From Thermosipho ferrireducens (lineage in GTDB: Bacteria; Thermotogota; Thermotogae; Thermotogales; Fervidobacteriaceae): a stretch of 64,000 bases of DNA. The notes beneath the pieces are model-generated. The model was not told where the DNA came from, did not search any database, and saw only the letters and a program-made list of their open reading frames with translations. The position numbers were made by a program, and so were the translations under genes. The DNA lies in contig NZ_CP071446.1 in the NCBI RefSeq assembly GCF_017358165.1, forward strand, positions 310,001 through 374,000, written 5' to 3'. Below are positions 1 through 64,000 of the stretch, piece after piece (within the stretch, counting starts at the first letter, position 1; each line of letters begins with the position of its first letter).

Positions 1-524
1 GTTTCATATACATCAGAACTTTTAACAGATACAACAATATTCTCAAAACCGTGCTTTTCAAGAAGCCTTACTTCTCTCAAAGCTGCCTCACACAACGCCT
101 CAACTTTTGGAAGGTTGTGAAGATCTTTTGGTATAGAACCTGAATTTGCTCCAACACGGATAGGAACTCCGTAATCTTTAGCAGCTTTTATTACTTCAAC
201 TACCTTTTCTTCACCACCTATATTTCCAGGGTTTATTCGAATTTTATTCGCTCCATTTTTTATACTTTCTATTGCTATTTTGTAATCAAAATGAATATCT
301 GCAACTATTGGAACTCTTACATTTCTTACTATACTTTTCAATGATTTGGCCGCATTAATAGTTGGTACAGAAACCCTTACAATTTCACAGCCAGCATTTG
401 TTAATTCATTTATCTGTTTTAATGTCGCAGATATATTCTCTGTATTAGTATTTGTCATAGATTGAATAACTACAGGATTATTTCCTCCTATTTTAATGCT
501 ACCTATTTTTATCTCTTTTCTCAT
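1..524 (-). CDS. ispG: 4-hydroxy-3-methylbut-2-enyl diphosphate synthase IspG (GcpE), N-terminal part
   Basis: Partial gene that runs off the left edge of the window; about 174 N-terminal residues are visible. The translation contains [10 protein letters not shown], then [19 protein letters not shown] and [10 protein letters not shown], the substrate-binding TIM-barrel segments of IspG. In the methylerythritol phosphate pathway this 4Fe-4S enzyme converts methylerythritol cyclodiphosphate to HMBPP for isoprenoid synthesis; the iron-sulfur domain lies outside the window. The ATG at 524 follows a strong AAGGAGG. It lies 9 bases downstream of the rseP stop, so the two are probably co-transcribed, a common ispG neighbourhood (dxr-rseP-ispG). 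Confidence 0.93.
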
Positions 525-533
525 TGTACCTCC

Positions 534-2015
534 TTAAAAGAATCTTGAAACATCAAGTACTATAAAATAAAACGCTATCCCTATGAGCACAAAAAATCCA
601 ATTGTATGGATAAGTGCCTCAAGTTTTCTGTTTACTTTTTTCCTGGTTATTATTTCTATCAAGGAAAAAATTATTCTGCCACCGTCAAGCGCAGGGAGTG
701 GAAAGAGATTGAAAATTCCCAGATTTAAAGTTATAAGAGCTACAACTGTTAAAATAACCTCCCAGCCAGCTTTTGCAGCTTCACCAACAAGTACTGCTAT
801 CCCAATAGGTCCGGCAACTTCTTTAGTGTTTTTCCCGAAAAATATCCCGGGTAATGTTTTCCATATATATAAAGCTGCAGAATTACATCTTTGAACAGCA
901 AGAATTACAGATTCTACTATATTTTTAGGTTTTAAAACATAATTCTCTGTCTTGAAAAAGCCTGGTGTAGAAATTTTTTGAGCAAACACTTCTTTTTTCA
1001 TACTAAGATTAATCTCTCTACCATTTCGTAAAATGGTTATTTCCAGTGTGTCGGAAAGAGGTTTAACCACATTTTTTATTTTTTTTCCCCACATATGTAT
1101 TTCAAACTGGTTATCTTTCAGGTTAAGAGCACTTACCAGATTTATAAGTGACAGATAATCTTTCACTAAAATATTATCAACTTTTACAAGAATATCTCCT
1201 TTTTGAAAAGGTTCCACGTCTTTTGCTATTTCCGGTGACAACCCGGCATAATAAAAGCCGACTGTATATCTTTCAGGAGTATACTGGAAAGCCTTCACCA
1301 CACCAGATAACTTATTGCCAGAAATATCTTTCATAGTAATATATTCGCCTATTTCAAAATTGTATTTATCAATATCAAAGTTATTAACTTTTACAATTTC
1401 TTTCTCTACTTTTCCTCTAACATCATCGACAACTATGAAGTATTCTGGAGGAGTTAATTGCGGTGTAATTGTTAGTTTCAATTTTTCATCGTTTCTCAAG
1501 ATCGTAAATACTACAGTCTCCCCTTTAGAAATAACATTACTCACTTCAACTGTATCAAATACTTTTTTTCCATTAATCTCAAGAATGACATCGCCTCTCT
1601 TAAGTCCCGCTCTTTCTGCCGGGGAATCTTCAACAATTTTATCTATAGTTACCGCAGGAACTCCCCAATTTATTACTATTGGTATAAATAAAACATACGC
1701 AGTTAATATGGAAAAAAGCGGCCCCGCAAATGCTATCAACAACCTTTGCCATGCGGGTTTACTATACAGAGAATCTTCTCCCTCTTCTGTAATATCTTCT
1801 CCCTTAAGCCTCACATAACCTCCAAAAGGTACTATATTTATTCTTAAAAGCGTTCCTTTTATTTTTTTCTTCCAGATAGCACTTCCAAACCCTATCGCAA
1901 ATTCAAGAACTTTTACAGAAAAAAGCTTTGCAAAAATAAAGTGTCCCAACTCATGCACTATTACAACTACCATGAAAACTATTATAAAAGCTACAAAATT
2001 AAGAATACCTAACAC
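534..2015 (-). CDS. rseP: Site-2 intramembrane zinc metalloprotease RseP/MmpA
   Basis: Membrane protease of the S2P family that cleaves transmembrane anti-sigma factors or signal peptides within the bilayer. The zinc motif HELGH is at residues 21-25 in the first membrane helix. A PDZ domain follows at about 120-185 (SPAERAGLKRGDVILEING), and a second, more divergent one at about 255-330. The third zinc ligand lies in NLFPLPALDGG near residue 440, and the last helix closes the protein. Two PDZ domains at 493 residues resemble E. coli RseP. Start choice is uncertain: the GTG at 2015 overlaps the AAGGAGG motif, which suits initiation at the ATT at 2006 better by spacing. No anti-sigma substrate is encoded nearby. 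Confidence 0.9.
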   Translation of the reverse strand: MLGILNFVAFIIVFMVVVIVHELGHFIFAKLFSVKVLEFAIGFGSAIWKKKIKGTLLRINIVPFGGYVRLKGEDITEEGEDSLYSKPAWQRLLIAFAGPLFSILTAYVLFIPIVINWGVPAVTIDKIVEDSPAERAGLKRGDVILEINGKKVFDTVEVSNVISKGETVVFTILRNDEKLKLTITPQLTPPEYFIVVDDVRGKVEKEIVKVNNFDIDKYNFEIGEYITMKDISGNKLSGVVKAFQYTPERYTVGFYYAGLSPEIAKDVEPFQKGDILVKVDNILVKDYLSLINLVSALNLKDNQFEIHMWGKKIKNVVKPLSDTLEITILRNGREINLSMKKEVFAQKISTPGFFKTENYVLKPKNIVESVILAVQRCNSAALYIWKTLPGIFFGKNTKEVAGPIGIAVLVGEAAKAGWEVILTVVALITLNLGIFNLFPLPALDGGRIIFSLIEIITRKKVNRKLEALIHTIGFFVLIGIAFYFIVLDVSRFF

Positions 2016-2057
2016 CTCCTTGTTTTTCAGTCTGTTTTATATTAACTATGTGAATCC

Positions 2058-3161
2058 TTACATTGTATCACTCACTTTTTCAAAAGTTTGGTCTCTTTCT
2101 GCTGTTTTGAAGAAAACTAAAAACTTACTGCCCTTATCTTTTTCGGACTCAACCGTTACATCACCACTTTTTTGTAAGGCAAAGGTCCTTACCGCATCAA
2201 GACCTATCCCTCTCCCTGCAGCAAAATCAACTTTTTCCCTTGTAGAAAATCCCGGCATAAAAATAGCCCTTTTCCAATCCATGTTTTCTAATTTTTCTTC
2301 TTCTATTTTTTTCTCTATTTTCTCTACATCCACTCCCGCACCATCATCTATCACTTCAAGATAAATGTAGTTACCTTTCAAATAAGAACGAATTGTAATC
2401 TCTCCTTCTGGTGATTTTCCTTTTTTTATCCTTTCTTCTGGAAGTTCTATACCATGCGTTATAGCATTTTTCACAAGATGAACCAGTATATCCCTCAATC
2501 TCGATGCATCTTCTCTTTTTATTTTCACATTGCCGCAGTCTATTTTCAATTTTACTTTCTTCCCCTGAGACATACTCTCTTGAAATACCCATTTTTCAAA
2601 TCCTTTCAACATATCCTTTAAATTAATATACTTAATCTTTTCTATGGACTCCTGCACCCTTTTTTTCAATACATTCAATTCGCTCAAAGCCTTCATACTA
2701 TCTCCATTTTTGATAGTGTTTTCTATTTTAAAAATTAATCTCAATATCTCTTCACAATGTTCAGTATTTCTTCTGGGTTCATCCAGAAACTTCGGGACGC
2801 TTTTCAACGGCAATTCTCCTAACAATATCTTGTAAAGTTCTGAACTTTCGTCTTCAGATAAATCCTCGTTTTTTCTGGAAATTTCGTTCATAACATACAA
2901 TAACCTTTCAAAATATTCTTTTGTCACCTTTTTCTTTTTTTCATATTGTTCTTTAAAAAACGTCTCTAATCTGTGCATAAATTCCTGAAAATTCTCAAAC
3001 CCTACAAGACCCGAGGCACCTTTTATTGTATGAAATATCCTCTGAAGATCTTTTAAGTGTTCCCCGTCTTCTGTTTTAACATATTTTTCAATTTTTACAT
3101 TTGCTTCATTTAATTTTCTCCTTAATTCCTCAAAAAACAAGTTTCTAAAATCCAAAAGCAT
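2058..3161 (-). CDS. Short CheA-like histidine kinase: Hpt plus ATPase domain, no CheW domain
   Basis: Starts with a histidine phosphotransfer domain; the phospho-accepting His is in IFHTIKGASGLVGF, near residue 43. A helical linker of about 100 residues follows, then a CheA-type ATPase domain with N box LVKNAITHGIE, G1 box DDGAGVD, F box MPGFSTRE and G2 box GRGIGLDAVR. All ATP-binding boxes are present, so it looks active. It has no P2 CheY-docking domain and no C-terminal CheW-like P5 domain, giving about 367 residues against roughly 650-700 for CheA, so coupling to chemoreceptor arrays is unlikely. ATG 3161 is chosen over the adjacent GTG 3164; the ribosome site is weak. A sensor with HD-GYP output lies immediately upstream and may share its signal pathway (inference). 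Confidence 0.8.
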   Translation of the reverse strand: MLLDFRNLFFEELRRKLNEANVKIEKYVKTEDGEHLKDLQRIFHTIKGASGLVGFENFQEFMHRLETFFKEQYEKKKKVTKEYFERLLYVMNEISRKNEDLSEDESSELYKILLGELPLKSVPKFLDEPRRNTEHCEEILRLIFKIENTIKNGDSMKALSELNVLKKRVQESIEKIKYINLKDMLKGFEKWVFQESMSQGKKVKLKIDCGNVKIKREDASRLRDILVHLVKNAITHGIELPEERIKKGKSPEGEITIRSYLKGNYIYLEVIDDGAGVDVEKIEKKIEEEKLENMDWKRAIFMPGFSTREKVDFAAGRGIGLDAVRTFALQKSGDVTVESEKDKGSKFLVFFKTAERDQTFEKVSDTM

Positions 3162-3215
3162 CACTCCAAACTTTCAGAATTTAATTAAAATAGATATACG
3201 ATTGATTCCCTTAAC

Positions 3216-5252
3216 TTATTCGTTTTTATAAACATCTTCATACACTTTATCTATTATTTTAAGAAAAACTTTAACTATTTCCGGATCCCACTGACCTTTT
3301 TCATTTTGAAATATCTCTTTAGCTTCATTAATCGATAAAGCCTTTTTATAAGGCTTGTCAATAACCATAACATCAAAACTTTCTGCTATTGATATTATCC
3401 TACTCTCAACAGGGATTTCTTCTTCTCTCAATCTTTCTGGGTATCCTTTCCCATCCCATCTTTCGTGATGATAAAGCAATATTTTTGCTTCTTCAATTAG
3501 AGGTTTTATATTTTCCAATAACTTATATCCATACACTGGATGTTTTCTTATGTTTTTTAATTCATTCTTGCTAAGAGGTTCCTTTTTATTTAAAATGACT
3601 TCATTAATCCCCATCTTTCCTATATCGTGCAAAATTGCAGCACGCCAGATAATGTCGCACTTTGACTTTTCAAATCCCATTTCTTTAGCAATATATCTGG
3701 CTATTGTTCCAACTCTTTTAGAATGTCCTTTCATATAAGGTTCTTTCATCTCTGCCATTTCTGCAAAAGTTAGAATAATACTTTCCAGGCAACTTTCTCT
3801 CATATCAGCAAGCGATTTAAGATACAAAAAACCCCCAACCACTCTACTGAAAATTTCTACTATGTACGGAGGTATATCAATTGTATCATTATTAAAAGAA
3901 TCAAAACATATAGCTCCCACTTTTTCCGACAATACATATATTGGAACAAAATAAGAAGAACGTATTTTTGAAGTTCCAGAAATATTCAATTTTTGCTTTA
4001 CGTTTTCTGGAAGCCTGTTATGAAACTCCAAAAACTCTTTTTGTCCAACATGCCCATCTAAATTCATTGCAGCAATATGCTCTGGATTTTCTATAACAAC
4101 AGATTTTAGATTTTCTGAAAAGCCAACCAACGCTGTAAAATGATATCCATCCTCAAACTTTAAAATTATACTCCCCGCATCAGCGCCAGGTATTTGATCG
4201 ACAAGTTTTTCAAGAATATTTTGTGAAAACTCCTCTATTCTTAAATTGGGATCGCTGCTTCTTAAAACTTGATAGATGTCTATCAATTTGTTATTAATAT
4301 CCTCAAGCTTTTCTCTTAAAGAATTTATTTCATCCAGAGACATTTCAAGTTCCTGTTCACCTGCCGAAATTGAAACCATCATATTATAAAGCTCGGAATA
4401 TATTATGGAAAATTCATCAAGTCCTGAAATATCTTCTTCAACAACATCACGTCTTTCTTCGAAAATATTTATAGCTCGCATAATACTATTAACAGGTTTC
4501 TCTATATTCTCTTTAAATTGCTTTCTTAAATATACCCTTGAAAAATATATATAAAATACAACAAAAACAGCAAATGAAATGGGAAAAATGTATATGTATA
4601 CTCCTATGTAATCTTTAAGAAAGTTAGTTGATACATAAAAAGTATACCCATGAAATCTTCCTGGATAACTTATTGTGAATACTTTTGCAGGTTTTGTCAG
4701 TGATATTCCTAAATTTTTTGCCTGAATCATTTGTGTTAATTTTGAAACAAATCTTTCTGGACTAATTTCAAAAATGAGTGCTTCATGAAATATTTCAGTA
4801 TTATCCATTGATTTTGTTCGCGGAATTATTACAAAAAGCTTCTTATTTTTTACAACCTCCAACGTTTTATTATCTTTCAAAAGAGCAACCTGTGTGCTAC
4901 TCAAAGTAAACGCTTTTTCAAGTGGTCTAATATGACTTTCTATTTTTTTATAACCATCGCTGAATGTATAAATATCGTCAACCCATGTAAAATTTTCCAT
5001 CATTTTTCCAAAATATTGCTCTGGAAAAGGCATATGCGAATAAAGCTCTGAAAACAAACTAATATCATTTACAAACTCGCTAAAAACTTCATTCAACCAA
5101 TTTTCAGCAATATAAACTTTCTCTTTTAAATTTTTTAAAGACACATAAAAAGTAAAAAAAGTAAAGCCCACAACTGCACCTATTATCACTATTACATACA
5201 AAATAAAAATCTTTCTTAAAATCTTTTTTTGCACCCAGGTTGCTAACCTCAT
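3216..5252 (-). CDS. Membrane sensor with GAF and HD-GYP domains, probable cyclic-di-GMP phosphodiesterase
   Basis: N-terminal membrane helix, an extracytoplasmic sensor region of about 180 residues, a second helix (FPISFAVFVVFYIYF), a HAMP-like and coiled-coil linker, a GAF-like domain around residues 350-480, and a C-terminal HD-GYP domain. The HD-GYP signature is complete: HDIGKMGINEVIL, HPVYGYKLL and YHHERWDGKGYPERL. Such proteins usually hydrolyse cyclic-di-GMP. The ATG at 5252 is preferred: GGGGA sits 8 bases before it and it begins just before the first helix. A longer frame from a TTG at 5312 lacks a ribosome site. It lies between the patB-like gene and the short CheA-like kinase. No GGDEF cyclase is encoded in the window. 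Confidence 0.85.
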   Translation of the reverse strand: MRLATWVQKKILRKIFILYVIVIIGAVVGFTFFTFYVSLKNLKEKVYIAENWLNEVFSEFVNDISLFSELYSHMPFPEQYFGKMMENFTWVDDIYTFSDGYKKIESHIRPLEKAFTLSSTQVALLKDNKTLEVVKNKKLFVIIPRTKSMDNTEIFHEALIFEISPERFVSKLTQMIQAKNLGISLTKPAKVFTISYPGRFHGYTFYVSTNFLKDYIGVYIYIFPISFAVFVVFYIYFSRVYLRKQFKENIEKPVNSIMRAINIFEERRDVVEEDISGLDEFSIIYSELYNMMVSISAGEQELEMSLDEINSLREKLEDINNKLIDIYQVLRSSDPNLRIEEFSQNILEKLVDQIPGADAGSIILKFEDGYHFTALVGFSENLKSVVIENPEHIAAMNLDGHVGQKEFLEFHNRLPENVKQKLNISGTSKIRSSYFVPIYVLSEKVGAICFDSFNNDTIDIPPYIVEIFSRVVGGFLYLKSLADMRESCLESIILTFAEMAEMKEPYMKGHSKRVGTIARYIAKEMGFEKSKCDIIWRAAILHDIGKMGINEVILNKKEPLSKNELKNIRKHPVYGYKLLENIKPLIEEAKILLYHHERWDGKGYPERLREEEIPVESRIISIAESFDVMVIDKPYKKALSINEAKEIFQNEKGQWDPEIVKVFLKIIDKVYEDVYKNE

Positions 5253-5315
5253 GAATATCATCCCCAGAAATACCCAACAAGCTGATTTAAACTGATTTGT
5301 TTCAAGTTCCAAAAA

Positions 5316-6479
5316 TTAAACTTTTTTCACACTTTCAACGGTAGATTTTATAATATTCATCGCTTTTTTTATTATATCACGTGATGTAGCTATATTCATT
5401 CTTTGAAATCCCTTCCCTCCAAAACCAAATTCGTTCCCATCACTGAGCCATAAATTATTGCTTAAAAGCATTTTATTAATATCCTCTCTAAACTGCCTAA
5501 AATCAAGCCACAACAGAAATGTCCCTTCAGGAATAGTCAGCCTGACTTCTGGGATATTTTTTTGTAAAAATGCCTGCACAAAATCTACATTACCTTTGAG
5601 ATAAACCAGCAGTTCTTCCAGCCACTGTTTCCCGTATTTATACGCCACCTCAGTAGCAACTATCCCAAACAAATTTGACATAACAAGATGGTGTGATTTT
5701 AGAAGAGCTTTATAACGTTTTCGTAGCTCAAAATTCGGTATTATAGCATTTCCCATTTGAAGACCAGCTATATTAAAGGTTTTGCTTGGAGCTGTTAAAA
5801 CCAAGGATATGTCGGAAATTTCCTTTGAAAGAGAAGAAAATACAGTATGCTTGTGCGGAGAATATACAATATCGCAGTGGATTTCATCTGAAACTACCAA
5901 AATGTTATGTTTCAAACAAATTTTTCCAAGTTCTAAAAGTTCTTCTTTTCTCCATACTCTTCCAACTGGATTATGTGGGCTACACAAAATAAGCATTTTA
6001 GTTCTATCGTCTATAATATTTAAAAGATTTTCAAAGTCCATTTCATAATAACCATTTCTTTCCTTTAAAGGATTCAATATTATTTTTCGCCCAAGTTCAC
6101 TAATCACTTTATAAAATGGACTGTAAACAGGAGGTTGTACTATAATCCCATCGCCAGGCAATGTAAACGCCTGTATTGCAAAAGAAATACCAGGTACCAC
6201 ACCAGGTATTGTCAATATCCATTCTCTTTTTATTTTATAATCGTGCATAGAGTCAAACCAGTTTATAATAGATTCAAAATAACTCTGTGGATAAAATGTA
6301 TAGCCATATACTCCATGTTTCGCTCTATCCATTATAGCCGCTATAACTTCAGGAGGGGCCTCAAAATCCATATCAGCTACCCACATAGGAAGGATTTCTG
6401 AAGATTTTCCTCTCCACTTCCAATCCCATTTAAATGAATTTGTCCCGCTTCTATCTGGTATACGATCAAAATTGAACAC
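5316..6479 (-). CDS. patB: MalY/PatB-family PLP-dependent cystathionine beta-lyase/aminotransferase
   Basis: Fold type I PLP enzyme of 387 residues, the normal length for PatB. The N-terminus (DRSGTNSFKWDW, then LPMWVADMDFEAPPEV) is the characteristic MalY/PatB opening. SPHNPVGRVW and VSDEIHCDIVY carry the cofactor-binding Asn and Asp, and the Schiff-base Lys is in APSKTFNIAGLQ. Family members split cystathionine or cysteine to give homocysteine or sulfide, pyruvate and ammonia; exact substrate cannot be read from sequence. The start is GTG 6479 with an AGGA ribosome site. It ends 3 bases before the longest possible frame of the downstream sensor and follows queD by 4 bases. Confidence 0.85.
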   Translation of the reverse strand: MFNFDRIPDRSGTNSFKWDWKWRGKSSEILPMWVADMDFEAPPEVIAAIMDRAKHGVYGYTFYPQSYFESIINWFDSMHDYKIKREWILTIPGVVPGISFAIQAFTLPGDGIIVQPPVYSPFYKVISELGRKIILNPLKERNGYYEMDFENLLNIIDDRTKMLILCSPHNPVGRVWRKEELLELGKICLKHNILVVSDEIHCDIVYSPHKHTVFSSLSKEISDISLVLTAPSKTFNIAGLQMGNAIIPNFELRKRYKALLKSHHLVMSNLFGIVATEVAYKYGKQWLEELLVYLKGNVDFVQAFLQKNIPEVRLTIPEGTFLLWLDFRQFREDINKMLLSNNLWLSDGNEFGFGGKGFQRMNIATSRDIIKKAMNIIKSTVESVKKV

Positions 6480-6483
6480 TTTC

Positions 6484-6846
6484 TCAATCCTTCCTGTAAG
6501 TTACATAAGAGGTTGGAGTCTCATAAACTTTTACCTCGTAAAGTCTATAATTTTTCCCTTTCAAATCTTCTTCTAATTGTTTCCATATCCACTCTGCGAT
6601 ATTTTCGGCGCTTGGTTGAGGAATAATTTCATTAATGTAAGAATGATCAAGAATATTTAAAACTTTCTCCTTAACAACTTTTTTCAAAATCAAAAAATCC
6701 AGCAGTATACCTTCATCATCTCTTTCTCCACAAACTGTCACAACAAGCTTATATGTGTGCCCGTGAAGTTTTTCACATTTCCCCTTATAACTAATCAGAT
6801 TGTGAGCTGCATCAAATAAAAATTCTTTTGAAACATAAAACATCAT
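6484..6846 (-). CDS. queD: 6-carboxy-5,6,7,8-tetrahydropterin synthase QueD
   Basis: Small tunnelling-fold protein of 120 residues of the PTPS/QueD family, acting on dihydroneopterin triphosphate in the queuosine/7-deazaguanine pathway. Zinc-binding histidines lie in FDAAHNL and LHGHTYKL; the catalytic Cys precedes them in CEKLHGH, the QueD arrangement. LDHSYIN and the substrate Glu in VYETPTSYVTY complete the active site. The ATG at 6846 is chosen because AGGAGG lies 5 bases before it; a longer frame from 6870 has no ribosome site. No other queuosine gene (queC, queE, queF) is in the window, so its role beyond the family reaction is inferred. Confidence 0.88.
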   Translation of the reverse strand: MMFYVSKEFLFDAAHNLISYKGKCEKLHGHTYKLVVTVCGERDDEGILLDFLILKKVVKEKVLNILDHSYINEIIPQPSAENIAEWIWKQLEEDLKGKNYRLYEVKVYETPTSYVTYRKD

Positions 6847-6876
6847 TCTTTCCTCCTGAATAATATACATTCCAGG

Positions 6877-7530
6877 TTATAGCAAATGCTTCTCCAACAT
6901 TTCAGCGACTATCGCTGAAGGAAATGGTGCAAGTTTTTTAAAGTTTAATCTATACTCTTTTCTTGTTTCTTTTTCACTTGTATCAACCACTATTTTTAAA
7001 GCACAAAAATCTACTCCATTTTCATAACATACTTTCGCCATGGCACTACTATCCATATCTACAACCTCTGCTTTTGTAACCTCATATATTTTCGCTTTTT
7101 CATCTTCAGATTCTACAAATACATCTCCACTGGCTATTGTTCCTATAATGACTTTATCATATACATCCACTATTTTTTCTGTTAAAATTTGAGAACCATA
7201 GATCTCACATTTTGCACCCTGGCGAGCATAAACATCATGCTCTATATACAAGTTTCCACAAACAATGTCCCCTATCTTTCGCTCCGGATTCAAAGCCCCA
7301 GCAGCTCCGCAATGAATGAAATAGCGGGGGTTAAATTTATCTATTATTGCCTGTGCCAGCATTGCTGCCTCTACTTTTCCAATAAGTCCATAGACCAATA
7401 CTATTTCATTACTACCAATTATTCCCCTTGTATAAGGCCTTTTTATAATTTCTCCGTTTTCAAGAACGGGTAAAAGCTCTCTAAAAGCTCCTATAATTTC
7501 CTCCTTCAACACACTTGTAAGAACAATCAC
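6877..7530 (-). CDS. MTA/SAH nucleosidase-like protein (phosphorylase superfamily)
   Basis: 217-residue member of the PNP/UDP phosphorylase superfamily, closest in layout to 5'-methylthioadenosine/S-adenosylhomocysteine nucleosidase. Visible landmarks are the GLIGKVEAAMLAQAII strand-helix, HCGAAGALNPERKIGDIV, the VVDMDSSAMAKVC segment corresponding to the MxMExxA nucleoside-binding motif, and VVDTSEKE carrying the catalytic Asp. The MxMExxA Glu seems replaced by Asp (VDMDSSA), so substrate preference may differ from canonical MtnN. Starts at GTG 7530, overlapping the cheX stop by one base, with GAGGTGG as ribosome site inside the cheX end. It could also be a futalosine hydrolase or another nucleosidase. 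Confidence 0.75.
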   Translation of the reverse strand: MIVLTSVLKEEIIGAFRELLPVLENGEIIKRPYTRGIIGSNEIVLVYGLIGKVEAAMLAQAIIDKFNPRYFIHCGAAGALNPERKIGDIVCGNLYIEHDVYARQGAKCEIYGSQILTEKIVDVYDKVIIGTIASGDVFVESEDEKAKIYEVTKAEVVDMDSSAMAKVCYENGVDFCALKIVVDTSEKETRKEYRLNFKKLAPFPSAIVAEMLEKHLL

Positions 7531-7994
7531 TATTTACCACCTCTTAAAACCATATGGATTTCAAAATCACCTTTTTCAAAAATATTCAGTGGTAGTTTTA
7601 AAATCACTCCTTCTGCGGTAACTTTTATTTCTTTTCCTGTAATCACCGTTGGAGGTGTAATATCAACATTATATCCGTTTTTTTCAAGATTCATCGCTAT
7701 AGAACCGCTTGTCATATTCCCAAGCTCTCCCAATGCACTAAGTGCTAATTCATCAAGGGTTTCGTACGGCATTCCCATCATAGTTGAGACAACTTTTATA
7801 GCTGTTGTTTCGCTAAAGGAGTATATCAAATTTCCTTCTATTGCCCCGTTAAAACCTATAACAGTCACTATTGGATATTTCGGCTCTATTTCCCTATCAA
7901 GTTCTGGTTTCATTATTTCAGGCTCTACTTTAAGCACTGTTTTAAATGTGGAATGTACAGAGTTAATTAAAGAATTAATTATTTTTGCATCCAT
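7530..7994 (-). CDS. cheX: Chemotaxis phosphatase CheX
   Basis: 154-residue protein of the CheC/CheX/FliY family that dephosphorylates CheY-P. The single phosphatase motif is ELGNMTSGSIAMN, with the catalytic Glu and Asn spaced as in CheX; the two-motif arrangement of CheC is absent. ATG 7994 lies behind AAGGAGG at good distance and inside the last codons of rbgA (16-base overlap). Its only signalling neighbours are the short CheA-like kinase and HD-GYP sensor about 4 kb downstream in the same run; cheY, cheW and receptors are not in the window. CheX may serve the main chemotaxis system elsewhere in the genome. Confidence 0.88.
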   Translation of the reverse strand: MDAKIINSLINSVHSTFKTVLKVEPEIMKPELDREIEPKYPIVTVIGFNGAIEGNLIYSFSETTAIKVVSTMMGMPYETLDELALSALGELGNMTSGSIAMNLEKNGYNVDITPPTVITGKEIKVTAEGVILKLPLNIFEKGDFEIHMVLRGGK

Positions 7995-8755
7995 AGATTT
8001 ACCTCCTTATCGTATGTAAATTTTCCCATTTTTCCTTCAGAGACAAGCTTGAAAAATGTTGATTGAGAACGTTCTATATCACATACTCCTCCTTTGCCTA
8101 AAAAACCACGAGAAGCACCAAACTTTTCAATGAATTCTTCATACGTTTCCTCTACTTTTGCTTCGACTTTAAATATTTCAAACGCTTTTTTGACTATTTC
8201 ATAATCACTTACACTTTCAAAAGGTATAGAACCTATTAAAAGCAACTTTGCTGCTATATCTTTATTAAATAACTTAGAATATAATATGCCTGGAGTATCT
8301 AATAATTTTATTCTTCCAAGGTTTATCCATTGAATGCCACGAGTTATACCTGGAATAGCTCCTGTTTTCACGTTCTTTTTCTCAGAAAACTTATTAATTA
8401 TAGTAGATTTGCCAACATTTGGAACGCCAGCAACCAGTAATCGAATTTCACCGTATTTACTTTTTGAATTTTTAATCACAAAATCTTTCAATTGCTTCGA
8501 CGACATTTTTTTGTGAAAAACCACAACAGGGTTAGTATGAGCTATCTTCTTTTTCCATATTTTAGTGTAATTATCATTTGCTATATCTGCTTTGTTTAAC
8601 ACAAATATCAACTGCTTATTTTTAAATATTCCCATCTCAAAAGCAGTTGTAGCTAATGGAGCTCTTGCATCAAGAATTATAAGTACAGTATCCACTGCCT
8701 TTACAAATTCTTTTATCTTCCTTTTGGCCTTTTCAATATGCCCCGGATACCACAT
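7979..8755 (-). CDS. rbgA: Ribosome biogenesis GTPase RbgA (YlqF)
   Basis: Circularly permuted GTPase needed for late 50S subunit assembly. MWYPGHIEKAK opens the protein as in RbgA. The G motifs occur in permuted order: G4 LNKADIAN near residue 55, G1 VAGVPNVGKSTII near 108, and G3 LLDTPGILY near 155. The C-terminal helical RNA-binding domain is short, giving 258 residues against about 282 in Bacillus. The start ATG 8755 shares its A with the TAA stop of pyrH. Downstream cheX begins inside this gene. Confidence 0.92.
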   Translation of the reverse strand: MWYPGHIEKAKRKIKEFVKAVDTVLIILDARAPLATTAFEMGIFKNKQLIFVLNKADIANDNYTKIWKKKIAHTNPVVVFHKKMSSKQLKDFVIKNSKSKYGEIRLLVAGVPNVGKSTIINKFSEKKNVKTGAIPGITRGIQWINLGRIKLLDTPGILYSKLFNKDIAAKLLLIGSIPFESVSDYEIVKKAFEIFKVEAKVEETYEEFIEKFGASRGFLGKGGVCDIERSQSTFFKLVSEGKMGKFTYDKEVNLWMQK

Positions 8756-9462
8756 TATAACTCACTCGGGACAACAAGCGTCCCAACATTTTCGCCTCTT
8801 ATTGCATAAAGAAGATTCCTCTTTTTAAAGAAGTTCATCACCAGAATTTTCATGGAATACCTTCTGCAAATAGAAAAAGCTTCTGTGTCCATTATTTTCA
8901 AATTTTTATCTATGGCTTCATCGTAGGTTAATTTCTCATATAAAACCGCATCGTTATATATTTTAGGATCTTTATCATAGATTCCCGAAACCTTTGTTCC
9001 TTTAATTAATATTTCCGCTTTCATTTCCACCGCTCTCAAAGCCGCCGCTGTATCCGTGGTAAAAAAAGGATTACTCGTTCCACCAGCAAAAATAACAACG
9101 TATCCCGCGTCAAAATAAAGATTTATATCATCGTAATGAATTGGCCTTATAGAAGGTAGTGTGGAAACCTGAGAAACAACCACTGTTTTTACATTTTCTT
9201 TCTCAAAAATATCTTTTAAATAAAGAGCATTAATAACCGTTCCTAACATACCTATTTGATCAGCTATTGTCGGAGAAAGTTCTTCCATCTCACGACCTCT
9301 AAACAAATTCCCTGCTCCTATAACGATACCTACGTTAGTTCCATATTCCAGTATACTTTTTAACTCTTCTATTAAATATTTTACCCTCTCATAGTTAAAT
9401 CCCTTTTCTCCTTCTCCACTGAGAACTTCTCCACTTAATTTTAAAAGCACCCGTTTGTACAT
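8755..9462 (-). CDS. pyrH: UMP kinase PyrH
   Basis: Bacterial hexameric UMP kinase of the amino-acid kinase family, making UDP from UMP and ATP. KRVLLKLSGEVLSG is the N-terminal ATP/phosphate loop and GIVIGAGNLFRG the glycine-rich phosphate segment. The UMP-binding region DQIGMLGTVINALYL and the ATP site FAGGTSNPFFTTDTAA are intact. 235 residues is the usual length. ATG 9462 follows GGAGGGATAAT, which itself contains the TAA stop of the upstream ATPase gene, so translation is probably coupled. In many bacteria pyrH sits with tsf and frr; here it is inside a mixed run. Confidence 0.95.
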   Translation of the reverse strand: MYKRVLLKLSGEVLSGEGEKGFNYERVKYLIEELKSILEYGTNVGIVIGAGNLFRGREMEELSPTIADQIGMLGTVINALYLKDIFEKENVKTVVVSQVSTLPSIRPIHYDDINLYFDAGYVVIFAGGTSNPFFTTDTAAALRAVEMKAEILIKGTKVSGIYDKDPKIYNDAVLYEKLTYDEAIDKNLKIMDTEAFSICRRYSMKILVMNFFKKRNLLYAIRGENVGTLVVPSEL

Positions 9463-9463
9463 A

Positions 9464-11932
9464 TTATCCCTCCAGCAATATTATGTCATCAAAATAATTC
9501 AGGATTCGCTTATCACTTGTAAGTAACAGTACCTGTCTTTTACTCGCCTCTTTTTTGAGAATTTTAATAGTATTTTCCAATCTTTTATCATCGTATCTTA
9601 TGAAAGCGTTGTCTATTATCAAAGGAAGGTTATACTCAGAAATAGAATGATAAAGAGCTATTTTATATGCAAATAACATTTGATCAAAAGTGGCACTACT
9701 GAGAATTTCATCAGGTTCTGCGGTGTCACCATTGATTGTAAGTTTTACTGAAAGATTATTTTCTATAACAATTGGAAGAGATCTCTCAATTACCGTGGAA
9801 ATAATTCTTGAAAATTCTTCCTTAAACTTCTTTCCATAATTTTCCACATATTCATACAATTTTTCCTCAAATATCCTTTTTGCACCCGACAGATTAGAAG
9901 GAACAACTTTCAAAAAGGCCAACTTTTGCTGGAGTTCATCACGTTGTTTCAAAAGAGAAAGTAATCTATCAAAATCCACCTGCGTATTATCTAAATTGTT
10001 CGAGATAGCAGAATAATGTTTTTCATTTTCTACTATCTGATGTTCAATTTCAGATATTTCCACTATCTTTTCGTTAATTTCATCTGAATATATGTGATTT
10101 TCTATCTGGTTTTCAAGAATAGACATTTTGCTTTCTATCTTTGCAAGTTCATCGCGAATTTGCAAATATTCTTCATAAATTTCTTCATAATTTCTCAAAT
10201 CGTCGTAAGATAGTTTTACCTCCTGCAGAATTTTATTTAACCGCTCTTGCATAACTTCTTTATCTTTTCTCTGCTTCAATATTTTATCCTTAATATTATT
10301 CAGTTCCCTTTCCAGGGAAGCTTTTGAAAGCAACAATTTTTGTGCTTCAGAATAAAGTCTATTCAGATAGTCAACACTTGAATCTATCATCTGAGCAGCT
10401 GAACCCACACTGAAGTTTTTGAGTTCCTTAATTATTTCAGATTCCAGTTCTTTTAAATCATCACTCAACTTTTTCTGTTCTGCGCTCTGCGCTTTCCATT
10501 GTAAATACTCATAGAATTTCTCTCGTAGTTCTTTTAAATCGTTAAGATTGTATTTTTTCAGAAATTTTAAATATTCTGGTTTGGACACCCTTGCCCTTGT
10601 CAAACTTTCAACTTCATTTGTTATAGTCTCTCTTTCTAACTCCTTTCTTCTCCAGAAAATAGTTTCTACTATTCCAAGAATTCCAAGAAAAACTGTTCCA
10701 GCAAACATCCACAAATTTAAATCTTTAAAAAAGAATCCCAGAATCAAAGTCACAATCGCAGCCAAAAATAGCGATATACTAAAATCTCTATGTAATCTCA
10801 CAGTTTCTTCTGTGCTTATCATTTTCTTTCTCGCCTGCTCTAATTTTTCCTGAACAACTTCCTGCTGTTTTTTGTACTCATACGCTTCCTGTTCTAATTT
10901 TTCAACAACACTTTCATCCTCGTAAAACAATTTCCATAGGGGATTGTCCCCGAAAGCCTTTTCCACTCTTTCTTTTTTTTCATCATACATCTTTTTCAAA
11001 AGTGAAATATTTTTTATTCTCAAATAAACATTGTCAAGTTCATTTTCATCTTCTACATTGAGCTGTTTTAACTTACTCTGTAAAGATTCTTCTATTTCTT
11101 TCAAATTTTTTTCCAGTTCTTCTACCTGTCCAGACAACCCTTCAATATTCCTTTCTGCCACTTTTACATGCTCAAAAAATTCTCTGGCCTGAAGGATTTT
11201 TTCTTTGTCAAGCTCCCCGATCCATTCGTAATTTTGAAAACGCTTATGCAAAGATTCCTTTCTTATTTTTAATTCTCCTAATTCTTTCCTCAAACCTCTT
11301 AGATAATCTTCTTTCAGTATTTCAAGTTCTTCTTTTTTCTTTTTCAACAATTCCTTTGCTGCTTTAACCTGTTCTGCTAAATTTTTCTTTTCTTTAAACA
11401 AAGCATTGTATTCTTTTACCTGTTCTTTAATACTGGATATTTCTTCATTCAGTTTATTTATTTCCTCAAAAGTTTTATCAATACATTCCTGTATCTTCAA
11501 TGAATATTTGTCCACTGCTTCAATAGCATTGGACAATCTTAAACCCCACTCGTTTTTCTGCATTTTCTTCTTCATATAAGATATAACAAACGCATCTTTT
11601 TCCTTAGTAGTTGTTAACTTTTCTCCTTCCATTATAAAAGCCACTGTTTCAAAAAGATCCCTTTCCACAATTTCGTTGAATTCTCCGTTAAAAAAGTCCA
11701 CTTTATAATTTCCCGTATCAGTAAATATTTCCCCGCCAAAATTTTCATAATCCCATGGTTCATACTTTCTAAGTTCTTCGCCAGGGCGAGAAAGGGCATT
11801 AAGTATAAAATACGCCAGCGTCGTTTTTCCAGATTCGTTTGGCCCATAAATAACATTCATTCCCGGCTTAAACTTATAATCCCTTCTTTTTAGTTTACCA
11901 AATCCATCTATTTTTAAACGTTTAATCAACAT
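9464..11932 (-). CDS. YhaN/Rad50-like SMC-type ATPase with mid-coil membrane hairpin
   Basis: 822-residue ABC/SMC-type ATPase. The N-terminus MLIKRLKIDGFGKL and Walker A YGPNESGKTT (residues 29-38) match the SbcC/Rad50/YhaN group. Long coiled coils fill about 150-380 and 440-690, and the C-terminal lobe has SSATFDQMLFAYKIALYH and LPLIIDNAFIRYDD (signature-like and Walker B). Two hydrophobic helices at about 393-440 (LFLAAIVTLILGFFF; LWMFAGTVFLGILGIVETIFW) sit in the middle of the coil, as in Bacillus YhaN, suggesting membrane tethering of the coil tip. No Mre11/YhaO-type nuclease is adjacent; instead an unrecognised 186-residue protein overlaps its start. A role in DNA ends or repair is inferred from family only. 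Confidence 0.8.
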   Translation of the reverse strand: MLIKRLKIDGFGKLKRRDYKFKPGMNVIYGPNESGKTTLAYFILNALSRPGEELRKYEPWDYENFGGEIFTDTGNYKVDFFNGEFNEIVERDLFETVAFIMEGEKLTTTKEKDAFVISYMKKKMQKNEWGLRLSNAIEAVDKYSLKIQECIDKTFEEINKLNEEISSIKEQVKEYNALFKEKKNLAEQVKAAKELLKKKKEELEILKEDYLRGLRKELGELKIRKESLHKRFQNYEWIGELDKEKILQAREFFEHVKVAERNIEGLSGQVEELEKNLKEIEESLQSKLKQLNVEDENELDNVYLRIKNISLLKKMYDEKKERVEKAFGDNPLWKLFYEDESVVEKLEQEAYEYKKQQEVVQEKLEQARKKMISTEETVRLHRDFSISLFLAAIVTLILGFFFKDLNLWMFAGTVFLGILGIVETIFWRRKELERETITNEVESLTRARVSKPEYLKFLKKYNLNDLKELREKFYEYLQWKAQSAEQKKLSDDLKELESEIIKELKNFSVGSAAQMIDSSVDYLNRLYSEAQKLLLSKASLERELNNIKDKILKQRKDKEVMQERLNKILQEVKLSYDDLRNYEEIYEEYLQIRDELAKIESKMSILENQIENHIYSDEINEKIVEISEIEHQIVENEKHYSAISNNLDNTQVDFDRLLSLLKQRDELQQKLAFLKVVPSNLSGAKRIFEEKLYEYVENYGKKFKEEFSRIISTVIERSLPIVIENNLSVKLTINGDTAEPDEILSSATFDQMLFAYKIALYHSISEYNLPLIIDNAFIRYDDKRLENTIKILKKEASKRQVLLLTSDKRILNYFDDIILLEG

Positions 11933-12486
11933 ATGTTCTCACCCCTTAAAACCTTTAAAACCAGGAATTTAAGAATATCATCATCTATGTTTTTTAATAA
12001 AGTATCTTCAAACAAATTCTTTGTTTCAAATTTTTCAACGAGAGAAACCACAATATAATCTTTCGAAAGTTCTTCATAACTTTTCTGATTTATAATAGCG
12101 TTAATAACCAATATCTCTGTATCGTGTTCTCTGGAAGGAATTTTTTCTATCCCATCAATATAATGTATACCAACCGTTGGTACATCTACTATTCTTTCTT
12201 CCCCATCAACTAATATCTTTGGAATATTATTTATTGGTGAAGAGTTTAGTTCTAAATCTTCACCATTTATTATTTCAAAGCTTTTAAAATGAAGAGATAA
12301 AACCTCATAAACTTTATCTTCAAGTCCATATTCTCCAAAAATATTGAAGAATTTAAAGTGTGAATCTGGATATTCCTGTGATATAGCTGACAAAAGCTCA
12401 ATTTTAGCTTGATATATAATATTCCATAGATTAGCTATCCCGGAGGGAATACTGAAAAGTTCAAGATTTCCTACAATAACTTCCAT
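11926..12486 (-). CDS. Unrecognised protein between PhoH and YhaN-like ATPase genes
   Basis: 186-residue protein of no family I recognise. It is mixed alpha/beta, acidic, with no signal peptide, membrane segment or cysteine motif apart from a C-terminal Cys. The middle has PTVGIHYIDGIEKI, followed by a predicted strand VINAIINQ. ATG 12486 is chosen because GAGGAGGTCGTTAAA precedes it; an extension to 12528 would run into phoH without a ribosome site. It overlaps the phoH end and its stop overlaps the ATPase start by 7 bases, so it is co-translated with both. Position suggests a partner of the YhaN-like ATPase, in the place where a nuclease gene often lies, but no metallophosphoesterase motifs are visible. 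Confidence 0.6.
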   Translation of the reverse strand: MEVIVGNLELFSIPSGIANLWNIIYQAKIELLSAISQEYPDSHFKFFNIFGEYGLEDKVYEVLSLHFKSFEIINGEDLELNSSPINNIPKILVDGEERIVDVPTVGIHYIDGIEKIPSREHDTEILVINAIINQKSYEELSKDYIVVSLVEKFETKNLFEDTLLKNIDDDILKFLVLKVLRGENIC

Positions 12487-12499
12487 TTTAACGACCTCC

Positions 12500-13732
12500 T
12501 CACAATAAATTTGCCGCCTCTGTTGCAAGAGTAGAACGCTCCCCTTTTATAAGAACAATATGCGCAGCCAATGAACTGTTCAAAAATTTTGTAGCAGCGT
12601 AAATAAGTCCATTACTGTTTTTATCTAAATATGGGGTATCTATCTGATAAACATCTCCCAGAAGTACTACCTTGGTATTTTCCCCCGCTCTTGTAAGTAT
12701 TGTTTTTACTTCATGCGGGGTTAGATTCTGCGCCTCATCTATTATAATTAATTGGTTTGGTATAGAGCGTCCTCTTATATATGTTAAAGCTTCTATTTCA
12801 AGTATCCCTTTCTTCATAAATTCTTTCATATTCATGTTGGCTATTCTGAAAAGATACTCAAGATTATCATAAATAGGCGCCATCCACGGACGCATTTTTT
12901 CCTCATAACTTCCGGGAAGGTAACCTATTTCTTTCCCCCCCATAGCTACAAGAGGTCGAGCAACTATTATTTTTTCATATTTTTGCTCAGTAACCGCCTT
13001 CTGAAGAGCACATGCCAGAGTAATAAAAGTTTTTCCCGTCCCTGCAATTCCTATAAGAGATACCAGTTTTATATTATCGTTTAAAAGAGCATCCATAGCA
13101 AAGAATTGCTCACGATTTCGCGGTTTTATTCCCCACGCTTCAATCTTCTTATGCAACTCTATAAAATTTTCCCCATCAAATCTGTAATATCGCCGCCTAT
13201 CATCAATATATAAATTTGGGTAAAGAGATGCCCTATCACATTTTTCTATATTGGCAGTTTCAAAATATCCCGGGTTTAAAGTTTCAAGCTCTGACCTATC
13301 ACTTAAATAATCCTGAGTTGGTATTCCAAGAGAATCGGCTTTCACCCTCAAATTTATATCTTTGGAAACTAAAAATGTCGGAATTTTTGAACTGTTTTTT
13401 ACATGAAGTGTGTAAACCAATATCCAGTTATCAACATACTTTTCAAACAAAAAATCAACGTGCTCTTTAACCTCTCTTGAAAGAGTTATTACTTTCAATG
13501 TCCCTCCACTGTCCAGCTTTACTCCTTCAGAAAGTTTCCCCTTTTCGCGGAGTTTATCAAGTTCACGTATAACGTCTCTGGCAGACTTTCCAACATTACC
13601 TGGATTTCTTTTAAGTTTGTCAAGTTCTTCGAGTACTGGCAATGGTATTAAAACATTGTTATCCTGGAATGAGTAAATTGACAATGGATCATGAATCAAA
13701 ACATTTGTATCCAGTATAAAGTTCTTTACCAT
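12500..13732 (-). CDS. PIN domain-PhoH family ATPase (YlaK type)
   Basis: Two-domain protein of 410 residues: an N-terminal PIN-like nuclease domain (FILDTNVLIHDP with the first acidic residue, VLEELDKLK with the second) and a C-terminal PhoH ATPase with Walker A IGIAGTGKTFITLA and Walker B NQLIIIDEAQNLTPHE. PIN-PhoH proteins are linked to RNA unwinding and cleavage. ATG 13732 is preferred over the longer frame starting at 13753 because GGGGAGGGGG precedes it directly. Its first base coincides with the last base of the DnaQ-like gene, and it overlaps the next gene. Confidence 0.9.
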   Translation of the reverse strand: MVKNFILDTNVLIHDPLSIYSFQDNNVLIPLPVLEELDKLKRNPGNVGKSARDVIRELDKLREKGKLSEGVKLDSGGTLKVITLSREVKEHVDFLFEKYVDNWILVYTLHVKNSSKIPTFLVSKDINLRVKADSLGIPTQDYLSDRSELETLNPGYFETANIEKCDRASLYPNLYIDDRRRYYRFDGENFIELHKKIEAWGIKPRNREQFFAMDALLNDNIKLVSLIGIAGTGKTFITLACALQKAVTEQKYEKIIVARPLVAMGGKEIGYLPGSYEEKMRPWMAPIYDNLEYLFRIANMNMKEFMKKGILEIEALTYIRGRSIPNQLIIIDEAQNLTPHEVKTILTRAGENTKVVLLGDVYQIDTPYLDKNSNGLIYAATKFLNSSLAAHIVLIKGERSTLATEAANLL

Positions 13733-14298
13733 TAATACCCCCTCCCCTGCCATTTCCGAATAAATTCTGAAATATGTCTATAACCTATCTTCTCTACCAA
13801 TTTTATAAAAACCTTAGCCGTCAAAATAGCATCCTCAAGAGCTCTATGTGGAACATTTTCACCTATCTTAAATTCCCTTATTAAGCTTTCCAGAGATCTT
13901 TTTCTGCCATACAAAACCTGGCAAATTTCCAGGGTATCAATGTATCGAAAAGAAATAGGAAATTCTCCTATTTCCTTTGTTGCGAAGTCAACAAACGATA
14001 GATCGAAATTTGCATTATGCATAACAAAAACTGTACCTTTGGAATAAGCGCGAATGCTATTCACCATGTTTTCGAGTCCGGGAGCGTTCGCTATCTCACT
14101 ATTCGAAATTTTATGAATTTTCTCAACAAGTGCAGGTATTCTTATTTTCGGGTTTATAAGAGAGTGGTAAATCCACTCTTCAACTATTTTTCCCTTATAA
14201 ACTGGAACTATTGCAACTTCTATTATTCTATCACCATAAAATGGGTTTAATCCTGTAGTTTCGGTATCCATAACACAAAAAACTGTTTCGTCAAACAA
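13732..14298 (-). CDS. DnaQ-like DEDDh 3'-5' exonuclease
   Basis: 188-residue exonuclease of the DNA polymerase III epsilon family. ExoI is VMDTETTGLNP (Asp and Glu), ExoII is MHNANFDLSFV, and ExoIII is HRALEDAILTAKVF with the DEDDh histidine. It is a stand-alone exonuclease domain, without a polymerase-binding tail, so it may proofread in trans or trim RNA/DNA. The start is TTG 14298 behind GGAGGTTTTCTT. A 43-base gap separates it from fliG; a weak hairpin (TTAGTT/AACTAA) sits there, without a following T-run. Confidence 0.85.
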   Translation of the reverse strand: MFDETVFCVMDTETTGLNPFYGDRIIEVAIVPVYKGKIVEEWIYHSLINPKIRIPALVEKIHKISNSEIANAPGLENMVNSIRAYSKGTVFVMHNANFDLSFVDFATKEIGEFPISFRYIDTLEICQVLYGRKRSLESLIREFKIGENVPHRALEDAILTAKVFIKLVEKIGYRHISEFIRKWQGRGY

Positions 14299-14340
14299 AA
14301 GAAAACCTCCATTTTATTACTTAGTTCGGCCAACTAAAAT

Positions 14341-15348
14341 TTAAACAATTAATTCTTCTCCGCCACCTCTGGCTATAACTATCTCTCCCGCTTCTTCCAG
14401 ACGCCTTACAACATTTATTATTTTTTGCTGGGCCTCTTCCACATCTTTTACCCGCACTGGCCCCATAAATTCAAGTTCGTCTTTGAGTAATTGTGCAGCC
14501 CTCTTTGACATGTTGTTAAATATTTTTTCTTTAAGTTCTTCTGAAGCGCCTTTTAAAGCTATAGCAAGATCACGTGTATCAACTTCTCTTAACACCAGCT
14601 GTACAGATCTATCATCAAGTTTGAGAAGATCCTCAAATACAAATAGCCTGCGCCTGATTTCCTCTGCAAGTTCTGGAGATTCATATCCAAGCTTTTCCAT
14701 AATGGCTCTTTCTGTTGCTCTATCTATGTTATTAATAATTTCAGCAGCTGTGTCAATTCCTCCAACCTGACTCATTGTTTGAACACCCAGACCGGAGAAT
14801 TTCTTTTCAAGATTTTTCTCTATTTCTTTTACAACATCCGGCGATGCCCTTTCAAGCAACGCTATTCTTTTAACAACCTCTGTCTGTACATTTTCAGGCA
14901 GCGAAGATAAAACTTGCGCCGCAATAGGGGGATCTAAAAAGCTCAGTACGAGAGCTATCGTTTGAGGATGCTCAGATTGAAGGAAATTAACTATCTGAAC
15001 TGGATCCGCAAGTCTCATAAATTCAAAAGGTTTCACCTGGAGGTTCGAAACAAGTCTTTCAATTATCTTCATAGCTCTTTCTGGACCAAAAGCTTTTATC
15101 AACATCTCTTTAGCATAATCAATACCACCGGACAAAAGTAATTCTCTTGCTTTGGTAAGATTTTGAAACTCCTGAAGAACCGCTTCTCTTTCTTCATCAC
15201 TCACTTTCCCAAGATTTGCTATTTCTATGGTTAGTTGTTCCACTTCTGTATCATCTAAATTTTTCAGAACATTAGCCGCGGTTTCTGGCCCCATCAAAAC
15301 CAATAAAATTGCAGCTTTTCTTTTACCTGCTATTCCCTTTTCAGGCAT
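14341..15348 (-). CDS. fliG: Flagellar motor switch protein FliG
   Basis: 335-residue rotor protein that joins the MS ring (FliF) to the C-ring and receives torque from the stator. The N-terminal KRKAAILLVLMGPETAANVLKN, the middle EHPQTIALVLSFLDP (the EHPQR-type motif) and the C-terminal charged helix FEDLLKLDDRSVQLVLREVD are all present. ATG 15348 follows GAGGGTGA, which contains the fliF TGA stop; the GTG at 15357 lies inside that ribosome site and is unlikely. fliH and fliI, which usually follow fliG, are absent here and replaced by the exonuclease and PhoH genes. Confidence 0.94.
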   Translation of the reverse strand: MPEKGIAGKRKAAILLVLMGPETAANVLKNLDDTEVEQLTIEIANLGKVSDEEREAVLQEFQNLTKARELLLSGGIDYAKEMLIKAFGPERAMKIIERLVSNLQVKPFEFMRLADPVQIVNFLQSEHPQTIALVLSFLDPPIAAQVLSSLPENVQTEVVKRIALLERASPDVVKEIEKNLEKKFSGLGVQTMSQVGGIDTAAEIINNIDRATERAIMEKLGYESPELAEEIRRRLFVFEDLLKLDDRSVQLVLREVDTRDLAIALKGASEELKEKIFNNMSKRAAQLLKDELEFMGPVRVKDVEEAQQKIINVVRRLEEAGEIVIARGGGEELIV

Positions 15349-15353
15349 AAAAT

Positions 15354-16959
15354 TCACCCTCTTTCAGAAAGCCATATTCTGATAACAGCCGCTGCCTCTT
15401 CTGGAGATTTTTCAGCAATTTTTCTGGCATATGCTTTAAGTTCCTCAATAACTTTTTGCGCTTCAGATAGTAATTCCTCAGCTTCTTCTTTACTTGTTTC
15501 TTCAATCTTTCTTTTAACCTCTTCCTCAAGGGTTTTATACCTTTCTTCTATGAGTTTTCGAGCTTTAACTTTTCGTATCTGGACAATTGTTCCATAAGAT
15601 CCAAAGAATATCAGAACGGTAGCTATCAATATTAGAATCATTTTATATATGAAGCTTTGTTGCAATCGCTGCTTCTCCAGCTCCATATTTATCTGTTCTT
15701 CCAATTCCCTGCTAAAGGGTATAAATGCAAGCGAATAAGCAAGTGTAGCATCCCTGGAATTTGCCAGAATGCTTTTTTGCACAATATCAGACACCACTTT
15801 TTTTACCTCTTCCTTATTCATGGAATTCAACACTGTGGACGAAGAATCAATTATAACAGATACGGAAATATCTTCTATTTCTCCTTCCGAATTATTTACT
15901 ATATTTTCAACTATCTGATTTAGCTCATAATTTGAAATCTCATGGGTCTTCTCATAAACCGTTGATTCACTACTTTCCACAGATTGATACAATGTTGTTG
16001 GCACATTAGATTCTGTTCCTACTGGCCCTCCATTTGCAGGCTTATTTACAGTTTTTTCAGTTTCTTTTTCCTGACTTCTCAATAGTCCGCCTCTTGGAGA
16101 ACTGTAAGTTGTTATGGTTTTTTCTGTTTTCTCCCAATTTAATCTCACATCCGTAATAACTTCTACCCTATCTATACCAAAAACATTTTCAAGCGCAGGT
16201 TTGATTTTTGATCTGTAATAATTTTCAAGCTGCATTTTAAGTTCTATTTTCGTTCCTGCCGCATAAAGACTTCCACTTAAATTAACAAGATCACTTAATG
16301 CTCTACCGTAGTTGTCAATCACCTTCACATTTTCCGGTTTTAATCCTTCAACCGCACCTGTCAAAAGATAAATTATACCTTTTATTTGTTCTTTAGAAAG
16401 TGTTACACCTGGTTCTAAAACAAGCTGTACCGAGGCCCGGGGTTCCGCCATATCCCCGCGAACATAATAAGTATACTTTAGGTAACGTCAGATGAACACG
16501 AGCATACTTTACACCGTTTATAGTAGATATAGTCCTTTCTAACTCTCCTTGAAGCGCTATTTGATATTTCACCTGCTTATCAAAACTCGTCGCGCCAAAG
16601 CTTGTTTGCTCAAGAATTTCAAAACCTGACGAAGTTCCGCCCAACGCCCCGGTTGTCGCTATCTTCATTCGAACCTCGTAAACATTATACGAAGAGGGAA
16701 TAAGTATACGATTTCCGGCTTCAACACGATATGGAATATTCAATGATTCAAGTTGCTGAATTATGGCTCCCGCATCAGATTCATTGTTGGCTGTAATAAG
16801 TAAAACATACTTTGGGGCATTCAATATTATAGTTATTATAATTGCAATTACAACAGAAAACGTCACTGCCATTATAAGTATCTTCTGGACAGGATTTGCT
16901 TTCTTCCAGAATTCAGGAATTTTCTGAAAACTATCCAAAAATTTTCGAAACCAATCCAT
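15354..16959 (-). pseudogene. fliF: Flagellar MS-ring protein FliF, interrupted by a one-base frameshift
   Basis: Two frames together give a full FliF of about 534 residues. Bases 16959-16393 encode the N-terminal helix and first ring-building domain (KILIMAVTFSVVIAIIITII, then GVKYARVHLTLPK). The rest, in the other frame, resumes with YTYYVRGDMAEPRASVQLVL and runs to the C-terminal FliG-binding tail, with a second membrane helix (YKMILILIATVLIFFGSYG). The break is at CCTAAAG, 16476-16482, where one extra base (the G at 16476) is present relative to the expected protein. A lost gene, an assembly error or +1 recoding (AAA to AAG slip) are all possible. ATG 16959 follows GAGGTGA; the GTG at 16971 lies in that ribosome site. 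The overlap with fliG is intact. Confidence 0.85.
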
Positions 16960-16972
16960 AAAATTTATCACC

Positions 16973-17959
16973 TCAAAATCTCAATTCAAAAAATATATTT
17001 TTTCGTAAACTATCATATCCTGCACCTAAACGCCAACTTTTTGCCCCATAACCAACAATAATGGAAAAAGCTGAAATGTCAAATCCCTCAGAGAAATCGT
17101 ATTTTAATCCAAAATTATACCCCACAGGCTTTGTATGAAAATATCCAAGTACCGGCCCTGATTTCACCACTGAATTATTATAACCCAATCTATAACCAAA
17201 TACTAATGAGTTAAAATGGCTTAACCTCACAAAAGCGTCGGCACCAATTGTTACTTCTGAAATATTAACTCCTGTAGCATCTTTTGAAAATTCAAAATCG
17301 GAAAACACATCAAAATCAGTTGTACCTAAAATACTCCACATTCCCCCAACACCAGCTGTTATAAGTGTCGAATCTTCAGTAACAAAATATCCTCCAGAAA
17401 TATACAGCACATATCTATCATATAAAGATGAATTGTTACTTATTTTATTTGCCAGAGAAAATACTTTTTGTGCATAATTTTTCCCCGCCTTACGCATGCT
17501 CGCACTTTCTTTATAATTTGAAGCTCCAACATTATAAATAGCAAGTGCTTTTTCAAGACTTCCGTACTCTTTCACAAGAAATCTCAGCATTCTGTCCGCC
17601 CCATTTAAAGCTTGCGATGGATTCCAGGCGTTTGACACCCCATAATCTTTTGCCGCAATATCTTTAAACTGAGCAATTCCCATAGCTCCAACACCTGACA
17701 AAGCATGAATATTAAAGCCTGATTCAAGATAGGCTAACCCTTTTACTATACTGGGATACCGCATGTTTTTCGTAAATGTATTAAATGATACGATTCTGTA
17801 AACTATAGGATTATATATGGAAAATTGTACCCCGTTGGTGTAAAATTGAAATTGCACGTTTAGTCTTGAAGATGTAAGGTATAATACTGGATCGTGTACA
17901 AATGCAAAAGCAAAAAGGGTAGACCAAATTAGTATCAAAATAAAAGTCAACCTGATCAT
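16973..17959 (-). CDS. Exported lytic transglycosylase with C-terminal beta-barrel-like domain
   Basis: Signal peptide (LTFILILIWSTLFAFA), then an SLT/lysozyme-like domain at about residues 60-165: YLESGFNIHALSG with catalytic Glu near 79, GAMGIAQFKDIAAKDYGV, and AIYNVGASNYKES. This cleaves peptidoglycan glycan strands. Residues from about 185 to the end are alternating hydrophobic strands with glycines and aromatics, ending in FFELRF, a C-terminal Phe as in outer-membrane barrel proteins. The fusion would place the enzyme at the outer membrane (inference). It is first in the run leading into fliF, and the FlgJ of this genome lacks a muramidase domain, so it may open the wall for the flagellar rod. 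ATG 17959 is chosen over TTG 17962; GGGGGTG lies upstream. Confidence 0.8.
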   Translation of the reverse strand: MIRLTFILILIWSTLFAFAFVHDPVLYLTSSRLNVQFQFYTNGVQFSIYNPIVYRIVSFNTFTKNMRYPSIVKGLAYLESGFNIHALSGVGAMGIAQFKDIAAKDYGVSNAWNPSQALNGADRMLRFLVKEYGSLEKALAIYNVGASNYKESASMRKAGKNYAQKVFSLANKISNNSSLYDRYVLYISGGYFVTEDSTLITAGVGGMWSILGTTDFDVFSDFEFSKDATGVNISEVTIGADAFVRLSHFNSLVFGYRLGYNNSVVKSGPVLGYFHTKPVGYNFGLKYDFSEGFDISAFSIIVGYGAKSWRLGAGYDSLRKNIFFELRF

Positions 17960-17994
17960 CAAATTATCTCACCCCCTTAATCTAACTCAGTTAT

Positions 17995-18024
17995 ATAATA
18001 CCACAAAATTAAAAGAGGTGTTAA
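17995..18024 (-). promoter_or_regulatory. Promoter for the transglycosylase-fliF-fliG run
   Basis: Reading the minus strand, TTAACA (18024-18019) and TATTAT (18000-17995) are separated by 18 bases, a sigma-A-like arrangement about 36 bases before the transglycosylase start. The -35 element overlaps the ribosome site and first codon region of the divergent yceD gene, so the two directions may interfere. Called by eye from consensus. Confidence 0.5.
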
Positions 18025-18026
18025 TC

Positions 18027-18593
18027 TTGAAGTGGATTATAAATGTCAAAGATGTCATAGCAAACAAAAAACTCAAAATAGAAGGAAACTATGAAAAAGA
18101 TGTAATAGAGCTTCACACAGGGACTTACAAAGTAATTAATGGCATTTTTTCCGTTAAAGTTTCTTTAGTTTATACCAATAACACTATAGTAGTTGGCGGG
18201 TACGTTCGAGGAAAAGTTGAAAGACCATGTGATAGATGCCTTGAAATGTCTGTAATGGAACTTAACGGTACAATAGAAGCTGTTTATGACTTAAAAAATG
18301 AACCAAATTTTAAAAATTCCGAAATAGAAGATCTAAAAAATGTGATATACTACAAAGGTGATACTATAGATCTCGAAGAACGAATAATCGAAGCGCTAAT
18401 TGTTGCAGCGCCAGATGTGTTTTACTGTAAAGAGACTTGCAGAGGGCTCTGCCCATATTGTGGAGTGAACTTAAACAAAAACCCCGATCACAAGTGCGAA
18501 AAAAACGAAAGCTATACGATAAACAAGTCCGCTTTTTCAAAATTAGAAAAATTAAAAGATATGTTGAATAAAAATGAAAAAGAGGAGGGATAA
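18027..18593 (+). CDS. yceD: YceD/DUF177 protein, likely 23S rRNA accumulation factor
   Basis: DUF177 family protein of 188 residues that commonly sits before rpmF. The family core is CDRCLE in the middle and a C-terminal cysteine cluster CKETCRGLCPYCGVNLN, probably binding zinc. E. coli YceD affects 23S rRNA levels, but its biochemical role is not settled. The start is taken as TTG 18027 because AGAGG lies 8 bases before it; the GTG at 18018 is part of that ribosome site. The gene ends in GAGGAGGGATAA, so its stop lies in the rpmF ribosome site. Confidence 0.85.
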   Translation: MKWIINVKDVIANKKLKIEGNYEKDVIELHTGTYKVINGIFSVKVSLVYTNNTIVVGGYVRGKVERPCDRCLEMSVMELNGTIEAVYDLKNEPNFKNSEIEDLKNVIYYKGDTIDLEERIIEALIVAAPDVFYCKETCRGLCPYCGVNLNKNPDHKCEKNESYTINKSAFSKLEKLKDMLNKNEKEEG

Positions 18594-18596
18594 ATT

Positions 18597-18779
18597 ATGG
18601 CTGTTCCAAAACAAAAAAGATCTCGCAGCAGAACACATCATAAAAGAGCAAAAATTTACAGAGCCTTTTCAGTACCAGTTTCTGTTTGTCCAAACTGTGG
18701 CGCTCCCAAGCTTCCTCACAGGGTATGTTTGAGCTGTGGATACTATGGAAAGAAACAGGTGTTTGAATTAGCAAAATGA
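18597..18779 (+). CDS. rpmF: 50S ribosomal protein L32
   Basis: 60-residue ribosomal protein with MAVPKQKRSRSRTHHKRA, the universal L32 start, and a zinc ribbon CPNCGAPKLPHRVCLSCG (four cysteines, so the zinc-binding form). ATG 18597 follows GAGGAGGGATAAATT. Its TGA stop overlaps the plsX start codon by two bases. The yceD-rpmF-plsX order is conserved in many bacteria and ties ribosome and lipid synthesis together. Confidence 0.97.
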   Translation: MAVPKQKRSRSRTHHKRAKIYRAFSVPVSVCPNCGAPKLPHRVCLSCGYYGKKQVFELAK

Positions 18780-19777
18780 TAAAATTAGCAGTAGATGTTA
18801 TGGGAGGAGACAAGGCGCCAGCTGAAATATTAGCTGGCGCTGTAACGTTTGCCAGAAACAACAAAGACACAAAATTAATTCTGGTTGGAATAGACGAAGC
18901 GTTTAAAGATATTGAAATTCCAGAAAATTGTTCTGTTGTTAGAACAGAAGATTACCTCCCCATGGATGTAAAACCAACGGAAGCACTTCGAAGAAAAAAG
19001 AGTACAATGTATACAAGTTGCAGGCTTGTTAAAGACAAAGAAGCGGATGGCGTTGTAAGTGCTGGAAATACAGGTGCTCTTCTCTCGTGCGCAACTTTTG
19101 TAGTTGGAAGAATAAAAGGAATAGAACGTCCAACGCTCGCAGTACCAATTCCAACAGAGAAAGGTTTTTCAATTCTTGCCGATGCAGGAGCCAATATTGA
19201 TGTTAAATCCTCAGTCATTGCTCAATTTGGAATAATGGCTGTTGAATATGCAAAAGTTATGGGAATTGAAAACCCCACAGTTGGATTATTGAATGTGGGA
19301 ACCGAGCAAAATAAGGGTACCCAGCGCGAAAAAGGAGCTTTTACCCTTTTAGAAAATATTTTTAAAGAGCAATTTTTAGGAAATATAGAGGGAAATGACA
19401 TAAATAAAGGTGTAGTTGATGTCATTGTCTCCGATGGCTTTGCTGGAAATGTAGCTATGAAAACCATGGAAGGTGTTGCAAAATTAATTTCAAATATGAT
19501 AAAATCTGAAGCCAAAAAAAATATACTTGGAGCTATTGGTGCGCTGCTTATGTACAAAACCTTCAGGAATTTGAAAAAGAAGATAGATCCAAGAATGTAT
19601 GGAGGAACGTTTTTCATAGGAGTTAACGGAGTGGTAGTAAAAGCTCACGGAAATTCTGACAGAATAGCAATATATAACGCTTTAAAAGTTGCAAAAAACG
19701 GAGTTAAAAATCGCCTGCCAGAAAAAATAAAGGAGGCGCTGGAAAATGTGCGGAATAGTAGGGATAGTGGGGACTGA
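18776..19777 (+). CDS. plsX: Phosphate acyltransferase PlsX
   Basis: 333-residue soluble enzyme that makes acyl-phosphate from acyl-ACP for phosphatidic acid synthesis. AVDVMGGDKAPAEILAGA at the start, GVVSAGNTGALLS and VSDGFAGNVAMKTMEG are PlsX hallmark segments. The start ATGATAAAA overlaps the rpmF stop. The last 32 bases overlap the glmS start, so its end is in a different frame from glmS; this keeps both genes co-translated. plsC and fabH-type genes that often follow are not present here. Confidence 0.95.
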   Translation: MIKLAVDVMGGDKAPAEILAGAVTFARNNKDTKLILVGIDEAFKDIEIPENCSVVRTEDYLPMDVKPTEALRRKKSTMYTSCRLVKDKEADGVVSAGNTGALLSCATFVVGRIKGIERPTLAVPIPTEKGFSILADAGANIDVKSSVIAQFGIMAVEYAKVMGIENPTVGLLNVGTEQNKGTQREKGAFTLLENIFKEQFLGNIEGNDINKGVVDVIVSDGFAGNVAMKTMEGVAKLISNMIKSEAKKNILGAIGALLMYKTFRNLKKKIDPRMYGGTFFIGVNGVVVKAHGNSDRIAIYNALKVAKNGVKNRLPEKIKEALENVRNSRDSGD

Positions 19778-21554
19778 GTTTACTGTTGGAGAATTGATAG
19801 ATGATCTTCAAAAACTTGAATACAGAGGTTATGATTCTGCAGGTGTTGCTTTCTTATCCACGGAAAAAGTAAACATAAAGAAATCTATAGGAAGAATAAG
19901 CAATCTTAGAAAAATAGTTGAACCTGACCTGTTCTCAAACATCGGCATAGCCCACACAAGGTGGGCAACCCATGGTGCGCCAAATGACATAAATGCTCAT
20001 CCCCACTCTGATTGTACAGGTAATATAGCCATTGTTCATAACGGAATAATAGAAAACTACGCTGAGCTTCGTGAAATATTAATAAAAAACGGTCACACTA
20101 TCAAATCAGATACAGACACTGAAGTTATTGCGCATCTTATTGAAGAAAATTATGAAGGAGATCTGTACTCTGCCGTACTCAAAAGTGTTAAAAAATTAAA
20201 AGGTGCATACGCTATTGCTGTTATGCACAAAGCACATCCTGAAACACTCATAGCGGCAAGAAAAGGAAGCCCTCTTGTTGTTGGAAAGGCTAATGACAAA
20301 ACAATTTTAGCCTCTGATATAACCCCAATAATAAAATACACAAAGGATGTTGTATTCCTTGAAGATGGTGATATTGCAATTTTGAAAGGAAATGATATTA
20401 GAATAACAGACGTCAATGGAAATATAGTATTAAGGAAAACTATTCATATTACCTGGGACGAGTCGTCTGCAGAAAAAGGTGGATATAAACATTTTATGAT
20501 AAAAGAAATATACGAAGAACCTGAAGCAATTGAAAGCGCGCTTGTAGGGAGAATAAAACTTGAGGGACCATTTTTGAAAGAAATTGAAGAATTTAATCTG
20601 GAAACTATTAACAAAATTAAAGTAGTCGCCTGTGGAACAAGTTATCATGCTGCTTTAGTATTCAAATATTTCCTTGAAAAACATATAAACATAGATGTAG
20701 AAGTGGACGTTGCTTCAGAATTCAGGTATAGAAACGTTTATATTGACGATAATACCGCAGTTATAGCAATTTCTCAATCAGGAGAGACCGCTGATACATT
20801 AGAATCTGTTAGAGTTGTAAAGAGAAAAGGTGCAAAAGTAATAGCAATAACCAACGTTGTTGGTTCCACAATTACCCGGGAAAGCGACGCTACAATCTAC
20901 ATGAATGCAGGCCCGGAAATAGGGGTAGCTGCTACAAAAACATATATAAATCAGTTAGTTGTATTATATTTACTTGGAATGAGTATTTTGAAGAAAAGAA
21001 ACGTATGGTCTGAAAATTTAGAAAAAGACCTGAACTTTTTGAAAAATTCCCCGGATATTTTCAGAAAAATGTTTGAAACAATAGATTTAAAAGAACTTAT
21101 TTCATATTATAAAAACTTTAACCACTTTATGTACATAGGACGTGGAATAAATTACCCAACTGCTCTGGAAGGAGCGTTGAAATTAAAGGAAATTAGTTAT
21201 ATAAATGCAACAGCATATCCAGCTGGCGAATTAAAACATGGACCTATCGCTCTTCTTGACCCAACTTTTCCCGTTTTTGCAATAGCTCCAAAAGATTCGC
21301 TTTATGAAAAAATGAAAAGTAATATAGAGGAATCAAAAGCAAGAAAGGCAAGAATTATTGCAATAACAACTGAAGGAAACAAAGAAATTTCATCGATAGC
21401 TGATGATGTTATTTTTGTGCCAGAAAGCCCGGAAGATATGTACCCGCTGGTTATTGCTCCCATTATTCAAATATTCGCTTATTTTGTTGCTGACATGAAA
21501 GGATACGATCCAGATAAGCCTCGCAATCTTGCAAAAAGTGTGACTGTAGAATAA
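19746..21554 (+). CDS. glmS: Glucosamine-6-phosphate synthase (isomerizing glutamine amidotransferase)
   Basis: 602-residue enzyme converting fructose 6-phosphate and glutamine to glucosamine 6-phosphate for peptidoglycan. The nucleophile is Cys2 in MCGIVGIVG; the glutaminase domain continues with GIAHTRWATHG and HNGIIENYAELR. Two SIS isomerase domains follow, with CGTSYHAALV, SQSGETADTLESV and ELKHGPIALLD, and the C-terminus DKPRNLAKSVTVE is exactly the conserved tail. ATG 19746 is inside plsX behind AAGGAGGCG. No glmS ribozyme is possible in the few bases upstream. A strong terminator follows the stop. Confidence 0.97.
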   Translation: MCGIVGIVGTEFTVGELIDDLQKLEYRGYDSAGVAFLSTEKVNIKKSIGRISNLRKIVEPDLFSNIGIAHTRWATHGAPNDINAHPHSDCTGNIAIVHNGIIENYAELREILIKNGHTIKSDTDTEVIAHLIEENYEGDLYSAVLKSVKKLKGAYAIAVMHKAHPETLIAARKGSPLVVGKANDKTILASDITPIIKYTKDVVFLEDGDIAILKGNDIRITDVNGNIVLRKTIHITWDESSAEKGGYKHFMIKEIYEEPEAIESALVGRIKLEGPFLKEIEEFNLETINKIKVVACGTSYHAALVFKYFLEKHINIDVEVDVASEFRYRNVYIDDNTAVIAISQSGETADTLESVRVVKRKGAKVIAITNVVGSTITRESDATIYMNAGPEIGVAATKTYINQLVVLYLLGMSILKKRNVWSENLEKDLNFLKNSPDIFRKMFETIDLKELISYYKNFNHFMYIGRGINYPTALEGALKLKEISYINATAYPAGELKHGPIALLDPTFPVFAIAPKDSLYEKMKSNIEESKARKARIIAITTEGNKEISSIADDVIFVPESPEDMYPLVIAPIIQIFAYFVADMKGYDPDKPRNLAKSVTVE

Positions 21555-21556
21555 TC

Positions 21557-21587
21557 AAAGAGCCACGAAATTTCGTGGCTCTTTTTT
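21557..21587 (+). terminator. Rho-independent terminator after glmS
   Basis: Perfect 14-base palindrome AAAGAGCCACGAAA / TTTCGTGGCTCTTT (21557-21570 and 21571-21584) ending in a T-run. It closes the yceD-rpmF-plsX-glmS operon. Confidence 0.9.
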
Positions 21588-21588
21588 C

Positions 21589-21840
21589 GCTAATCTCGCT
21601 AACCCTCGCTAAATATAAGATTCCTCACCCTTCGGGTTCGGAATGACAGGGGTGGGTTGGAGCCCTCACCTTCTACGCTCCTCGGAATGTCAACCTTTTT
21701 TGTCATCCTGAGCGTAGCGAAGGATCTTTCTTTTTACCAACCTTGCTAACTCTCGCCAACCTCGCTAATCATAAGATTCCTCACCCTTTGGGTTCGGAAT
21801 GACATGAATGGAAGGCCAACCTCGCTGACAATATAGGAGA
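21589..21840. repeat. Repeat cluster 1: MITE-like element plus solo arms and 9-bp tandem repeats
   Basis: Gene-free stretch between glmS and the next promoter. One paired element spans 21701-21804: left arm TGTCATCCTGAGC...GAAGGATCTT, a T-rich then CTCGCTAAC-like spacer, and right arm AAGATTCCTCAC...TCGGAATGACA. Two solo right-type arms lie at about 21617-21648 and 21671-21692. Copies of the 9-mer CTCGCTAAC and variants occur at 21595-21612, about 21750-21780 and 21819-21828. Each arm can fold into its own hairpin, often with a TTCG loop. No coding potential is seen. Confidence 0.8.
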
Positions 21841-21848
21841 AGACTATT

Positions 21849-21878
21849 TTGTAAAAGATATTAAAAATATGTTATAAT
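21849..21878 (+). promoter_or_regulatory. Promoter of the 21956 outer-membrane-like gene
   Basis: TTGTAA (21849-21854), 18-base spacer, TATAAT (21873-21878), matching sigma-A consensus closely. It lies just after repeat cluster 1 and leaves an untranslated leader of about 70 bases. Confidence 0.7.
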
Positions 21879-21955
21879 CATATTTAAAGAAATGCCGTTC
21901 TCAACATAAGAAGTTAAATTTAATCAAAACCTTTTTAGGAGGGAGGAGATATATT

Positions 21956-22753
21956 ATGAGAAAGCATCTGCTGTTTATTTTGATATTACTTGTTGGTTCC
22001 TTAGGATTTTCCTTTACAATAAACAGCAGTCTTATAGAACAACCTTCTGATATTATTGCCCGAGATTATTTTCTAAAAGTAAGTGGAACCTATTACAACG
22101 ATCTTTATCTGGAGAAGGAAGTTATTGGCATTGACGGAACTGTTCGAATTGACTTTCCACTAATAACAATTGGAATTCACGCTTTTACAACTTTTTCATC
22201 TACCACTATTGATTCCCCGGAATTTTTAGATTTTGAGGGTGCCATGGCTTTAACATTTGGTCCGTTGTACGCAGCTGTTGCTGCTCCATTTGTACTTGGA
22301 ACTGATAATATATATCTTGTAGGCATTCCATCGATAGCTTTTGGAATAGCAGGTCAAAAAGAAACTTACAGAAGCTACAATAGAGTTGACATCTCATACA
22401 TTCCTCACAATTTCTTTACGATTATTAACGGGGAAATAAACATGAACCCTGACTTTGATCCTCTCAACGCAGCACTCCGCATAAATCTTTACTCTGAGAG
22501 ATATCAAAAGTTTGGTATAGACGTAACATTTAAAGATTTAAAACTATTCTTAGAGCAACAAGAACTCCTGTACTCTGTGAAGGTTATTTTTGGAAAAACT
22601 CTGTCATTTTATGGAGTTTATTCCAATTTTGAAATTCCTTACAAAGCCGGAGCAGGTTTAGATCTTGGAATACTGCAAGGATGGGCCTTTGTAAGTTTGA
22701 ACGAACAATTCGAGCCTGAGCAATTTGAGCTCAGTGTGGTTTTAAATTTTTAG
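21956..22753 (+). CDS. Putative outer-membrane beta-barrel protein of unknown function
   Basis: 265 residues with a clear signal peptide (LLFILILLVGSLGFSF) and then a sequence of short amphipathic strands rich in aromatic residues and glycine (for example FEGAMALTFGPLYAAVAAPF). The last residues, LSVVLNF, end in Phe, the classical outer-membrane barrel end signal. No family is recognised. It has its own promoter, a GGAGGGAGGAG ribosome site and sits 30 bases before the ABC-transporter binding protein, with no terminator between, so they may be co-transcribed. A role as porin or toga component is possible but unproven. Confidence 0.6.
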   Translation: MRKHLLFILILLVGSLGFSFTINSSLIEQPSDIIARDYFLKVSGTYYNDLYLEKEVIGIDGTVRIDFPLITIGIHAFTTFSSTTIDSPEFLDFEGAMALTFGPLYAAVAAPFVLGTDNIYLVGIPSIAFGIAGQKETYRSYNRVDISYIPHNFFTIINGEINMNPDFDPLNAALRINLYSERYQKFGIDVTFKDLKLFLEQQELLYSVKVIFGKTLSFYGVYSNFEIPYKAGAGLDLGILQGWAFVSLNEQFEPEQFELSVVLNF

Positions 22754-22783
22754 TGAACAATAAATCCAGGGGAGGGATAGGGT

Positions 22784-23536
22784 ATGAAAAAAATGATAGT
22801 GGTAATACTGTCTGTCATCATTTTTTCCATGGTATTTTCCGCCACAATTACAGAAATAAAGGCAAAAGGTAAGCTATTAGTTGGTACAGAACCAACTTTT
22901 CCTCCATTTGAATATGTCGATGAAAATAACAATATAGTAGGTTTCGATATTGACATTGCACAACGTATAGCGGACAAACTTGGCGTAAAGCTTGAAATTG
23001 TGAATTTACCATTTGACTCCCTGATACCCGCCTTAATGCAAAATAAAATCGATCTTATAATAGCCGGGATGACAATTACCGAAAAACGTGCTAAAGTCGT
23101 AGATTTTTCCGTCCCATATTTCAACGCAAATCAGTCTATAGTCGTCAGAGAAGGTGAGAAATTCAGGCCAGTAAAATTAGAAGATTTAAAAGGAAGGAAA
23201 GTAGCAGTTCAACTTGGCACTACTGGAGACATAGTCGTTTCAGAAATTTCAGAAATAAAAGTCGTCAGATTCCAGAAATTTACTGACGCTTTCCTCGAAC
23301 TTCAAAACAAACGAGTTGATGCTGTTGTTTTAGACGAAGCTGTGGCCCGGGCTTATGTAAAAAAATTCCCAAAATTTGTCGTTTCAGCTGTAATTGATAC
23401 CGGTGAAAAATACGGAATAGCAGTTAAAAAAGGAAATTCTGAGCTTTTGAATTTTGTAAACAACGTGATTTCAGAAATGTTCAAAAGTCCTTATGATTTA
23501 CTTGTAGAAAAATGGTTTGAAAAAGCTCAACAATGA
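22784..23536 (+). CDS. Polar amino-acid ABC transporter substrate-binding protein
   Basis: 250-residue periplasmic binding protein of the HisJ/GlnH family (SBP_bac_3). After the signal peptide (IVVILSVIIFSMVFSA) come GKLLVGTEPTFPPFEYVDE, GFDIDIAQRIADKLG, DLIIAGMTITEKRAKVVDFS and the VAVQLGTTGDIVVSE lobe-2 segment with the ligand Asp in VDAVVLDEAVA. There is no lipobox cysteine, so it is predicted to be free or held by its uncleaved signal rather than lipidated. Permease and ATPase genes follow after a strong hairpin, which likely keeps this component in excess. Substrate specificity cannot be told. Confidence 0.92.
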   Translation: MKKMIVVILSVIIFSMVFSATITEIKAKGKLLVGTEPTFPPFEYVDENNNIVGFDIDIAQRIADKLGVKLEIVNLPFDSLIPALMQNKIDLIIAGMTITEKRAKVVDFSVPYFNANQSIVVREGEKFRPVKLEDLKGRKVAVQLGTTGDIVVSEISEIKVVRFQKFTDAFLELQNKRVDAVVLDEAVARAYVKKFPKFVVSAVIDTGEKYGIAVKKGNSELLNFVNNVISEMFKSPYDLLVEKWFEKAQQ

Positions 23537-23548
23537 TTATTTTTATTT

Positions 23549-23585
23549 AAAGACAGCACGTAAAACTTACGTGCTGTCTTTCTTT
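23549..23585 (+). terminator. Intra-operon hairpin between binding protein and permease
   Basis: A 15-base-pair perfect stem (23549-23563 with 23567-23581) and 3-base loop AAC, followed by CTTTT. It is strong enough to stop most transcription after the binding-protein gene; partial read-through would explain unequal subunit levels. The stem could also protect the upstream mRNA from 3' exonucleases. Confidence 0.8.
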
Positions 23586-23620
23586 TAAATACTTATTTTT
23601 TCAAAGAGGGTGAAAATCAA

Positions 23621-24271
23621 ATGGGAGGAATAACAACAGTTGTAGAAAACTTTCCTTTTTTACTCCTTGGAGCCTGGGATACATTAAGATTAACGTTTTT
23701 TTCCGTGTTAATAGGTTTAATTATAGGAACCTTTGTAGGAATGGGAAGACTATCGAAACTCAAAATAATAAACATTCCATGTACTGCGTACGTTGAATTT
23801 TTAAGAGGAACGCCTCTTTTAGTACAAATTTCTATTGTTTATTTTGGACTCCCACAACTTGGCATACAATTAGACGCATACCCAGCTGCAATAACAGCTC
23901 TGGGATTGAACAGTGGCGCCTACATAGCAGAAATTGTGCGAGCTGGCATCCAATCTATTTCTCGGGGACAATATGAGGCGGCTCGCTCGCTTGGATTAAC
24001 CCACTGGCAAACAATGAGATATATAATTCTGCCTCAGGCATTTAAAAACATACTACCCGCCCTTGGAAATGAATTTATTACACTGACAAAAGATAGTTCA
24101 CTCGCTTCTGTAATAGGTGTTACAGAATTAATGAGAAGAGGGCAATTTGTTATCACACGAACGTTCCAGACTTTTTCTATTTACTTTGGAGTAGCCCTGA
24201 TATACTTCATTCTTACGTTTATAATTTCCAGAATCACAAGATATGTAGAAAAAAGGATGGCGGTAGCGTGA
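23621..24271 (+). CDS. Polar amino-acid ABC transporter permease
   Basis: 216-residue inner-membrane permease of the HisM/GlnP type with about five membrane helices. [18 protein letters not shown] at the N-terminus, [11 protein letters not shown], and the EAA loop [19 protein letters not shown] that contacts the ATPase are typical. It has only one permease gene, so the transporter probably works as a homodimer. AGAGGGTGA precedes the ATG. The TGA stop overlaps the GTG start of the ATPase gene. Confidence 0.93.
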
Positions 24272-24999
24272 GTGAAATTTTAAAAATAGAGAACTTGCAA
24301 AAAAGTTTCGGCCATCTAAAAGTATTAAAAGGAATAAACCTCTCAGTAGACCGCGGAGAAACAATTGTCATAATCGGACCAAGTGGCGGCGGAAAAAGTA
24401 CCTTGCTTAGATGTATAAACCATTTAGAAGAATATGAAGATGGAAAAATTATTTTCCTGGGAGAAGTAATAGACAGGCATAACACCAATTTAAATAAAAT
24501 TCGAACAAAAATAGGTATGGTTTTCCAGCACTTCAACCTTTTCCCACACATGTCTGTTCTCGAAAACCTGACTCTTGCTCCTATAAAAGTTAAAAAATTA
24601 TCTCAAGAAACGGTTATCGAAAAAGCAAAAGAACTTCTGAAAAGAGTTGGGCTTCTTGAAAAGATAAACTCCTACCCCGAAAGTCTTTCAGGAGGGCAAA
24701 AACAACGAGTAGCAATTGCGCGCGCACTTATGATGGAACCTGTTCTGATGTTATTTGATGAACCAACATCTGCTCTTGATCCAGAACTCGTTGGAGAAGT
24801 ATTAGAAGTAATGAAAGACTTAGCGCGCTCAGGTATGACTATGATTGTCGTAACCCACGAGATGGGCTTTGCCAGAGAAGTTGCTGATAGAATCATTTTT
24901 ATCGATAAAGGTGTGGTTGTAGAAGAAGGAACGCCTGAAAAAATAATGAATAATCCTCAGCACCAAAGAACCAGAGAATTCCTGCGCCATATTCTTTAA
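24268..24999 (+). CDS. Polar amino-acid ABC transporter ATP-binding protein
   Basis: 243-residue ATPase of the GlnQ/HisP type. Walker A is [13 protein letters not shown], the Q loop [18 protein letters not shown], the ABC signature [15 protein letters not shown], Walker [14 protein letters not shown], and the switch His is in VVTHEMGFA. All catalytic parts are intact. It starts at GTG 24268 overlapping the permease stop. It completes a three-gene importer for a polar amino acid. Confidence 0.95.
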
Positions 25000-25063
25000 A
25001 TTTGAAGTCAAAAAATTAAAATAAAGCTGAATCTAACAATCATAATGTTAGAAAAAGTGGTTG

Positions 25064-25093
25064 TTTACAAAAAGTGCCGCTCCATGGTAGAAT
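25064..25093 (+). promoter_or_regulatory. Promoter of the LVIVD-repeat protein gene
   Basis: TTTACA (25064-25069), 18-base spacer, TAGAAT (25088-25093). It leaves a leader of about 50 bases before AAAGGAGG and the GTG start at 25152. A small inverted repeat CTAACA/TGTTAG lies just upstream at about 25034-25051. Confidence 0.55.
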
Positions 25094-25151
25094 AGTAGGA
25101 GTGGTGTTGTATTTTACCTTATCATTTTGATATTTTAAAGGAGGTCTTATT

Positions 25152-27164
25152 GTGAGTAACTTATCTCGAAAAAAAGTTTTTCTATTTTTATTTCTAGCTC
25201 TTGCACTTTTTGCCGCTCTACTGTACGCCACAGGAAACGCCAAAGTAAAAGCATCTACTAAGGCAGACACAAACCCCTCAGAAAATCCGAACACTAAAGC
25301 AAACTCCAGCGTTGAAAAAACTGTAAATACTCAGGAAACAACTGATACTGTAACGAATTTGTCGCTAAATGATATCATTGTAGTCGCTGGCGGGGAGGAA
25401 GGAATATTTGTCATAGATATTAGCAATCCGAAATTTCCAAAAATTGCGAAGCATCTGAACATTGATATAGAGGCTAAAAAAATCCAATTATCAGGAAATT
25501 ATGCGTATGTTACCAACAATAAAGGAAATTTTATTATAATAGATGTCTCTAACCCGAAAAATCCCGAGAAGGCTGGACAATTTGATATTGAATATAAATA
25601 CACCAGAGGATTTTATGTATCCGGAAATTATGTATACATCGCTGATAAAAACAAGGGACTTGTAATAGTAGATGTGTCTAATAAAGAAAAACCAGTAGAA
25701 ATTGGGCAAATGGATATTCGCGATGGGGGATATGGAGTTTACGTATCTGGAAACTATGCGTATGTTATTAATCCCCGCAAGGGCCTTATAATATTTAACA
25801 TTTCTGATCCAGCAAATCCAGTGGAAGTTGGGCAACTCGGCAAGTACCTGGGAAGCAGCTTGCGTCAAATCTATGTGTCTGGAAAATATGCATATGTTGC
25901 AAATGGCTCCAAAGGTCTTGAAATAATAGATGTGTCTAATATAGAAAAACCAATAAAAGTTGGCATAATTGATACCGGAACTGCACTAAAAGTTCTGGGA
26001 ACCGGGAATTTCGCATATGTTATTGATGAAAAAGAAAATTTTGTAATAGTTGATGTGTCTGATCCAGCAAATCCAGTGAAAGTTAGTAGTTTAAAGGGCA
26101 GGAAAGGTGTTACATCAAGCAAACCATTGGATTTATATATATCCGGAAATTTTGCATACATTGTTGATAAGATAGATGATCTTTTGGTCGTTGATATATC
26201 TAATCCTGAAAATCCCGCAAAAATCGGTTCCTTAAAAAATGGTTACAGTGCAAAAGATGTATATATATCTAAAAACTACGCATACGTTGCTGATGGATTA
26301 GACGGCCTTTTAGTACTGGACGTATCCAATCCAAAAAAACCTGTGAAAGTTAGTCGTTTTGATACGAAAGGGAATGCACGAAGAGTTTACATATCTGGAA
26401 AATATGCATATATCGCTGATGGTTACGAGGGCCTTGTAATAACAGATGTGTCCAATCCAAAAATGCCGAAAAAAGTAGGACATTTTCGCACTGACGATTA
26501 TGCATGGGACGTTTACGTGGTCGGAAAATATGCATATGTTGCTGCCGATGATAATGGCCTTGTAATAATAGATGTGTCTAATCCAGCAAATCCGGTGAAA
26601 GTAGGGGAAGTAAGAACAGGATATGATGCTTTAGGGGTCTATGTAGATGAAAAATACGCATATATTGCCAATTTCGATAATGGCCTTGTAATAGTAGATG
26701 TGTCTAACCCTTCGTATCCCTTCCAGATTGGAAAATATGATACTTATGGATGGTCATATGGAGTCTATGTCGACGAAAAAAGGCGTGCATATGTTGCCGA
26801 TGATGACAATGGCCTTGTAATAATAGATGTGTCCAATCCAGCAAATCCGGTAAAAATCGGATACTGGAATGATTATGGAGGCGCAAAAAAGGTCCGTATA
26901 CTTGGAAAGTATGCATACATTGCAAGTGGGCGTGCAGGACTTGTGATACTGGATGTATCCAATCCCAAAAAGCCTGTGAAAGTTAGCCGTTTTGATACAG
27001 ACGGAGAAGCAAAAAGTCTCTATGTATCTGAAAAGTATGTATACATTGCCGATGATAGTAATGGTCTTGTTATATTAGATGTATCCAACGTAAAGTCACC
27101 ATCTCTTGTTCTGGATATGCCCTGGTTGAATCTCTATGGAGTATCTGGAGCACCTGGCTTTTAA
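25152..27164 (+). CDS. Exported LVIVD-repeat protein, predicted double seven-bladed beta-propeller
   Basis: 670 residues: N-terminal hydrophobic helix (VFLFLFLALALFAALLYA), a Lys/Thr/Asn-rich linker to about residue 70, and then 14 tandem repeats of about 42 residues. Each repeat carries a motif like GLVIIDVSNPANPVKVG followed by a YVSGNYAYVAD segment. This is the LVIVD repeat found in bacterial and archaeal surface proteins. Fourteen repeats fit two seven-bladed propellers. Several repeats are very alike (8 and 13 share NPKKPVKVSRFDT; 10 and 12 share DVSNPANPVK), pointing to internal duplication. No catalytic or cell-wall-anchor motif and no lipobox are seen. Probably displayed outside the inner membrane for binding. 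Starts at GTG behind AAAGGAGG, single-gene unit with a terminator. Confidence 0.85.
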   Translation: MSNLSRKKVFLFLFLALALFAALLYATGNAKVKASTKADTNPSENPNTKANSSVEKTVNTQETTDTVTNLSLNDIIVVAGGEEGIFVIDISNPKFPKIAKHLNIDIEAKKIQLSGNYAYVTNNKGNFIIIDVSNPKNPEKAGQFDIEYKYTRGFYVSGNYVYIADKNKGLVIVDVSNKEKPVEIGQMDIRDGGYGVYVSGNYAYVINPRKGLIIFNISDPANPVEVGQLGKYLGSSLRQIYVSGKYAYVANGSKGLEIIDVSNIEKPIKVGIIDTGTALKVLGTGNFAYVIDEKENFVIVDVSDPANPVKVSSLKGRKGVTSSKPLDLYISGNFAYIVDKIDDLLVVDISNPENPAKIGSLKNGYSAKDVYISKNYAYVADGLDGLLVLDVSNPKKPVKVSRFDTKGNARRVYISGKYAYIADGYEGLVITDVSNPKMPKKVGHFRTDDYAWDVYVVGKYAYVAADDNGLVIIDVSNPANPVKVGEVRTGYDALGVYVDEKYAYIANFDNGLVIVDVSNPSYPFQIGKYDTYGWSYGVYVDEKRRAYVADDDNGLVIIDVSNPANPVKIGYWNDYGGAKKVRILGKYAYIASGRAGLVILDVSNPKKPVKVSRFDTDGEAKSLYVSEKYVYIADDSNGLVILDVSNVKSPSLVLDMPWLNLYGVSGAPGF

Positions 27165-27215
27165 ACACTTTGTGTAGTACTCTTTAGACTTATTAAACTT
27201 AAGACTTTTATGAAA

Positions 27216-27260
27216 AAACACCCCCTCAAATGATAAAAATTTATCTGAGGGGGTGTTTCT
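27216..27260. terminator. Bidirectional terminator
   Basis: Long hairpin with outer stem AAACACCCCCTCA / TGAGGGGGTGTTT (27216-27228, 27246-27258) and inner stem GATAAA/TTTATC. An A-run lies before it and a T-run after it, so it can stop transcription from the LVIVD gene (plus) and, reading the other way, from the ABC-2 permease gene (minus). Confidence 0.88.
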
Positions 27261-27300
27261 TATAACAATGAAAGAACAAAATTTGATGTCTTTTCAGTAT

Positions 27301-28812
27301 CTAATAAAAACACTTTTTCAATTTCTTATAAAAATAATAAGAAACCCATATAGCAAGTGCTACTGAACCCACAAAAGAAATCCAGGCAATTGTTAATCCC
27401 ATCAAAGACAATTTCGAAGATTCTATAATATAAATGAGTGGAAAAATACATCCAAACGCTATTCCCATGGTTATCCCTTCGATGGCAAAAGTTGCTCCCA
27501 CACCAAAAATCTTTCCAATATTTTCTATCTTGGGTGGATTTTTTGCCACAAAATATGATCCTATAATCGCGCTCATGCCAAACAAAATAAACGGAACAAC
27601 AATTAATAATAGGTACATGTAACTAAATTCCACTTTAAACAGTATAAATCCAAAAACCACAAGAATTATAAGAAAGTTTATCAAAGCAGGTATTATGATT
27701 TTAGGGAACATCATGTTCTTAAAGTGAACAGGAAAAGTTCTGGCTGTATCCATACAAAGAAATTCACGCGAAGCAAGTATTCCCGACTCCATTGCAACAT
27801 AAAATGTGGTTATAGGAATGACTGTAAATAACATTACAAATGGATTTTGATTCATTAATCCCATAAATACACCAAAACCCGCAGGATACAGTATAAAGAA
27901 AAGAAACTGCTCGTATCTTAAAACCGCCTTAAAATCCTTTTTGTAAATTGCCAGTATTGAAGAGCCACTTCCTTTTATTGCATGCTTCTTCTTTGCACTC
28001 CTCCTCTGAACAGGTTCAAAGCTCATTTTTTCAGCCATTACAAAAAACAGAAAGCCAAACACTATCGAAAGCAAAGCTGAATATAAAATTTTAACTCCTC
28101 CTAAAAAGCTCCAGGCAAATACGTTATAGGAAGATTGTGAAAACTGAATGAATTTGATTATATTTTCATATTTACTTATATCAACGTCCTGTGCCCCGAC
28201 TATTATGAAATATATAAAAATCATTGAAAGGGAAACCAACAGAGAAATCTTTCGTGATAATCCTTTTGAAGCTTTTCCTCCTAAAAGAATAGCTATAACT
28301 GAAGAAATGGAAATCAGAAAAGCCACGTGAACAATTAACTTTAAAAATGCCAGTAATATAGCTTCTTTAACCACAACAGCATATGCCAGATAAATAAAAA
28401 TGTAAATTGATAACACTAACGCTTGCGATATTGTAGAAACAAATAACTGGTACGCAGTGAGTATCCTTCGTCTTATAGGGAGAGTTAATAATAATTCTAT
28501 TTCATCGTTCCTTGCAAAAGAGTACATGGCTATCCCTACAAAACCAACTATGAAAAACAACGAAAGAAGAGTCATCCAGAAAGATATCATAATCTCAGGA
28601 AGCGCAGGATTTACAGAAACCATTTGATTAAATGTATTCTTCATAAAGAAAAATACTATCACACCAAAGCTCATGGCCCCAAGAAAACTCCAGAAAAGGT
28701 TACTTTTAAATTTTGCCCTTTTTATTTTTCTGGCCTTTTTAACCTTTCCCCCGCCGTACATATTGTTTTCAACAAAAATTCCATATCTTAAAAGTATCAA
28801 AAATTCTCTCAT
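27301..28812 (-). CDS. ABC-2-type transporter permease
   Basis: 503-residue integral membrane protein with about a dozen hydrophobic helices, for example FWSFLGAMSFGVIVFFFM, ILISFWMTLLSLFFIVGF-like segments and AIWVSYYFYKKLKK at the end. The RNDEIELLLTLPIRRR segment is typical of large ABC-2 exporter permeases, where it precedes the coupling region. A basic patch RRSAKKKHA lies mid-protein. ATG 28812 follows GAGGTGAAAAT. It is 31 bases downstream of its ATPase gene, so the two form one exporter. Cargo is unknown; drug, lipid or peptide export are all possible. Confidence 0.75.
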   Translation of the reverse strand: MREFLILLRYGIFVENNMYGGGKVKKARKIKRAKFKSNLFWSFLGAMSFGVIVFFFMKNTFNQMVSVNPALPEIMISFWMTLLSLFFIVGFVGIAMYSFARNDEIELLLTLPIRRRILTAYQLFVSTISQALVLSIYIFIYLAYAVVVKEAILLAFLKLIVHVAFLISISSVIAILLGGKASKGLSRKISLLVSLSMIFIYFIIVGAQDVDISKYENIIKFIQFSQSSYNVFAWSFLGGVKILYSALLSIVFGFLFFVMAEKMSFEPVQRRSAKKKHAIKGSGSSILAIYKKDFKAVLRYEQFLFFILYPAGFGVFMGLMNQNPFVMLFTVIPITTFYVAMESGILASREFLCMDTARTFPVHFKNMMFPKIIIPALINFLIILVVFGFILFKVEFSYMYLLLIVVPFILFGMSAIIGSYFVAKNPPKIENIGKIFGVGATFAIEGITMGIAFGCIFPLIYIIESSKLSLMGLTIAWISFVGSVALAIWVSYYFYKKLKKCFY

Positions 28813-28843
28813 ATTTTCACCTCTAAATGCTATAAATATTGAA

Positions 28844-29596
28844 TTAAAGAGTATCCACTATACTTTTAATATCTTCTTCCTGGGCAGTAAGTTCTATGAA
28901 AAGCTCTTCAAGTGTCTTATCATCACTACCAGTGAGTTTTCTTAATTCATCCATAGTACCCTGAGCGATTATTTTACCTTTATCGATTATTGCTATCACA
29001 TCGCACATTTTCTCCGCTATCTCAAGTATATGTGTGGTAAGAAAAATTGTTACCCCTTGAGTGGAATATTTTTTTAATAAATCTTTTAATATTTTCGCGC
29101 TCCGTGCATCCAATCCCACTGTTGGTTCATCCAAAAATATTACCTCAGGTTTTCGCATTAAAACACTGACAAGCATTAACTTCTGCTTCATGCCATGAGA
29201 CATATCTGAAACAAACTTATCGAGATAATCTACGCTAAAAGCTGCGCACAACTCATCTATTCTTTTTTTTGTATCAGAATTATTCACTTCAAAAATGTCC
29301 ATTATGAATTCTAAAAATTCAAAACCTTTCAAGTGGGTATATATCTTTGGCTCATCTGGCACAACACCTATTCTGCGTTTAATATCTATTTCATGTTTTT
29401 TCATATCCATTCCAAGAATTTCTATTTTGCCTCTGGTTGGTTTTAAAGTTCCTGTGAGCATACGAATAGTAGTAGTTTTCCCCGCACCATTTGGTCCAAG
29501 AAATCCAAATATTTGTCCCTCTGGAATATCAATATTTATACCATCTACCGCCCTTACCCCGCCAAATTCTTTTGTAAGGTCCACTGCTTTAACCAT
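28844..29596 (-). CDS. ABC-2-type transporter ATP-binding protein
   Basis: 250-residue ATPase with Walker A GPNGAGKTTTIRMLTG, Q loop VVPDEPKIYTHLKG, signature MSHGMKQKLMLVSVL (an SHGMKQK variant common in CcmA-type exporters), Walker B VIFLDEPTVGLDAR and the switch His in LTTHILEIAE. ATG 29596 follows GGAGGTGGATGA. It lies between the DUF998 gene and the permease gene on the same strand. Confidence 0.92.
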   Translation of the reverse strand: MVKAVDLTKEFGGVRAVDGINIDIPEGQIFGFLGPNGAGKTTTIRMLTGTLKPTRGKIEILGMDMKKHEIDIKRRIGVVPDEPKIYTHLKGFEFLEFIMDIFEVNNSDTKKRIDELCAAFSVDYLDKFVSDMSHGMKQKLMLVSVLMRKPEVIFLDEPTVGLDARSAKILKDLLKKYSTQGVTIFLTTHILEIAEKMCDVIAIIDKGKIIAQGTMDELRKLTGSDDKTLEELFIELTAQEEDIKSIVDTL

Positions 29597-29643
29597 TCAT
29601 CCACCTCCCTGGAGTTCTAAAACCTGATAATTCTAAAAAATGA

Positions 29644-30207
29644 CTATAAAAAACTTTTAAATAATCTATCCAGCTTTCCTTCAAAAAACTCTAAAATAAG
29701 GTCAATCACCACCAAAAGTAATCCAAAAATTTCCAGATATCCCGTTGATGGAAAAGGGTTATAGACAAGAACAATAATAATTGTTATAAAAATTGCAACA
29801 GACGAAACCTGAAATACCTTATCAGACGATTTGAAACCATAAACCATCATTCCAGCATAAAATATTAAGAACGTCATAAGAGCTACAAAATCGTGTGGTT
29901 TCGTTCCGTCTGGAAATACCCCAACAAGTATCATAAAAATACCGCTTAAAAGTACATAAGCGCCACCTATTATTCTCAATTTTTCTATAGATTTTCTGAT
30001 TAATACTAATCCATAAAACGTCATAAATACGCCACCAACAATCACAAAAAAAGAAAAAATCCAGGGATAAGTCGCTAAATAACTATTTCCAAGTTTGCTG
30101 AAAGTATACTGTGACAAATTGAACCATTCATTGAAATAAACGGATATGAAAACCCCCACAAAAAACATAGTTATGCTTAATAATCCCAGGAATTTCAGAG
30201 ATTTCAT
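29644..30207 (-). CDS. DUF998 integral membrane protein
   Basis: 187 residues with about six membrane helices. FNLSQYTFSKLGNSYLATYPWIF and LVGVFPDGTKPHDFVAL match the DUF998 pattern, in which a short polar segment (here DGTKPHD) lies between helices. Function is unknown for the family. GGAGGTTAATT precedes the ATG. It is first in the unit with the ABC-2 exporter, 47 bases upstream of the ATPase gene, and may be an accessory component. Confidence 0.7.
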   Translation of the reverse strand: MKSLKFLGLLSITMFFVGVFISVYFNEWFNLSQYTFSKLGNSYLATYPWIFSFFVIVGGVFMTFYGLVLIRKSIEKLRIIGGAYVLLSGIFMILVGVFPDGTKPHDFVALMTFLIFYAGMMVYGFKSSDKVFQVSSVAIFITIIIVLVYNPFPSTGYLEIFGLLLVVIDLILEFFEGKLDRLFKSFL

Positions 30208-30290
30208 AATTAACCTCCATATTGATTTTTCAAAATTTTCAAGTTATGTAAATAAATTATTCTTCAGCCTTTACATTTTCTTATATATAG

Positions 30291-30319
30291 ATTTTAAATC
30301 AGAATATAGAAACTGTAAA
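30291..30319 (-). promoter_or_regulatory. Promoter of the DUF998/ABC-2 operon
   Basis: On the minus strand TTTACA (30319-30314) and TAAAAT (30296-30291) are 17 bases apart, about 84 bases before the DUF998 start. The rest of the 170-base gap between the transporter stop and this gene shows no clear terminator. Confidence 0.5.
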
Positions 30320-30378
30320 CCTTATTTTGAAAGTCCACCCAACTTATTTTTCAATATTAACAAATTTTACACAAACAA

Positions 30379-31521
30379 TTAGCTTAACAGAATCAAAAAG
30401 ACCTTATTAAATACCACCATTCCAAGCAAAGCAAAAGGATACGTTGCTCCATATCCAGCTACTACTTCTTCGGAATCATTCGCATCAATGGCGGCGCCCA
30501 ATCCTGGTGTACTTGTCATTCCACCACAAACTGCCCCTGATAATATTATCCAGTTCATTTTAAATATGTATCTCCCTATTAAATAACCAACAAAAATAGA
30601 AGCAAAAGCTATTATCAGTGAAAACAACATCAACATAAACGTGCTAAAATTTAAAGTGGTAAATGTCCTGTACCCTGATTTTAATCCCACCGAAGCTAAA
30701 AACATTAATAAGCCAAATTCCTGAAATATTTTTAAAACTCTGTAATTCATTCTAAAATCAAAGATCCAGAGCTTACCAGCAGCCCCTAAAATTAAAGATG
30801 ATAACAATACCCCTCCTGTTATTCCAAGATTAAAATTGATTCCAGCACCTATATTTATTTTCCCAACCAATATTCCTGTAATAATAACAAACATATACGA
30901 TATAAAATCAAAACCAGTGTTATCATCCTTATAAAAAACCGATTTTGCAAGTAAATTTTCTTTTTCTTTTTTTATGTCTATTTTAAAGATAACAGGAATA
31001 AAGTACATAGCAAAAATCACAGCTAAAACTCCCGGTATGTATCCTATAGAATAGCCGTAGGTAATACTTGTTTGAAATTCCGGGGCGCTTTCTATAGCAG
31101 TCGCCAGCCCCGGAGAACTGGTAAGTGCTCCAGAATAGATACCTATAAAATTGTACTTATTCTCATAAAACGTTGATAAAAAATATGTACCAATAAATCC
31201 GAAAAATGTTATGAAAAACGCTATCATCATAAATTTAACTCCAAACCTTTTTACAATTTCTTTTATATTTTTTGAGGCTATTAATCCCACCGAAGATATA
31301 AACAATATCAACGAAAAAATAAAAAAAGTATGAAAGGTACTGTTTAAGCTGTCAACAACCTCTTGATCATTAATTCTGGTAATTATATACCATCCTATTA
31401 TTAAACCGCTAAACAGCGCTCCAGAATTTCCAAGTTTAAAATTTCCAACGCGTATTTTTCCCAATAAAATCCCTGTTAGCATTGACAAAAACAATAAGAA
31501 AAAGGGATTGTCAACTATCAA
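30379..31521 (-). CDS. AspT/YidE/SucE-family membrane transporter
   Basis: About 380 residues, ten or so membrane helices in two homologous halves, each with the duplicated family motif: GALTSSPGLATAIESA in the first half and GAVCGGMTSTPGLGAAIDA in the second. This is the AspT/YidE/YbjL family, which includes aspartate:alanine exchangers and the succinate exporter SucE1 of Corynebacterium. Central TrkA-C domains of AspT are absent, so it is a compact version. The TTG at 31521 is preferred: GGAGGGATAAAT precedes it and holds the sucD TAA stop. As third gene behind a cobalamin riboswitch and sucCD, succinate or another dicarboxylate is the most plausible substrate (inference). Confidence 0.75.
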   Translation of the reverse strand: MIVDNPFFLLFLSMLTGILLGKIRVGNFKLGNSGALFSGLIIGWYIITRINDQEVVDSLNSTFHTFFIFSLILFISSVGLIASKNIKEIVKRFGVKFMMIAFFITFFGFIGTYFLSTFYENKYNFIGIYSGALTSSPGLATAIESAPEFQTSITYGYSIGYIPGVLAVIFAMYFIPVIFKIDIKKEKENLLAKSVFYKDDNTGFDFISYMFVIITGILVGKINIGAGINFNLGITGGVLLSSLILGAAGKLWIFDFRMNYRVLKIFQEFGLLMFLASVGLKSGYRTFTTLNFSTFMLMLFSLIIAFASIFVGYLIGRYIFKMNWIILSGAVCGGMTSTPGLGAAIDANDSEEVVAGYGATYPFALLGMVVFNKVFLILLS

Positions 31522-31523
31522 AT

Positions 31524-32369
31524 TTATCCCTCCCATGCAAGTTCCGGTATTTTCTTTGCCACTTTTACACCTAAAGTTTTCAAACTTTTCTCTTTGTATT
31601 CTATACTTCCTCTATACCCTTCAACTATAGCACCTGCATGCCCCATTCTTTTTCCATGTGGAGCAGTCCTTCCTGCAAAAAACACCCTTATTTCTCCATC
31701 ATAACCCTTATTTAATATATACTCAATTCCCTTTATTTCATCCAGACCTCCAACTTCGCTTATTATAACTACCTTTTTTATACTTTCTTCCATTATATAA
31801 TCTAAAGCTTCTGAAAAAGATGTACCTATAATAGGATCTCCTCCCAACCCTATTCCTATTTTTATTCCCGTAGAATACAAAGACAAATAATTTGATATTT
31901 CGTACATTAATGTCCCACTCCTTGATATTACCGCAATATCCCCTGGTTTAAAAGCATTTTCAGGCATTATTCCAACTTTTGAAACTCCTGGCAAAATAAT
32001 CCCCGGACAATTTGGTCCTATTATTCTTACATTATTATCTCGTGCTTTTTTATATATATCAAGCATATCATGTTGCGGAATATGTTCTGTGATTATAACT
32101 ATCTTCTTTACGCCAGCATCTATAGCCTCAAATACTGCTTCTTTTGCATACAAGGCTGGCACGAATACAACTGAAGTATCTATATCATATTTTACAATCG
32201 CTTCCTCCATACTGTTTAACACTTCCACTCCACACACATTATCAACTTTTTTGTTTTTAGAAACGCCGCATAATATATTTGTTCCATATTTTAACATTTT
32301 TTCTGTATGTAATCTTCCATATTTTCCAGTTATCCCCTGCACACAGACTTTTTCTTTTCCATTAATCAT
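31524..32369 (-). CDS. sucD: Succinyl-CoA synthetase alpha-subunit-like protein
   Basis: 281 residues. CVQGITGKYGRLHTEKMLKYG is the CoA-binding Rossmann start, RIIGPNCPGIILPG and ISRSGTLMYEI the conserved alpha-subunit core, and the phosphorylated His lies in RMGHAGAIVEG. The enzyme interconverts succinyl-CoA plus NDP/Pi and succinate plus NTP. ATG 32369 overlaps the sucC stop by 4 bases. No other citrate-cycle gene is nearby. Other acid-thiol ligases (malate-CoA ligase, propionyl-CoA synthetase) use similar subunits, so substrate is assigned with moderate confidence. Confidence 0.85.
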   Translation of the reverse strand: MINGKEKVCVQGITGKYGRLHTEKMLKYGTNILCGVSKNKKVDNVCGVEVLNSMEEAIVKYDIDTSVVFVPALYAKEAVFEAIDAGVKKIVIITEHIPQHDMLDIYKKARDNNVRIIGPNCPGIILPGVSKVGIMPENAFKPGDIAVISRSGTLMYEISNYLSLYSTGIKIGIGLGGDPIIGTSFSEALDYIMEESIKKVVIISEVGGLDEIKGIEYILNKGYDGEIRVFFAGRTAPHGKRMGHAGAIVEGYRGSIEYKEKSLKTLGVKVAKKIPELAWEG

Positions 32370-33385
32370 CTGTCTCCCCCCTTTACCGCTTCCAGAATCA
32401 TAGAATACATATCCTCATAATAACCTATATGATTTCTTCTCAATATTCTCTTTGCCTCATGCTCATTTGTTCCCGTCAATCTTGCGTAAAGTTGAACTTC
32501 CGGATTTTCTTTTTTAAACTTAACTATTCCAGATGCTATTTCATCACATCGGGTGATTCCTCCAAATATGTTCAGCACTATTTTTTTTATTCCACAACTT
32601 TTCAATAGATTCAACGCTTCAATGGTTATGTCTTTTTCTGCTCCGCCACCGAGATCCAGAAAGTCTGCTGGTTCTCCACCGGCCAGCTTTATAGCATCCA
32701 TTGTCGCCATAACGATTCCCGCTCCACAACCTATTATTCCAATATTACCACTTAATCTTACAAAATGAAATGGATATTTATTCATCACAAACTCTTCTGC
32801 CCATTTTTGTCTAAATATCGCATTATCATCCAGATGCATCACAACATCAAGGGCATATATTTCACCTTTATCATTTTCAGCCAACGGATTTATTTCCAGT
32901 AATGTAAGATCTTTTTCTTTGAATAATTCCCCCAATTTTAGAAGAACTGTTTGTATCTTATCTGGAATAATATTTCCGAAAGTTTCAAAGTCAGTTTTAA
33001 TTACATTTTCCTTGTTTTTTTCTATATCTATACCTCCGTTTTCAGAAAATAGAATAATCACATCTCTTTCTTCTCTATCCAAGACCAGAGAAATGTAATA
33101 CTCTTTTCTCACAGCTACCCTTTCTTCAACAAGAACACCGTAAGGTTTTTCTCCCTTTATTTTTTTGTTCAATAGCGTATTTACATGTTTAAAAAATTCT
33201 TCTTCTGTTCTTGCAAAAAGCACTCCTCCAGCCTTCATTCGCCCACCAACTAAAACTTGAGATTTTAAAACAGCTGGTAAAAACTGAATTTTCACCTCTT
33301 TTTCTCTCTGAATAAGGTATGAATCTGGAACCTTAATTCCATAATCCTTCAAAATCCCTTTTCCAACGAACTCATGAACTTTCAT
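32366..33385 (-). CDS. sucC: Succinyl-CoA synthetase beta-subunit-like protein
   Basis: 339 residues with the ATP-grasp domain (MKVHEFVGKGILKDYGI at the start, VLKSQVLVGGRMKAGGV, LTLLEINPLAEND) and the C-terminal ligase domain (EPADFLDLGGGAEKD, NIFGGITRCDEIA). It is about 45 residues shorter than typical SucC (near 388). ATG 33385 follows AAGGAGGTGGATT; a longer frame from 33415 has no ribosome site and runs into the riboswitch expression region. First gene behind the cobalamin riboswitch, so the whole sucC-sucD-transporter operon should be turned down by coenzyme B12. Confidence 0.85.
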   Translation of the reverse strand: MKVHEFVGKGILKDYGIKVPDSYLIQREKEVKIQFLPAVLKSQVLVGGRMKAGGVLFARTEEEFFKHVNTLLNKKIKGEKPYGVLVEERVAVRKEYYISLVLDREERDVIILFSENGGIDIEKNKENVIKTDFETFGNIIPDKIQTVLLKLGELFKEKDLTLLEINPLAENDKGEIYALDVVMHLDDNAIFRQKWAEEFVMNKYPFHFVRLSGNIGIIGCGAGIVMATMDAIKLAGGEPADFLDLGGGAEKDITIEALNLLKSCGIKKIVLNIFGGITRCDEIASGIVKFKKENPEVQLYARLTGTNEHEAKRILRRNHIGYYEDMYSMILEAVKGGDR

Positions 33386-33414
33386 AATCCACCTCCTTAA
33401 AAAATATAAAATCA

Positions 33415-33439
33415 TCCCATTTCACCCTCGAAAATGGGA
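33415..33439 (-). promoter_or_regulatory. Expression-platform hairpin of the cobalamin riboswitch
   Basis: On the minus strand TCCCATTT / AAATGGGA form an 8-base-pair stem with a 9-base loop, just 3' of the aptamer P1 stem, followed by TGATTTTATATTTTTT and then the sucC ribosome site. It looks like an imperfect intrinsic terminator that would act when cobalamin closes the aptamer. Confidence 0.55.
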
Positions 33440-33446
33440 CTTCCCT

Positions 33447-33605
33447 GGAATTAAAGGCAGGTCTCCCGGCTTCTGGATCATCCTACTCCCAACGCCTTCC
33501 CGGGTTTCCCCAGTGGCCTCCTGTTGGTTTCGTCCCCAGTTACGGTGGCGGGGCCGCGCCGGATTTTCACCGGCTTCCCTTTTAAGATTACTCACCTTTA
33601 ATTCC
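33447..33605 (-). ncRNA. Cobalamin (adenosylcobalamin) riboswitch
   Basis: Minus-strand RNA with all main class marks: closing P1 stem GGAATTAAAGG (33605-33595) with CCTTTAATTCC (33457-33447), the segment GAAGCCGGTGAAAATCCGGC, GCGGCCCCGCCACCGT, and the B12 box AGAAGCCGGGAGACCTGCC near the 3' end. Cobalamin riboswitches usually lower expression when the ligand is present. The next gene is sucC, 62 bases after the aptamer, with a terminator-like hairpin between. The 110 bases between nrdG and this aptamer hold AT-rich promoter-like hexamers (TATAAT, TAGAAT) but no clear -35. Confidence 0.95.
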
Positions 33606-33721
33606 GGAGGTATTTAATTTTTCTTATGACTCTCCATAACTTATACATTATTCTAACAGAACTTTTCGAAAAATTATACCCATGCTAAATTATTCTATTG
33701 TGAAATATTCCGGGATAAACA

Positions 33722-34369
33722 TTATCTAAAAATCAATCTTTTTATTTTCATCCTTTTACTTCTTCTACTTTTTATTTTGAATATTTCCGTAGAGTTTGCA
33801 ACAGTAATATATGCCCTTTCACCTTCAACTAAAAACTCTTCAAAAAAATCTATGTCATCCTGTGATGAAAGACCTGGAACATATGTCATCCTAAATTCAT
33901 ATTCTATGTTAGATGTTCTCAAAATTTTTATCGTTTCTGATATACTTTCCCAGTAACGGCCATACACATTTACCAACCTGCTATAATTTTCAGGCTTAGC
34001 TTTAATGTCTACTGCCACATAATCTATCAGATTTTGTTCAATTAATTTATAAATCATATCCGGGTTCGTACCATTTGTATCGATTTTTATCATATATTCC
34101 ATGTCTTTTACCTGTTTTACAAACTCTATTAAATCATTATGTATTGTTGGCTCACCACCAGTAATACATACTGCACTTATTCTTGCCCTTAAAAATTTTA
34201 ACCTGTCCAACATCTCATCTTCAGAGATTACTTTATATTCATTTGCATATGCTATTTTCCAATTATGACACCATTGACATCTAAAATTACAGCCGCCTGT
34301 ATAAACAACGGAAGATATTCTTCTAGGATAATCTACAAAACTGAAAGTTCTAATACCGGCCAGAATCAT
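33722..34369 (-). CDS. nrdG: Anaerobic ribonucleotide reductase-activating protein (radical SAM)
   Basis: 215-residue radical SAM enzyme that generates the glycyl radical on NrdD. The cluster motif is GGCNFRCQWCHNW (CxxxCxxC) and the SAM-binding segment CITGGEPTIH. It is the longer type resembling pyruvate formate-lyase activases. ATG 34369 is chosen: AAAAAGGTGA, which contains the nrdD stop, is its ribosome site, and the GTG at 34378 lies inside it. Together with nrdD it supplies deoxynucleotides without oxygen. Confidence 0.9.
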   Translation of the reverse strand: MILAGIRTFSFVDYPRRISSVVYTGGCNFRCQWCHNWKIAYANEYKVISEDEMLDRLKFLRARISAVCITGGEPTIHNDLIEFVKQVKDMEYMIKIDTNGTNPDMIYKLIEQNLIDYVAVDIKAKPENYSRLVNVYGRYWESISETIKILRTSNIEYEFRMTYVPGLSSQDDIDFFEEFLVEGERAYITVANSTEIFKIKSRRSKRMKIKRLIFR

Positions 34370-34374
34370 ATAAT

Positions 34375-36249
34375 TCACCTTTTTAAAGTCGCATTATCAA
34401 ATTTAAACTGTATTCTTTCATAGTATTCCTGCTGTTTCCCATCATTCCAATTCTGTACCGGTCTATAATATCCAACAACTCTTGAATAAACTTCTGTTTC
34501 TTTTCCACAGTATGGACACTTAAAATACTCACCGGTTATATAGCCATGCTCAAGGCAAATTGAAAATGTAGGTGTTATACTCATATAAGGTAAGGAATAA
34601 TTCTCAAAACTATACTGGATAAATTCTTTTAAAGTTTCTGGATCGGTAATTTTTTCCCCAACATAAATATGTACAACTGTCCCTCCAGTCCATCTGTTTT
34701 GCAACCCTTCTTGATGCTCCAGTAAATCAAAAGGATCTTCAAAATAATTCACAGGAGGATGTACTGAATTTGTATAATATGGCTTTTCGTCTGTTCCCGC
34801 ATGTTTTATTAAGCTACCAAATTCTTTTTTATCCAATTTCGCAAGTCTATAACTTGCTCCCTCCGCAGGTGATGCTTCTAAATTGTACAAATTTCCCGTT
34901 TCCCTACTGAACTCATCTAACTTAGCCAACATATAATCCATAATTTCCTGAGCAAACTTTTTCCCATTCATCGACACTATACCTTCCTGGATCCCAAAAT
35001 TAACAAGACCCTCATGCATCCCAACAAGTCCTATTGTAGAGAAATGATTAGCCCAGTACTGTCCTGTTAACCTATAAACGCTATCCAGATACACTTTTGT
35101 ATACGGATATAACCCTTTTTTAGTCCAATTTTCAATGTAAATCCTTTTAATTTCCAGAGCTTCTTTTGCAACATTCATTACTTCGTCCAATATACTATAA
35201 AATCTATTTACATTTCCCTTTGAAAGAAACATTATCCTTGGAATATTAATAGTAACAACACCTATTGAACCCGTTAAAGGATTCGAAGCAAACAAGCTTC
35301 CTCGTCTTTTTATTACTATATTGCCATCTTCACCGTTATTTTCCGTTGTAAAACCATACGAAAGTTCCTTTAAATGCTCCAGCACCTGCCTGTTATCAAG
35401 CTTTAAACGACAGCACATTGACCTCGCATCCTCCGGTTTCATATCAGAATTAATATAATTTGCAAAATATGGTGTTCCATATTTCATTGTCATAAGGATG
35501 ATCATATTCGCAACTTCACTATCCCATTTAAAATTTCTTGTAATATTATAAGTTGGTATAGGAAATGAGAAAGGTCTTCCATTATAATCACCCTCAAGCA
35601 TAATTTCCACAAATGCTTTATTTAAAATGTCCATTTCTTTTTGAAACTCAGAATACGTTTCCTTTTGCTCCTCCCCGCCAATAATTACATGTTTATTTCT
35701 GTGAGTCGAAGGAACCGTTAAATCCATTGTAATGTTACTGAAGGGAGATTGAAAACCTACCCTTGTTGGAACATTCATATTAAAAATAAACTCCTGCAAT
35801 GCCTGTTTTACTTCATAATAATTAAGATTATCATACCTTATAAAAGGGGCAAGTAATGTATCAAAATTTGAAAACGCAACGGCACCAGCAGTTTCCCCCT
35901 GCAACGTGTATAAAAAATTAACAATCTGACCCAGAGCAGTTCTAAAATGTTTAGCAGGGCCTGATGCAACTTTCCCGGAAACTCCGTTAAATCCTTTTCT
36001 CAATAACTCCTCAAGGTCCCAGCCAACACAATATGAAGCCAAAACCCCCAGATCATGGATATGTATAAAACCCTTTATGTAATATTCTTTAATTTTTTTA
36101 TTGTACCTGTCGTAAATTTCTTCCAGCCAGAATCTTTTTATTACCTCCTGATAAATATGATTGTTTAATCCCTGCAAAGAGTACTGCATATTTGAATTTT
36201 CTCTTACTTTCCAATCATTATCATTAATATAATCATAAACTAAACGCAT
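34375..36249 (-). CDS. nrdD: Anaerobic (class III) ribonucleoside-triphosphate reductase
   Basis: 624-residue glycyl-radical enzyme. Conserved segments include HIHDLGVLASYCVGWDLEEL, GGTVVHIYVGEK and, near the C-terminus, a zinc site (CLEHGYITGEYFKCPYCG, arranged CxxH-CxxC) followed by the glycyl-radical loop RVVGYYRP. No N-terminal ATP-cone is evident; the protein begins MRLVYDYINDNDW. ATG 36249 follows GAGGGGGGAAGAAA; an upstream frame from 36294 crosses a predicted operator and is rejected. Two NrdR-like boxes lie just upstream. nrdG is 5 bases on. Confidence 0.94.
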   Translation of the reverse strand: MRLVYDYINDNDWKVRENSNMQYSLQGLNNHIYQEVIKRFWLEEIYDRYNKKIKEYYIKGFIHIHDLGVLASYCVGWDLEELLRKGFNGVSGKVASGPAKHFRTALGQIVNFLYTLQGETAGAVAFSNFDTLLAPFIRYDNLNYYEVKQALQEFIFNMNVPTRVGFQSPFSNITMDLTVPSTHRNKHVIIGGEEQKETYSEFQKEMDILNKAFVEIMLEGDYNGRPFSFPIPTYNITRNFKWDSEVANMIILMTMKYGTPYFANYINSDMKPEDARSMCCRLKLDNRQVLEHLKELSYGFTTENNGEDGNIVIKRRGSLFASNPLTGSIGVVTINIPRIMFLSKGNVNRFYSILDEVMNVAKEALEIKRIYIENWTKKGLYPYTKVYLDSVYRLTGQYWANHFSTIGLVGMHEGLVNFGIQEGIVSMNGKKFAQEIMDYMLAKLDEFSRETGNLYNLEASPAEGASYRLAKLDKKEFGSLIKHAGTDEKPYYTNSVHPPVNYFEDPFDLLEHQEGLQNRWTGGTVVHIYVGEKITDPETLKEFIQYSFENYSLPYMSITPTFSICLEHGYITGEYFKCPYCGKETEVYSRVVGYYRPVQNWNDGKQQEYYERIQFKFDNATLKR

Positions 36250-36275
36250 TTTCTTCCCCCCTCTTTTCAGAATTA

Positions 36276-36323
36276 CCACAACATATTGTATCATATTGTA
36301 TAGTTATACACAATATATAGTAT
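36276..36323 (-). promoter_or_regulatory. Pair of NrdR-like operator boxes upstream of nrdD
   Basis: On the minus strand ATACTATATATTGTGT (36323-36308) and ATACAATATGTTGTGG (36291-36276) both resemble the NrdR consensus acaCwATATaTwGtgt. Their centres are 32 bases apart, about three helical turns, the usual geometry for NrdR pairs. The proximal box ends 27 bases before the nrdD start. nrdR itself is not in this window. Confidence 0.65.
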
Positions 36324-36439
36324 TTTAATTTATTAAATAGAAGTTTTGCAAAATCAAATATTTAATAGAGATACTGACAAATGTTAATTTTTTTTAAAGG
36401 ACTTTTTCATATTAACATGTTTAAAAACCACATGAATAT

Positions 36440-37025
36440 ACAACCTGGGAAGACCTTAAAAGGTGGCGAATCCACTCGATATTCTGAGGAACAAAGTGCT
36501 GAAGGAGATGTCATTTTGAGGAATACAATGATGAGGGAGATTATTTCTTATTGTCATTCCGAGTGAAACGGGGAACCTTGTTTTTTACTAACTCTCGTCA
36601 ATACTCGGTAAATCAAGATTCCTCGTCGTATGCACTCCTCGGAATGACATAAAAACAGAATGCTTTTCCGAACGTATGTGAGGAATCTTGTTTTTTCTTA
36701 CCAATCTTGCTAATTTTGCCAATCTCACTAATTATAAGATTCCTCACCCTTCGGGTTCGGAATGACATGAACGGTAGATTCCTCGTCGCTACGCTCCTCG
36801 GAATGACATGGGTGAAAGCTAACCTCGCTAATCTCGCAAGATCCTTCGCACTTTGTGCTCAGGACAGGCCTTGCTAATCTTGCTAAATACAAGATTCCTC
36901 GCCCTTTATGTTCGGAATGACACCCCTTTTCCTGTCATCCCAAGGAACGAAGTGACGAGAGATCTTATTTTACCAACTCTCGCCAGATTAAGATTCTTCA
37001 TTACTGCGTTCCTCGAAATGGTAGA
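36440..37025. repeat. Repeat cluster 2: at least three MITE-like elements and solo arms
   Basis: Gene-free region between the nrdD promoter and the flgJ stop. Paired elements span 36553-36648, 36665-36766 (left arm truncated) and 36934-37020 (more degenerate). Each has a left arm GTCATTCCGA...GAGGAATCTT, a T-run, a spacer built from CTCGCTAAC/CTTGCTAAT-like 9-mers, and a right arm AAGATTCCTC...TCGGAATGAC. A solo right arm lies at 36776-36809 and a partial one at about 36891-36921. Open frames through this region are composed of repeat sequence and are not taken as genes. The stretch 36324-36440 is plain AT-rich DNA. Confidence 0.8.
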
Positions 37026-37053
37026 AAGGAAACACTAACTCTTGCTACCCACA

Positions 37054-37386
37054 TTACTTTGACTCAACTTTATACTTTCCAACATTTCTTAATACTGTGT
37101 TTTTGCTGTACATTTTTCCACCGAGGGATTTATAAACTTCATCAGTAAGGATTTTCAAATCACTGCCTGCTGCTTTTTTAGAATATTCGTATAGTAGATT
37201 TTCTCTAAACCATTTTTCCCCAAAGCTTTCCGGTATTAAGCGTGATTTTGGAATTGTGTCATACATTTTTCTAAATACCTGGAAGAAAAATTGAGCAACA
37301 AATTCCTCGGAAACTTTTTTTAACTTATCATTACTATTCTGGCTAATTGGAGCATTTTTGAAGTTGAAATTATTAAAAACCTTCAT
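37054..37386 (-). CDS. flgJ: FlgJ-type rod-binding protein without muramidase domain
   Basis: 110 residues corresponding only to the N-terminal rod-binding domain of FlgJ: LKKVSEEFVAQFFFQVFRKMY is the family helix, followed by GEKWFRENLLYEYSKKAAGS. The C-terminal glucosaminidase domain of proteobacterial FlgJ is missing, as in many bacteria outside the gamma group. It would cap or chaperone rod assembly. ATG 37386 follows AGGGGGAATAAT. It overlaps nothing but lies 15 bases after the flgI stop. The peptidoglycan-opening activity must come from another protein. Confidence 0.8.
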   Translation of the reverse strand: MKVFNNFNFKNAPISQNSNDKLKKVSEEFVAQFFFQVFRKMYDTIPKSRLIPESFGEKWFRENLLYEYSKKAAGSDLKILTDEVYKSLGGKMYSKNTVLRNVGKYKVESK

Positions 37387-37400
37387 ATTATTCCCCCTGA

Positions 37401-38390
37401 TCACATTATTTTAACTTCTGCAAATATTACTCCCGCTTTGTATAACTCCTGAATTATTCCTATTATATCCTGAGGGGTTGCTCCCAGCGCTTTTAACGCC
37501 GCTATCAAATTTGAAATTGTAGCCTGTTTTTCATCTATCTTTCCATTTTCTATACTTATCACAAAATTACCGTAGCTTAATGTAAAATCAGCTATTTTGA
37601 CATTGCCTCCAAATATAACCGTCCCCGTTCTTTCGTTTATTACCACTTTTGCAGGTTGGTCAGGCACAACCTCTATCTCTTCAATTATAGAAAGAAAAGT
37701 AATTAAATCATCTGAAAAAGCATCTGGTATCAAAACTTTTATAGAAGATGGATCAACTGCTTTCGCAAGTCGCGACTGAAATTTTTCATTAATAGCAAGC
37801 GCTACCCTCGCAGAAGTGGTTACATCTGGATTCATCAGTAAAATGGTTATACTATTATCATCAACTATATTAGAAGGAATTTCACGTTCAATCAACGCCC
37901 CACCTGGAATGTATCCAGTTACCTTAAAGCGTTTTTGAAGATTTATACTCGACTTAACGTCGCTACCTCCAACAGAAACAGGACCCTGAGCAACTGCATA
38001 TACATTGCCATCAGCACCGTACAAGGGAGTTTGAACAAGTACACCGTTTTCCAGACTTTTAGCATTTCCAATAGAAGCAACAATAACATCAAGTCTCATT
38101 CCTTCTTTATAAAAAGCGGGGATATCTGCTGTCACCATAACCAGCGCCGTGTTGTTTGATTTTATATCTGCTTCTGTTATTGGTATACCAAAATTCTTAA
38201 ACATGTTAGCAAGCAAAGGAGAATTTAATGTTCCGCCATCACCTGTTCCATTCAAGCCTACAACTATTCCCACACCAAAAAGCTGATTATCACGAGCCCC
38301 TCTGAACTTTGCTATATCTTTTATTCTCACAACTGTAGAAAAAGCAAGAAAAACAATCAATAATAATCCTATAATTGCTGTTCTCTTCAT
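37401..38390 (-). CDS. flgI: Flagellar P-ring protein FlgI
   Basis: 329 residues with a signal peptide (AIIGLLLIVFLAFSTVVRI) and the FlgI core: RIKDIAKFRGARDNQLFGVGIVVGLNGTGD, VMVTADIPAFYKEGMRLDV, and the C-terminal LIAALKALGATPQDIIGII. It forms the P ring around the rod in the peptidoglycan layer. Slightly shorter than the roughly 365 of E. coli. GGAGGAAAGCC precedes the ATG. It is third in flgA-flgH-flgI-flgJ. Confidence 0.95.
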   Translation of the reverse strand: MKRTAIIGLLLIVFLAFSTVVRIKDIAKFRGARDNQLFGVGIVVGLNGTGDGGTLNSPLLANMFKNFGIPITEADIKSNNTALVMVTADIPAFYKEGMRLDVIVASIGNAKSLENGVLVQTPLYGADGNVYAVAQGPVSVGGSDVKSSINLQKRFKVTGYIPGGALIEREIPSNIVDDNSITILLMNPDVTTSARVALAINEKFQSRLAKAVDPSSIKVLIPDAFSDDLITFLSIIEEIEVVPDQPAKVVINERTGTVIFGGNVKIADFTLSYGNFVISIENGKIDEKQATISNLIAALKALGATPQDIIGIIQELYKAGVIFAEVKIM

Positions 38391-38401
38391 GGCTTTCCTC
38401 C

Positions 38402-38989
38402 TTATCTAAAAAGCTCAGCTATACTTGCTAATATAAGGCCAAGCCAGCTTCCCTCGTTTGGATCATCCTGAAAAACTATTTTCCCATTTTCCCAGATTTG
38501 AGCATTCATTATATCTGATGAATCAACTGTATTTTTTGCCGAAATTACCATGGGACTAACCCATCCGGTTATCACTATTTCTCTTAATTCATTCCCGACT
38601 TTTATGTTTTTTCTTCCCTCAATATATAGATTCCCATATTCGTCCACCTGTTTAACAATTGCTGTTATTTCAACTATCACGCTTGTCTGACTTTTATTTG
38701 ATGTTTTTACCCTGTCGCTATCTTTAATTGGAATAAAACCTGAAAGGTCTGTACCTAAAAGTTTTGTTCCATTATTAATTGCATTGAGAATTACATTTTT
38801 AAAAGAGTCTACTTCAGAGCTTGTGGAAAACCTGGGAGTTTCATAAACTAATACGTTAATAGCATCACCCACTTTTGACGCTCTGGGAGATGCTATAATA
38901 TGCCCAAACTTCCCTGAAGGATTATATATAGAATTTGCCAGTAAAATACTCAAACTTAACATAAAAACTATCATAAAAATTTTCCTCAT
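38402..38989 (-). CDS. flgH: Flagellar L-ring protein FlgH
   Basis: 195 residues with signal peptide (FMIVFMLSLSILLANS) and L-ring segments: DAINVLVYETPRFSTSS, ITAIVKQVDEYGNLYIEGRKNI and ITGWVSPMVIS. E. coli FlgH is a lipoprotein; here no Cys follows the signal peptide, so the ring is held without lipid. It starts inside the end of flgA (overlap of 4 bases) behind GGAGGTGTTAAA. Its presence shows the flagellum crosses an outer membrane. Confidence 0.9.
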   Translation of the reverse strand: MRKIFMIVFMLSLSILLANSIYNPSGKFGHIIASPRASKVGDAINVLVYETPRFSTSSEVDSFKNVILNAINNGTKLLGTDLSGFIPIKDSDRVKTSNKSQTSVIVEITAIVKQVDEYGNLYIEGRKNIKVGNELREIVITGWVSPMVISAKNTVDSSDIMNAQIWENGKIVFQDDPNEGSWLGLILASIAELFR

Positions 38990-39921
38990 TTTAACACCTC
39001 CAAAACCCTGAGAAGAGGCCCTTTTACAATTATTCCATAAACCAATTTCCCTGTATCCACGTTTCTTGCTTTTATTACATCACCAATATTTCCATCTTCC
39101 ATAGCTCTCAAAAGCGCTGTTACCTTAACCCCTGGTAGTTCTACAATACCTATTAACAACTGTCCAGTAACCACATCGGGTATTTTATCCAGATATTCTT
39201 TTAATATAGCTTCGCCTTCTTTAAATGATTTTCGGGCTATCATTGGAAGTTCGGAAACATTTACTGGTGTACCGTGTAACGACAAAATGTTAACAGACTT
39301 TCTTATTATGTCTTTGTCAGTTACCTGCTCTCCATAGTTTATATTTCTTGCAGCTACAGGGATTTTCCTGAAAAGTTCTGCCTTAAGATTTATATTATAA
39401 TATCCCACTGTTCTTCCAGATTTTTTCAAAGAAAATCTTACAAGAAAATTCCCGACCGCACCTCCCAAAAGTTTTATTGAATAATTGTCATGCTCAACAA
39501 TAGTACCATAAGAACTTGTAATTGTAGCGTAAGCTCCTTCCGGCAAAGACGATAAAACCAAATTTTTTGCCATTTTGTAGGCTTTTTCAACGGTAAGCGT
39601 AGAGGAGGTGCTTTCACTAACCACTACAGGCGAATAAGAAACACTTATAAAACCTTCTGTAGGTGTGGCTTCAATATCGGAAGTAACTCTCGATAATCGC
39701 TGCAAAATATACTTTACACTTATGTCGATTTTTCCGTTTTCAGGAATATATGCCAGAATAATATTTCTCAGTGTTGTAGCATCGAATGTAACATAAGTAG
39801 CACTCACATCATATACGGTTACAACATTTGTAGTAACCGTAGCAAATGGTAAAAATTCAATGTAAGCACCTAAAACTATTGCTTGCCCCAAAAAAGCCAA
39901 AAAGAGAAAAAACTTTTTCAT
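38986..39921 (-). CDS. flgA: Flagellar P-ring assembly chaperone FlgA
   Basis: 311 residues with signal peptide (FFLFLAFLGQAIVLGA). The C-terminal SAF-type domain is clear: RKIPVAARNINYGEQVTDKDI, LPMIARKSFKEGEAILKEYL and DVIKARNVDTGKLVYGIIV. FlgA helps FlgI subunits assemble into the P ring. The N-terminal 150 residues are poorly conserved, longer than in E. coli FlgA (219 residues). The ATG lacks a close ribosome site; GGAGA in the gyrB tail is 16 bases away. First of the flgA-H-I-J set, immediately behind gyrB. Confidence 0.88.
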   Translation of the reverse strand: MKKFFLFLAFLGQAIVLGAYIEFLPFATVTTNVVTVYDVSATYVTFDATTLRNIILAYIPENGKIDISVKYILQRLSRVTSDIEATPTEGFISVSYSPVVVSESTSSTLTVEKAYKMAKNLVLSSLPEGAYATITSSYGTIVEHDNYSIKLLGGAVGNFLVRFSLKKSGRTVGYYNINLKAELFRKIPVAARNINYGEQVTDKDIIRKSVNILSLHGTPVNVSELPMIARKSFKEGEAILKEYLDKIPDVVTGQLLIGIVELPGVKVTALLRAMEDGNIGDVIKARNVDTGKLVYGIIVKGPLLRVLEVLK

Positions 39922-39926
39922 TTTTA

Positions 39927-41810
39927 CTAAACATCGATCTCCTTCACCTGTAATGCGTGTCTTATTATAAATTCTCTTCTGCTTTCTGTATCATTTCCCA
40001 TTAACATTTCAAACAGTTCATCAGCCTCTTCTGCATCTTCTATCGTTACCTTTAAAAGCTTTCTTTTTTGCGGATCCATTGTTGTTTCCCAGAGCTGCTC
40101 GGGATTCATTTCTCCAAGACCTTTATATCTTTGAATATCGTATTTTTTGTCCCCAATTTCTTCTTTTAACTCTTCCAGCTCTTCATCGCTGTAGACATAA
40201 TATATTGTTCTTCCAACAGAGACTTTATACAGAGGTGGTTGAGCTATATAAATTCTTTCGTGATCTATAAGTTCTTTCATATACCTGTAGAAAAGTGTAA
40301 GTAGCAGTGTTCTTATATGAGCCCCGTCAACATCAGCGTCAGTCATAATTATTATCTTCCCATAACGTAATTTTTTTACATCAAAGTCATCGCCTATTCC
40401 CGTTCCAAGAGCTGTGATAATATCCCGAATCTGCTCATTTTTTAAGAGTTTAAGCCAGCTGCTTTTTTCCACGTTAAGTATTTTACCTCGCAAAGGTAGA
40501 ATTGCTTGAAAATTCCTATCGCGCGCCTGCTTTGCAGATCCTCCCGCCGAATCTCCCTCAACAATAAACAATTCAGATTCTTCAAGCTTTTTTGTGATAC
40601 AGTCCGCCAGTTTTCCAGGCAGAGAAGAACTGCCAAAAACGCTCTTTCTTTTTACCATTTCTCGAGCATGTTTTGCCGCTTCACGTGCTTTTCTTGCTTC
40701 AAGTGCTTTTTGTAAGATTATTTTCAGTGTTGTCTCGTTTACTTCAAAAAATTCCAGAAGTTTTTCCCTTATAACTTTTGCAACTGCCTCCTGAACTTCT
40801 TCGTTTCCTAACTTCGATTTTGTTTGCCCTTCAAATTCCGGAGTTCCTATCATCAAAACACTGATTATTGCTGCCATTCCTTCTCTTATATCTTCTCCTC
40901 TGATAGTGAAGTTCTTTATCATACCTATCTTTTTTCCAAGCTCATTTATTAATCTGGTAAATGCGCTCTTAAATCCTGTAACATGAGTTCCACCTTCTAC
41001 TGTACGAATATTATTAACAAATGAAAGAATTCTTTCATTATCAGATGTTGTATACTGGAAAACCAATTCCACTTTCGTAGATTTATACTCTCCAACAATA
41101 TGAACAGGTTCGTGAAGAGTCCTTGCATTTTTATTTACATAACTTATAAATTCTTTAAGCCCACCTGTAAAATGATATGTTTTCTCTGTTCCGTCACGTT
41201 CATCCTTAAAAAAGATGGTCACATTTGGATTTAAAAAAGCAAGATCGCGAAGCCTTATCATTATTGTATCTGAGTCAAACTCTGTTGTTGAAAAAATAGT
41301 AGCATCAGGCTTAAATCTTACAATTGTTCCACGTTTTTCAGTTTCACCAAGAATTTTCACATCGAACAACGGCACTCCTCTTTCGTATTTTTGATAGTAA
41401 ATTTTTCCATCCCTATGAACTTCCACTTCAAGCCATTCTGAGAGTGCGTTAACAACTGAGGCACCTACCCCATGAAGACCTCCACTCACTTTGTAAGAAT
41501 CTTTTGTAAACTTCCCTCCTGCATGCAGGGTTGTCATAACAACTTCAAGTGCACTTCTTTTTGTTTCAGGATGTATGTCAACAGGAATTCCTCTCCCGTT
41601 ATCTTCTATCTCAACACTCCCATCCTTAAAAATGGTTATTTTTATACTGTCACAATATCCCTGCAGCGCCTCATCAATACTGTTATCCACTATTTCGTAA
41701 ATAAGATGATGAAGTCCCGCTTTACCTGTAGAACCTATATACATCCCCGGGCGCTGTCTCACGGGTTCCAATCCCTTTAAAACCTTTATTTGCTTTGCAC
41801 TGTATTCCAT
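39927..41810 (-). CDS. gyrB: DNA gyrase subunit B
   Basis: 627-residue type IIA topoisomerase B subunit. GHKL ATPase motifs YEIVDNSIDEALQGYCD, DNGRGIPVDIHPETKRSALE and GGLHGVGASVVNALS; transducer; TOPRIM with EGDSAGGSAKQARDR and DADVDGAHIRTLLL; and the C-terminal GLGEMNPEQLWETTMDP. The lack of the enterobacterial insert and the HPETKRSALEVV segment favour GyrB over ParE, and many Thermotogota carry a single type II enzyme. AAAGGAGG precedes the ATG. It follows a DUF721 gene with no gap. Confidence 0.93.
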   Translation of the reverse strand: MEYSAKQIKVLKGLEPVRQRPGMYIGSTGKAGLHHLIYEIVDNSIDEALQGYCDSIKITIFKDGSVEIEDNGRGIPVDIHPETKRSALEVVMTTLHAGGKFTKDSYKVSGGLHGVGASVVNALSEWLEVEVHRDGKIYYQKYERGVPLFDVKILGETEKRGTIVRFKPDATIFSTTEFDSDTIMIRLRDLAFLNPNVTIFFKDERDGTEKTYHFTGGLKEFISYVNKNARTLHEPVHIVGEYKSTKVELVFQYTTSDNERILSFVNNIRTVEGGTHVTGFKSAFTRLINELGKKIGMIKNFTIRGEDIREGMAAIISVLMIGTPEFEGQTKSKLGNEEVQEAVAKVIREKLLEFFEVNETTLKIILQKALEARKAREAAKHAREMVKRKSVFGSSSLPGKLADCITKKLEESELFIVEGDSAGGSAKQARDRNFQAILPLRGKILNVEKSSWLKLLKNEQIRDIITALGTGIGDDFDVKKLRYGKIIIMTDADVDGAHIRTLLLTLFYRYMKELIDHERIYIAQPPLYKVSVGRTIYYVYSDEELEELKEEIGDKKYDIQRYKGLGEMNPEQLWETTMDPQKRKLLKVTIEDAEEADELFEMLMGNDTESRREFIIRHALQVKEIDV

Positions 41811-42110
41811 TCAAAAACCTCCTTTATAGCCTCTTCTAACAACAATTTTTTCAATAGCTTTAAATCCTATTTTTTTGTTTAACTCTTCCTTTATCTTTTC
41901 TCTAAAAAAGACCATTTCTGTAACATATATCTGGTCATCACAATGTATATAAAGAACACCTTTTGAAAATTTTGTAGAAAAACAATGCTCTGAAAAAGGT
42001 ATGCCTATTATCCTGGAAAGTTCGCTCTTTGCAACAGTACCTATGTACACTGTTCTAAAAAAATTATTTCTCTTTGATAATTCCTTCAAAACTTCACTGA
42101 ATCTTTGCAT
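41811..42110 (-). CDS. DUF721/DciA-like protein
   Basis: 99 residues of the DUF721 family: ELSRIIGIPFSEHCFSTKF and GVLYIHCDDQIYVTEMVFFREKIKEELNKKIG fit the compact KH-like DciA domain. DciA helps load the replicative helicase in bacteria lacking DnaC, and its gene is often near gyrB or recF, as here. GAGGAG precedes the ATG at 42110, which overlaps the end of the upstream PLP-enzyme gene by 17 bases. Assignment rests on length, pattern and neighbourhood. Confidence 0.65.
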   Translation of the reverse strand: MQRFSEVLKELSKRNNFFRTVYIGTVAKSELSRIIGIPFSEHCFSTKFSKGVLYIHCDDQIYVTEMVFFREKIKEELNKKIGFKAIEKIVVRRGYKGGF

Positions 42111-42861
42111 TTACATACTCCTCAAACATTTTCGTTAAATACTTCGACATCTCTACAGAAAAATTTACCTTATTTCCTAAGCTGTTAACAGGTACAATCC
42201 CTCTGCTCGTGTGAGTTAAAAACACTTCATCGGCATAAATAATCTCCTTTAACTCGACATACTTCTCTATAACCTCATATCCAGATTCTCTTAACATTTT
42301 AAGAACATGTTTTCGCGTTATACCGTTGAGTATACCAGACTCCAGTGAAGGAGTTATAATTTTTTTGTTTTTTATTATAAAAATATTGGAAAAACTACCT
42401 TCACACACCTGACCTTTATTACCAAGTAGAATTACATCGTAAAAATTTCCTTTATTCAACCGCGCGAGGTAAAGATCAGGTCTACCAAGTGATTTAAAAT
42501 TCGGTGGAATACTCAATGGATCAGCATGTCTTATATTAGAAATATCAATGACTATTTCCTTGTTAAAAAATTCTTCATCACTTTCTATTCTTTCTTCTTT
42601 AGAAAAACAGCGCAATCTATCGGAAACAACGCATATTATTTTTACTCGAACATCACCTTCATCATTTGAAAACACAAATCTTTCAAAATCCTCAACCGAC
42701 AATTTCTCATCAGTTACATAAGAAAGAGAACTCAGCAACCTTTTGTAATGTTCCTCAATGGCAAATGGCTTTCCATTGTACAATCTAACAGTCTCGTATA
42801 TACCTATCCCGTTTATCAATCCATTTAAAATCTCATCTATTTGAGACCTGTTTTCTGACAC
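42094..42861 (-). CDS. Class IV PLP aminotransferase/4-amino-4-deoxychorismate lyase-like
   Basis: 255-residue fold type IV PLP enzyme. GIYETVRLYNGKPFAIEEHYKRL is the N-terminal lid, the Schiff-base Lys is probably in FKSLGRPDLYLAR, CEGSFSNIFIIK carries the cofactor-binding Glu, and SGILNGITRKHVL the phosphate loop. Length is nearer to PabC (about 270) than to IlvE (about 300), which favours aminodeoxychorismate lyase in folate synthesis, but D-amino-acid aminotransferase cannot be excluded. GTG 42861 is inside mtaB behind AAGGAGTGG. Confidence 0.75.
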   Translation of the reverse strand: MSENRSQIDEILNGLINGIGIYETVRLYNGKPFAIEEHYKRLLSSLSYVTDEKLSVEDFERFVFSNDEGDVRVKIICVVSDRLRCFSKEERIESDEEFFNKEIVIDISNIRHADPLSIPPNFKSLGRPDLYLARLNKGNFYDVILLGNKGQVCEGSFSNIFIIKNKKIITPSLESGILNGITRKHVLKMLRESGYEVIEKYVELKEIIYADEVFLTHTSRGIVPVNSLGNKVNFSVEMSKYLTKMFEEYVNAKIQ

Positions 42862-44125
42862 TTTTAGACACCACTCCTTCTTCGGTTACAGAAAACACTA
42901 TTACATCCTCAAAATTCCCAAAACTCCCCTTAGGTATTTCGTGTAACACATAATACTCATCATACCCTCTATATATACCATTCTTTGCTCCTTCAACAAG
43001 TACTTTCAACTTTGCGCCAACAAGATTTTTTCTATACTCTTTTGCCATTTTTTTGCTTAATTGTTCGAGTTTAATCAAGCGCTCTTTTTTAATATTTCCA
43101 GGTATTTGATCTGTAAAAGTACTTGCAAGGGTTCCCTTTTTCGGGGAATATCTGAAGGCATGGACTTTTGAAAACCTCAAATCTTCCACTACTTTTAAGG
43201 TTTCATAAAAATCCTTCTCTGTCTCCCCGGGAAATCCCACCATTATGTCTGTTGTAATCGAAAAAATAGGATCTTTTTTTCGAAGCTTATTTACTATTTC
43301 TATATAATTTCTCTGCCTGTAATTCCTGTTCATTTTCTCCAGAATTCTATCGCTTGCACTTTGAAGTGGTATATGAAGATGGTTGCATATCTTAATCTCG
43401 TTTATTATAAAATCTATTAGCTTATCTGTTATATCTTCAGGATTTATGGAACTCAATCTTATTCGAAAATCACCTTCAATTTTTACCAATTCCTCAAGGA
43501 GATCCAGTAAATTATACCCACGCTCCAGCCCGTATTTACCAAGATTTAATCCGGTTATAACTATTTCCTTATAATTTCTCTTTATTAAACGCCGAACTTC
43601 TGTAACTACAAATTCTACAGGCTTACTCCTTACTTTCACACCACGCGCGAGCCTTATAGCACAATACGTGCATACATTGTTGCATCCATCTTCGACTTTA
43701 ACAAAAGCCCTTGTTCTATCACTAATTGCCGCGTATATTGTCTCTTCTTCTATTCCATTTCCATCTTTCCAATACGCCTTATCAACATAAACTCCTGTTC
43801 TACCAATATACTCATCTATTTTTCTTTTTTCTCCATTACCTACAACTAAATCTACACCTTCTTTCAAAATCTCATCTGCAGATAACTGAGAATAACAACC
43901 GGCCACTATTATTTTCGATTCAGGATATTTCCTTTTCAATTTTCTAATCTCCTGACGAATTTTTCTTGTAGCTTCATTTGTCACCACACAACTGTTTAAA
44001 ATAAAAACATCTGATTCCACCTCTTCCGTCATAACAACAAAACCTATATTCTCAAGCCTTTCCGTCATTAATTCTGTTTCATATTGGTTGAGTTTGCAAC
44101 CATATGTCAAAATGCTAACCCTCAT
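42833..44125 (-). CDS. mtaB: tRNA t6A37 methylthiotransferase MtaB
   Basis: 430-residue radical SAM methylthiotransferase with two Fe-S clusters. N-terminal UPF0004 domain: TYGCKLNQYETE, FILNSCVVTNEA and IVAGCYSQ supply the first three cysteines. The radical SAM motif is VEDGCNNVCTYCAI. A TRAM domain forms the end (GAKLKVLVEGAKNGIYRGY). CKLNQYE at the first cysteine is the MtaB signature against MiaB and RimO. It modifies t6A to ms2t6A in tRNAs, consistent with tsaD elsewhere in this window. ATG 44125 follows GGAGATATG; that site holds the stop region of the CBS gene. Confidence 0.9.
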   Translation of the reverse strand: MRVSILTYGCKLNQYETELMTERLENIGFVVMTEEVESDVFILNSCVVTNEATRKIRQEIRKLKRKYPESKIIVAGCYSQLSADEILKEGVDLVVGNGEKRKIDEYIGRTGVYVDKAYWKDGNGIEEETIYAAISDRTRAFVKVEDGCNNVCTYCAIRLARGVKVRSKPVEFVVTEVRRLIKRNYKEIVITGLNLGKYGLERGYNLLDLLEELVKIEGDFRIRLSSINPEDITDKLIDFIINEIKICNHLHIPLQSASDRILEKMNRNYRQRNYIEIVNKLRKKDPIFSITTDIMVGFPGETEKDFYETLKVVEDLRFSKVHAFRYSPKKGTLASTFTDQIPGNIKKERLIKLEQLSKKMAKEYRKNLVGAKLKVLVEGAKNGIYRGYDEYYVLHEIPKGSFGNFEDVIVFSVTEEGVVSKSVRKQVSNR

Positions 44126-44130
44126 TATAT

Positions 44131-44577
44131 TTACATATCTCCTTTCGTAACTGCTTCTAAAATTTTCATCCTGGTGATTACTCCTATCAACCTTTCAGAC
44201 TCGTCAATTACCGGCAAAACTTTCAAAGTATGTCTTATCATCAGATCCGCAGCGTGCAATAACGGAGTGCTTTCTTTTACAGAAATAGCTGGCTTACTCA
44301 TAATGTCTGCCACAGGCTTGTAAGAAAGCTTTTTTAAGTTTTTCACAAACTGGTTCAAATCCGGTATAAAAGAAGCAGTTTGCAATAATGCAAAATAACT
44401 TGGCAATGCAGCACGAATAATATCATTCTCACTTATAAATCCAACTACTCTTAAATCCTCATCTACCACAGGAATACCTGTAATTTCCTGCCTTGATAAT
44501 ATTTTCAAAACTCTTCCAACATTTTCATCCTGTAGCACTGCTGTTATATCACGAATCATAAAGTCTCTGACCTTCAT
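44131..44577 (-). CDS. Two-CBS-domain protein
   Basis: 148 residues made only of two CBS motifs: MKVRDFMIRDITAVLQDEN...GIPVVDEDLRVVGFISENDII and PVADIMSKPAISVKEST...VLPVIDESERLIGVITRMKIL. Such proteins bind adenosyl nucleotides and act as energy sensors for partner proteins. The partner is unknown; the sugar kinase gene just upstream is the closest candidate. GTGGAGTAGGT, which includes the kinase stop TAG, serves as ribosome site. Confidence 0.88.
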   Translation of the reverse strand: MKVRDFMIRDITAVLQDENVGRVLKILSRQEITGIPVVDEDLRVVGFISENDIIRAALPSYFALLQTASFIPDLNQFVKNLKKLSYKPVADIMSKPAISVKESTPLLHAADLMIRHTLKVLPVIDESERLIGVITRMKILEAVTKGDM

Positions 44578-44579
44578 AC

Positions 44580-45533
44580 CTACTCCACCCTCTCAATCTT
44601 GAAGTGTTCAAACGCTTCTTCTATATCTTTAAATGGAGGAGTCTCTTTTGCCTTATATTTTGTTTTCGCCAGCGCCGCTGCATAGCCAAATTTCGCCATT
44701 TCAAGAAGACTTTCTCCTTTCAAAAACTTGTAAACCATTGCCGCCATGTAGGTATCACCTGTTCCGAGCAAATGGGAATGTTCAACCTCTACAGTAGGAG
44801 AAATTATCCAGACTCCATCAGAAGTTACTATTATATCGTACTCTATTTCATAAGAAATTACCGCCATTTTTACACCCATGCTTACTAACTCTTTTCCTGC
44901 CTCAATATAATCTTTTTGACTTACTAATTCTTTTCCTAAGAGTACTTTTTTATTTCTCATATCCGGCTTCAAAATATATGGAACGCTTATTTTTGTAGAT
45001 TCCATTATAATGGGATCTCTTGCTTCCCAGAAAACTTTTTTTCCAAGTTTCTGAGCAATTTTTGTTAATTCACCGTATACACTATTTGGTATCCCAAGGG
45101 GAACACTACCTGAAATTACAATTACTTCGGCATTTGCTGCTATTAACTCATATCTCTTTATAAAATGCTGTAAGTCCTCAAGAGGAACCCATGGTCCCGA
45201 AGAATTTATTTCAGTAAGTGCATGATTCTTTTCATCAATTATTGCTATATTTTCTCTTGTTTCTGCCTCAATATGTACAAAATTTGTTGTTATAAGTTCA
45301 CTTTTTTTCCTCAGCTCTGATAATACTACATTTCCAACATAACCACCTATAAAGCCCATCACAACAGAATTTATACCATAATAAGAAAGATCCACTGCTA
45401 CATTCACGGCTTTTCCACCAGGGGTCATTTCTGACATTTCCGGTGTCAATCTATGAAGTTTGTCTATTGAAAAATCATTAATATAAAACTCCCTGTCAAG
45501 TGCAGGGTTCAAACATACTGTTAAAACAGACAA
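44580..45533 (-). CDS. PfkB-family sugar-phosphate kinase (1-phosphofructokinase/LacC type)
   Basis: 317 residues. TVCLNPALDREFYINDF at the start, MTPGGKAVNVAVDLSYYG for sugar binding, ISGSVPLGIP and the catalytic/anion-hole segment LLGTGDTYMAAMVYKF are typical of FruK/LacC/PfkB hexose-phosphate kinases. The usual GAGD is GTGD, with the catalytic Asp kept. There is no PTS gene nearby, so the substrate (fructose 1-phosphate, fructose 6-phosphate or tagatose 6-phosphate) is open. TTG 45533 is preferred over GTG 45542, which lies inside the AGGTGA ribosome site. Confidence 0.82.
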   Translation of the reverse strand: MSVLTVCLNPALDREFYINDFSIDKLHRLTPEMSEMTPGGKAVNVAVDLSYYGINSVVMGFIGGYVGNVVLSELRKKSELITTNFVHIEAETRENIAIIDEKNHALTEINSSGPWVPLEDLQHFIKRYELIAANAEVIVISGSVPLGIPNSVYGELTKIAQKLGKKVFWEARDPIIMESTKISVPYILKPDMRNKKVLLGKELVSQKDYIEAGKELVSMGVKMAVISYEIEYDIIVTSDGVWIISPTVEVEHSHLLGTGDTYMAAMVYKFLKGESLLEMAKFGYAAALAKTKYKAKETPPFKDIEEAFEHFKIERVE

Positions 45534-45538
45534 GTTTA

Positions 45539-46264
45539 TCACCTCACATTGGCAAAATCTTTCGGCTCTCCTTTGTATTTAATTTTACCATTTTTCATAA
45601 AAATAAACAAATCGGAAAGAGGCATAAATCTTTTTAAGAAGCGGGTTGCTATAATCAAAGAACGATTCTCTGAAAGTAGTTTTTTCTTAACAGTTCGAGA
45701 AATATGCTGAAGATGTTCGTCATCAAGATGATCAAAAATACAGTCAAATATTACAAGGAAGGAATTTTTCAGGTAGGCTAAATAAAGCAAAAGCTCTATT
45801 TTCTCTAATATATAAAACTCAGATAATCTCGTTTTTTCTCCATTTCTTAGAGCTTTCAAAATCCCAAAGTCATCCAATGTCTCTGCGTTCTCTTCTATTT
45901 CAAAATCAACACTTTCGCCAAGCCCCAGAGATAACAATTCGTCGAACCTCAAATAATCAAGAGCCTCTAAAAAATTAGTGTCCACATAAAAAACCAGATT
46001 TCTGAGATCTTTTATATTTATGGCAAAAAGGTCATTTCCATCCAGAAAAACATTTCCTTCATATCTTACATTATCATAAACCTCTTCATTTAAACGAACA
46101 AATGTTCTCAAAAGCGCGGACTTTCCTGAACCACGTGGCCCATATAAGACTAGCGATTCACCCACTCCCAGATAAAAACTGATATCACTAAACAGTTTTA
46201 TTTTATTAGCATATCCCGTTAAATTAGTTACTTCAAGAATTCTTTTTTCCTTTTGTTTTCCCAT
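45539..46264 (-). CDS. Divergent PstB-like ABC ATPase lacking a canonical signature
   Basis: 241 residues laid out like the phosphate-importer ATPase PstB: Walker A YGPRGSGKSALLRTFVRLN, then VRYEGNVFLDGNDLF and the LRNLVFYVDTNFLEALDY stretch where PstB has its Q loop (the Gln is replaced). The ABC signature LSGGQ is not recognisable; at its place is LSEFYILEKIELLLYL. Walker B is LVIFDCIFDHLDD, lacking the catalytic Glu after the Asp, and the switch His is Arg (IIATRFLKR). It therefore probably binds ATP without normal hydrolysis. No permease or binding-protein gene is nearby. ATG 46264; ribosome site GGTGG lies in a small upstream frame. Confidence 0.75.
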   Translation of the reverse strand: MGKQKEKRILEVTNLTGYANKIKLFSDISFYLGVGESLVLYGPRGSGKSALLRTFVRLNEEVYDNVRYEGNVFLDGNDLFAINIKDLRNLVFYVDTNFLEALDYLRFDELLSLGLGESVDFEIEENAETLDDFGILKALRNGEKTRLSEFYILEKIELLLYLAYLKNSFLVIFDCIFDHLDDEHLQHISRTVKKKLLSENRSLIIATRFLKRFMPLSDLFIFMKNGKIKYKGEPKDFANVR

Positions 46265-46379
46265 TATCTTCCACCATATTCTTTAGCCTATTTTCAAGCT
46301 CTTTCTTTGCATCTGTGTTTCCAGAAGAGGATAGTTTTATAAGATCTATCTGAGAAAGTATTTTTATCTTTTTCTTCAA
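46233..46379 (-). CDS. Possible 48-residue helical protein
   Basis: A small frame from TTG 46379 behind GAGAGGTGG to TGA 46233, overlapping the PstB-like gene by 32 bases. The product starts MKKKIKILSQIDLIKL and is charged and helical, ending in a basic tail. It has the same overlap style as other gene pairs here, and could instead start at ATG 46412. Composition is compatible with a leader or coupling peptide. No homologue is recognised. Confidence 0.35.
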   Translation of the reverse strand: MKKKIKILSQIDLIKLSSSGNTDAKKELENRLKNMVEDNGKTKGKKNS

Positions 46380-46639
46380 ATCTTGCCACCTCTCTTTCCA
46401 TAGACACTTCATAGTTAATTTTATCCAATTGACTTTAAGTACAGTTTTAGGAATATTTACAGTTCAAAAAAGAAAGTTACAATTAAAACAATTTTTCTCG
46501 TTGACCTCGCTCCAGATTTATGCCACCTGTCCGATAAATAAATAAACTTTGATAATAAATCATTTCATTCTCTGCGGTGAAAAAATATAAAAATAACCCT
46601 TTAAAAGTTTCAATCATTTCATATTTTCCAGCTTCCCGT

Positions 46640-47065
46640 GAATCAACCTTGTCAACTCTCACTAACCTCGTTGTTCTTTGTCATCCCGAGGAACGAAGTG
46701 ACGAGGGGGATGTCATCCTGAGGAGCAGGAAGGCAAAGGAGCTTATTTTTTCCCCAACATTCGCTAACTCTCGCTAATCTCGCTAACCTTGCTAAGTCAA
46801 GATTCCTCGTCGCGTGCGCTCCTCGGAATGACACAGAAGGGGGAATTTCTCGCCTTTTTGCTTCTCGAAATGACACAGGAGAGGGTATTCTTCGTCACTA
46901 CTCTCCTTGGAATGAGCTACTCTTTTTTGTCATCCCGAGGAACAAAGTGACGAGGGATCTTTTCCTTATTGTCATTCCGAACGTACGTGAGGAATCTTAT
47001 TTTTTCCCAACTCTCGCCAGATTAAGATTCCTCATCCTTCGGGTTCGGAATGACATGGGTAGGGG
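46640..47065. repeat. Repeat cluster 3: two MITE-like elements and solo arms
   Basis: Gene-free region between the start of the minus-strand PstB-like operon and the alpha/beta hydrolase gene. Paired elements span 46680-46832 (long, with two left-type arms and at least four 9-mer units such as CTCGCTAAC) and 46971-47054. A solo left-type arm is at 46929-46961, and degenerate arms at about 46840-46875 and 46885-46915. The spacer of 46971-47054 shares CAACTCTCGCCAGATTAAG with the element at 36934-37020. From 46413 to 46640 the DNA is AT-rich with no recognisable feature beyond possible promoter hexamers. Confidence 0.8.
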
Positions 47066-47081
47066 GGCAACCTCGCTAATC

Positions 47082-47110
47082 TTGACTTTACATCCAGATA
47101 AAAATATTCT
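47082..47110 (+). promoter_or_regulatory. Promoter of the alpha/beta hydrolase gene
   Basis: TTGACT (47082-47087), 17-base spacer, TATTCT (47105-47110); an additional TATAAT lies a few bases further on. It begins directly after the last repeat unit of cluster 3. Confidence 0.6.
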
Positions 47111-47139
47111 ATTATAATAAAAATTGGAGGTGATAAATT

Positions 47140-48057
47140 TTGTTACCATTTGAATATGATCAAAACCTGCCAACAGGTGTTACCATAAAAAGAGGAAATG
47201 ACTTTAATTTGGTAATACTTGATGCACCATACAAATCCGATATTCCACATTCTCAAAAAATAGTTATCTATGAATATGAAAATCCCAATGCTTCTTCAAA
47301 TTTAATCTTTCTTCACGGAATAGGAAACGGACACATTCCATATCTTACATGGTTTGCAAAATATTTTAGAAATTCTGGAATAAACACATACTTTTTAATA
47401 CTTCCTTATCATCTTGCAAGAGCTCCCGAAGATTGGCAAGGTGGAGAACTATTTCTTTCTGCATCACCTGAGCAATGCAGAAGAAGATTCCATCAAGCTG
47501 TTATAGACGTCAGAAAAACTATAGACTATATTCAAACAAAGTCTGATTTACCAATAAACATAATGGGATTTTCTTTTGGAGGAATGATTTCCACACTGGC
47601 TCTCTCTGTGGATAAACGTTTAAAAAAAGGAATCCTCGCTTTCACAGGTGGTGATTGGCGCTGGATTAACTGGTATTCCCCCCATACACAAAAAATCAGA
47701 GAAGAATACCAGACACAGGGCAACGAAATGGGCTGCCACTCTGAAAATCATTGTGTTAAGCTTCGTGGAAATGCACTAACTGTGATTAAAAACTTTAAAA
47801 CCATAGACGACATTTTCGCCTATCCTGTAAAATGCTTCCATTATGATCCTATTTCTTTTGCAAAGTTTATAAATCAAAAAGTTCTTTTATTCTCCGGTAT
47901 TTTCGACAAAATAATCCCGTACAATAGCTCGAACAATCTTTACAAAGCCTTATCTAACGCTAAAAGGATAACACTACCAGCAGGGCATAAAACCTCGTAT
48001 CTTTTTAAAAAGTTCATCGCAAAAGAAACTATAAAATTCTTATTAAATAGCAATTAA
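47140..48057 (+). CDS. Alpha/beta-hydrolase family protein
   Basis: 305 residues, cytoplasmic, no signal peptide. The oxyanion strand is LIFLHGIGNGHIPYL, the nucleophile elbow IMGFSFGGMIS (Ser), and the acid and base are probably in LLFSGIFDKIIPYNSS and TLPAGHKTSYLF. A long insert between them (DWQGGELFLSASPEQCRRRFHQ and GGDWRWINWYSPH) would form a lid. Substrate is unknown; carboxylesterases and acyl-transferring hydrolases share the fold. It starts at TTG behind GGAGGTGATAAAT and forms a single-gene unit converging on the FGGY kinase gene with only 9 bases between stops. Confidence 0.75.
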   Translation: MLPFEYDQNLPTGVTIKRGNDFNLVILDAPYKSDIPHSQKIVIYEYENPNASSNLIFLHGIGNGHIPYLTWFAKYFRNSGINTYFLILPYHLARAPEDWQGGELFLSASPEQCRRRFHQAVIDVRKTIDYIQTKSDLPINIMGFSFGGMISTLALSVDKRLKKGILAFTGGDWRWINWYSPHTQKIREEYQTQGNEMGCHSENHCVKLRGNALTVIKNFKTIDDIFAYPVKCFHYDPISFAKFINQKVLLFSGIFDKIIPYNSSNNLYKALSNAKRITLPAGHKTSYLFKKFIAKETIKFLLNSN

Positions 48058-48066
48058 ATCCCCCTT

Positions 48067-49617
48067 TTAATCACCTTCACACTGAGTCACTTCCTTTATT
48101 TTTACGTATATTCTCTTGAGAGAAGAATATACTTTCTTATATACTTCATAATAAAGCCTCTCGTACACACGAACTTCTTCAGGATTTGGTTCATAAACTT
48201 TTACGTACCTGACCATTTCCTTTACCGCTTCCTCAATTGAAGCGTAATATTTTCTTCCAGTAAAAACACAAATCGCCGCACCTAATCCTGAAGTTTCATG
48301 AGTTTGCACTTTACAAACTGGTAAATTAAACATATTTGCCGTTATCTGACAAATTTTATCGCTCTGCGATCCTCCTCCAGACACTGTCAATCTTTTAACT
48401 TTAACTTTTCCTTTCTTTTCTATTCGTTCCAGCCCGTCTCTTAAAGCGTAATTTATTCCCTCAATAATAGCTCTATAAATGTGAGCACGCGTATGTACAT
48501 CACTAAATCCTATAATAGCTCCCCTGGCATTGGGCATATCAAGCCCTGGCGTCCACATGGGATGAAGTATTAATCCGTGAGATCCTGCTGGAACCTCGTC
48601 AAGCAGGTGATCTAAAAGTACTTCTGCTGGTATTCCAACTTTTTTACTTTTTTCAATTTCTATGAATCCAAACTCTTTCTTAAACCAGCTTATTAACCAA
48701 TACCCTCTAAATATCTCTATCTCAGGATTATAATATCCTGGATAAACAGCTGGATATGGTGGCATGAACAAAATTGGTTCGAAATAACGGGCGCTTGTTG
48801 TCTGTACTGTGGCTGTTGTTCCAAAACTTAAACTTGCACACTTTTCATCCACACATCCTGTACCCAGAGTTTCACATCCTTTATCAGAACCTGATAAAAT
48901 AACAGGAGTTCCCTCAGGAATCCCCGTCTCTTCAGAAATTTTTCTCCCTATTTGCCCAATTTCGGTGCATGGCTCAGCAAGTTTCGGTAACATTTCTCGT
49001 TTAACCCCAAAAACTCTCCATCTAAAACTTTTATCATTTTCCGGCCAATTCTGCTTTTTATAGTCAAAAGGTATATGCCCTATCTGCGACGCTTTAGAAT
49101 CTACATATTCACCTGTTAATTTATAAATTAGATATCCTGACAAAAGTAAATATTTATGCACTTTCCGCCAGATTTCCGGTTCATTCTCTTTCAACCAGTT
49201 TGCTCGAGTCTTTTTATAAATCCTTTCCACTGTTTCCTTCATCCTAACCACTGAAAACAATAATTTATCTTTAAATTTTAAAGAGACAACATTCTTTGCT
49301 TTTCTCTGATCAAGCCACAATATTGCCGGTCTTAACGGTTTTCCAGCTTCATCAACTACAACTACTGTATCTCTCTGAGTAGTAACACTAACTCCTAAAA
49401 GTTTTTCAAAAAGCTTTTGATTTCGATATTTTAATGTCTTAGTCGCCTTGCAGAGTGCCTCCCAATAGACATTCACATTCTGTTCCGCCCAGCCTGGTTT
49501 TAATGAAAAATACGGCTCAAACTCAACCTTTTCTTTATCCAAAAGTTTTCCTTTTTTATCAAAAAGAAGAGCTCTTAAACTTTGCGTTCCACAATCAATA
49601 ACAAGCGCAACTCCCAT
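48067..49617 (-). CDS. FGGY-family carbohydrate kinase
   Basis: 516 residues with two actin-like ATPase lobes. LVIDCGTQSLRALLFD is phosphate loop 1, VSVTTQRDTVVVVD and LWLDQRKAKN the sugar-binding segments, and LSFGTTATVQTT plus RLTVSGGGSQSDKICQITAN the second phosphate and adenosine sites. Xylulokinase, ribulokinase and glycerol kinase share this plan; the LDQR segment (rather than WQDRR) does not settle the sugar. GGAGGTATTTTTTA precedes the ATG. It is a stand-alone gene, with no sugar transporter or isomerase beside it. The 270 bases upstream hold the divergent promoter of the HD-GYP gene. Confidence 0.85.
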   Translation of the reverse strand: MGVALVIDCGTQSLRALLFDKKGKLLDKEKVEFEPYFSLKPGWAEQNVNVYWEALCKATKTLKYRNQKLFEKLLGVSVTTQRDTVVVVDEAGKPLRPAILWLDQRKAKNVVSLKFKDKLLFSVVRMKETVERIYKKTRANWLKENEPEIWRKVHKYLLLSGYLIYKLTGEYVDSKASQIGHIPFDYKKQNWPENDKSFRWRVFGVKREMLPKLAEPCTEIGQIGRKISEETGIPEGTPVILSGSDKGCETLGTGCVDEKCASLSFGTTATVQTTSARYFEPILFMPPYPAVYPGYYNPEIEIFRGYWLISWFKKEFGFIEIEKSKKVGIPAEVLLDHLLDEVPAGSHGLILHPMWTPGLDMPNARGAIIGFSDVHTRAHIYRAIIEGINYALRDGLERIEKKGKVKVKRLTVSGGGSQSDKICQITANMFNLPVCKVQTHETSGLGAAICVFTGRKYYASIEEAVKEMVRYVKVYEPNPEEVRVYERLYYEVYKKVYSSLKRIYVKIKEVTQCEGD

Positions 49618-49738
49618 TAAAAAATACCTCCCTATTTATATTATTTTGATTACTTTTGTTTTATCTATTATCCTGATGTTTCTGATTCGTAAAACTTCCC
49701 TTCCAAATTTTAAACATACTATGTTTTTAAAAAAAGAT

Positions 49739-49768
49739 TTGTAATTTTTGTCACAGTTATGTTATAAT
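49739..49768 (+). promoter_or_regulatory. Promoter of the HD-GYP/dNK/clpX run
   Basis: TTGTAA (49739-49744), 18-base spacer, TATAAT (49763-49768), the same layout as the promoter at 21849. It leaves an AT-rich leader of about 115 bases before the ATG at 49888; no riboswitch-like structure was recognised in it. Confidence 0.7.
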
Positions 49769-49887
49769 AAAAATTACCAAAAGAGTAAAACTTTTGTCAA
49801 AAACAAATTTATTATTTTATTGAATGTTAATAACCTTAACACTTTACAAATTTCGCTCATTTCCTGCTATTTACAAAGGAGGAAAAG

Positions 49888-50988
49888 ATGTTTAAAAAAG
49901 AAGATATATACAATGTATATGATGCATTGGAAGCATCTCTTGCAAAATTTCAGTCGTTTGTTGACCTTCTTGGTAACATTTCCATTCTTGAAACACCGGA
50001 AGAAAAATTCATAGTTGATGTTTTAAGATTCCTGGAAAACAATGTTCCGTATATAATATACGCAGGAGCATTTTTAACCCCTATAGATATAGAAACAGAA
50101 AGCATTTTAATTCTTGTAGAAAAAGAAAGCTTTCAGACATGGTATTCTCCAAAAGTCCCAGAAATTCCAGAAAAAGTTGTACAGAAATTTGACCTTATAA
50201 ACTGGTTGAAAAATTCAGAATTTGAAGCGGCTGTCCCTTTTTTCGAAAAACTACCAAACAAAGAGATAATTGTCTATCCTATAAAACTTAAAAAAGATAA
50301 CATGGGCTTTTTCTTTTTTTCCTTTGAAACTTTTTTCGAACAGTCTTTGCGTGATCTTGAGAACCTGGAAAAAATAATAGCCCCTTTTTACATCTTAAGA
50401 AGGTACAATAAATACGAACGAATTTTCCACCAGAAAATAATTTCAATACTGCTTAAAGCTCTCGGATACTTTGATAATTATACCAAAACACACCTGGAAA
50501 GAGTCGGTTTTTATGGAGCAGAACTTGCCAAATTTTTGAAACTTGACAAACAGACCGTAAGAAGAATATACTGGGCTGGATTACTACATGACACCGGAAA
50601 GTTGGTTATCCCCCAGCACGTGCTCAACAAAAAAGCTCCACTTGCCGTAAATGAGTATATTAGCGTAAAAAGTCATGCGAAAAAAAGTTATGAATTAATT
50701 AAAAGTGTAAATGGATTAGAAGATATAGCCTTCATTGTCAAGCATCACCATGAGCGATGGGATGGAAAGGGATATCCCGACAAGCTAAAAGGCGAAGATA
50801 TCCCATTGGAATCGAGAATTCTCGCAGTAGCTGATAGTTTTGATGCCATGACGTCTCAAAGACCCTATAGAGCTGCTTTCACCATGGAAGCTGCACTAAA
50901 TGAACTAAATGAAAAAGCTGGCACACAATTTGATCCTTCCATTGTAAAGGCAGCCATTCAGCTTTTCCCCACCATTTTTAAAGGTTGA
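49888..50988 (+). CDS. HD-GYP domain protein, probable cyclic-di-GMP phosphodiesterase
   Basis: 366 residues, cytoplasmic. Residues 1-165 form an alpha/beta region that may be a degenerate GAF domain; 180-360 are an HD-GYP domain with complete marks: GLLHDTGKLVIPQHVL, KSHAKKSYELI and KHHHERWDGKGYPDKL, then AVADSFDAMTSQRPYR. All metal ligands appear present. It lacks the membrane and sensor part of the other HD-GYP protein in the window. AAGGAGGAAAAG precedes the ATG. Two deoxynucleoside kinase genes follow after 48 bases. Confidence 0.85.
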   Translation: MFKKEDIYNVYDALEASLAKFQSFVDLLGNISILETPEEKFIVDVLRFLENNVPYIIYAGAFLTPIDIETESILILVEKESFQTWYSPKVPEIPEKVVQKFDLINWLKNSEFEAAVPFFEKLPNKEIIVYPIKLKKDNMGFFFFSFETFFEQSLRDLENLEKIIAPFYILRRYNKYERIFHQKIISILLKALGYFDNYTKTHLERVGFYGAELAKFLKLDKQTVRRIYWAGLLHDTGKLVIPQHVLNKKAPLAVNEYISVKSHAKKSYELIKSVNGLEDIAFIVKHHHERWDGKGYPDKLKGEDIPLESRILAVADSFDAMTSQRPYRAAFTMEAALNELNEKAGTQFDPSIVKAAIQLFPTIFKG

Positions 50989-51036
50989 ATTTTTTATTCT
51001 TTCCTGGTATCCTTTTCTCAAAAAGGAGGGGAAATC

Positions 51037-51642
51037 TTGAGAATAAACATAGAAGGAAATATAGGTTCTGGAAAAACAACACTTGCCCAGGTTCTTTTTG
51101 AAACGTTAAAAGCGGACGAATTAATATTAGAAGAGTTCGAAAATAACCCTTATCTTCCACTTTTATACAGAGGACTTGACGTGGGATTTCAAACGGAAAT
51201 GTTTTTCCTGGTTGCGCGATATAAACAATATTTATCCTCTAAGTGTAAAAATGGGCTCATTATTTCTGACTATGACATGCTGAAAAATAAAATATTTGCT
51301 TCAATCACAATTAAAAATGAAACTGAAAAAGAAAAGTTCTTCAAAATTTACAATATACTTACAGATAACATACCAAAAGCCGATATACTCATTTATATAG
51401 ATACCAGTGTACCAACAATAGTGGAACGGATAAAAAAAAGAAACAGAAGTTTTGAAAATCAAATAGATATTGAATATCTTACACTCGTAGACAAAAAATA
51501 CAAAGAGTACTTTTCTTTGTTGAAAAGTAGCGATTATATACACATCGATGGAGACAATTTTAACGTCTTTAATCCAGAAGAAGTTGAGAAATTACTAATC
51601 AAAATAAAAGAAAAAATGGGGGTAAAAAAATGGGTAAAATGA
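51037..51642 (+). CDS. Deoxynucleoside kinase, first of a tandem pair
   Basis: 201-residue kinase of the dCK/dGK family. P-loop INIEGNIGSGKTTLAQ, EEFENNPYLPLLYRG at the nucleoside site, FQTEMFFLVARYKQYL, and lid ERIKKRNRSFE. The usual DRS motif that follows the second strand is SDYD (LIISDYDMLKNKIFA), as in some Gram-positive dGK proteins, so the base preference differs from the neighbour. Salvage of deoxynucleosides to dNMP is the role. It starts at TTG 51037 behind AAAGGAGGGG, and its end overlaps the next kinase gene by 13 bases, suggesting a heteromeric pair. Confidence 0.85.
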   Translation: MRINIEGNIGSGKTTLAQVLFETLKADELILEEFENNPYLPLLYRGLDVGFQTEMFFLVARYKQYLSSKCKNGLIISDYDMLKNKIFASITIKNETEKEKFFKIYNILTDNIPKADILIYIDTSVPTIVERIKKRNRSFENQIDIEYLTLVDKKYKEYFSLLKSSDYIHIDGDNFNVFNPEEVEKLLIKIKEKMGVKKWVK

Positions 51643-52262
51643 TAGTATTGGCTGGAAACGTTGGCGCGGGAAAATCAACTTTAACAACTATGCTCGCAAA
51701 CATTCTCGGTTTCAAACCGTACTATGAATCTGTAAATGACAACCCCTTTCTTGAAGACTTTTATAAGGACCAGAAAAAATGGGCTTACCATCTTCAAACG
51801 TTTTTTCTATTCCACAGATTCAATAGTATAAAACAGATAATAGAAAGTGGAGAAAACTCTGTTCTTGATCGCTCTATATATGAAGATGCAGAAATTTTTG
51901 CAAAAAATCTATATATCACAGGAAAAATGGAAGAAAGAGAATATAAAACTTATCGCCAAATATTCTATACAATGCTTGAATTTTTAAAAAAACCAGATCT
52001 CTTAATATACATTGATGCAAGCGTGGATACCATAATAGAAAGAATAAGAAAGCGTGGAAGAGAAATGGAAATGAATGTTCCAAGAGAATACTGGGAACAA
52101 CTTGATAAATTATACAAAACATGGATCAAAAATTACAAAGAGTCCCCCATTTATATCATAGACGGCGATAAATATGATTTTGTAGAAAAGCCCGACCATT
52201 TCGAATATATAGTTAATGATGTGAAAAGAATGTTAAACATAGAGGAAACATATACAATGTGA
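51630..52262 (+). CDS. Deoxynucleoside kinase, second of a tandem pair
   Basis: 210-residue paralogue of the upstream kinase: P-loop LAGNVGAGKSTLTTM, ESVNDNPFLEDFYKDQKKW, HLQTFFLFHRFNSIKQI, the canonical DRS motif in VLDRSIYEDAEIFAKN, and lid ERIRKRGREMEM. The YEDAEIF segment suits purine (dA/dG) preference. In Lactobacillus two such subunits form an active dAK/dGK dimer; the tandem, overlapping genes here suggest the same. A 54-base gap with no terminator leads to clpX. Confidence 0.88.
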   Translation: MGKMIVLAGNVGAGKSTLTTMLANILGFKPYYESVNDNPFLEDFYKDQKKWAYHLQTFFLFHRFNSIKQIIESGENSVLDRSIYEDAEIFAKNLYITGKMEEREYKTYRQIFYTMLEFLKKPDLLIYIDASVDTIIERIRKRGREMEMNVPREYWEQLDKLYKTWIKNYKESPIYIIDGDKYDFVEKPDHFEYIVNDVKRMLNIEETYTM

Positions 52263-52316
52263 TATCATGTTAAAATAATGTTGAAAAATAGTAAGTAAAA
52301 TTTAGGAGGCAACAAA

Positions 52317-54532
<2,216 letters not shown>

Positions 54533-54559
54533 TACAGAGAATTTGAGGAGTGATAATTA

Positions 54560-55162
54560 ATGACCATAGACACGGTAATTTTCGACCTTGGAAGAGTCCT
54601 GATAAACTGGTACCCATACAAATATATGAAAGAGAAATTCGGAGAAGATTTAGCAGAAAAACTCAATAAGGCAATATTCAATGCCACTGAGTGGAACTTA
54701 ATGGACAAGGGACTTCTATCAGAAGAGGAACTCTGGAATTTACATCTCAAAAGGTTCCCGGATTTGAAATTTTATATAGAACATCTAAAATCAAAAGTCA
54801 CAGAATTTCTCACACCAATTGAAGATAACATAAAACTTATCCCTAAACTAAAAGAAAAAGGTTACAGGCTTTTTATACTATCGAATTTCAGTAAAAATAG
54901 CTTTGAAGCAATATACAAGAAATACGACTTTTTTAATTATTTTGATGGAATGGTTATCTCGAGTCATCATAAAACGGTTAAACCCGAAAAAAAGATTTAC
55001 CAGATCCTGATTGAAAAGTACAATATAACCCCATCTACGTCTCTATTCATAGACGATAAAATTGAAAATATAAACACCGCTCGCGAATTAGGTTTTTCAA
55101 CCATTCATCTTGAAAATCCTTTAGAACTTAAAAAGCAATTAAAAAATATGATGATAATATAG
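54560..55162 (+). CDS. HAD-family hydrolase, YihX-like
   Basis: 200 residues of HAD subfamily IA. Motif I is IFDLGRVLINW, where the second Asp of DxD is Gly, exactly as in YihX-type glucose-1-phosphatases that start FDLGNV. Motif II is FILSNFSK, motif III the Lys in VKPEKKIYQ, and motif IV LFIDDKIENI. Substrate is probably a small phosphoester; the altered motif I may lower activity or change the mechanism. GAGGAGTGATAATTA precedes the ATG. It converges on purD with 6 bases between stops. Confidence 0.8.
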   Translation: MTIDTVIFDLGRVLINWYPYKYMKEKFGEDLAEKLNKAIFNATEWNLMDKGLLSEEELWNLHLKRFPDLKFYIEHLKSKVTEFLTPIEDNIKLIPKLKEKGYRLFILSNFSKNSFEAIYKKYDFFNYFDGMVISSHHKTVKPEKKIYQILIEKYNITPSTSLFIDDKIENINTARELGFSTIHLENPLELKKQLKNMMII

Positions 55163-55168
55163 AAAAAT

Positions 55169-56419
55169 TCAAACCTTTCCAATATCTTTTCTATAATAGA
55201 TATTTTTAAAATGAACTCTTTTTATTGAATTATAGACCCTGTATCTGGCCTCTAAAATATCTTTGCCAAGTTCTACAACAGCAAGCACTCTTCCACCATT
55301 GGTTAACAACTTACCATTTTTGTACTTCACTCCCGCAAAAAATATCGTGGAAATATCTGACGTTGCATTAACTTTTATCTCAAATCCTTTTTCATAATTA
55401 AATGGATAACCTTTAGAAGCTGCAACAACACAGCACGAAACTGCGTTCTTCCATTTTAACTTGAGGTTCTCCAGCTCTCTGTTTTCAACATGTTCAAACA
55501 CTTCCAGTAAATCTGTTTCAAGAAGTGGCAGTATAGCCTGAGTTTCTGGATCACCAAATCTTACATTATACTCCAGCAAATAAGGCTCATCTTCCTTTAT
55601 CATTAATCCTATAAACAATATACCTGTGTACTCCAATTTCTCTTTTATTATACCTTCAATAGTTGGCTCAATGATCTTCCTTTGTATTTTCCTTTTCAAT
55701 TCTCCTTTAAACTCAGGATGTGGTGAAATAGCTCCCATTCCTCCAGTATTTGCGCCTTTTTCACCTTCTAAAGCCTTTTTATGATCTTTAGCTGTCTGAA
55801 AAATTCTATAGCTTTTACCATCCAGAAGTATGAACACAGACATTTCAAAACCTTTCAAAAATTGTTCTACAACTATTCTTTTTCCAGCGCCTGAAAATAT
55901 ACCTTTTTCCATTAAATTTGTTACAGCTTCTTGAGCTTCAGAAAAATCGTTGACAATTGTAACTCCTTTCCCGGCAGCCAGTCCATCTGCTTTAATTACA
56001 ACAGGAAATTTTACATTCTTCAAATAGTCCAGAGCTTTTGTATAGTTATCAAACACCTCATAATTCGCTGTTTGAACCCCATATTTTTTTGCAAAGTTTT
56101 TAGCAAAAACTTTACTTCCCTCAAGAGAGGCCGCTTTTTTATCCGGGCCTATTATTTTCAAATCATATTTTTTAAATTCATCAACGATGCCATTCACTAA
56201 ATAATCTTCCGGACCAACAACTGTCAGTTTTACATTGTTTTCCTTTGCAAATAAAGCTATATCCTTTACATCCGATATGTTAACATTTTCGCATTTTTGC
56301 TCCAGAGCAGTTCCTCCATTTCCTGGAACACAATATATTTTCTTTATTCTTTTGCTTTGAGCAAGCTTCCACGCTAAAGCATGCTCTCTCCCACCGCTGC
56401 CAATTACCATAACTTTCAT
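55169..56419 (-). CDS. purD: Phosphoribosylamine-glycine ligase PurD
   Basis: 416-residue ATP-grasp enzyme for step 2 of purine synthesis (GAR formation). VIGSGGREHALAWKLAQS, GPEDYLVNGIVDEF, VIKADGLAAGKGV, GANTGGMGAISPHPEF and the C-terminal EYNVRFGDPETQAILPLL are canonical. Last gene of the purine operon, 12 bases after purH. GGGGTGGTAAAAC precedes the ATG. Confidence 0.97.
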   Translation of the reverse strand: MKVMVIGSGGREHALAWKLAQSKRIKKIYCVPGNGGTALEQKCENVNISDVKDIALFAKENNVKLTVVGPEDYLVNGIVDEFKKYDLKIIGPDKKAASLEGSKVFAKNFAKKYGVQTANYEVFDNYTKALDYLKNVKFPVVIKADGLAAGKGVTIVNDFSEAQEAVTNLMEKGIFSGAGKRIVVEQFLKGFEMSVFILLDGKSYRIFQTAKDHKKALEGEKGANTGGMGAISPHPEFKGELKRKIQRKIIEPTIEGIIKEKLEYTGILFIGLMIKEDEPYLLEYNVRFGDPETQAILPLLETDLLEVFEHVENRELENLKLKWKNAVSCCVVAASKGYPFNYEKGFEIKVNATSDISTIFFAGVKYKNGKLLTNGGRVLAVVELGKDILEARYRVYNSIKRVHFKNIYYRKDIGKV

Positions 56420-56431
56420 GTTTTACCACCC

Positions 56432-57934
56432 CTAATGTTTAAAATGCCTCATGCCCGTAAATACCATTGCGATTCCAAGCTCTTCTGCTGCCTTTATTGA
56501 ATCATTATCCCTGATAGAACCACCTGGTTGTATTATGGCCTTTATTTTATATTCGCCCGCTTTTCTTACAACATCGTCAAATGGAAAGAAAGCATCTGAA
56601 GCAAGTACTACCCCATCTTTTGCTCTATCAAGAGCATCGATTGCCGCCCATATCCTATTTGGTTGACCTGAACCTATTCCTTTTGCCGCTTTATCCTTCG
56701 ACACCACAATTGCATTTGACTTTGCATGCTTGACTACCTTGAAAGCAAATATTAACTCTTCCATCAGGGAATCACTGACCTTTTCACCGGTAACCAGTTT
56801 TAAATTTTCAAACAATTCAACATCCCTTTCCTGTACAAGAACCCCTCCATCTACAGTCGAAAATTCCAGCTTATCCTCTGGCTTTTTGCTAGCTTTTATG
56901 ATCCTCAAATTCTTCTTTTTTGACAGTATTTCCAGAGCTTCGTCTTCAAAATCAGGAGCGATGATCACTTCCAGGAAGATCTTTTTCATTTCACTTGCTG
57001 TTTGCGCAGTAACCTTATGGTTAAACGCAACTATTCCCCCAAATATTGACACTGGATCACATTCATACGCCTTTTTAAAAGCTTCCAGATTATTTGTTCC
57101 AATTGCTACACCACACGGGGTTTGATGTTTTACAGCACAGCACACCATTTCATCATCAAATTCATTTACGATCTTCCACGCAACATCGATATCTTTAAAA
57201 TTGTTATAAGATAACTCCTTACCATTTAACTGTTCAAATGTATTAAAAAAACCTTCTTCAAAAGAATTTTCGTAGAAAACAGCCCTTTGATGGGGATTTT
57301 CCCCGTACCTTAATTCTTTTTTTCTCTTTAAAGAGGGTGTAAAATACTCTGGAAAATAATTTTTGGACAACCTGTTAAAATAGTTTGAAATTAAAGAATC
57401 ATAATACGCAGTTAAGTTGAACGCCTTGGCCGCTAAATACAACCGTGTTTCATAATCAATAAAACCTTTTTTGATTTTTTCCATAACAAGTTTAATATCG
57501 CCTGGATCCACAAGAACAATTGTGTTTTCAAAATTTTTCGCTGCTGCTCTTATCAAAGTCGGGCCACCAATATCAATATATTCGATCAGATCTTTTATTT
57601 TCAAACCTTCTTTTAATTTTTCTTCAAATGGATAAAGATTTACGTAAACAAGATCTATCTTTTTAATGTTTAACTTCTCCAATATTTCTTTATCTTCCAT
57701 CGTATCCCTTGCTAAAATTCCTCCATGAACCTTTGGATGCAATGTTTTTACCCTTCCATCAAGAATTTCTGGAAAATTTGTTATCTTTTCAATATCTATC
57801 ACGTTAATTCCTTTTTTCAGTAAATACTTGGCCGTATTGCCAGTAGAGATTATTTCGAAATCATTTTCTACCAGTGCAGCTGCCAGAAATTCTACATTTG
57901 ATTTATCAAACACACTTATTAATGCTCTTTTCAT
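56432..57934 (-). CDS. purH: Bifunctional AICAR transformylase/IMP cyclohydrolase PurH
   Basis: 500-residue enzyme for the last two steps to IMP. N-terminal cyclohydrolase: [54 protein letters not shown]-terminal transformylase: [45 protein letters not shown] and [16 protein letters not shown]. Both domains are complete. ATG overlaps the purN stop (ATGA). Confidence 0.97.
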
Positions 57935-58506
57935 TTATCTCCCTCCTGCGATTGTAAAATTTCATCTATTATTTTGGGAAATAATTTATGCTCCAATTTA
58001 TGTATCTTTATTTCCAGCGTTTCAAGTGTGTCTTCATTTTCTATTTTCACAACTTCCTGAGCAATAATCTCACCTGCGTCTAATTCTTCATTTACATAAT
58101 GCACTGTAACTCCCGTATATTTGACCCCATACTCAAAAGCCTGCTTTATAGCGTTTAAGCCTTTAAAGGCTGGAAGTAATGATGGATGAATATTAATAAT
58201 TTTGTTTCTAAAATAGTCTACTATGTAAGAAGGTAAAATTTTCTTATAACCTGCCAGGACTATTAAATCAGGTGTTTCATTTTTTAATTCCTTAAAAATT
58301 GCTTTATCAAATTCTTCTCTGGTTCTATACCTCTTATAATCTATTAACCTGTATGCTATTTTTAATTTTTCTGCTCTTTTTAAAACATATGCATTTTTGC
58401 TATCACAAATTAGTTTTATAATGTACTTTTCACCGAGCGCCTTAACAATCGCTTCAAAGTTACTTCCATTTCCCGAAGCCAGAATAACCATTTTTTTCTT
58501 TTTCAC
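57931..58506 (-). CDS. purN: Phosphoribosylglycinamide formyltransferase PurN
   Basis: 191-residue folate-dependent GAR transformylase. [17 protein letters not shown] at the start, [11 protein letters not shown], and the catalytic [12 protein letters not shown] (Asn, His) with [19 protein letters not shown] (Asp). Starts at GTG 58506 behind GAGGTTGAAATT. Its presence means GAR transformylation uses 10-formyl-tetrahydrofolate rather than formate (PurT). Confidence 0.96.
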
Positions 58507-58524
58507 AATTTCAACCTCTTTTAA

Positions 58525-59493
58525 CTAAAAACTAATTTTGATTTTTTCATTGCCCAAAGTTACTTTTCCAAGTAAAATTACATCTTCTCCAAATGTTTTA
58601 AGAATATCCCTTACTGTATCAAAATTACGTTCATCAAGGATATAAACCATTCCTATTCCCATATTAAAAACTCTGAATGCTTCTTTTAATAGAACACCAG
58701 TATTTAAAATCTCCTTAAAAACTTCTGGTATCTCCCAGGTAAATTTTATGTTAGCTGTTAACCCATCTGGTATTACTCTTGGTACATTTTCAACTATCCC
58801 ACCACCTGTGATATGCGCTGCTGACTTTATATATTTAGAAACTGCAAGGGTTTGATTTACCACTAACTTTGTAGGAGCTATGAGATCTTCTGTAAATTTT
58901 AATTTCCCCATCTCCAGCAACTTTCTAACAAGAGAAAACCCATTTGAATGAATACCATTTGACTTCAAGCCAATTATGATATCTCCCTCACAAACTTTGT
59001 GTTTCCCAAGCATTTCTTCTTTTTCGACAACCCCAACTCCAAAACCAGCAACGTCAACTCTACCATTTATTAACAGGCCTGGCAATTCAGCTGTTTCACC
59101 ACCTATTAACTTACAATTTACGCTTTCCAGCACTTTCACCAGATTATTTAAAAATTCAGAACCATCTTCACTATTCAATTTTCCTGTTGCATAGTAATCG
59201 AGAAAAAACAAAGGCTTTGCACCAACACAAACAATATCATTCAATACCATCGCTGCCAGATCCTGCGCTGCAATATCCCACCTTTTCTTCTTTTCAAGAA
59301 GTATCATTTTTGTTCCTACTCCATCTGTACTCATCACAAGCACAGGCTCTTTGTATTCGCCTACAATATTTTTTATGGGAAAAACAGCCCCATACATTCC
59401 AGCATTTTCTTTCAATTTGTCTTTTATAGACTCAACCATTTTATTTGCTTCATTTATATTAACCCCACTATCTTCGTAATTTACATATTCCAT
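58525..59493 (-). CDS. purM: Phosphoribosylformylglycinamidine cyclo-ligase PurM
   Basis: 322-residue AIR synthetase. VNYEDSGVNINEANKMVESI, STDGVGTKMILL, DLAAMVLNDIVCVGAKPLFFLDY and GETAELPGL are the family marks, and TGGGIVENVPRVIPDG the C-terminal one. CGAGGTGAGAAA, containing the purF TGA stop, serves as ribosome site. 18 bases separate it from purN. Confidence 0.97.
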   Translation of the reverse strand: MEYVNYEDSGVNINEANKMVESIKDKLKENAGMYGAVFPIKNIVGEYKEPVLVMSTDGVGTKMILLEKKKRWDIAAQDLAAMVLNDIVCVGAKPLFFLDYYATGKLNSEDGSEFLNNLVKVLESVNCKLIGGETAELPGLLINGRVDVAGFGVGVVEKEEMLGKHKVCEGDIIIGLKSNGIHSNGFSLVRKLLEMGKLKFTEDLIAPTKLVVNQTLAVSKYIKSAAHITGGGIVENVPRVIPDGLTANIKFTWEIPEVFKEILNTGVLLKEAFRVFNMGIGMVYILDERNFDTVRDILKTFGEDVILLGKVTLGNEKIKISF

Positions 59494-59497
59494 TTTC

Positions 59498-60877
59498 TCA
59501 CCTCGTATTAACTCTCTTTATATTTTCAATAAAACAATTAAAACAATAATTGTCATATTCTGACATCAAAAAACTTTTAATACTCTTTAATGATACATAG
59601 CCAATAGAATCCGCTTCTATCTCTTTAACCATCTCATCAAGAGAAAAGTTTGCTGCTATTAATTCACGTTTATCAGGGATATCAACTCCCCAGCGGCATG
59701 TGTTTATAACTTTTGGGCTGGCTATTCTAACATGAACCTCTTTTGCTCCAGAATCTTTGAGCATTTTAACTATCTTTTTCATTGTAGTCCCACGCACAAT
59801 TGAATCGTCAACTAATACTATCTTTTTTCCTTTTATCACCTCAGGAATTGGAGGAAGTTTTCTTTTAACACCTATTTCCCTTTCTCTTTGATCAGGAGAT
59901 ATAAATGTTCTTCCAACATATCTATTTCTCATAAGTCCCATTTCTATAGGAATTTTGCTTTCTTTTGAATAACCAATAGCTGCTGAAAAACCGCTGTCAA
60001 GAACAGGAACTACTATGTCAGCATCAACTGGATTTTCTCTGGCGCATAATTCTCCTAACTTCTTTCTTACAAAATGGACGTTTTTTCCAAAAATGTTTGA
60101 ATCCGGCCGTGCAAAATAAATATGCTCAAAAAAGCAAAACATTTTCTCGGTGTCTGGTACCCTATATTTTTTTACACCATGCACAGAAAATTCTATCGCT
60201 TCTCCTGGATTTATTTCATAGACTTTTTCAGAAGCAGCATTCAAGAAATTAAAAGCGCTATCTTCTGATGAAACAAAATAACCTTCTTTTGAAACATAAT
60301 AAAAAAGAGGTCTATACCCTTTCTTATCCCTTACTGCAATCATCCTATCTTTAAACAAAATCAACAAGGAATACGAAGGAAAAATGTTTTCAAAAATAAT
60401 CTGCGCAATATCTTCAAGAGTCCATTTTGAAATTCTTTTATTCAATTTCTTAATTAACATGTGTAGTATAATCTCTGTGTCTGTTTCCGTTAGAAAAATA
60501 GTTCCAGTTTTTTCAAAATAGTTTCTCAAATCTTCCGCGTTTTCTATCTGTCCATTATGTGCTATAGCAAAATGCTCATTTCGAAATCTTACATGGAAAG
60601 GTTGAGAATTTTGAATATCTGATCTGCCTCTTGTTGAATATCTTACGTGACCAATAGCATTGAAACTTTTGAACTTTTTCATCACTCCGTTGCCAAAAAC
60701 CTCGGTAACCATTCCCATCTTTTTATACACTTTTAATTCTTCTTTTTCTACATACGCTATACCAGCCGATTCCTGCCCCCTATGCTGTAGTGCTATTAAT
60801 CCTTCTATTACATAGGGCACAGCATTTTCACCGTTTAACATTAACGCACCGAAAATGCCGCATGATTCCATAATCAT
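59498..60877 (-). CDS. purF: Amidophosphoribosyltransferase PurF
   Basis: 459-residue enzyme for the committed purine step. The Cys nucleophile is at residue 6 (ESCGIFGAL), so a five-residue propeptide must be removed, as in the Bacillus type. GHVRYSTRGRSDIQNSQPFHV and AHNGQIENAEDL form the glutaminase, VVPVLDSGFSAAIGYS and VLVDDSIVRGTTM the PRPP site. Cysteines in NTCRWGVDI and NYCFNCF fit the 4Fe-4S-cluster form. GGAGGAATAGTT precedes the ATG. Confidence 0.96.
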   Translation of the reverse strand: MIMESCGIFGALMLNGENAVPYVIEGLIALQHRGQESAGIAYVEKEELKVYKKMGMVTEVFGNGVMKKFKSFNAIGHVRYSTRGRSDIQNSQPFHVRFRNEHFAIAHNGQIENAEDLRNYFEKTGTIFLTETDTEIILHMLIKKLNKRISKWTLEDIAQIIFENIFPSYSLLILFKDRMIAVRDKKGYRPLFYYVSKEGYFVSSEDSAFNFLNAASEKVYEINPGEAIEFSVHGVKKYRVPDTEKMFCFFEHIYFARPDSNIFGKNVHFVRKKLGELCARENPVDADIVVPVLDSGFSAAIGYSKESKIPIEMGLMRNRYVGRTFISPDQREREIGVKRKLPPIPEVIKGKKIVLVDDSIVRGTTMKKIVKMLKDSGAKEVHVRIASPKVINTCRWGVDIPDKRELIAANFSLDEMVKEIEADSIGYVSLKSIKSFLMSEYDNYCFNCFIENIKRVNTR

Positions 60878-60879
60878 AA

Positions 60880-63042
60880 CTATTCCTCCATGTACTTTTC
60901 AATAGTTTTTGTATACAAAGTGTATAAATCGTTGAAATCAAGACGTCCAAAACCAAGTTCAATGCCATAATCCGGGGGCATTACCTCACCTAACAATTTA
61001 AACGGAACTTTAGAACTTTTCAACGTTGACTCAAAAAGCTCTACCTTTTCAGGGGACACAGACACAATAAATCTTGATTGATTTTCACCAAATAATTCTT
61101 CAAGACTTTGTCCAAGTATTCCCTTAAAGCCTTTCTCTCCATTCAACGCTGATTCAAGAACAGCTATCGCTATTCCGCCTTTAGAAACATCGTGTACAGA
61201 ATTTACCAGTTTCATTTTTATCAATTTCAAAATGATATTTTGAAGTTTTAATTCAAATTTTATATTTACAGTATCAATTCTTCCTCCTATAAATCCTTTC
61301 AAAATCCTTTGATATATACTTCCCCCTATTTTGTCTTTATCAATATTCACTTTACCCACTAAATACACTTTATCCGCAGGATTTTTAAACTTCATATCCA
61401 TAATGCTATTAATATCAGCTTCCCCAACCATTCCTATAACAGGAGTTGGAAAGATAGAACTATTTTCAGATTCATTATAAAAACTCACATTTCCTCCAGT
61501 TATTGGTATTTTTAACGCTCTGCAAGCTTCTGATATGCCTTCTATGCTCTGTTCAAATTGCCACATCACTACATCATCCTCAGGATTACCAAAATTCATG
61601 TTATCTGTGGCACCTAACGGCTTTGCACCAATAGAAATTAGATTCCTTGCAGCTTCAAATACTACGTTTTTGCTTCCTTCGTATGGATCCAGGTACGTAT
61701 ATAAATGATTTCCATCAATTGTAACCCCTATAGCTTTGTTAGTCCCTTTAATCCATATTAAAGCTCCATCGCCATTTCCTGGAGAAATAATAGTATTTGT
61801 TCCAACTTTATAATCGTATTGCTCATATATCCAGGATTTTTTTACTATATTTAAGTTACCAAGCACTTTGAACAAGGCTTCCTCTGGTTTAAGATCTATT
61901 TCAAACTTTTTATTTCTGATAATTGTTATATATTCTGGTTGCTTGGTTTTTCTATACATAGAGGGGGCATCAACCAGAGAAGATATTGGCAATTCAGTTA
62001 GGACCTCTCCATTTTTCATAACCTTTATATTGTTCCCTTTGATGGTTTTTCCAATTACCGCAAAGCTAAGGAAATATTTTTTCGCAATTTTTTCCACACT
62101 TTCCTCAGTACCAGGTTCAACCAAAAACAGCATACGTTCCTGAGATTCTGAAAGTAATATCTCCCAGGGTTCCATATCTTTTTCCCTTAAAGGAACTTTC
62201 TCCATATATAATTCACATCCAAGATTTCCTTTAAATGCCATTTCTGAGGAAGAACTTAAAATCCCGGCTGCTCCCATATCCTGACAGGCTAAAACACCAT
62301 CTAACTTCAAAATTTCCAGTGTAGCTTCTATGAGGTTTTTTTCTGAAAAGGGGTCCCCTACCTGAACTGATGATCTCTCATCTTCCCCGGTTAATTCTTT
62401 TGACGCAAATGAAGCCCCATGAATACCATCCCTACCTGTTTTTGAACCAACATAAACGTATAATTTATCATGTGAAGTCGCTTTCGAAGAAGCCAGATCC
62501 GATATCCTTGAAATTCCAACGCACATTACATTTACCAGCGGATTAGTGTTATAGCTCTCGTCAAAATAAGTCTCCCCCGCAACTGTAGGAACTCCTATAG
62601 AATTCCCATAACCACTTATGCCTGCTACTACTCCTTCAAAAATATTTTTTGACCTTTCATCTTTCCCAAATCTTAATGAATCAAGTAGAGCAATGGGCCT
62701 TGCGCCCATTGCCAAAATATCTCTAACTATACCTCCTATACCAGTTGCAGCTCCTTGATATGGTTCAACTGCGCTTGGATGATTGTGACTTTCCACCTTA
62801 AACACTATTGCATGATCACCTATACTCACATAGCCTGCATTTTCATTCTCAATATTCCTTGGCAATCGTTTTAACAATTCTTTCGAATGTTTATATCCAC
62901 AGTGTTCTGACCACTGAGCTGAATACATGTATATTTCAAGAGCATCTGGCTCTCTCCCCAGATCTTCTTTTATCTTTTCATATTCAAAATCTTTTAAACC
63001 AAGCTCCGAATACAACTTATTCATTTTATTCATCTCGTTCAT
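60880..63042 (-). CDS. purL: Phosphoribosylformylglycinamidine synthase subunit PurL
   Basis: 720-residue small-type PurL working with PurQ and Pur[20 protein letters not shown] holds the catalytic His; [42 protein letters not shown] and [10 protein letters not shown] are the paired ATP and structural sites. ATG 63042 is chosen because AGGAGG lies 10 bases before it; further ATGs two and four codons downstream are possible. It overlaps purQ by 17 bases, and a frame extending to 63084 is an artefact. Confidence 0.96.
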
Positions 63043-63697
63043 TTTCCAGGAACCTCCTGATAGAAAGTAAAATTTCCAGCCCATCGCCGTTTCCTAAAAG
63101 TTTTACAGAATTTCTTTCAGGGTGAGGCATCATACCAAGAACGTTGAATTTTTCGTTGTATATCCCTGCTATGTTTCCAATTGAACCGTTGGGGTTATCG
63201 ATATATTCAAAGGCTATCTGATTATTTTGTTTTAACCTTTTATAATCGCTAATATAATAATTTCCTTCAGCGTGTGCAATAGGTATAACAAGCTCTTCTT
63301 TAGATATAAATTTGCTAAATGGTGTATTCTTATTAACTACTCTGATTACCACATCTTTACATATAAACTTTAAAGAATTGTTCCGTGAAAGAGCCCCGGG
63401 TAATATTCCAGCTTCTGTCAAAATCTGAAATCCATTACAAACTCCTATCACCAATCCTTTTTCTTTTAATACAAATTTCTCTATTTCACCCATCACAGGA
63501 GAAAATCTTGCAAGAGCTCCCGCTCTTAAATAATCTCCGTATGAAAATCCACCTGGAATAAATATCAAATCATAATTTTCTACGCTTTTAAAATCATGCC
63601 ATACATACTCTGTTTCAAATCCAGCCATTTTCAGTGCAAATTCAGCATCTCTATCACAATTAGTCCCTGGAAACACTATTATTCCTGCTTTAACCAT
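63026..63697 (-). CDS. purQ: Phosphoribosylformylglycinamidine synthase glutaminase subunit PurQ
   Basis: 223-residue class I glutamine amidotransferase. [18 protein letters not shown] at the start, the Cys nucleophile in [11 protein letters not shown], and the His-Glu pair in MPHPERNSV. It feeds ammonia to PurL. ATG 63697 follows GAGGGAG and overlaps the purS end by 8 bases. Confidence 0.97.
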
Positions 63698-63953
63698 TTT
63701 CCGACTCCCTCACCAATTTTAATTCATAATTTTCTAAAACGGGGTTTATTAAAACTCTATATGTTATCTCTTTAGCTACTTTTTTGGCAGTTTCCAGATC
63801 TTCAGCGCTGACTTCAAAAGTAACCAATTTACCAAATCGCACATTATACACAGAATAATTCAATCTTTTCAGAACTTTTTGTGTTGCTATTCCCTGAGGA
63901 TCCAGAATACCATCTTTTAATGTAATTAAAGCTTCAAAAAGGAAAGACCTCAT
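63690..63953 (-). CDS. purS: Phosphoribosylformylglycinamidine synthase subunit PurS
   Basis: 87-residue bridging subunit of the PurSLQ complex. [20 protein letters not shown] is the defining PurS segment, and [12 protein letters not shown] the second. ATG 63953 follows AAGGAGGATAGGCTT and overlaps the purC stop (ATGA). Confidence 0.95.
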
Positions 63954-64000
63954 AAGCCTATCCTCCTTAAAAATTCTGAATATCGTTCAACTAAATCTCC
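63950..64000 (-). CDS. purC: C-terminal end of SAICAR synthetase PurC (partial)
   Basis: Only the last 16 codons and stop are in the window: [16 protein letters not shown]. The position directly before purS and the match of this tail to the Thermotoga PurC end (GDP-x-x-KY-x-E pattern) identify it. It continues beyond the right edge. Confidence 0.7.
   Translation of the reverse strand, partial: GDLVERYSEFLRRIGL

Follow-up and report, generated by a model that had tools for sequence, protein, structure and literature searches.

A cobalamin riboswitch ahead of succinyl-CoA synthetase-like genes in Thermotogota: a candidate B12-gated choice between propionate and succinate

Known targets of cobalamin riboswitches are mostly genes for B12 supply or for B12-free isozymes, and AdoCbl is the usual ligand of the RF00174 aptamer class. 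A category "isozymes of B12-dependent enzymes" (PMC3766115), of the metE and nrdDG type, is named among the targets, and these riboswitches share with the locus described here the RF00174 aptamer and a gene needed when a B12 enzyme fails. sucCD differs from them in that it is no isozyme of the mutase but would drain the mutase substrate into another end product. A second point of comparison is provided by Xylanibacter, where propionate is made when cobalamin is available and succinate builds up when it is not (PMC11575231). The likeness lies in the route via a mutase and a Na+ decarboxylase and in the build-up of succinate without B12; however, in Xylanibacter no riboswitch was found near the pathway genes and succinate is derived from fumarate (PMC11575231), whereas fumarate reductase was not found in the genome studied here and the putative bypass enzyme itself is situated behind the riboswitch. 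A pairing of a cobalamin riboswitch with succinyl-CoA synthetase (SCS) was not found in the readable literature; an earlier listing is possible, e.g. in RegPrecise for Thermotogales, and the word "succinyl" is absent from the main text of PMC3766115, the supplement of which could still list such a target. To judge from that literature, the riboswitch class is known but a target of the sucCD kind is new to it.

We consider it fairly probable that the locus constitutes a B12-gated fermentation branch point, at which propionate would be formed with B12 and succinate plus ATP, via SucCD and an exporter, without it. For the wider proposal, that in a bacterial phylum a B12-sensing RNA decides whether amino acid fermentation ends in propionate or succinate, by turning on a dedicated SCS and an exporter when the mutase is without cofactor, such that flux is rerouted and the B12 enzyme is not replaced, we see the chances as evenly balanced. 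If true, the cobalamin riboswitch class would gain a target that opens another branch of central metabolism, which would broaden its logic, would explain how B12-auxotrophic anaerobes handle fluctuating B12 and would tie the vitamin B12 of a community to the acids released by Thermotogota fermenters.

The window, i.e. the whole stretch of 64,000 nucleotides that was analyzed, stems from a complete genome of 1.98 Mb (G000), which was searched family by family and read in stretches, each absence resting on a single profile. The features of the locus are collected in the table.

Table. Riboswitch, terminator and genes of the sucCD locus, in window positions
Feature	Position	Strand	Characteristics
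Cobalamin riboswitch aptamer RF00174, complete	33439..33614	(-)	122.4 bits
Intrinsic terminator hairpin, presumed expression platform	33414..33440	(-)	GTCCCATTTTCGAGGGTGAAATGGGAT, then GATTTTATATTTTTT
sucC-like, succinyl-CoA synthetase beta family, 339 aa	32366..33385	(-)	ATP-grasp_2, Ligase_CoA
sucD-like, succinyl-CoA synthetase alpha family, 281 aa	31524..32369	(-)	CoA_binding, Ligase_CoA
AspT/YidE/YbjL-family transporter, 385 aa, two Asp-Al_Ex halves	30379..31536	(-)	PF06826

The RF00174 match covers model positions 1-189 of 189 (E 3.2e-30; gathering threshold 31.5 bits) and encloses the minus-strand cobalamin aptamer that a preliminary description had placed at 33447-33605. The aptamer is predicted to bind AdoCbl, which would probably change the expression of sucC. 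The best start of this gene is the ATG at 33385, preceded by a strong ribosome site, AAGGAGGTGG; the start at 33415 offered by the ORF finder was dropped, its ATG sitting at the foot of the terminator. As the ends of sucC and sucD and those of sucD and the transporter gene overlap, the three genes probably form a single transcript. They had been described as the only genes that can follow the aptamer, which holds for these first three, but a DUF998 gene follows the transporter across a gap of 171 bases.

A hairpin with a T-run lies between aptamer and start codon in 14 of the 15 leaders examined (window included), and in 13 of the 14 leaders besides that of the window its stem has another sequence. 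The stems vary while pairing is kept (TCCCATTT/AAATGGGA, TTTCTCAATCT/AGATTGAGAAA, CCCCAAAAA/TTTTTGGGG and others). In 12 of the 14 leaders with a hairpin at most 3% of shuffled sequences score as well; for the hairpin of the window 7.5% are equal or better, the one in leader L008 is weak (44%), and a terminator of this type was not found in the leader of L105. From the recurrence of this element, the layout is predicted to be that of a transcription-terminating OFF switch.

Of the 61 genomes searched, among them G000, 20 show a match to SucC, which in three cases is a weak fragment or a decayed gene. Sixteen relatives have an undamaged sucC match, and in 14 of them an RF00174 aptamer directly precedes the gene. 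The two exceptions are G052, where sucC runs into the end of the contig, and G042, a fragmented metagenome-assembled genome (MAG) in which no riboswitch is present at sucC and no mutase was found. Intact riboswitch-sucCD operons are thus present in 15 of the genomes searched (G000 included) and in the Kosmotogales MAG L105, 16 in total; the relatives are assigned to Thermotogota because they group with L105 in the tree and by their gene content. The ligase sequences from Thermotogota form one clade with support of 100/100 in a maximum-likelihood tree, on which the riboswitch label changes twice as compared to 13.8 times in shuffles, and a cobalamin riboswitch was not found at the ligase loci of the archaeal and other relatives scanned. 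Of the riboswitch-sucCD-AspT order, which the preliminary description had suggested looking for in related genomes, the riboswitch-sucCD part recurs in 14 relatives and L105, and the arrangement is, by this conservation, more than chance. This bears on the notion that the riboswitch is unrelated to sucCD, being either a stray element or part of nrdDG: genes nrdD-nrdG for class III ribonucleotide reductase do reside upstream of the aptamer on the same strand, but the aptamer lies downstream of nrdG, and among relatives sucC is constant after the aptamer while the upstream genes vary. Such a reading is contradicted by conservation and appears barely tenable. The nrdD and nrdG2 genes (reductase and activase; 33722-36294) encode a B12-free enzyme, and their adjacency to the riboswitch is not kept in relatives.

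G011 makes up a case of its own. Here, RF00174 precedes a decayed sucC, the reading frame of which is interrupted by several stops and frameshifts (L020/L043; G011:C1, about 401.7-402.9 kb), while the aptamer is intact and very high-scoring (144.7 bits) and the adjacent AspT-type gene is still open. The genome carries cbiC and may make its own B12.

SucC reaches 282.6 bits against the NCBIfam model sucCoAbeta (TIGR01016; curated cut-off 375.55) and SucD 306.8 bits against sucCoAalpha (TIGR01019; curated cut-off 353.2); both stay below the cut-offs and the enzyme is hence named SucCD-like. Its architecture is that of an ATP-grasp/CoA-ligase beta subunit and a CoA-binding/ligase alpha subunit, and the phosphohistidine motif MGHAGAI of SucD is kept, aligned with that of SCS alpha structures. 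In SucC, a Cys replaces the usual Asn of the G-N-G-A-G loop, and the resulting GCGAG is invariant. In view of the cut-offs and the Cys, the substrate could differ from succinate: the ligase may use a different acyl-CoA that accumulates once the mutase is arrested, e.g. methylmalonyl-CoA, or else malate or a C5 dicarboxylate, with the transporter exporting the respective acid, and the finding of two unrelated transporter types in the third position (see below) would fit such a case. We nevertheless hold it to be quite improbable, since the closest solved structures are true SCS subunits (Thermus SCS beta for SucC, SCS alpha chains for SucD) and a malate-CoA ligase model scores far below the SCS model. 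The GCGAG loop is also present in some archaeal SucC relatives, which weakens the exchange of Asn for Cys as a sign of a new substrate.

The third gene had been described as encoding a SucE-type transporter. Its product matches PF06826 in two stretches (202.9 bits, cut-off 27) and TIGR01625 with 122.8 bits (cut-off 71.95), such that membership in the AspT/YidE/YbjL family stands, and it has the duplicated PF06826 membrane domain in common with Corynebacterium SucE1 and AspT exporters. AspT and SucE1 proper are expected to comprise about 540-560 aa with a middle RCK/TrkA_C region. In contrast, the protein from the window consists of 385 aa that match PF06826 alone, lacks the middle RCK-type part and remains, with 113.8 bits, far from the cut-off of 546.95 for the AspT equivalog TIGR03802. 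An AspT-type third gene is found in G000, G004, G008, G011, G014, G046, G050 and G052, while G001, G002, G005, G009, G012, G015, G016 and G017 contain a gene of the YitT type (PF02588 plus PF10035), and G046 has both consecutively. This division tracks the subclades of SucC, with YitT replacing AspT in one subclade and in roughly half of the genomes. That one slot can hold either of two unrelated membrane proteins suggests a shared, putative export task; considering the missing middle region and the YitT replacement, SucE-type succinate export by the third gene is a lead only.

Methylmalonyl-CoA mutase (MCM), the presence of which in the genome had been named as a point to check, is indeed encoded in G000 together with the rest of a Na+-pumping propionate route. 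The gene for its large subunit (L104) adjoins a pyruvate carboxylase B/OadA-like gene. A second cluster (L235) encodes an epimerase (157.5 bits, above cut-off), an MmdA-like carboxyltransferase (875 bits, under the cut-off of 999), the B12-binding MCM subunit and MeaB (both above cut-off) as well as OadG-like and biotin proteins recognized by eye. MCM is present in all 15 operon genomes, and in genus g5 its genes reside about 9-11 kb from sucCD. As MCM already occurs in 50 of the 61 genomes searched, the co-occurrence alone is statistically not strong, and since 34 of these 50 are without an intact sucC match, the putative SucCD bypass is optional. In family f2, where the riboswitch-sucCD operon is found in G024 only, gene lengths had led to the guess that a 2-oxoacid oxidoreductase adjoins the mutase; on reading, the proteins proved to be GGDEF and others.

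The gene for the Na+-pump beta subunit OAD_beta (above cut-off) adjoins genes for ferredoxin and KorA in G000, with KorB and KorC encoded elsewhere; the best model for KorB is 2-oxoglutarate oxidoreductase, under its cut-off. The oadB-ferredoxin-korA string recurs widely in other Thermotogota (L267, L272-L277, L279, L283) and ties a subunit of the Na+-pumping decarboxylase to 2-oxoglutarate oxidation. In four genomes read (G004, G008, G020, G024) it is located beside urocanase, pointing to a breakdown of glutamate and histidine via 2-oxoglutarate and succinyl-CoA to propionyl-CoA. In G024 the Na+-pump beta gene is fragmented, with urocanase on one side and the pair of ferredoxin and korA on the other (L281; G024:C1:942568-943604).

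These genes also speak to the direction of the SucCD reaction. The SCS reaction is reversible and members of the AspT family are exchangers; B12 shortage might therefore lead to import of succinate, for which SucCD would spend ATP to provide the succinyl-CoA normally made by the mutase from propionyl-CoA, and the regulatory logic would be the same, a B12-free substitute for a B12-dependent source. Yet a consumer of succinyl-CoA was not found: single-profile searches detected no MetA in G000 or any genome of the family, which led us to reject a demand from the methionine pathway, and a succinylase route to lysine was rejected for the relatives because the gene in their lysine operon is dapH, the product of which uses acetyl-CoA. 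Accordingly, there is little visible demand for making succinyl-CoA. Moreover, the 2-oxoglutarate:ferredoxin oxidoreductase (KGOR) subunits would supply it without B12, and the presence of OAD_beta and MmdA-like genes suggests that the route runs toward decarboxylation, so that we regard the import reading as unlikely. Fumarate reductase as a succinate source was likewise rejected, a single profile giving no full match to FrdA/SdhA in G000. With KGOR feeding succinyl-CoA and neither that consumer nor another succinate source detected, the useful direction would be from succinyl-CoA to succinate. Gene content thus favors the direction given in the preliminary description, whose B12-dependent succinate switch gains from the conserved riboswitch-sucCD order, the predicted OFF platform, MCM in every operon genome and the oadB-ferredoxin-korA neighborhood.

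For the branch point that we favor, the following course is conceivable. When AdoCbl is plentiful, it would bind the nascent leader, the terminator would form and sucCD and the transporter gene would be off; succinyl-CoA made from 2-oxoglutarate by the ferredoxin oxidoreductase would then be turned into propionyl-CoA by mutase, epimerase and Na+-pumping decarboxylase. Under B12 shortage, the mutase would be without cofactor and the terminator would not be favored. Since AdoCbl is both the usual ligand of the riboswitch class and the cofactor of the mutase, a low level should act on both at once, stalling the mutase and opening sucCD simultaneously. SucCD would convert succinyl-CoA to succinate, yielding one ATP (or GTP) and setting CoA free again, and the product of the third gene would export succinate or a similar dicarboxylate.

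In most of the operon genomes, the genes behind the other cobalamin riboswitches were read as well; they are btuF-btuC, cobT/cobU/cobS with neighbors or cbi genes. These names derive from inspection of the protein sequences and from similarity, and BtuF/BtuC-type domains were checked. Among the riboswitches read, sucCD is the only target besides genes for B12 uptake and synthesis. A single profile gave no CbiC in G000; among the 15 operon genomes, 12 are without it, and B12 is therefore probably imported in G000 and the operon genomes lacking CbiC.

Some gene arrangements around the operon may be added. A lysine biosynthesis operon directly follows sucCD in many relatives (L028, L029, L030, L043; L038, L040, L042) and is preceded in g5 by a lysine riboswitch of its own. 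nadC-like genes adjoin the sucCD operon in three genomes (L034, L035, L031). Elsewhere in the window (25152-27164), a 670-aa protein is encoded that contains many LVIVD-like repeats of the form YAYVADxxxGLVIVDVSNPxxPVKVG.

Follow-up and report, generated by a model that had tools for sequence, protein, structure and literature searches.

The closest described relatives of the repeats analyzed here are the CGTC/TGTC-tagged REPs, a superfamily without an associated transposase that includes dRS3 and RPE-4/RPE-6 (Di Nocera et al. 2013, PMC3733652). CGTC-tagged REPs have been reported in five phyla, Thermotogae among them; their stem starts with complementary AT and measures 8-9 bp, with a loop of 4-5, and a CCA tail is usual but not defining. 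They fall into four families and occur mostly as HH dimers, often heterodimers, with the tags on the outside (PMC3733652). A second well-described class, the REPIN/RAYT systems of Pseudomonas and E. coli, consists of REP doublets moved by the TnpA-REP tyrosine transposase (Bertels and Rainey 2011, PMC3116915; Quentin et al. 2018, PMC6006769). IS200/IS605 elements are excised from and inserted into the lagging-strand template, their orientation follows replication, and they favor termination sites (PMC5371812). Because no transposase accompanies the CGTC-tagged REPs, their mode of spread has been a standing question since 2013.

We analyzed a window of 64,000 nucleotides (bases 310,001-374,000) of the single-contig, 1,982,543-bp genome of Thermosipho ferrireducens. 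Its repeats resemble CGTC-tagged REPs in several ways: an unpaired TGTC tag precedes the stem in nearly all arms, the stem itself opens with AT, HH dimers are frequent and heterodimers common, and the elements are intergenic with no flanking transposase gene. They differ in a stem broken by a 2x2 internal loop, a CTT tail instead of CCA, common grouping into clusters and frequent placement in divergent gaps, and because of these differences we file them in the CGTC superfamily only, in none of its four families. They also differ in their 9-mer spacer arrays, replichore-dependent orientation and origin-centered density. The initial annotation knew of no description of the paired form with a microsatellite core, but among CGTC/TGTC-tagged REPs the paired form has been described as the HH dimer (PMC3733652); a search of open-access full texts for the arms by sequence string found no paper describing them. 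The paired hairpin plan is already known. What is new is that the copies follow the direction of replication and crowd around the inferred origin, which provides a clue to how the repeats spread. By combining hundreds of similar copies, the lack of a Y1 transposase, a replication-following orientation and an origin gradient, this lineage narrows the range of mechanisms and opens the question to testing.

Anatomy of the repeats in the window

Arms were found in three of the eight window gaps of at least 150 bp, 17 in total, bearing out their proposed confinement to three gaps. Each arm is an imperfect palindrome of 28-35 bp, TGTCAT-YCY...RGR-ATCTT, and opposed arms (left, TGTCATYCY..RGRATCTT; right, AAGATTCCTC..GGAATGACA) carry their TGTC tags at the outer sides. 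Between facing arms, a T-rich stretch 3' of the left arm is followed by 9-mers of the type YTYGCYAAY, or CTCGCTAAC-like. When one intact arm is folded, its stem starts with AT and consists of 5 + 4 bp separated by a 2x2 internal loop, closed by a loop of 3 nt. Variant left arms at 21701, 36933 and 46711 have stems ATCCT/AGGAT or ATCCC/GGGAT, as opposed to ATTCC/GGAAT.

The first gap holds a right-type arm, AAGATTCCTCACCCTTCGGGTTCGGAATGACA (21617-21648, plus strand), and an HH dimer composed of a left-type arm with stem ATCCT/AGGAT (21701-21728, minus), a CTCGCTAAC-like 9-mer array (21739-21769, plus) and a right-type partner (21773-21804, plus). The second gap, at 36.3-37.1 kb, begins with a decayed left-type arm that is also a weak terminator-like match (36552-36579, minus) and a right-type arm with a long loop (36615-36649, plus). 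These are followed by an HH dimer with a fold z of about -4, built from a left-type arm with a decayed foot (36661-36689, minus), a 9-mer array (36696-36734, plus) and a right-type arm (36736-36767, plus). Another right-type arm stands in tandem 7 bp past the preceding one (36775-36808, plus), and further along are a right-type arm (36891-36922, plus), a left-type arm with stem ATCCC (36933-36966, minus) and a decayed right-type arm (36990-37023, plus). A second hairpin type, AAGATCCTTCG..CTCAGGACA, is found inside 9-mer runs with conserved junctions; its window example, AAGATCCTTCG..CTCAGGACAGGCC, lies amid 9-mers in this same gap (36838-36870, plus).

In the third gap, a truncated left-type arm (46680-46710, minus) stands in tandem with a left-type arm of stem ATCCT (46711-46744, minus), followed by a 9-mer array (46757-46797, plus) and a right-type arm (46799-46833, plus). 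A left-type arm with stem ATCCC (46928-46961, minus) precedes the best-preserved dimer (46970-47055), in which a left-type arm with stem ATTCC (46970-46998, minus) faces a right-type arm (47024-47055, plus) and the fold z relative to shuffled DNA is about -7 on both strands.

All six copies that the initial annotation had listed as complete are present at roughly the proposed positions, with opposed arms, a T-rich stretch and 9-mers, and its view of the repeats as opposed, individually palindromic and MITE-like (mobile, non-coding) is supported. The single plan it drew from them is nevertheless an idealization, because the gaps also hold extra arms, tandem arms 8-10 bp apart and the second hairpin type; the number and order of copies vary from gap to gap. 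Similarly, the 9-mers do occupy the spacers, but as a “microsatellite” the array is weak, with 2-4 imperfect copies, and it occurs outside dimers too. The Neisseria intergenic mosaic elements, in which RS repeats are flanked by dRS3, are likewise clustered short repeats with GTCATTCC-type palindromes at either end. The core of those elements is different, and we know of no replication polarity for them.

Copies across the genome

The string TTCGGAATGACA occurs 71 + 71 times in the genome, compared with 0 + 0 for the reversed control, and the strict hairpin pattern 351 times, again with none for the reversed control. These copy numbers place the repeats beyond chance. The architecture was assessed in 55% of the genome, made up of the window and a set of 20-kb stretches; an initial detector with looser criteria for arms was discarded because shuffled DNA yielded nearly half as many matches. 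Overall, this sample contained 377 main-type arms. Only 15 (4%) stood alone, so that the arms are not mostly solitary, but just 165 (44%) had an inward-facing partner within 150 bp. The remaining 197 had only other neighbors, forming tandems spaced by 8-10 bp or standing back to back. Among the 57 inward-facing neighbor pairs, 48 had 9-mers between the arms.

The repeats are strongly intergenic: two of 271 strict arms fell inside ORFs of at least 150 aa, though 82% of the sample is coding. The proposed placement next to promoters or operon ends turned out not to be specific, as divergent, convergent and tandem gaps all bear arms (divergent 0.63, convergent 0.55).

Orientation by replichore and density around the inferred origin

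We located the origin and terminus from the third-position GC skew of 811 ORFs, fitted together with gene strand and without using the repeats. By this fit, replication would start at 570-580 kb and end at 1.55-1.58 Mb (R2 0.62, versus 0.29 for the best fit with the origin at 0); dnaA lies at genome positions 404-886 (0.4-0.9 kb), about 570 kb away from this inferred origin. The orientation of the 9-mer (CTCGCTAAC) arrays was +61/-14 in the left replichore and +5/-46 in the right (p=2.6e-16), and counting by 500-bp clusters gave 40/11 versus 3/26 (p=3e-9). Between 575 and 880 kb, there were no exceptions among 21 array clusters. The direction of the neighboring gene is irrelevant, the bias being equal whether the adjacent genes are co-directional with the fork (28:5) or head-on to it (20:4). 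Five arm subtypes each show the replichore bias as well (p 1e-3 to 4e-6). The fraction in the expected orientation was 0.78 for the real 9-mer, compared with a mean of 0.54 for random permutations; the few permutations near the real value are probably rotations of the tandem motif. Asymmetric dimers are thus oriented by replichore, which is a new finding.

The density of arms is centered on the inferred origin. Within 100 kb of it, we counted 110 (left) and 55 (right) arms per 100 kb, and past 500 kb, through most of the far half, the density dropped to almost zero. Since some stretches had been picked where matches were known, we also checked the complete plus-strand match list, in which 52 of 71 occurrences lie in the origin-proximal half (p=1e-4). 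Polysaccharide-type gene blocks, duplicated at 97-100% identity, are also located around the inferred origin, at about 571-599 kb.

Occurrence in other bacteria

Querying 84,980 species genomes with nothing but the right arm recovered at least 119 stretches, where about one chance match is expected by our own estimate. Carriers among the matches listed belong to about 14 phyla, which widens the range of TGTC/CGTC-tagged REPs from the five reported phyla to about fourteen. An opposed left arm, recognized by its feet only, was present within 120 bp upstream of 73 of 134 right arms, compared with 5 of 330 control places and 11 downstream. The stems covary: the three bases adjoining the feet were exact complements in 58 of these 73 pairs, whereas shuffled partners gave 16 on average and 26 at most (1000 shuffles). 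The general hairpin was found in all 37 carriers tested, in up to 422 copies, and the reversed control in none.

Within the phylum, the distribution is patchy. Just six of 103 genomes contain the strict pattern (351 copies in the T. ferrireducens genome and 22, 13, 11, 2 and 1 in the others), and among the 19 further family members 17 are without it. The 9-mer core is a lineage trait; two other genera have 9-mer-like arrays beside dimers. The same repeats occur in a block of accessory genes common to genera, which was probably transferred. Accessory islands with ATPase_2/DUF234, MatE, GH38 and AAA_21 genes in two other genera match 560-634 kb of the T. ferrireducens genome at 74-97% identity, and REP dimers are seen in many gaps of these islands. 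The shared islands raised the idea that the arms are companions of DUF4143/DUF234 ATPase genes, which was rejected because there are just a handful of such genes. No clean empty site was seen in the alignment of the island common to the two other genera.

We also compared repeat polarity with local GC skew in 44 stretches (8 kb) of other phyla. This crude and weak test showed no bias (26:18, p=0.29), whereas the same test applied to the T. ferrireducens genome gave p=0.003; the link to replication may therefore be peculiar to this lineage.

How the repeats may spread

We consider it about an even bet (probability roughly 0.5) that the repeats are TGTC-tagged REP dimers, members of the CGTC superfamily in the broad sense, that are non-coding, spread via single-stranded DNA at the replication fork and have expanded in this genome. 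Such small non-coding repeats would spread both within and between genomes. Each arm is an ssDNA or RNA hairpin whose feet (TGTCAT..ATCTT) are constant while its stem covaries freely, and two arms, often different, face each other across a spacer that in this lineage holds degenerate CTCGCTAAC 9-mers. Single-stranded DNA at the fork would be the route of insertion or copying, and copies would take a single polarity with respect to fork movement, with GTTAGCGAG presumably on the lagging-strand template. The enzyme responsible would not be a resident TnpA-REP, or would since have been lost.

The single-strand model was chosen because an orientation that follows replication is a known mark of IS200/IS605 elements (PMC5371812). 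Like these and their palindrome-only derivatives (PATEs), the repeats have hairpin ends and an orientation tracking replication direction; unlike them, they come with no tnpA or tnpB and are origin-proximal rather than terminus-proximal. They would thus behave as an IS200/IS605-type, lagging-strand-coupled non-autonomous element, a description that does not imply membership of IS200/IS605. Because IS200/IS605 elements favor termination sites, the origin-centered gradient is not explained by the single-strand model in its present form; higher gene dosage close to the origin might be added to account for it, as might gene conversion between copies lying near the origin. A broader version, in which one many-phyla family of TGTC/CGTC-tagged REP dimers is copied via fork ssDNA in fixed polarity by non-Y1 machinery, seems doubtful to us, if worth weighing. 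If it holds, the present genome, with its origin-centered burst, would be a system for catching that machinery.

The alternative that survives best, though we regard it as unlikely, is a selected chromosomal signal, in which the polar 9-mers, together with the hairpins, have a function in replication or segregation (compare KOPS, Chi and origin-proximal condensation sites) and selection keeps their orientation. The strict polarity near the origin and its indifference to gene direction agree with such a role. However, the repeats are missing from most sister genera of the family and patchy across phyla, their copy number and order differ from gap to gap, and they are densest near the origin, unlike KOPS.

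Movement by a TnpA-REP tyrosine transposase, as in REPIN/RAYT systems, appears improbable. The architecture equals that of REP doublets (PMC3116915), with two opposed hairpins, a spacer of tens of bases and a non-autonomous, intergenic character, and Y1 proteins are encoded by 28 of the 39 other carrier genomes searched. Yet the foot is TGTC, not GT[AG]G, with the GTAG foot absent, and the remaining 11 of the 39 have no Y1 match. The initial annotation had suggested looking for a TnpA-REP/Y1 transposase that recognizes the arms; the T. ferrireducens genome has none. Arms were no commoner than expected near the 50 Y1 loci taken from other carriers, which matches the lack of association between CGTC repeats and transposase genes found by Di Nocera et al. 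2013 (PMC3733652). TnpB and reverse transcriptase are also absent from the T. ferrireducens genome, which, with no Y1 either, therefore offers no candidate enzyme. Tyrosine recombinases were rejected as movers (just two genes, no cassette-array signature), as was carriage by phages or plasmids (only 9 viral contigs; an 89-bp dimer had no plasmid or phage match).

We judge it still less probable that the repeats act at the RNA level, as intrinsic terminators or mRNA-stabilizing hairpins. Their intergenic placement and the T-rich stretch after the left-arm hairpin fit this role, but the T-run begins several bases past the stem, and the 36.3-37.1 kb gap yielded a single weak terminator match. Moreover, arms are as frequent in divergent as in convergent gaps, and their orientation is independent of neighboring gene direction.

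MITEs of a resident DDE insertion sequence with outer ends TGTCAT..ATGACA, a reading favored by the inverted ends, TG..CA termini and non-coding, multicopy nature of the repeats, are very improbable. Two resident multicopy elements turned up in the 55% of the genome that was sampled, one IS21-like and the other IS5-like, and the ends of neither resemble the arms. No target-site duplication was seen, no insertion sequence ending in a TGTCAT hairpin was found in the flanks read, and the stems covary, unlike what is expected of a fixed terminal repeat.

Further observations

The IS21-like element, about 2.13 kb long with TGTAAA ends, has near-identical copies at 553.2, 797.0, 1499.7 and 1746.8 kb, and an additional IstB-like match lies at 1275.7 kb. 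In two other genera, an end of the IS21-like kind was found within a REP-dimer spacer.

Two other features of the window were noted. ORF 25152-27164 contains a tandem repeat at 26525-26879, with a unit of about 126-129 bp, 2.6-2.8 copies and 68-69% matches. A Cobalamin riboswitch (RF00174, 122 bits) lies on the minus strand at 33439-33614, upstream of the leftward ORF 32366-33415.
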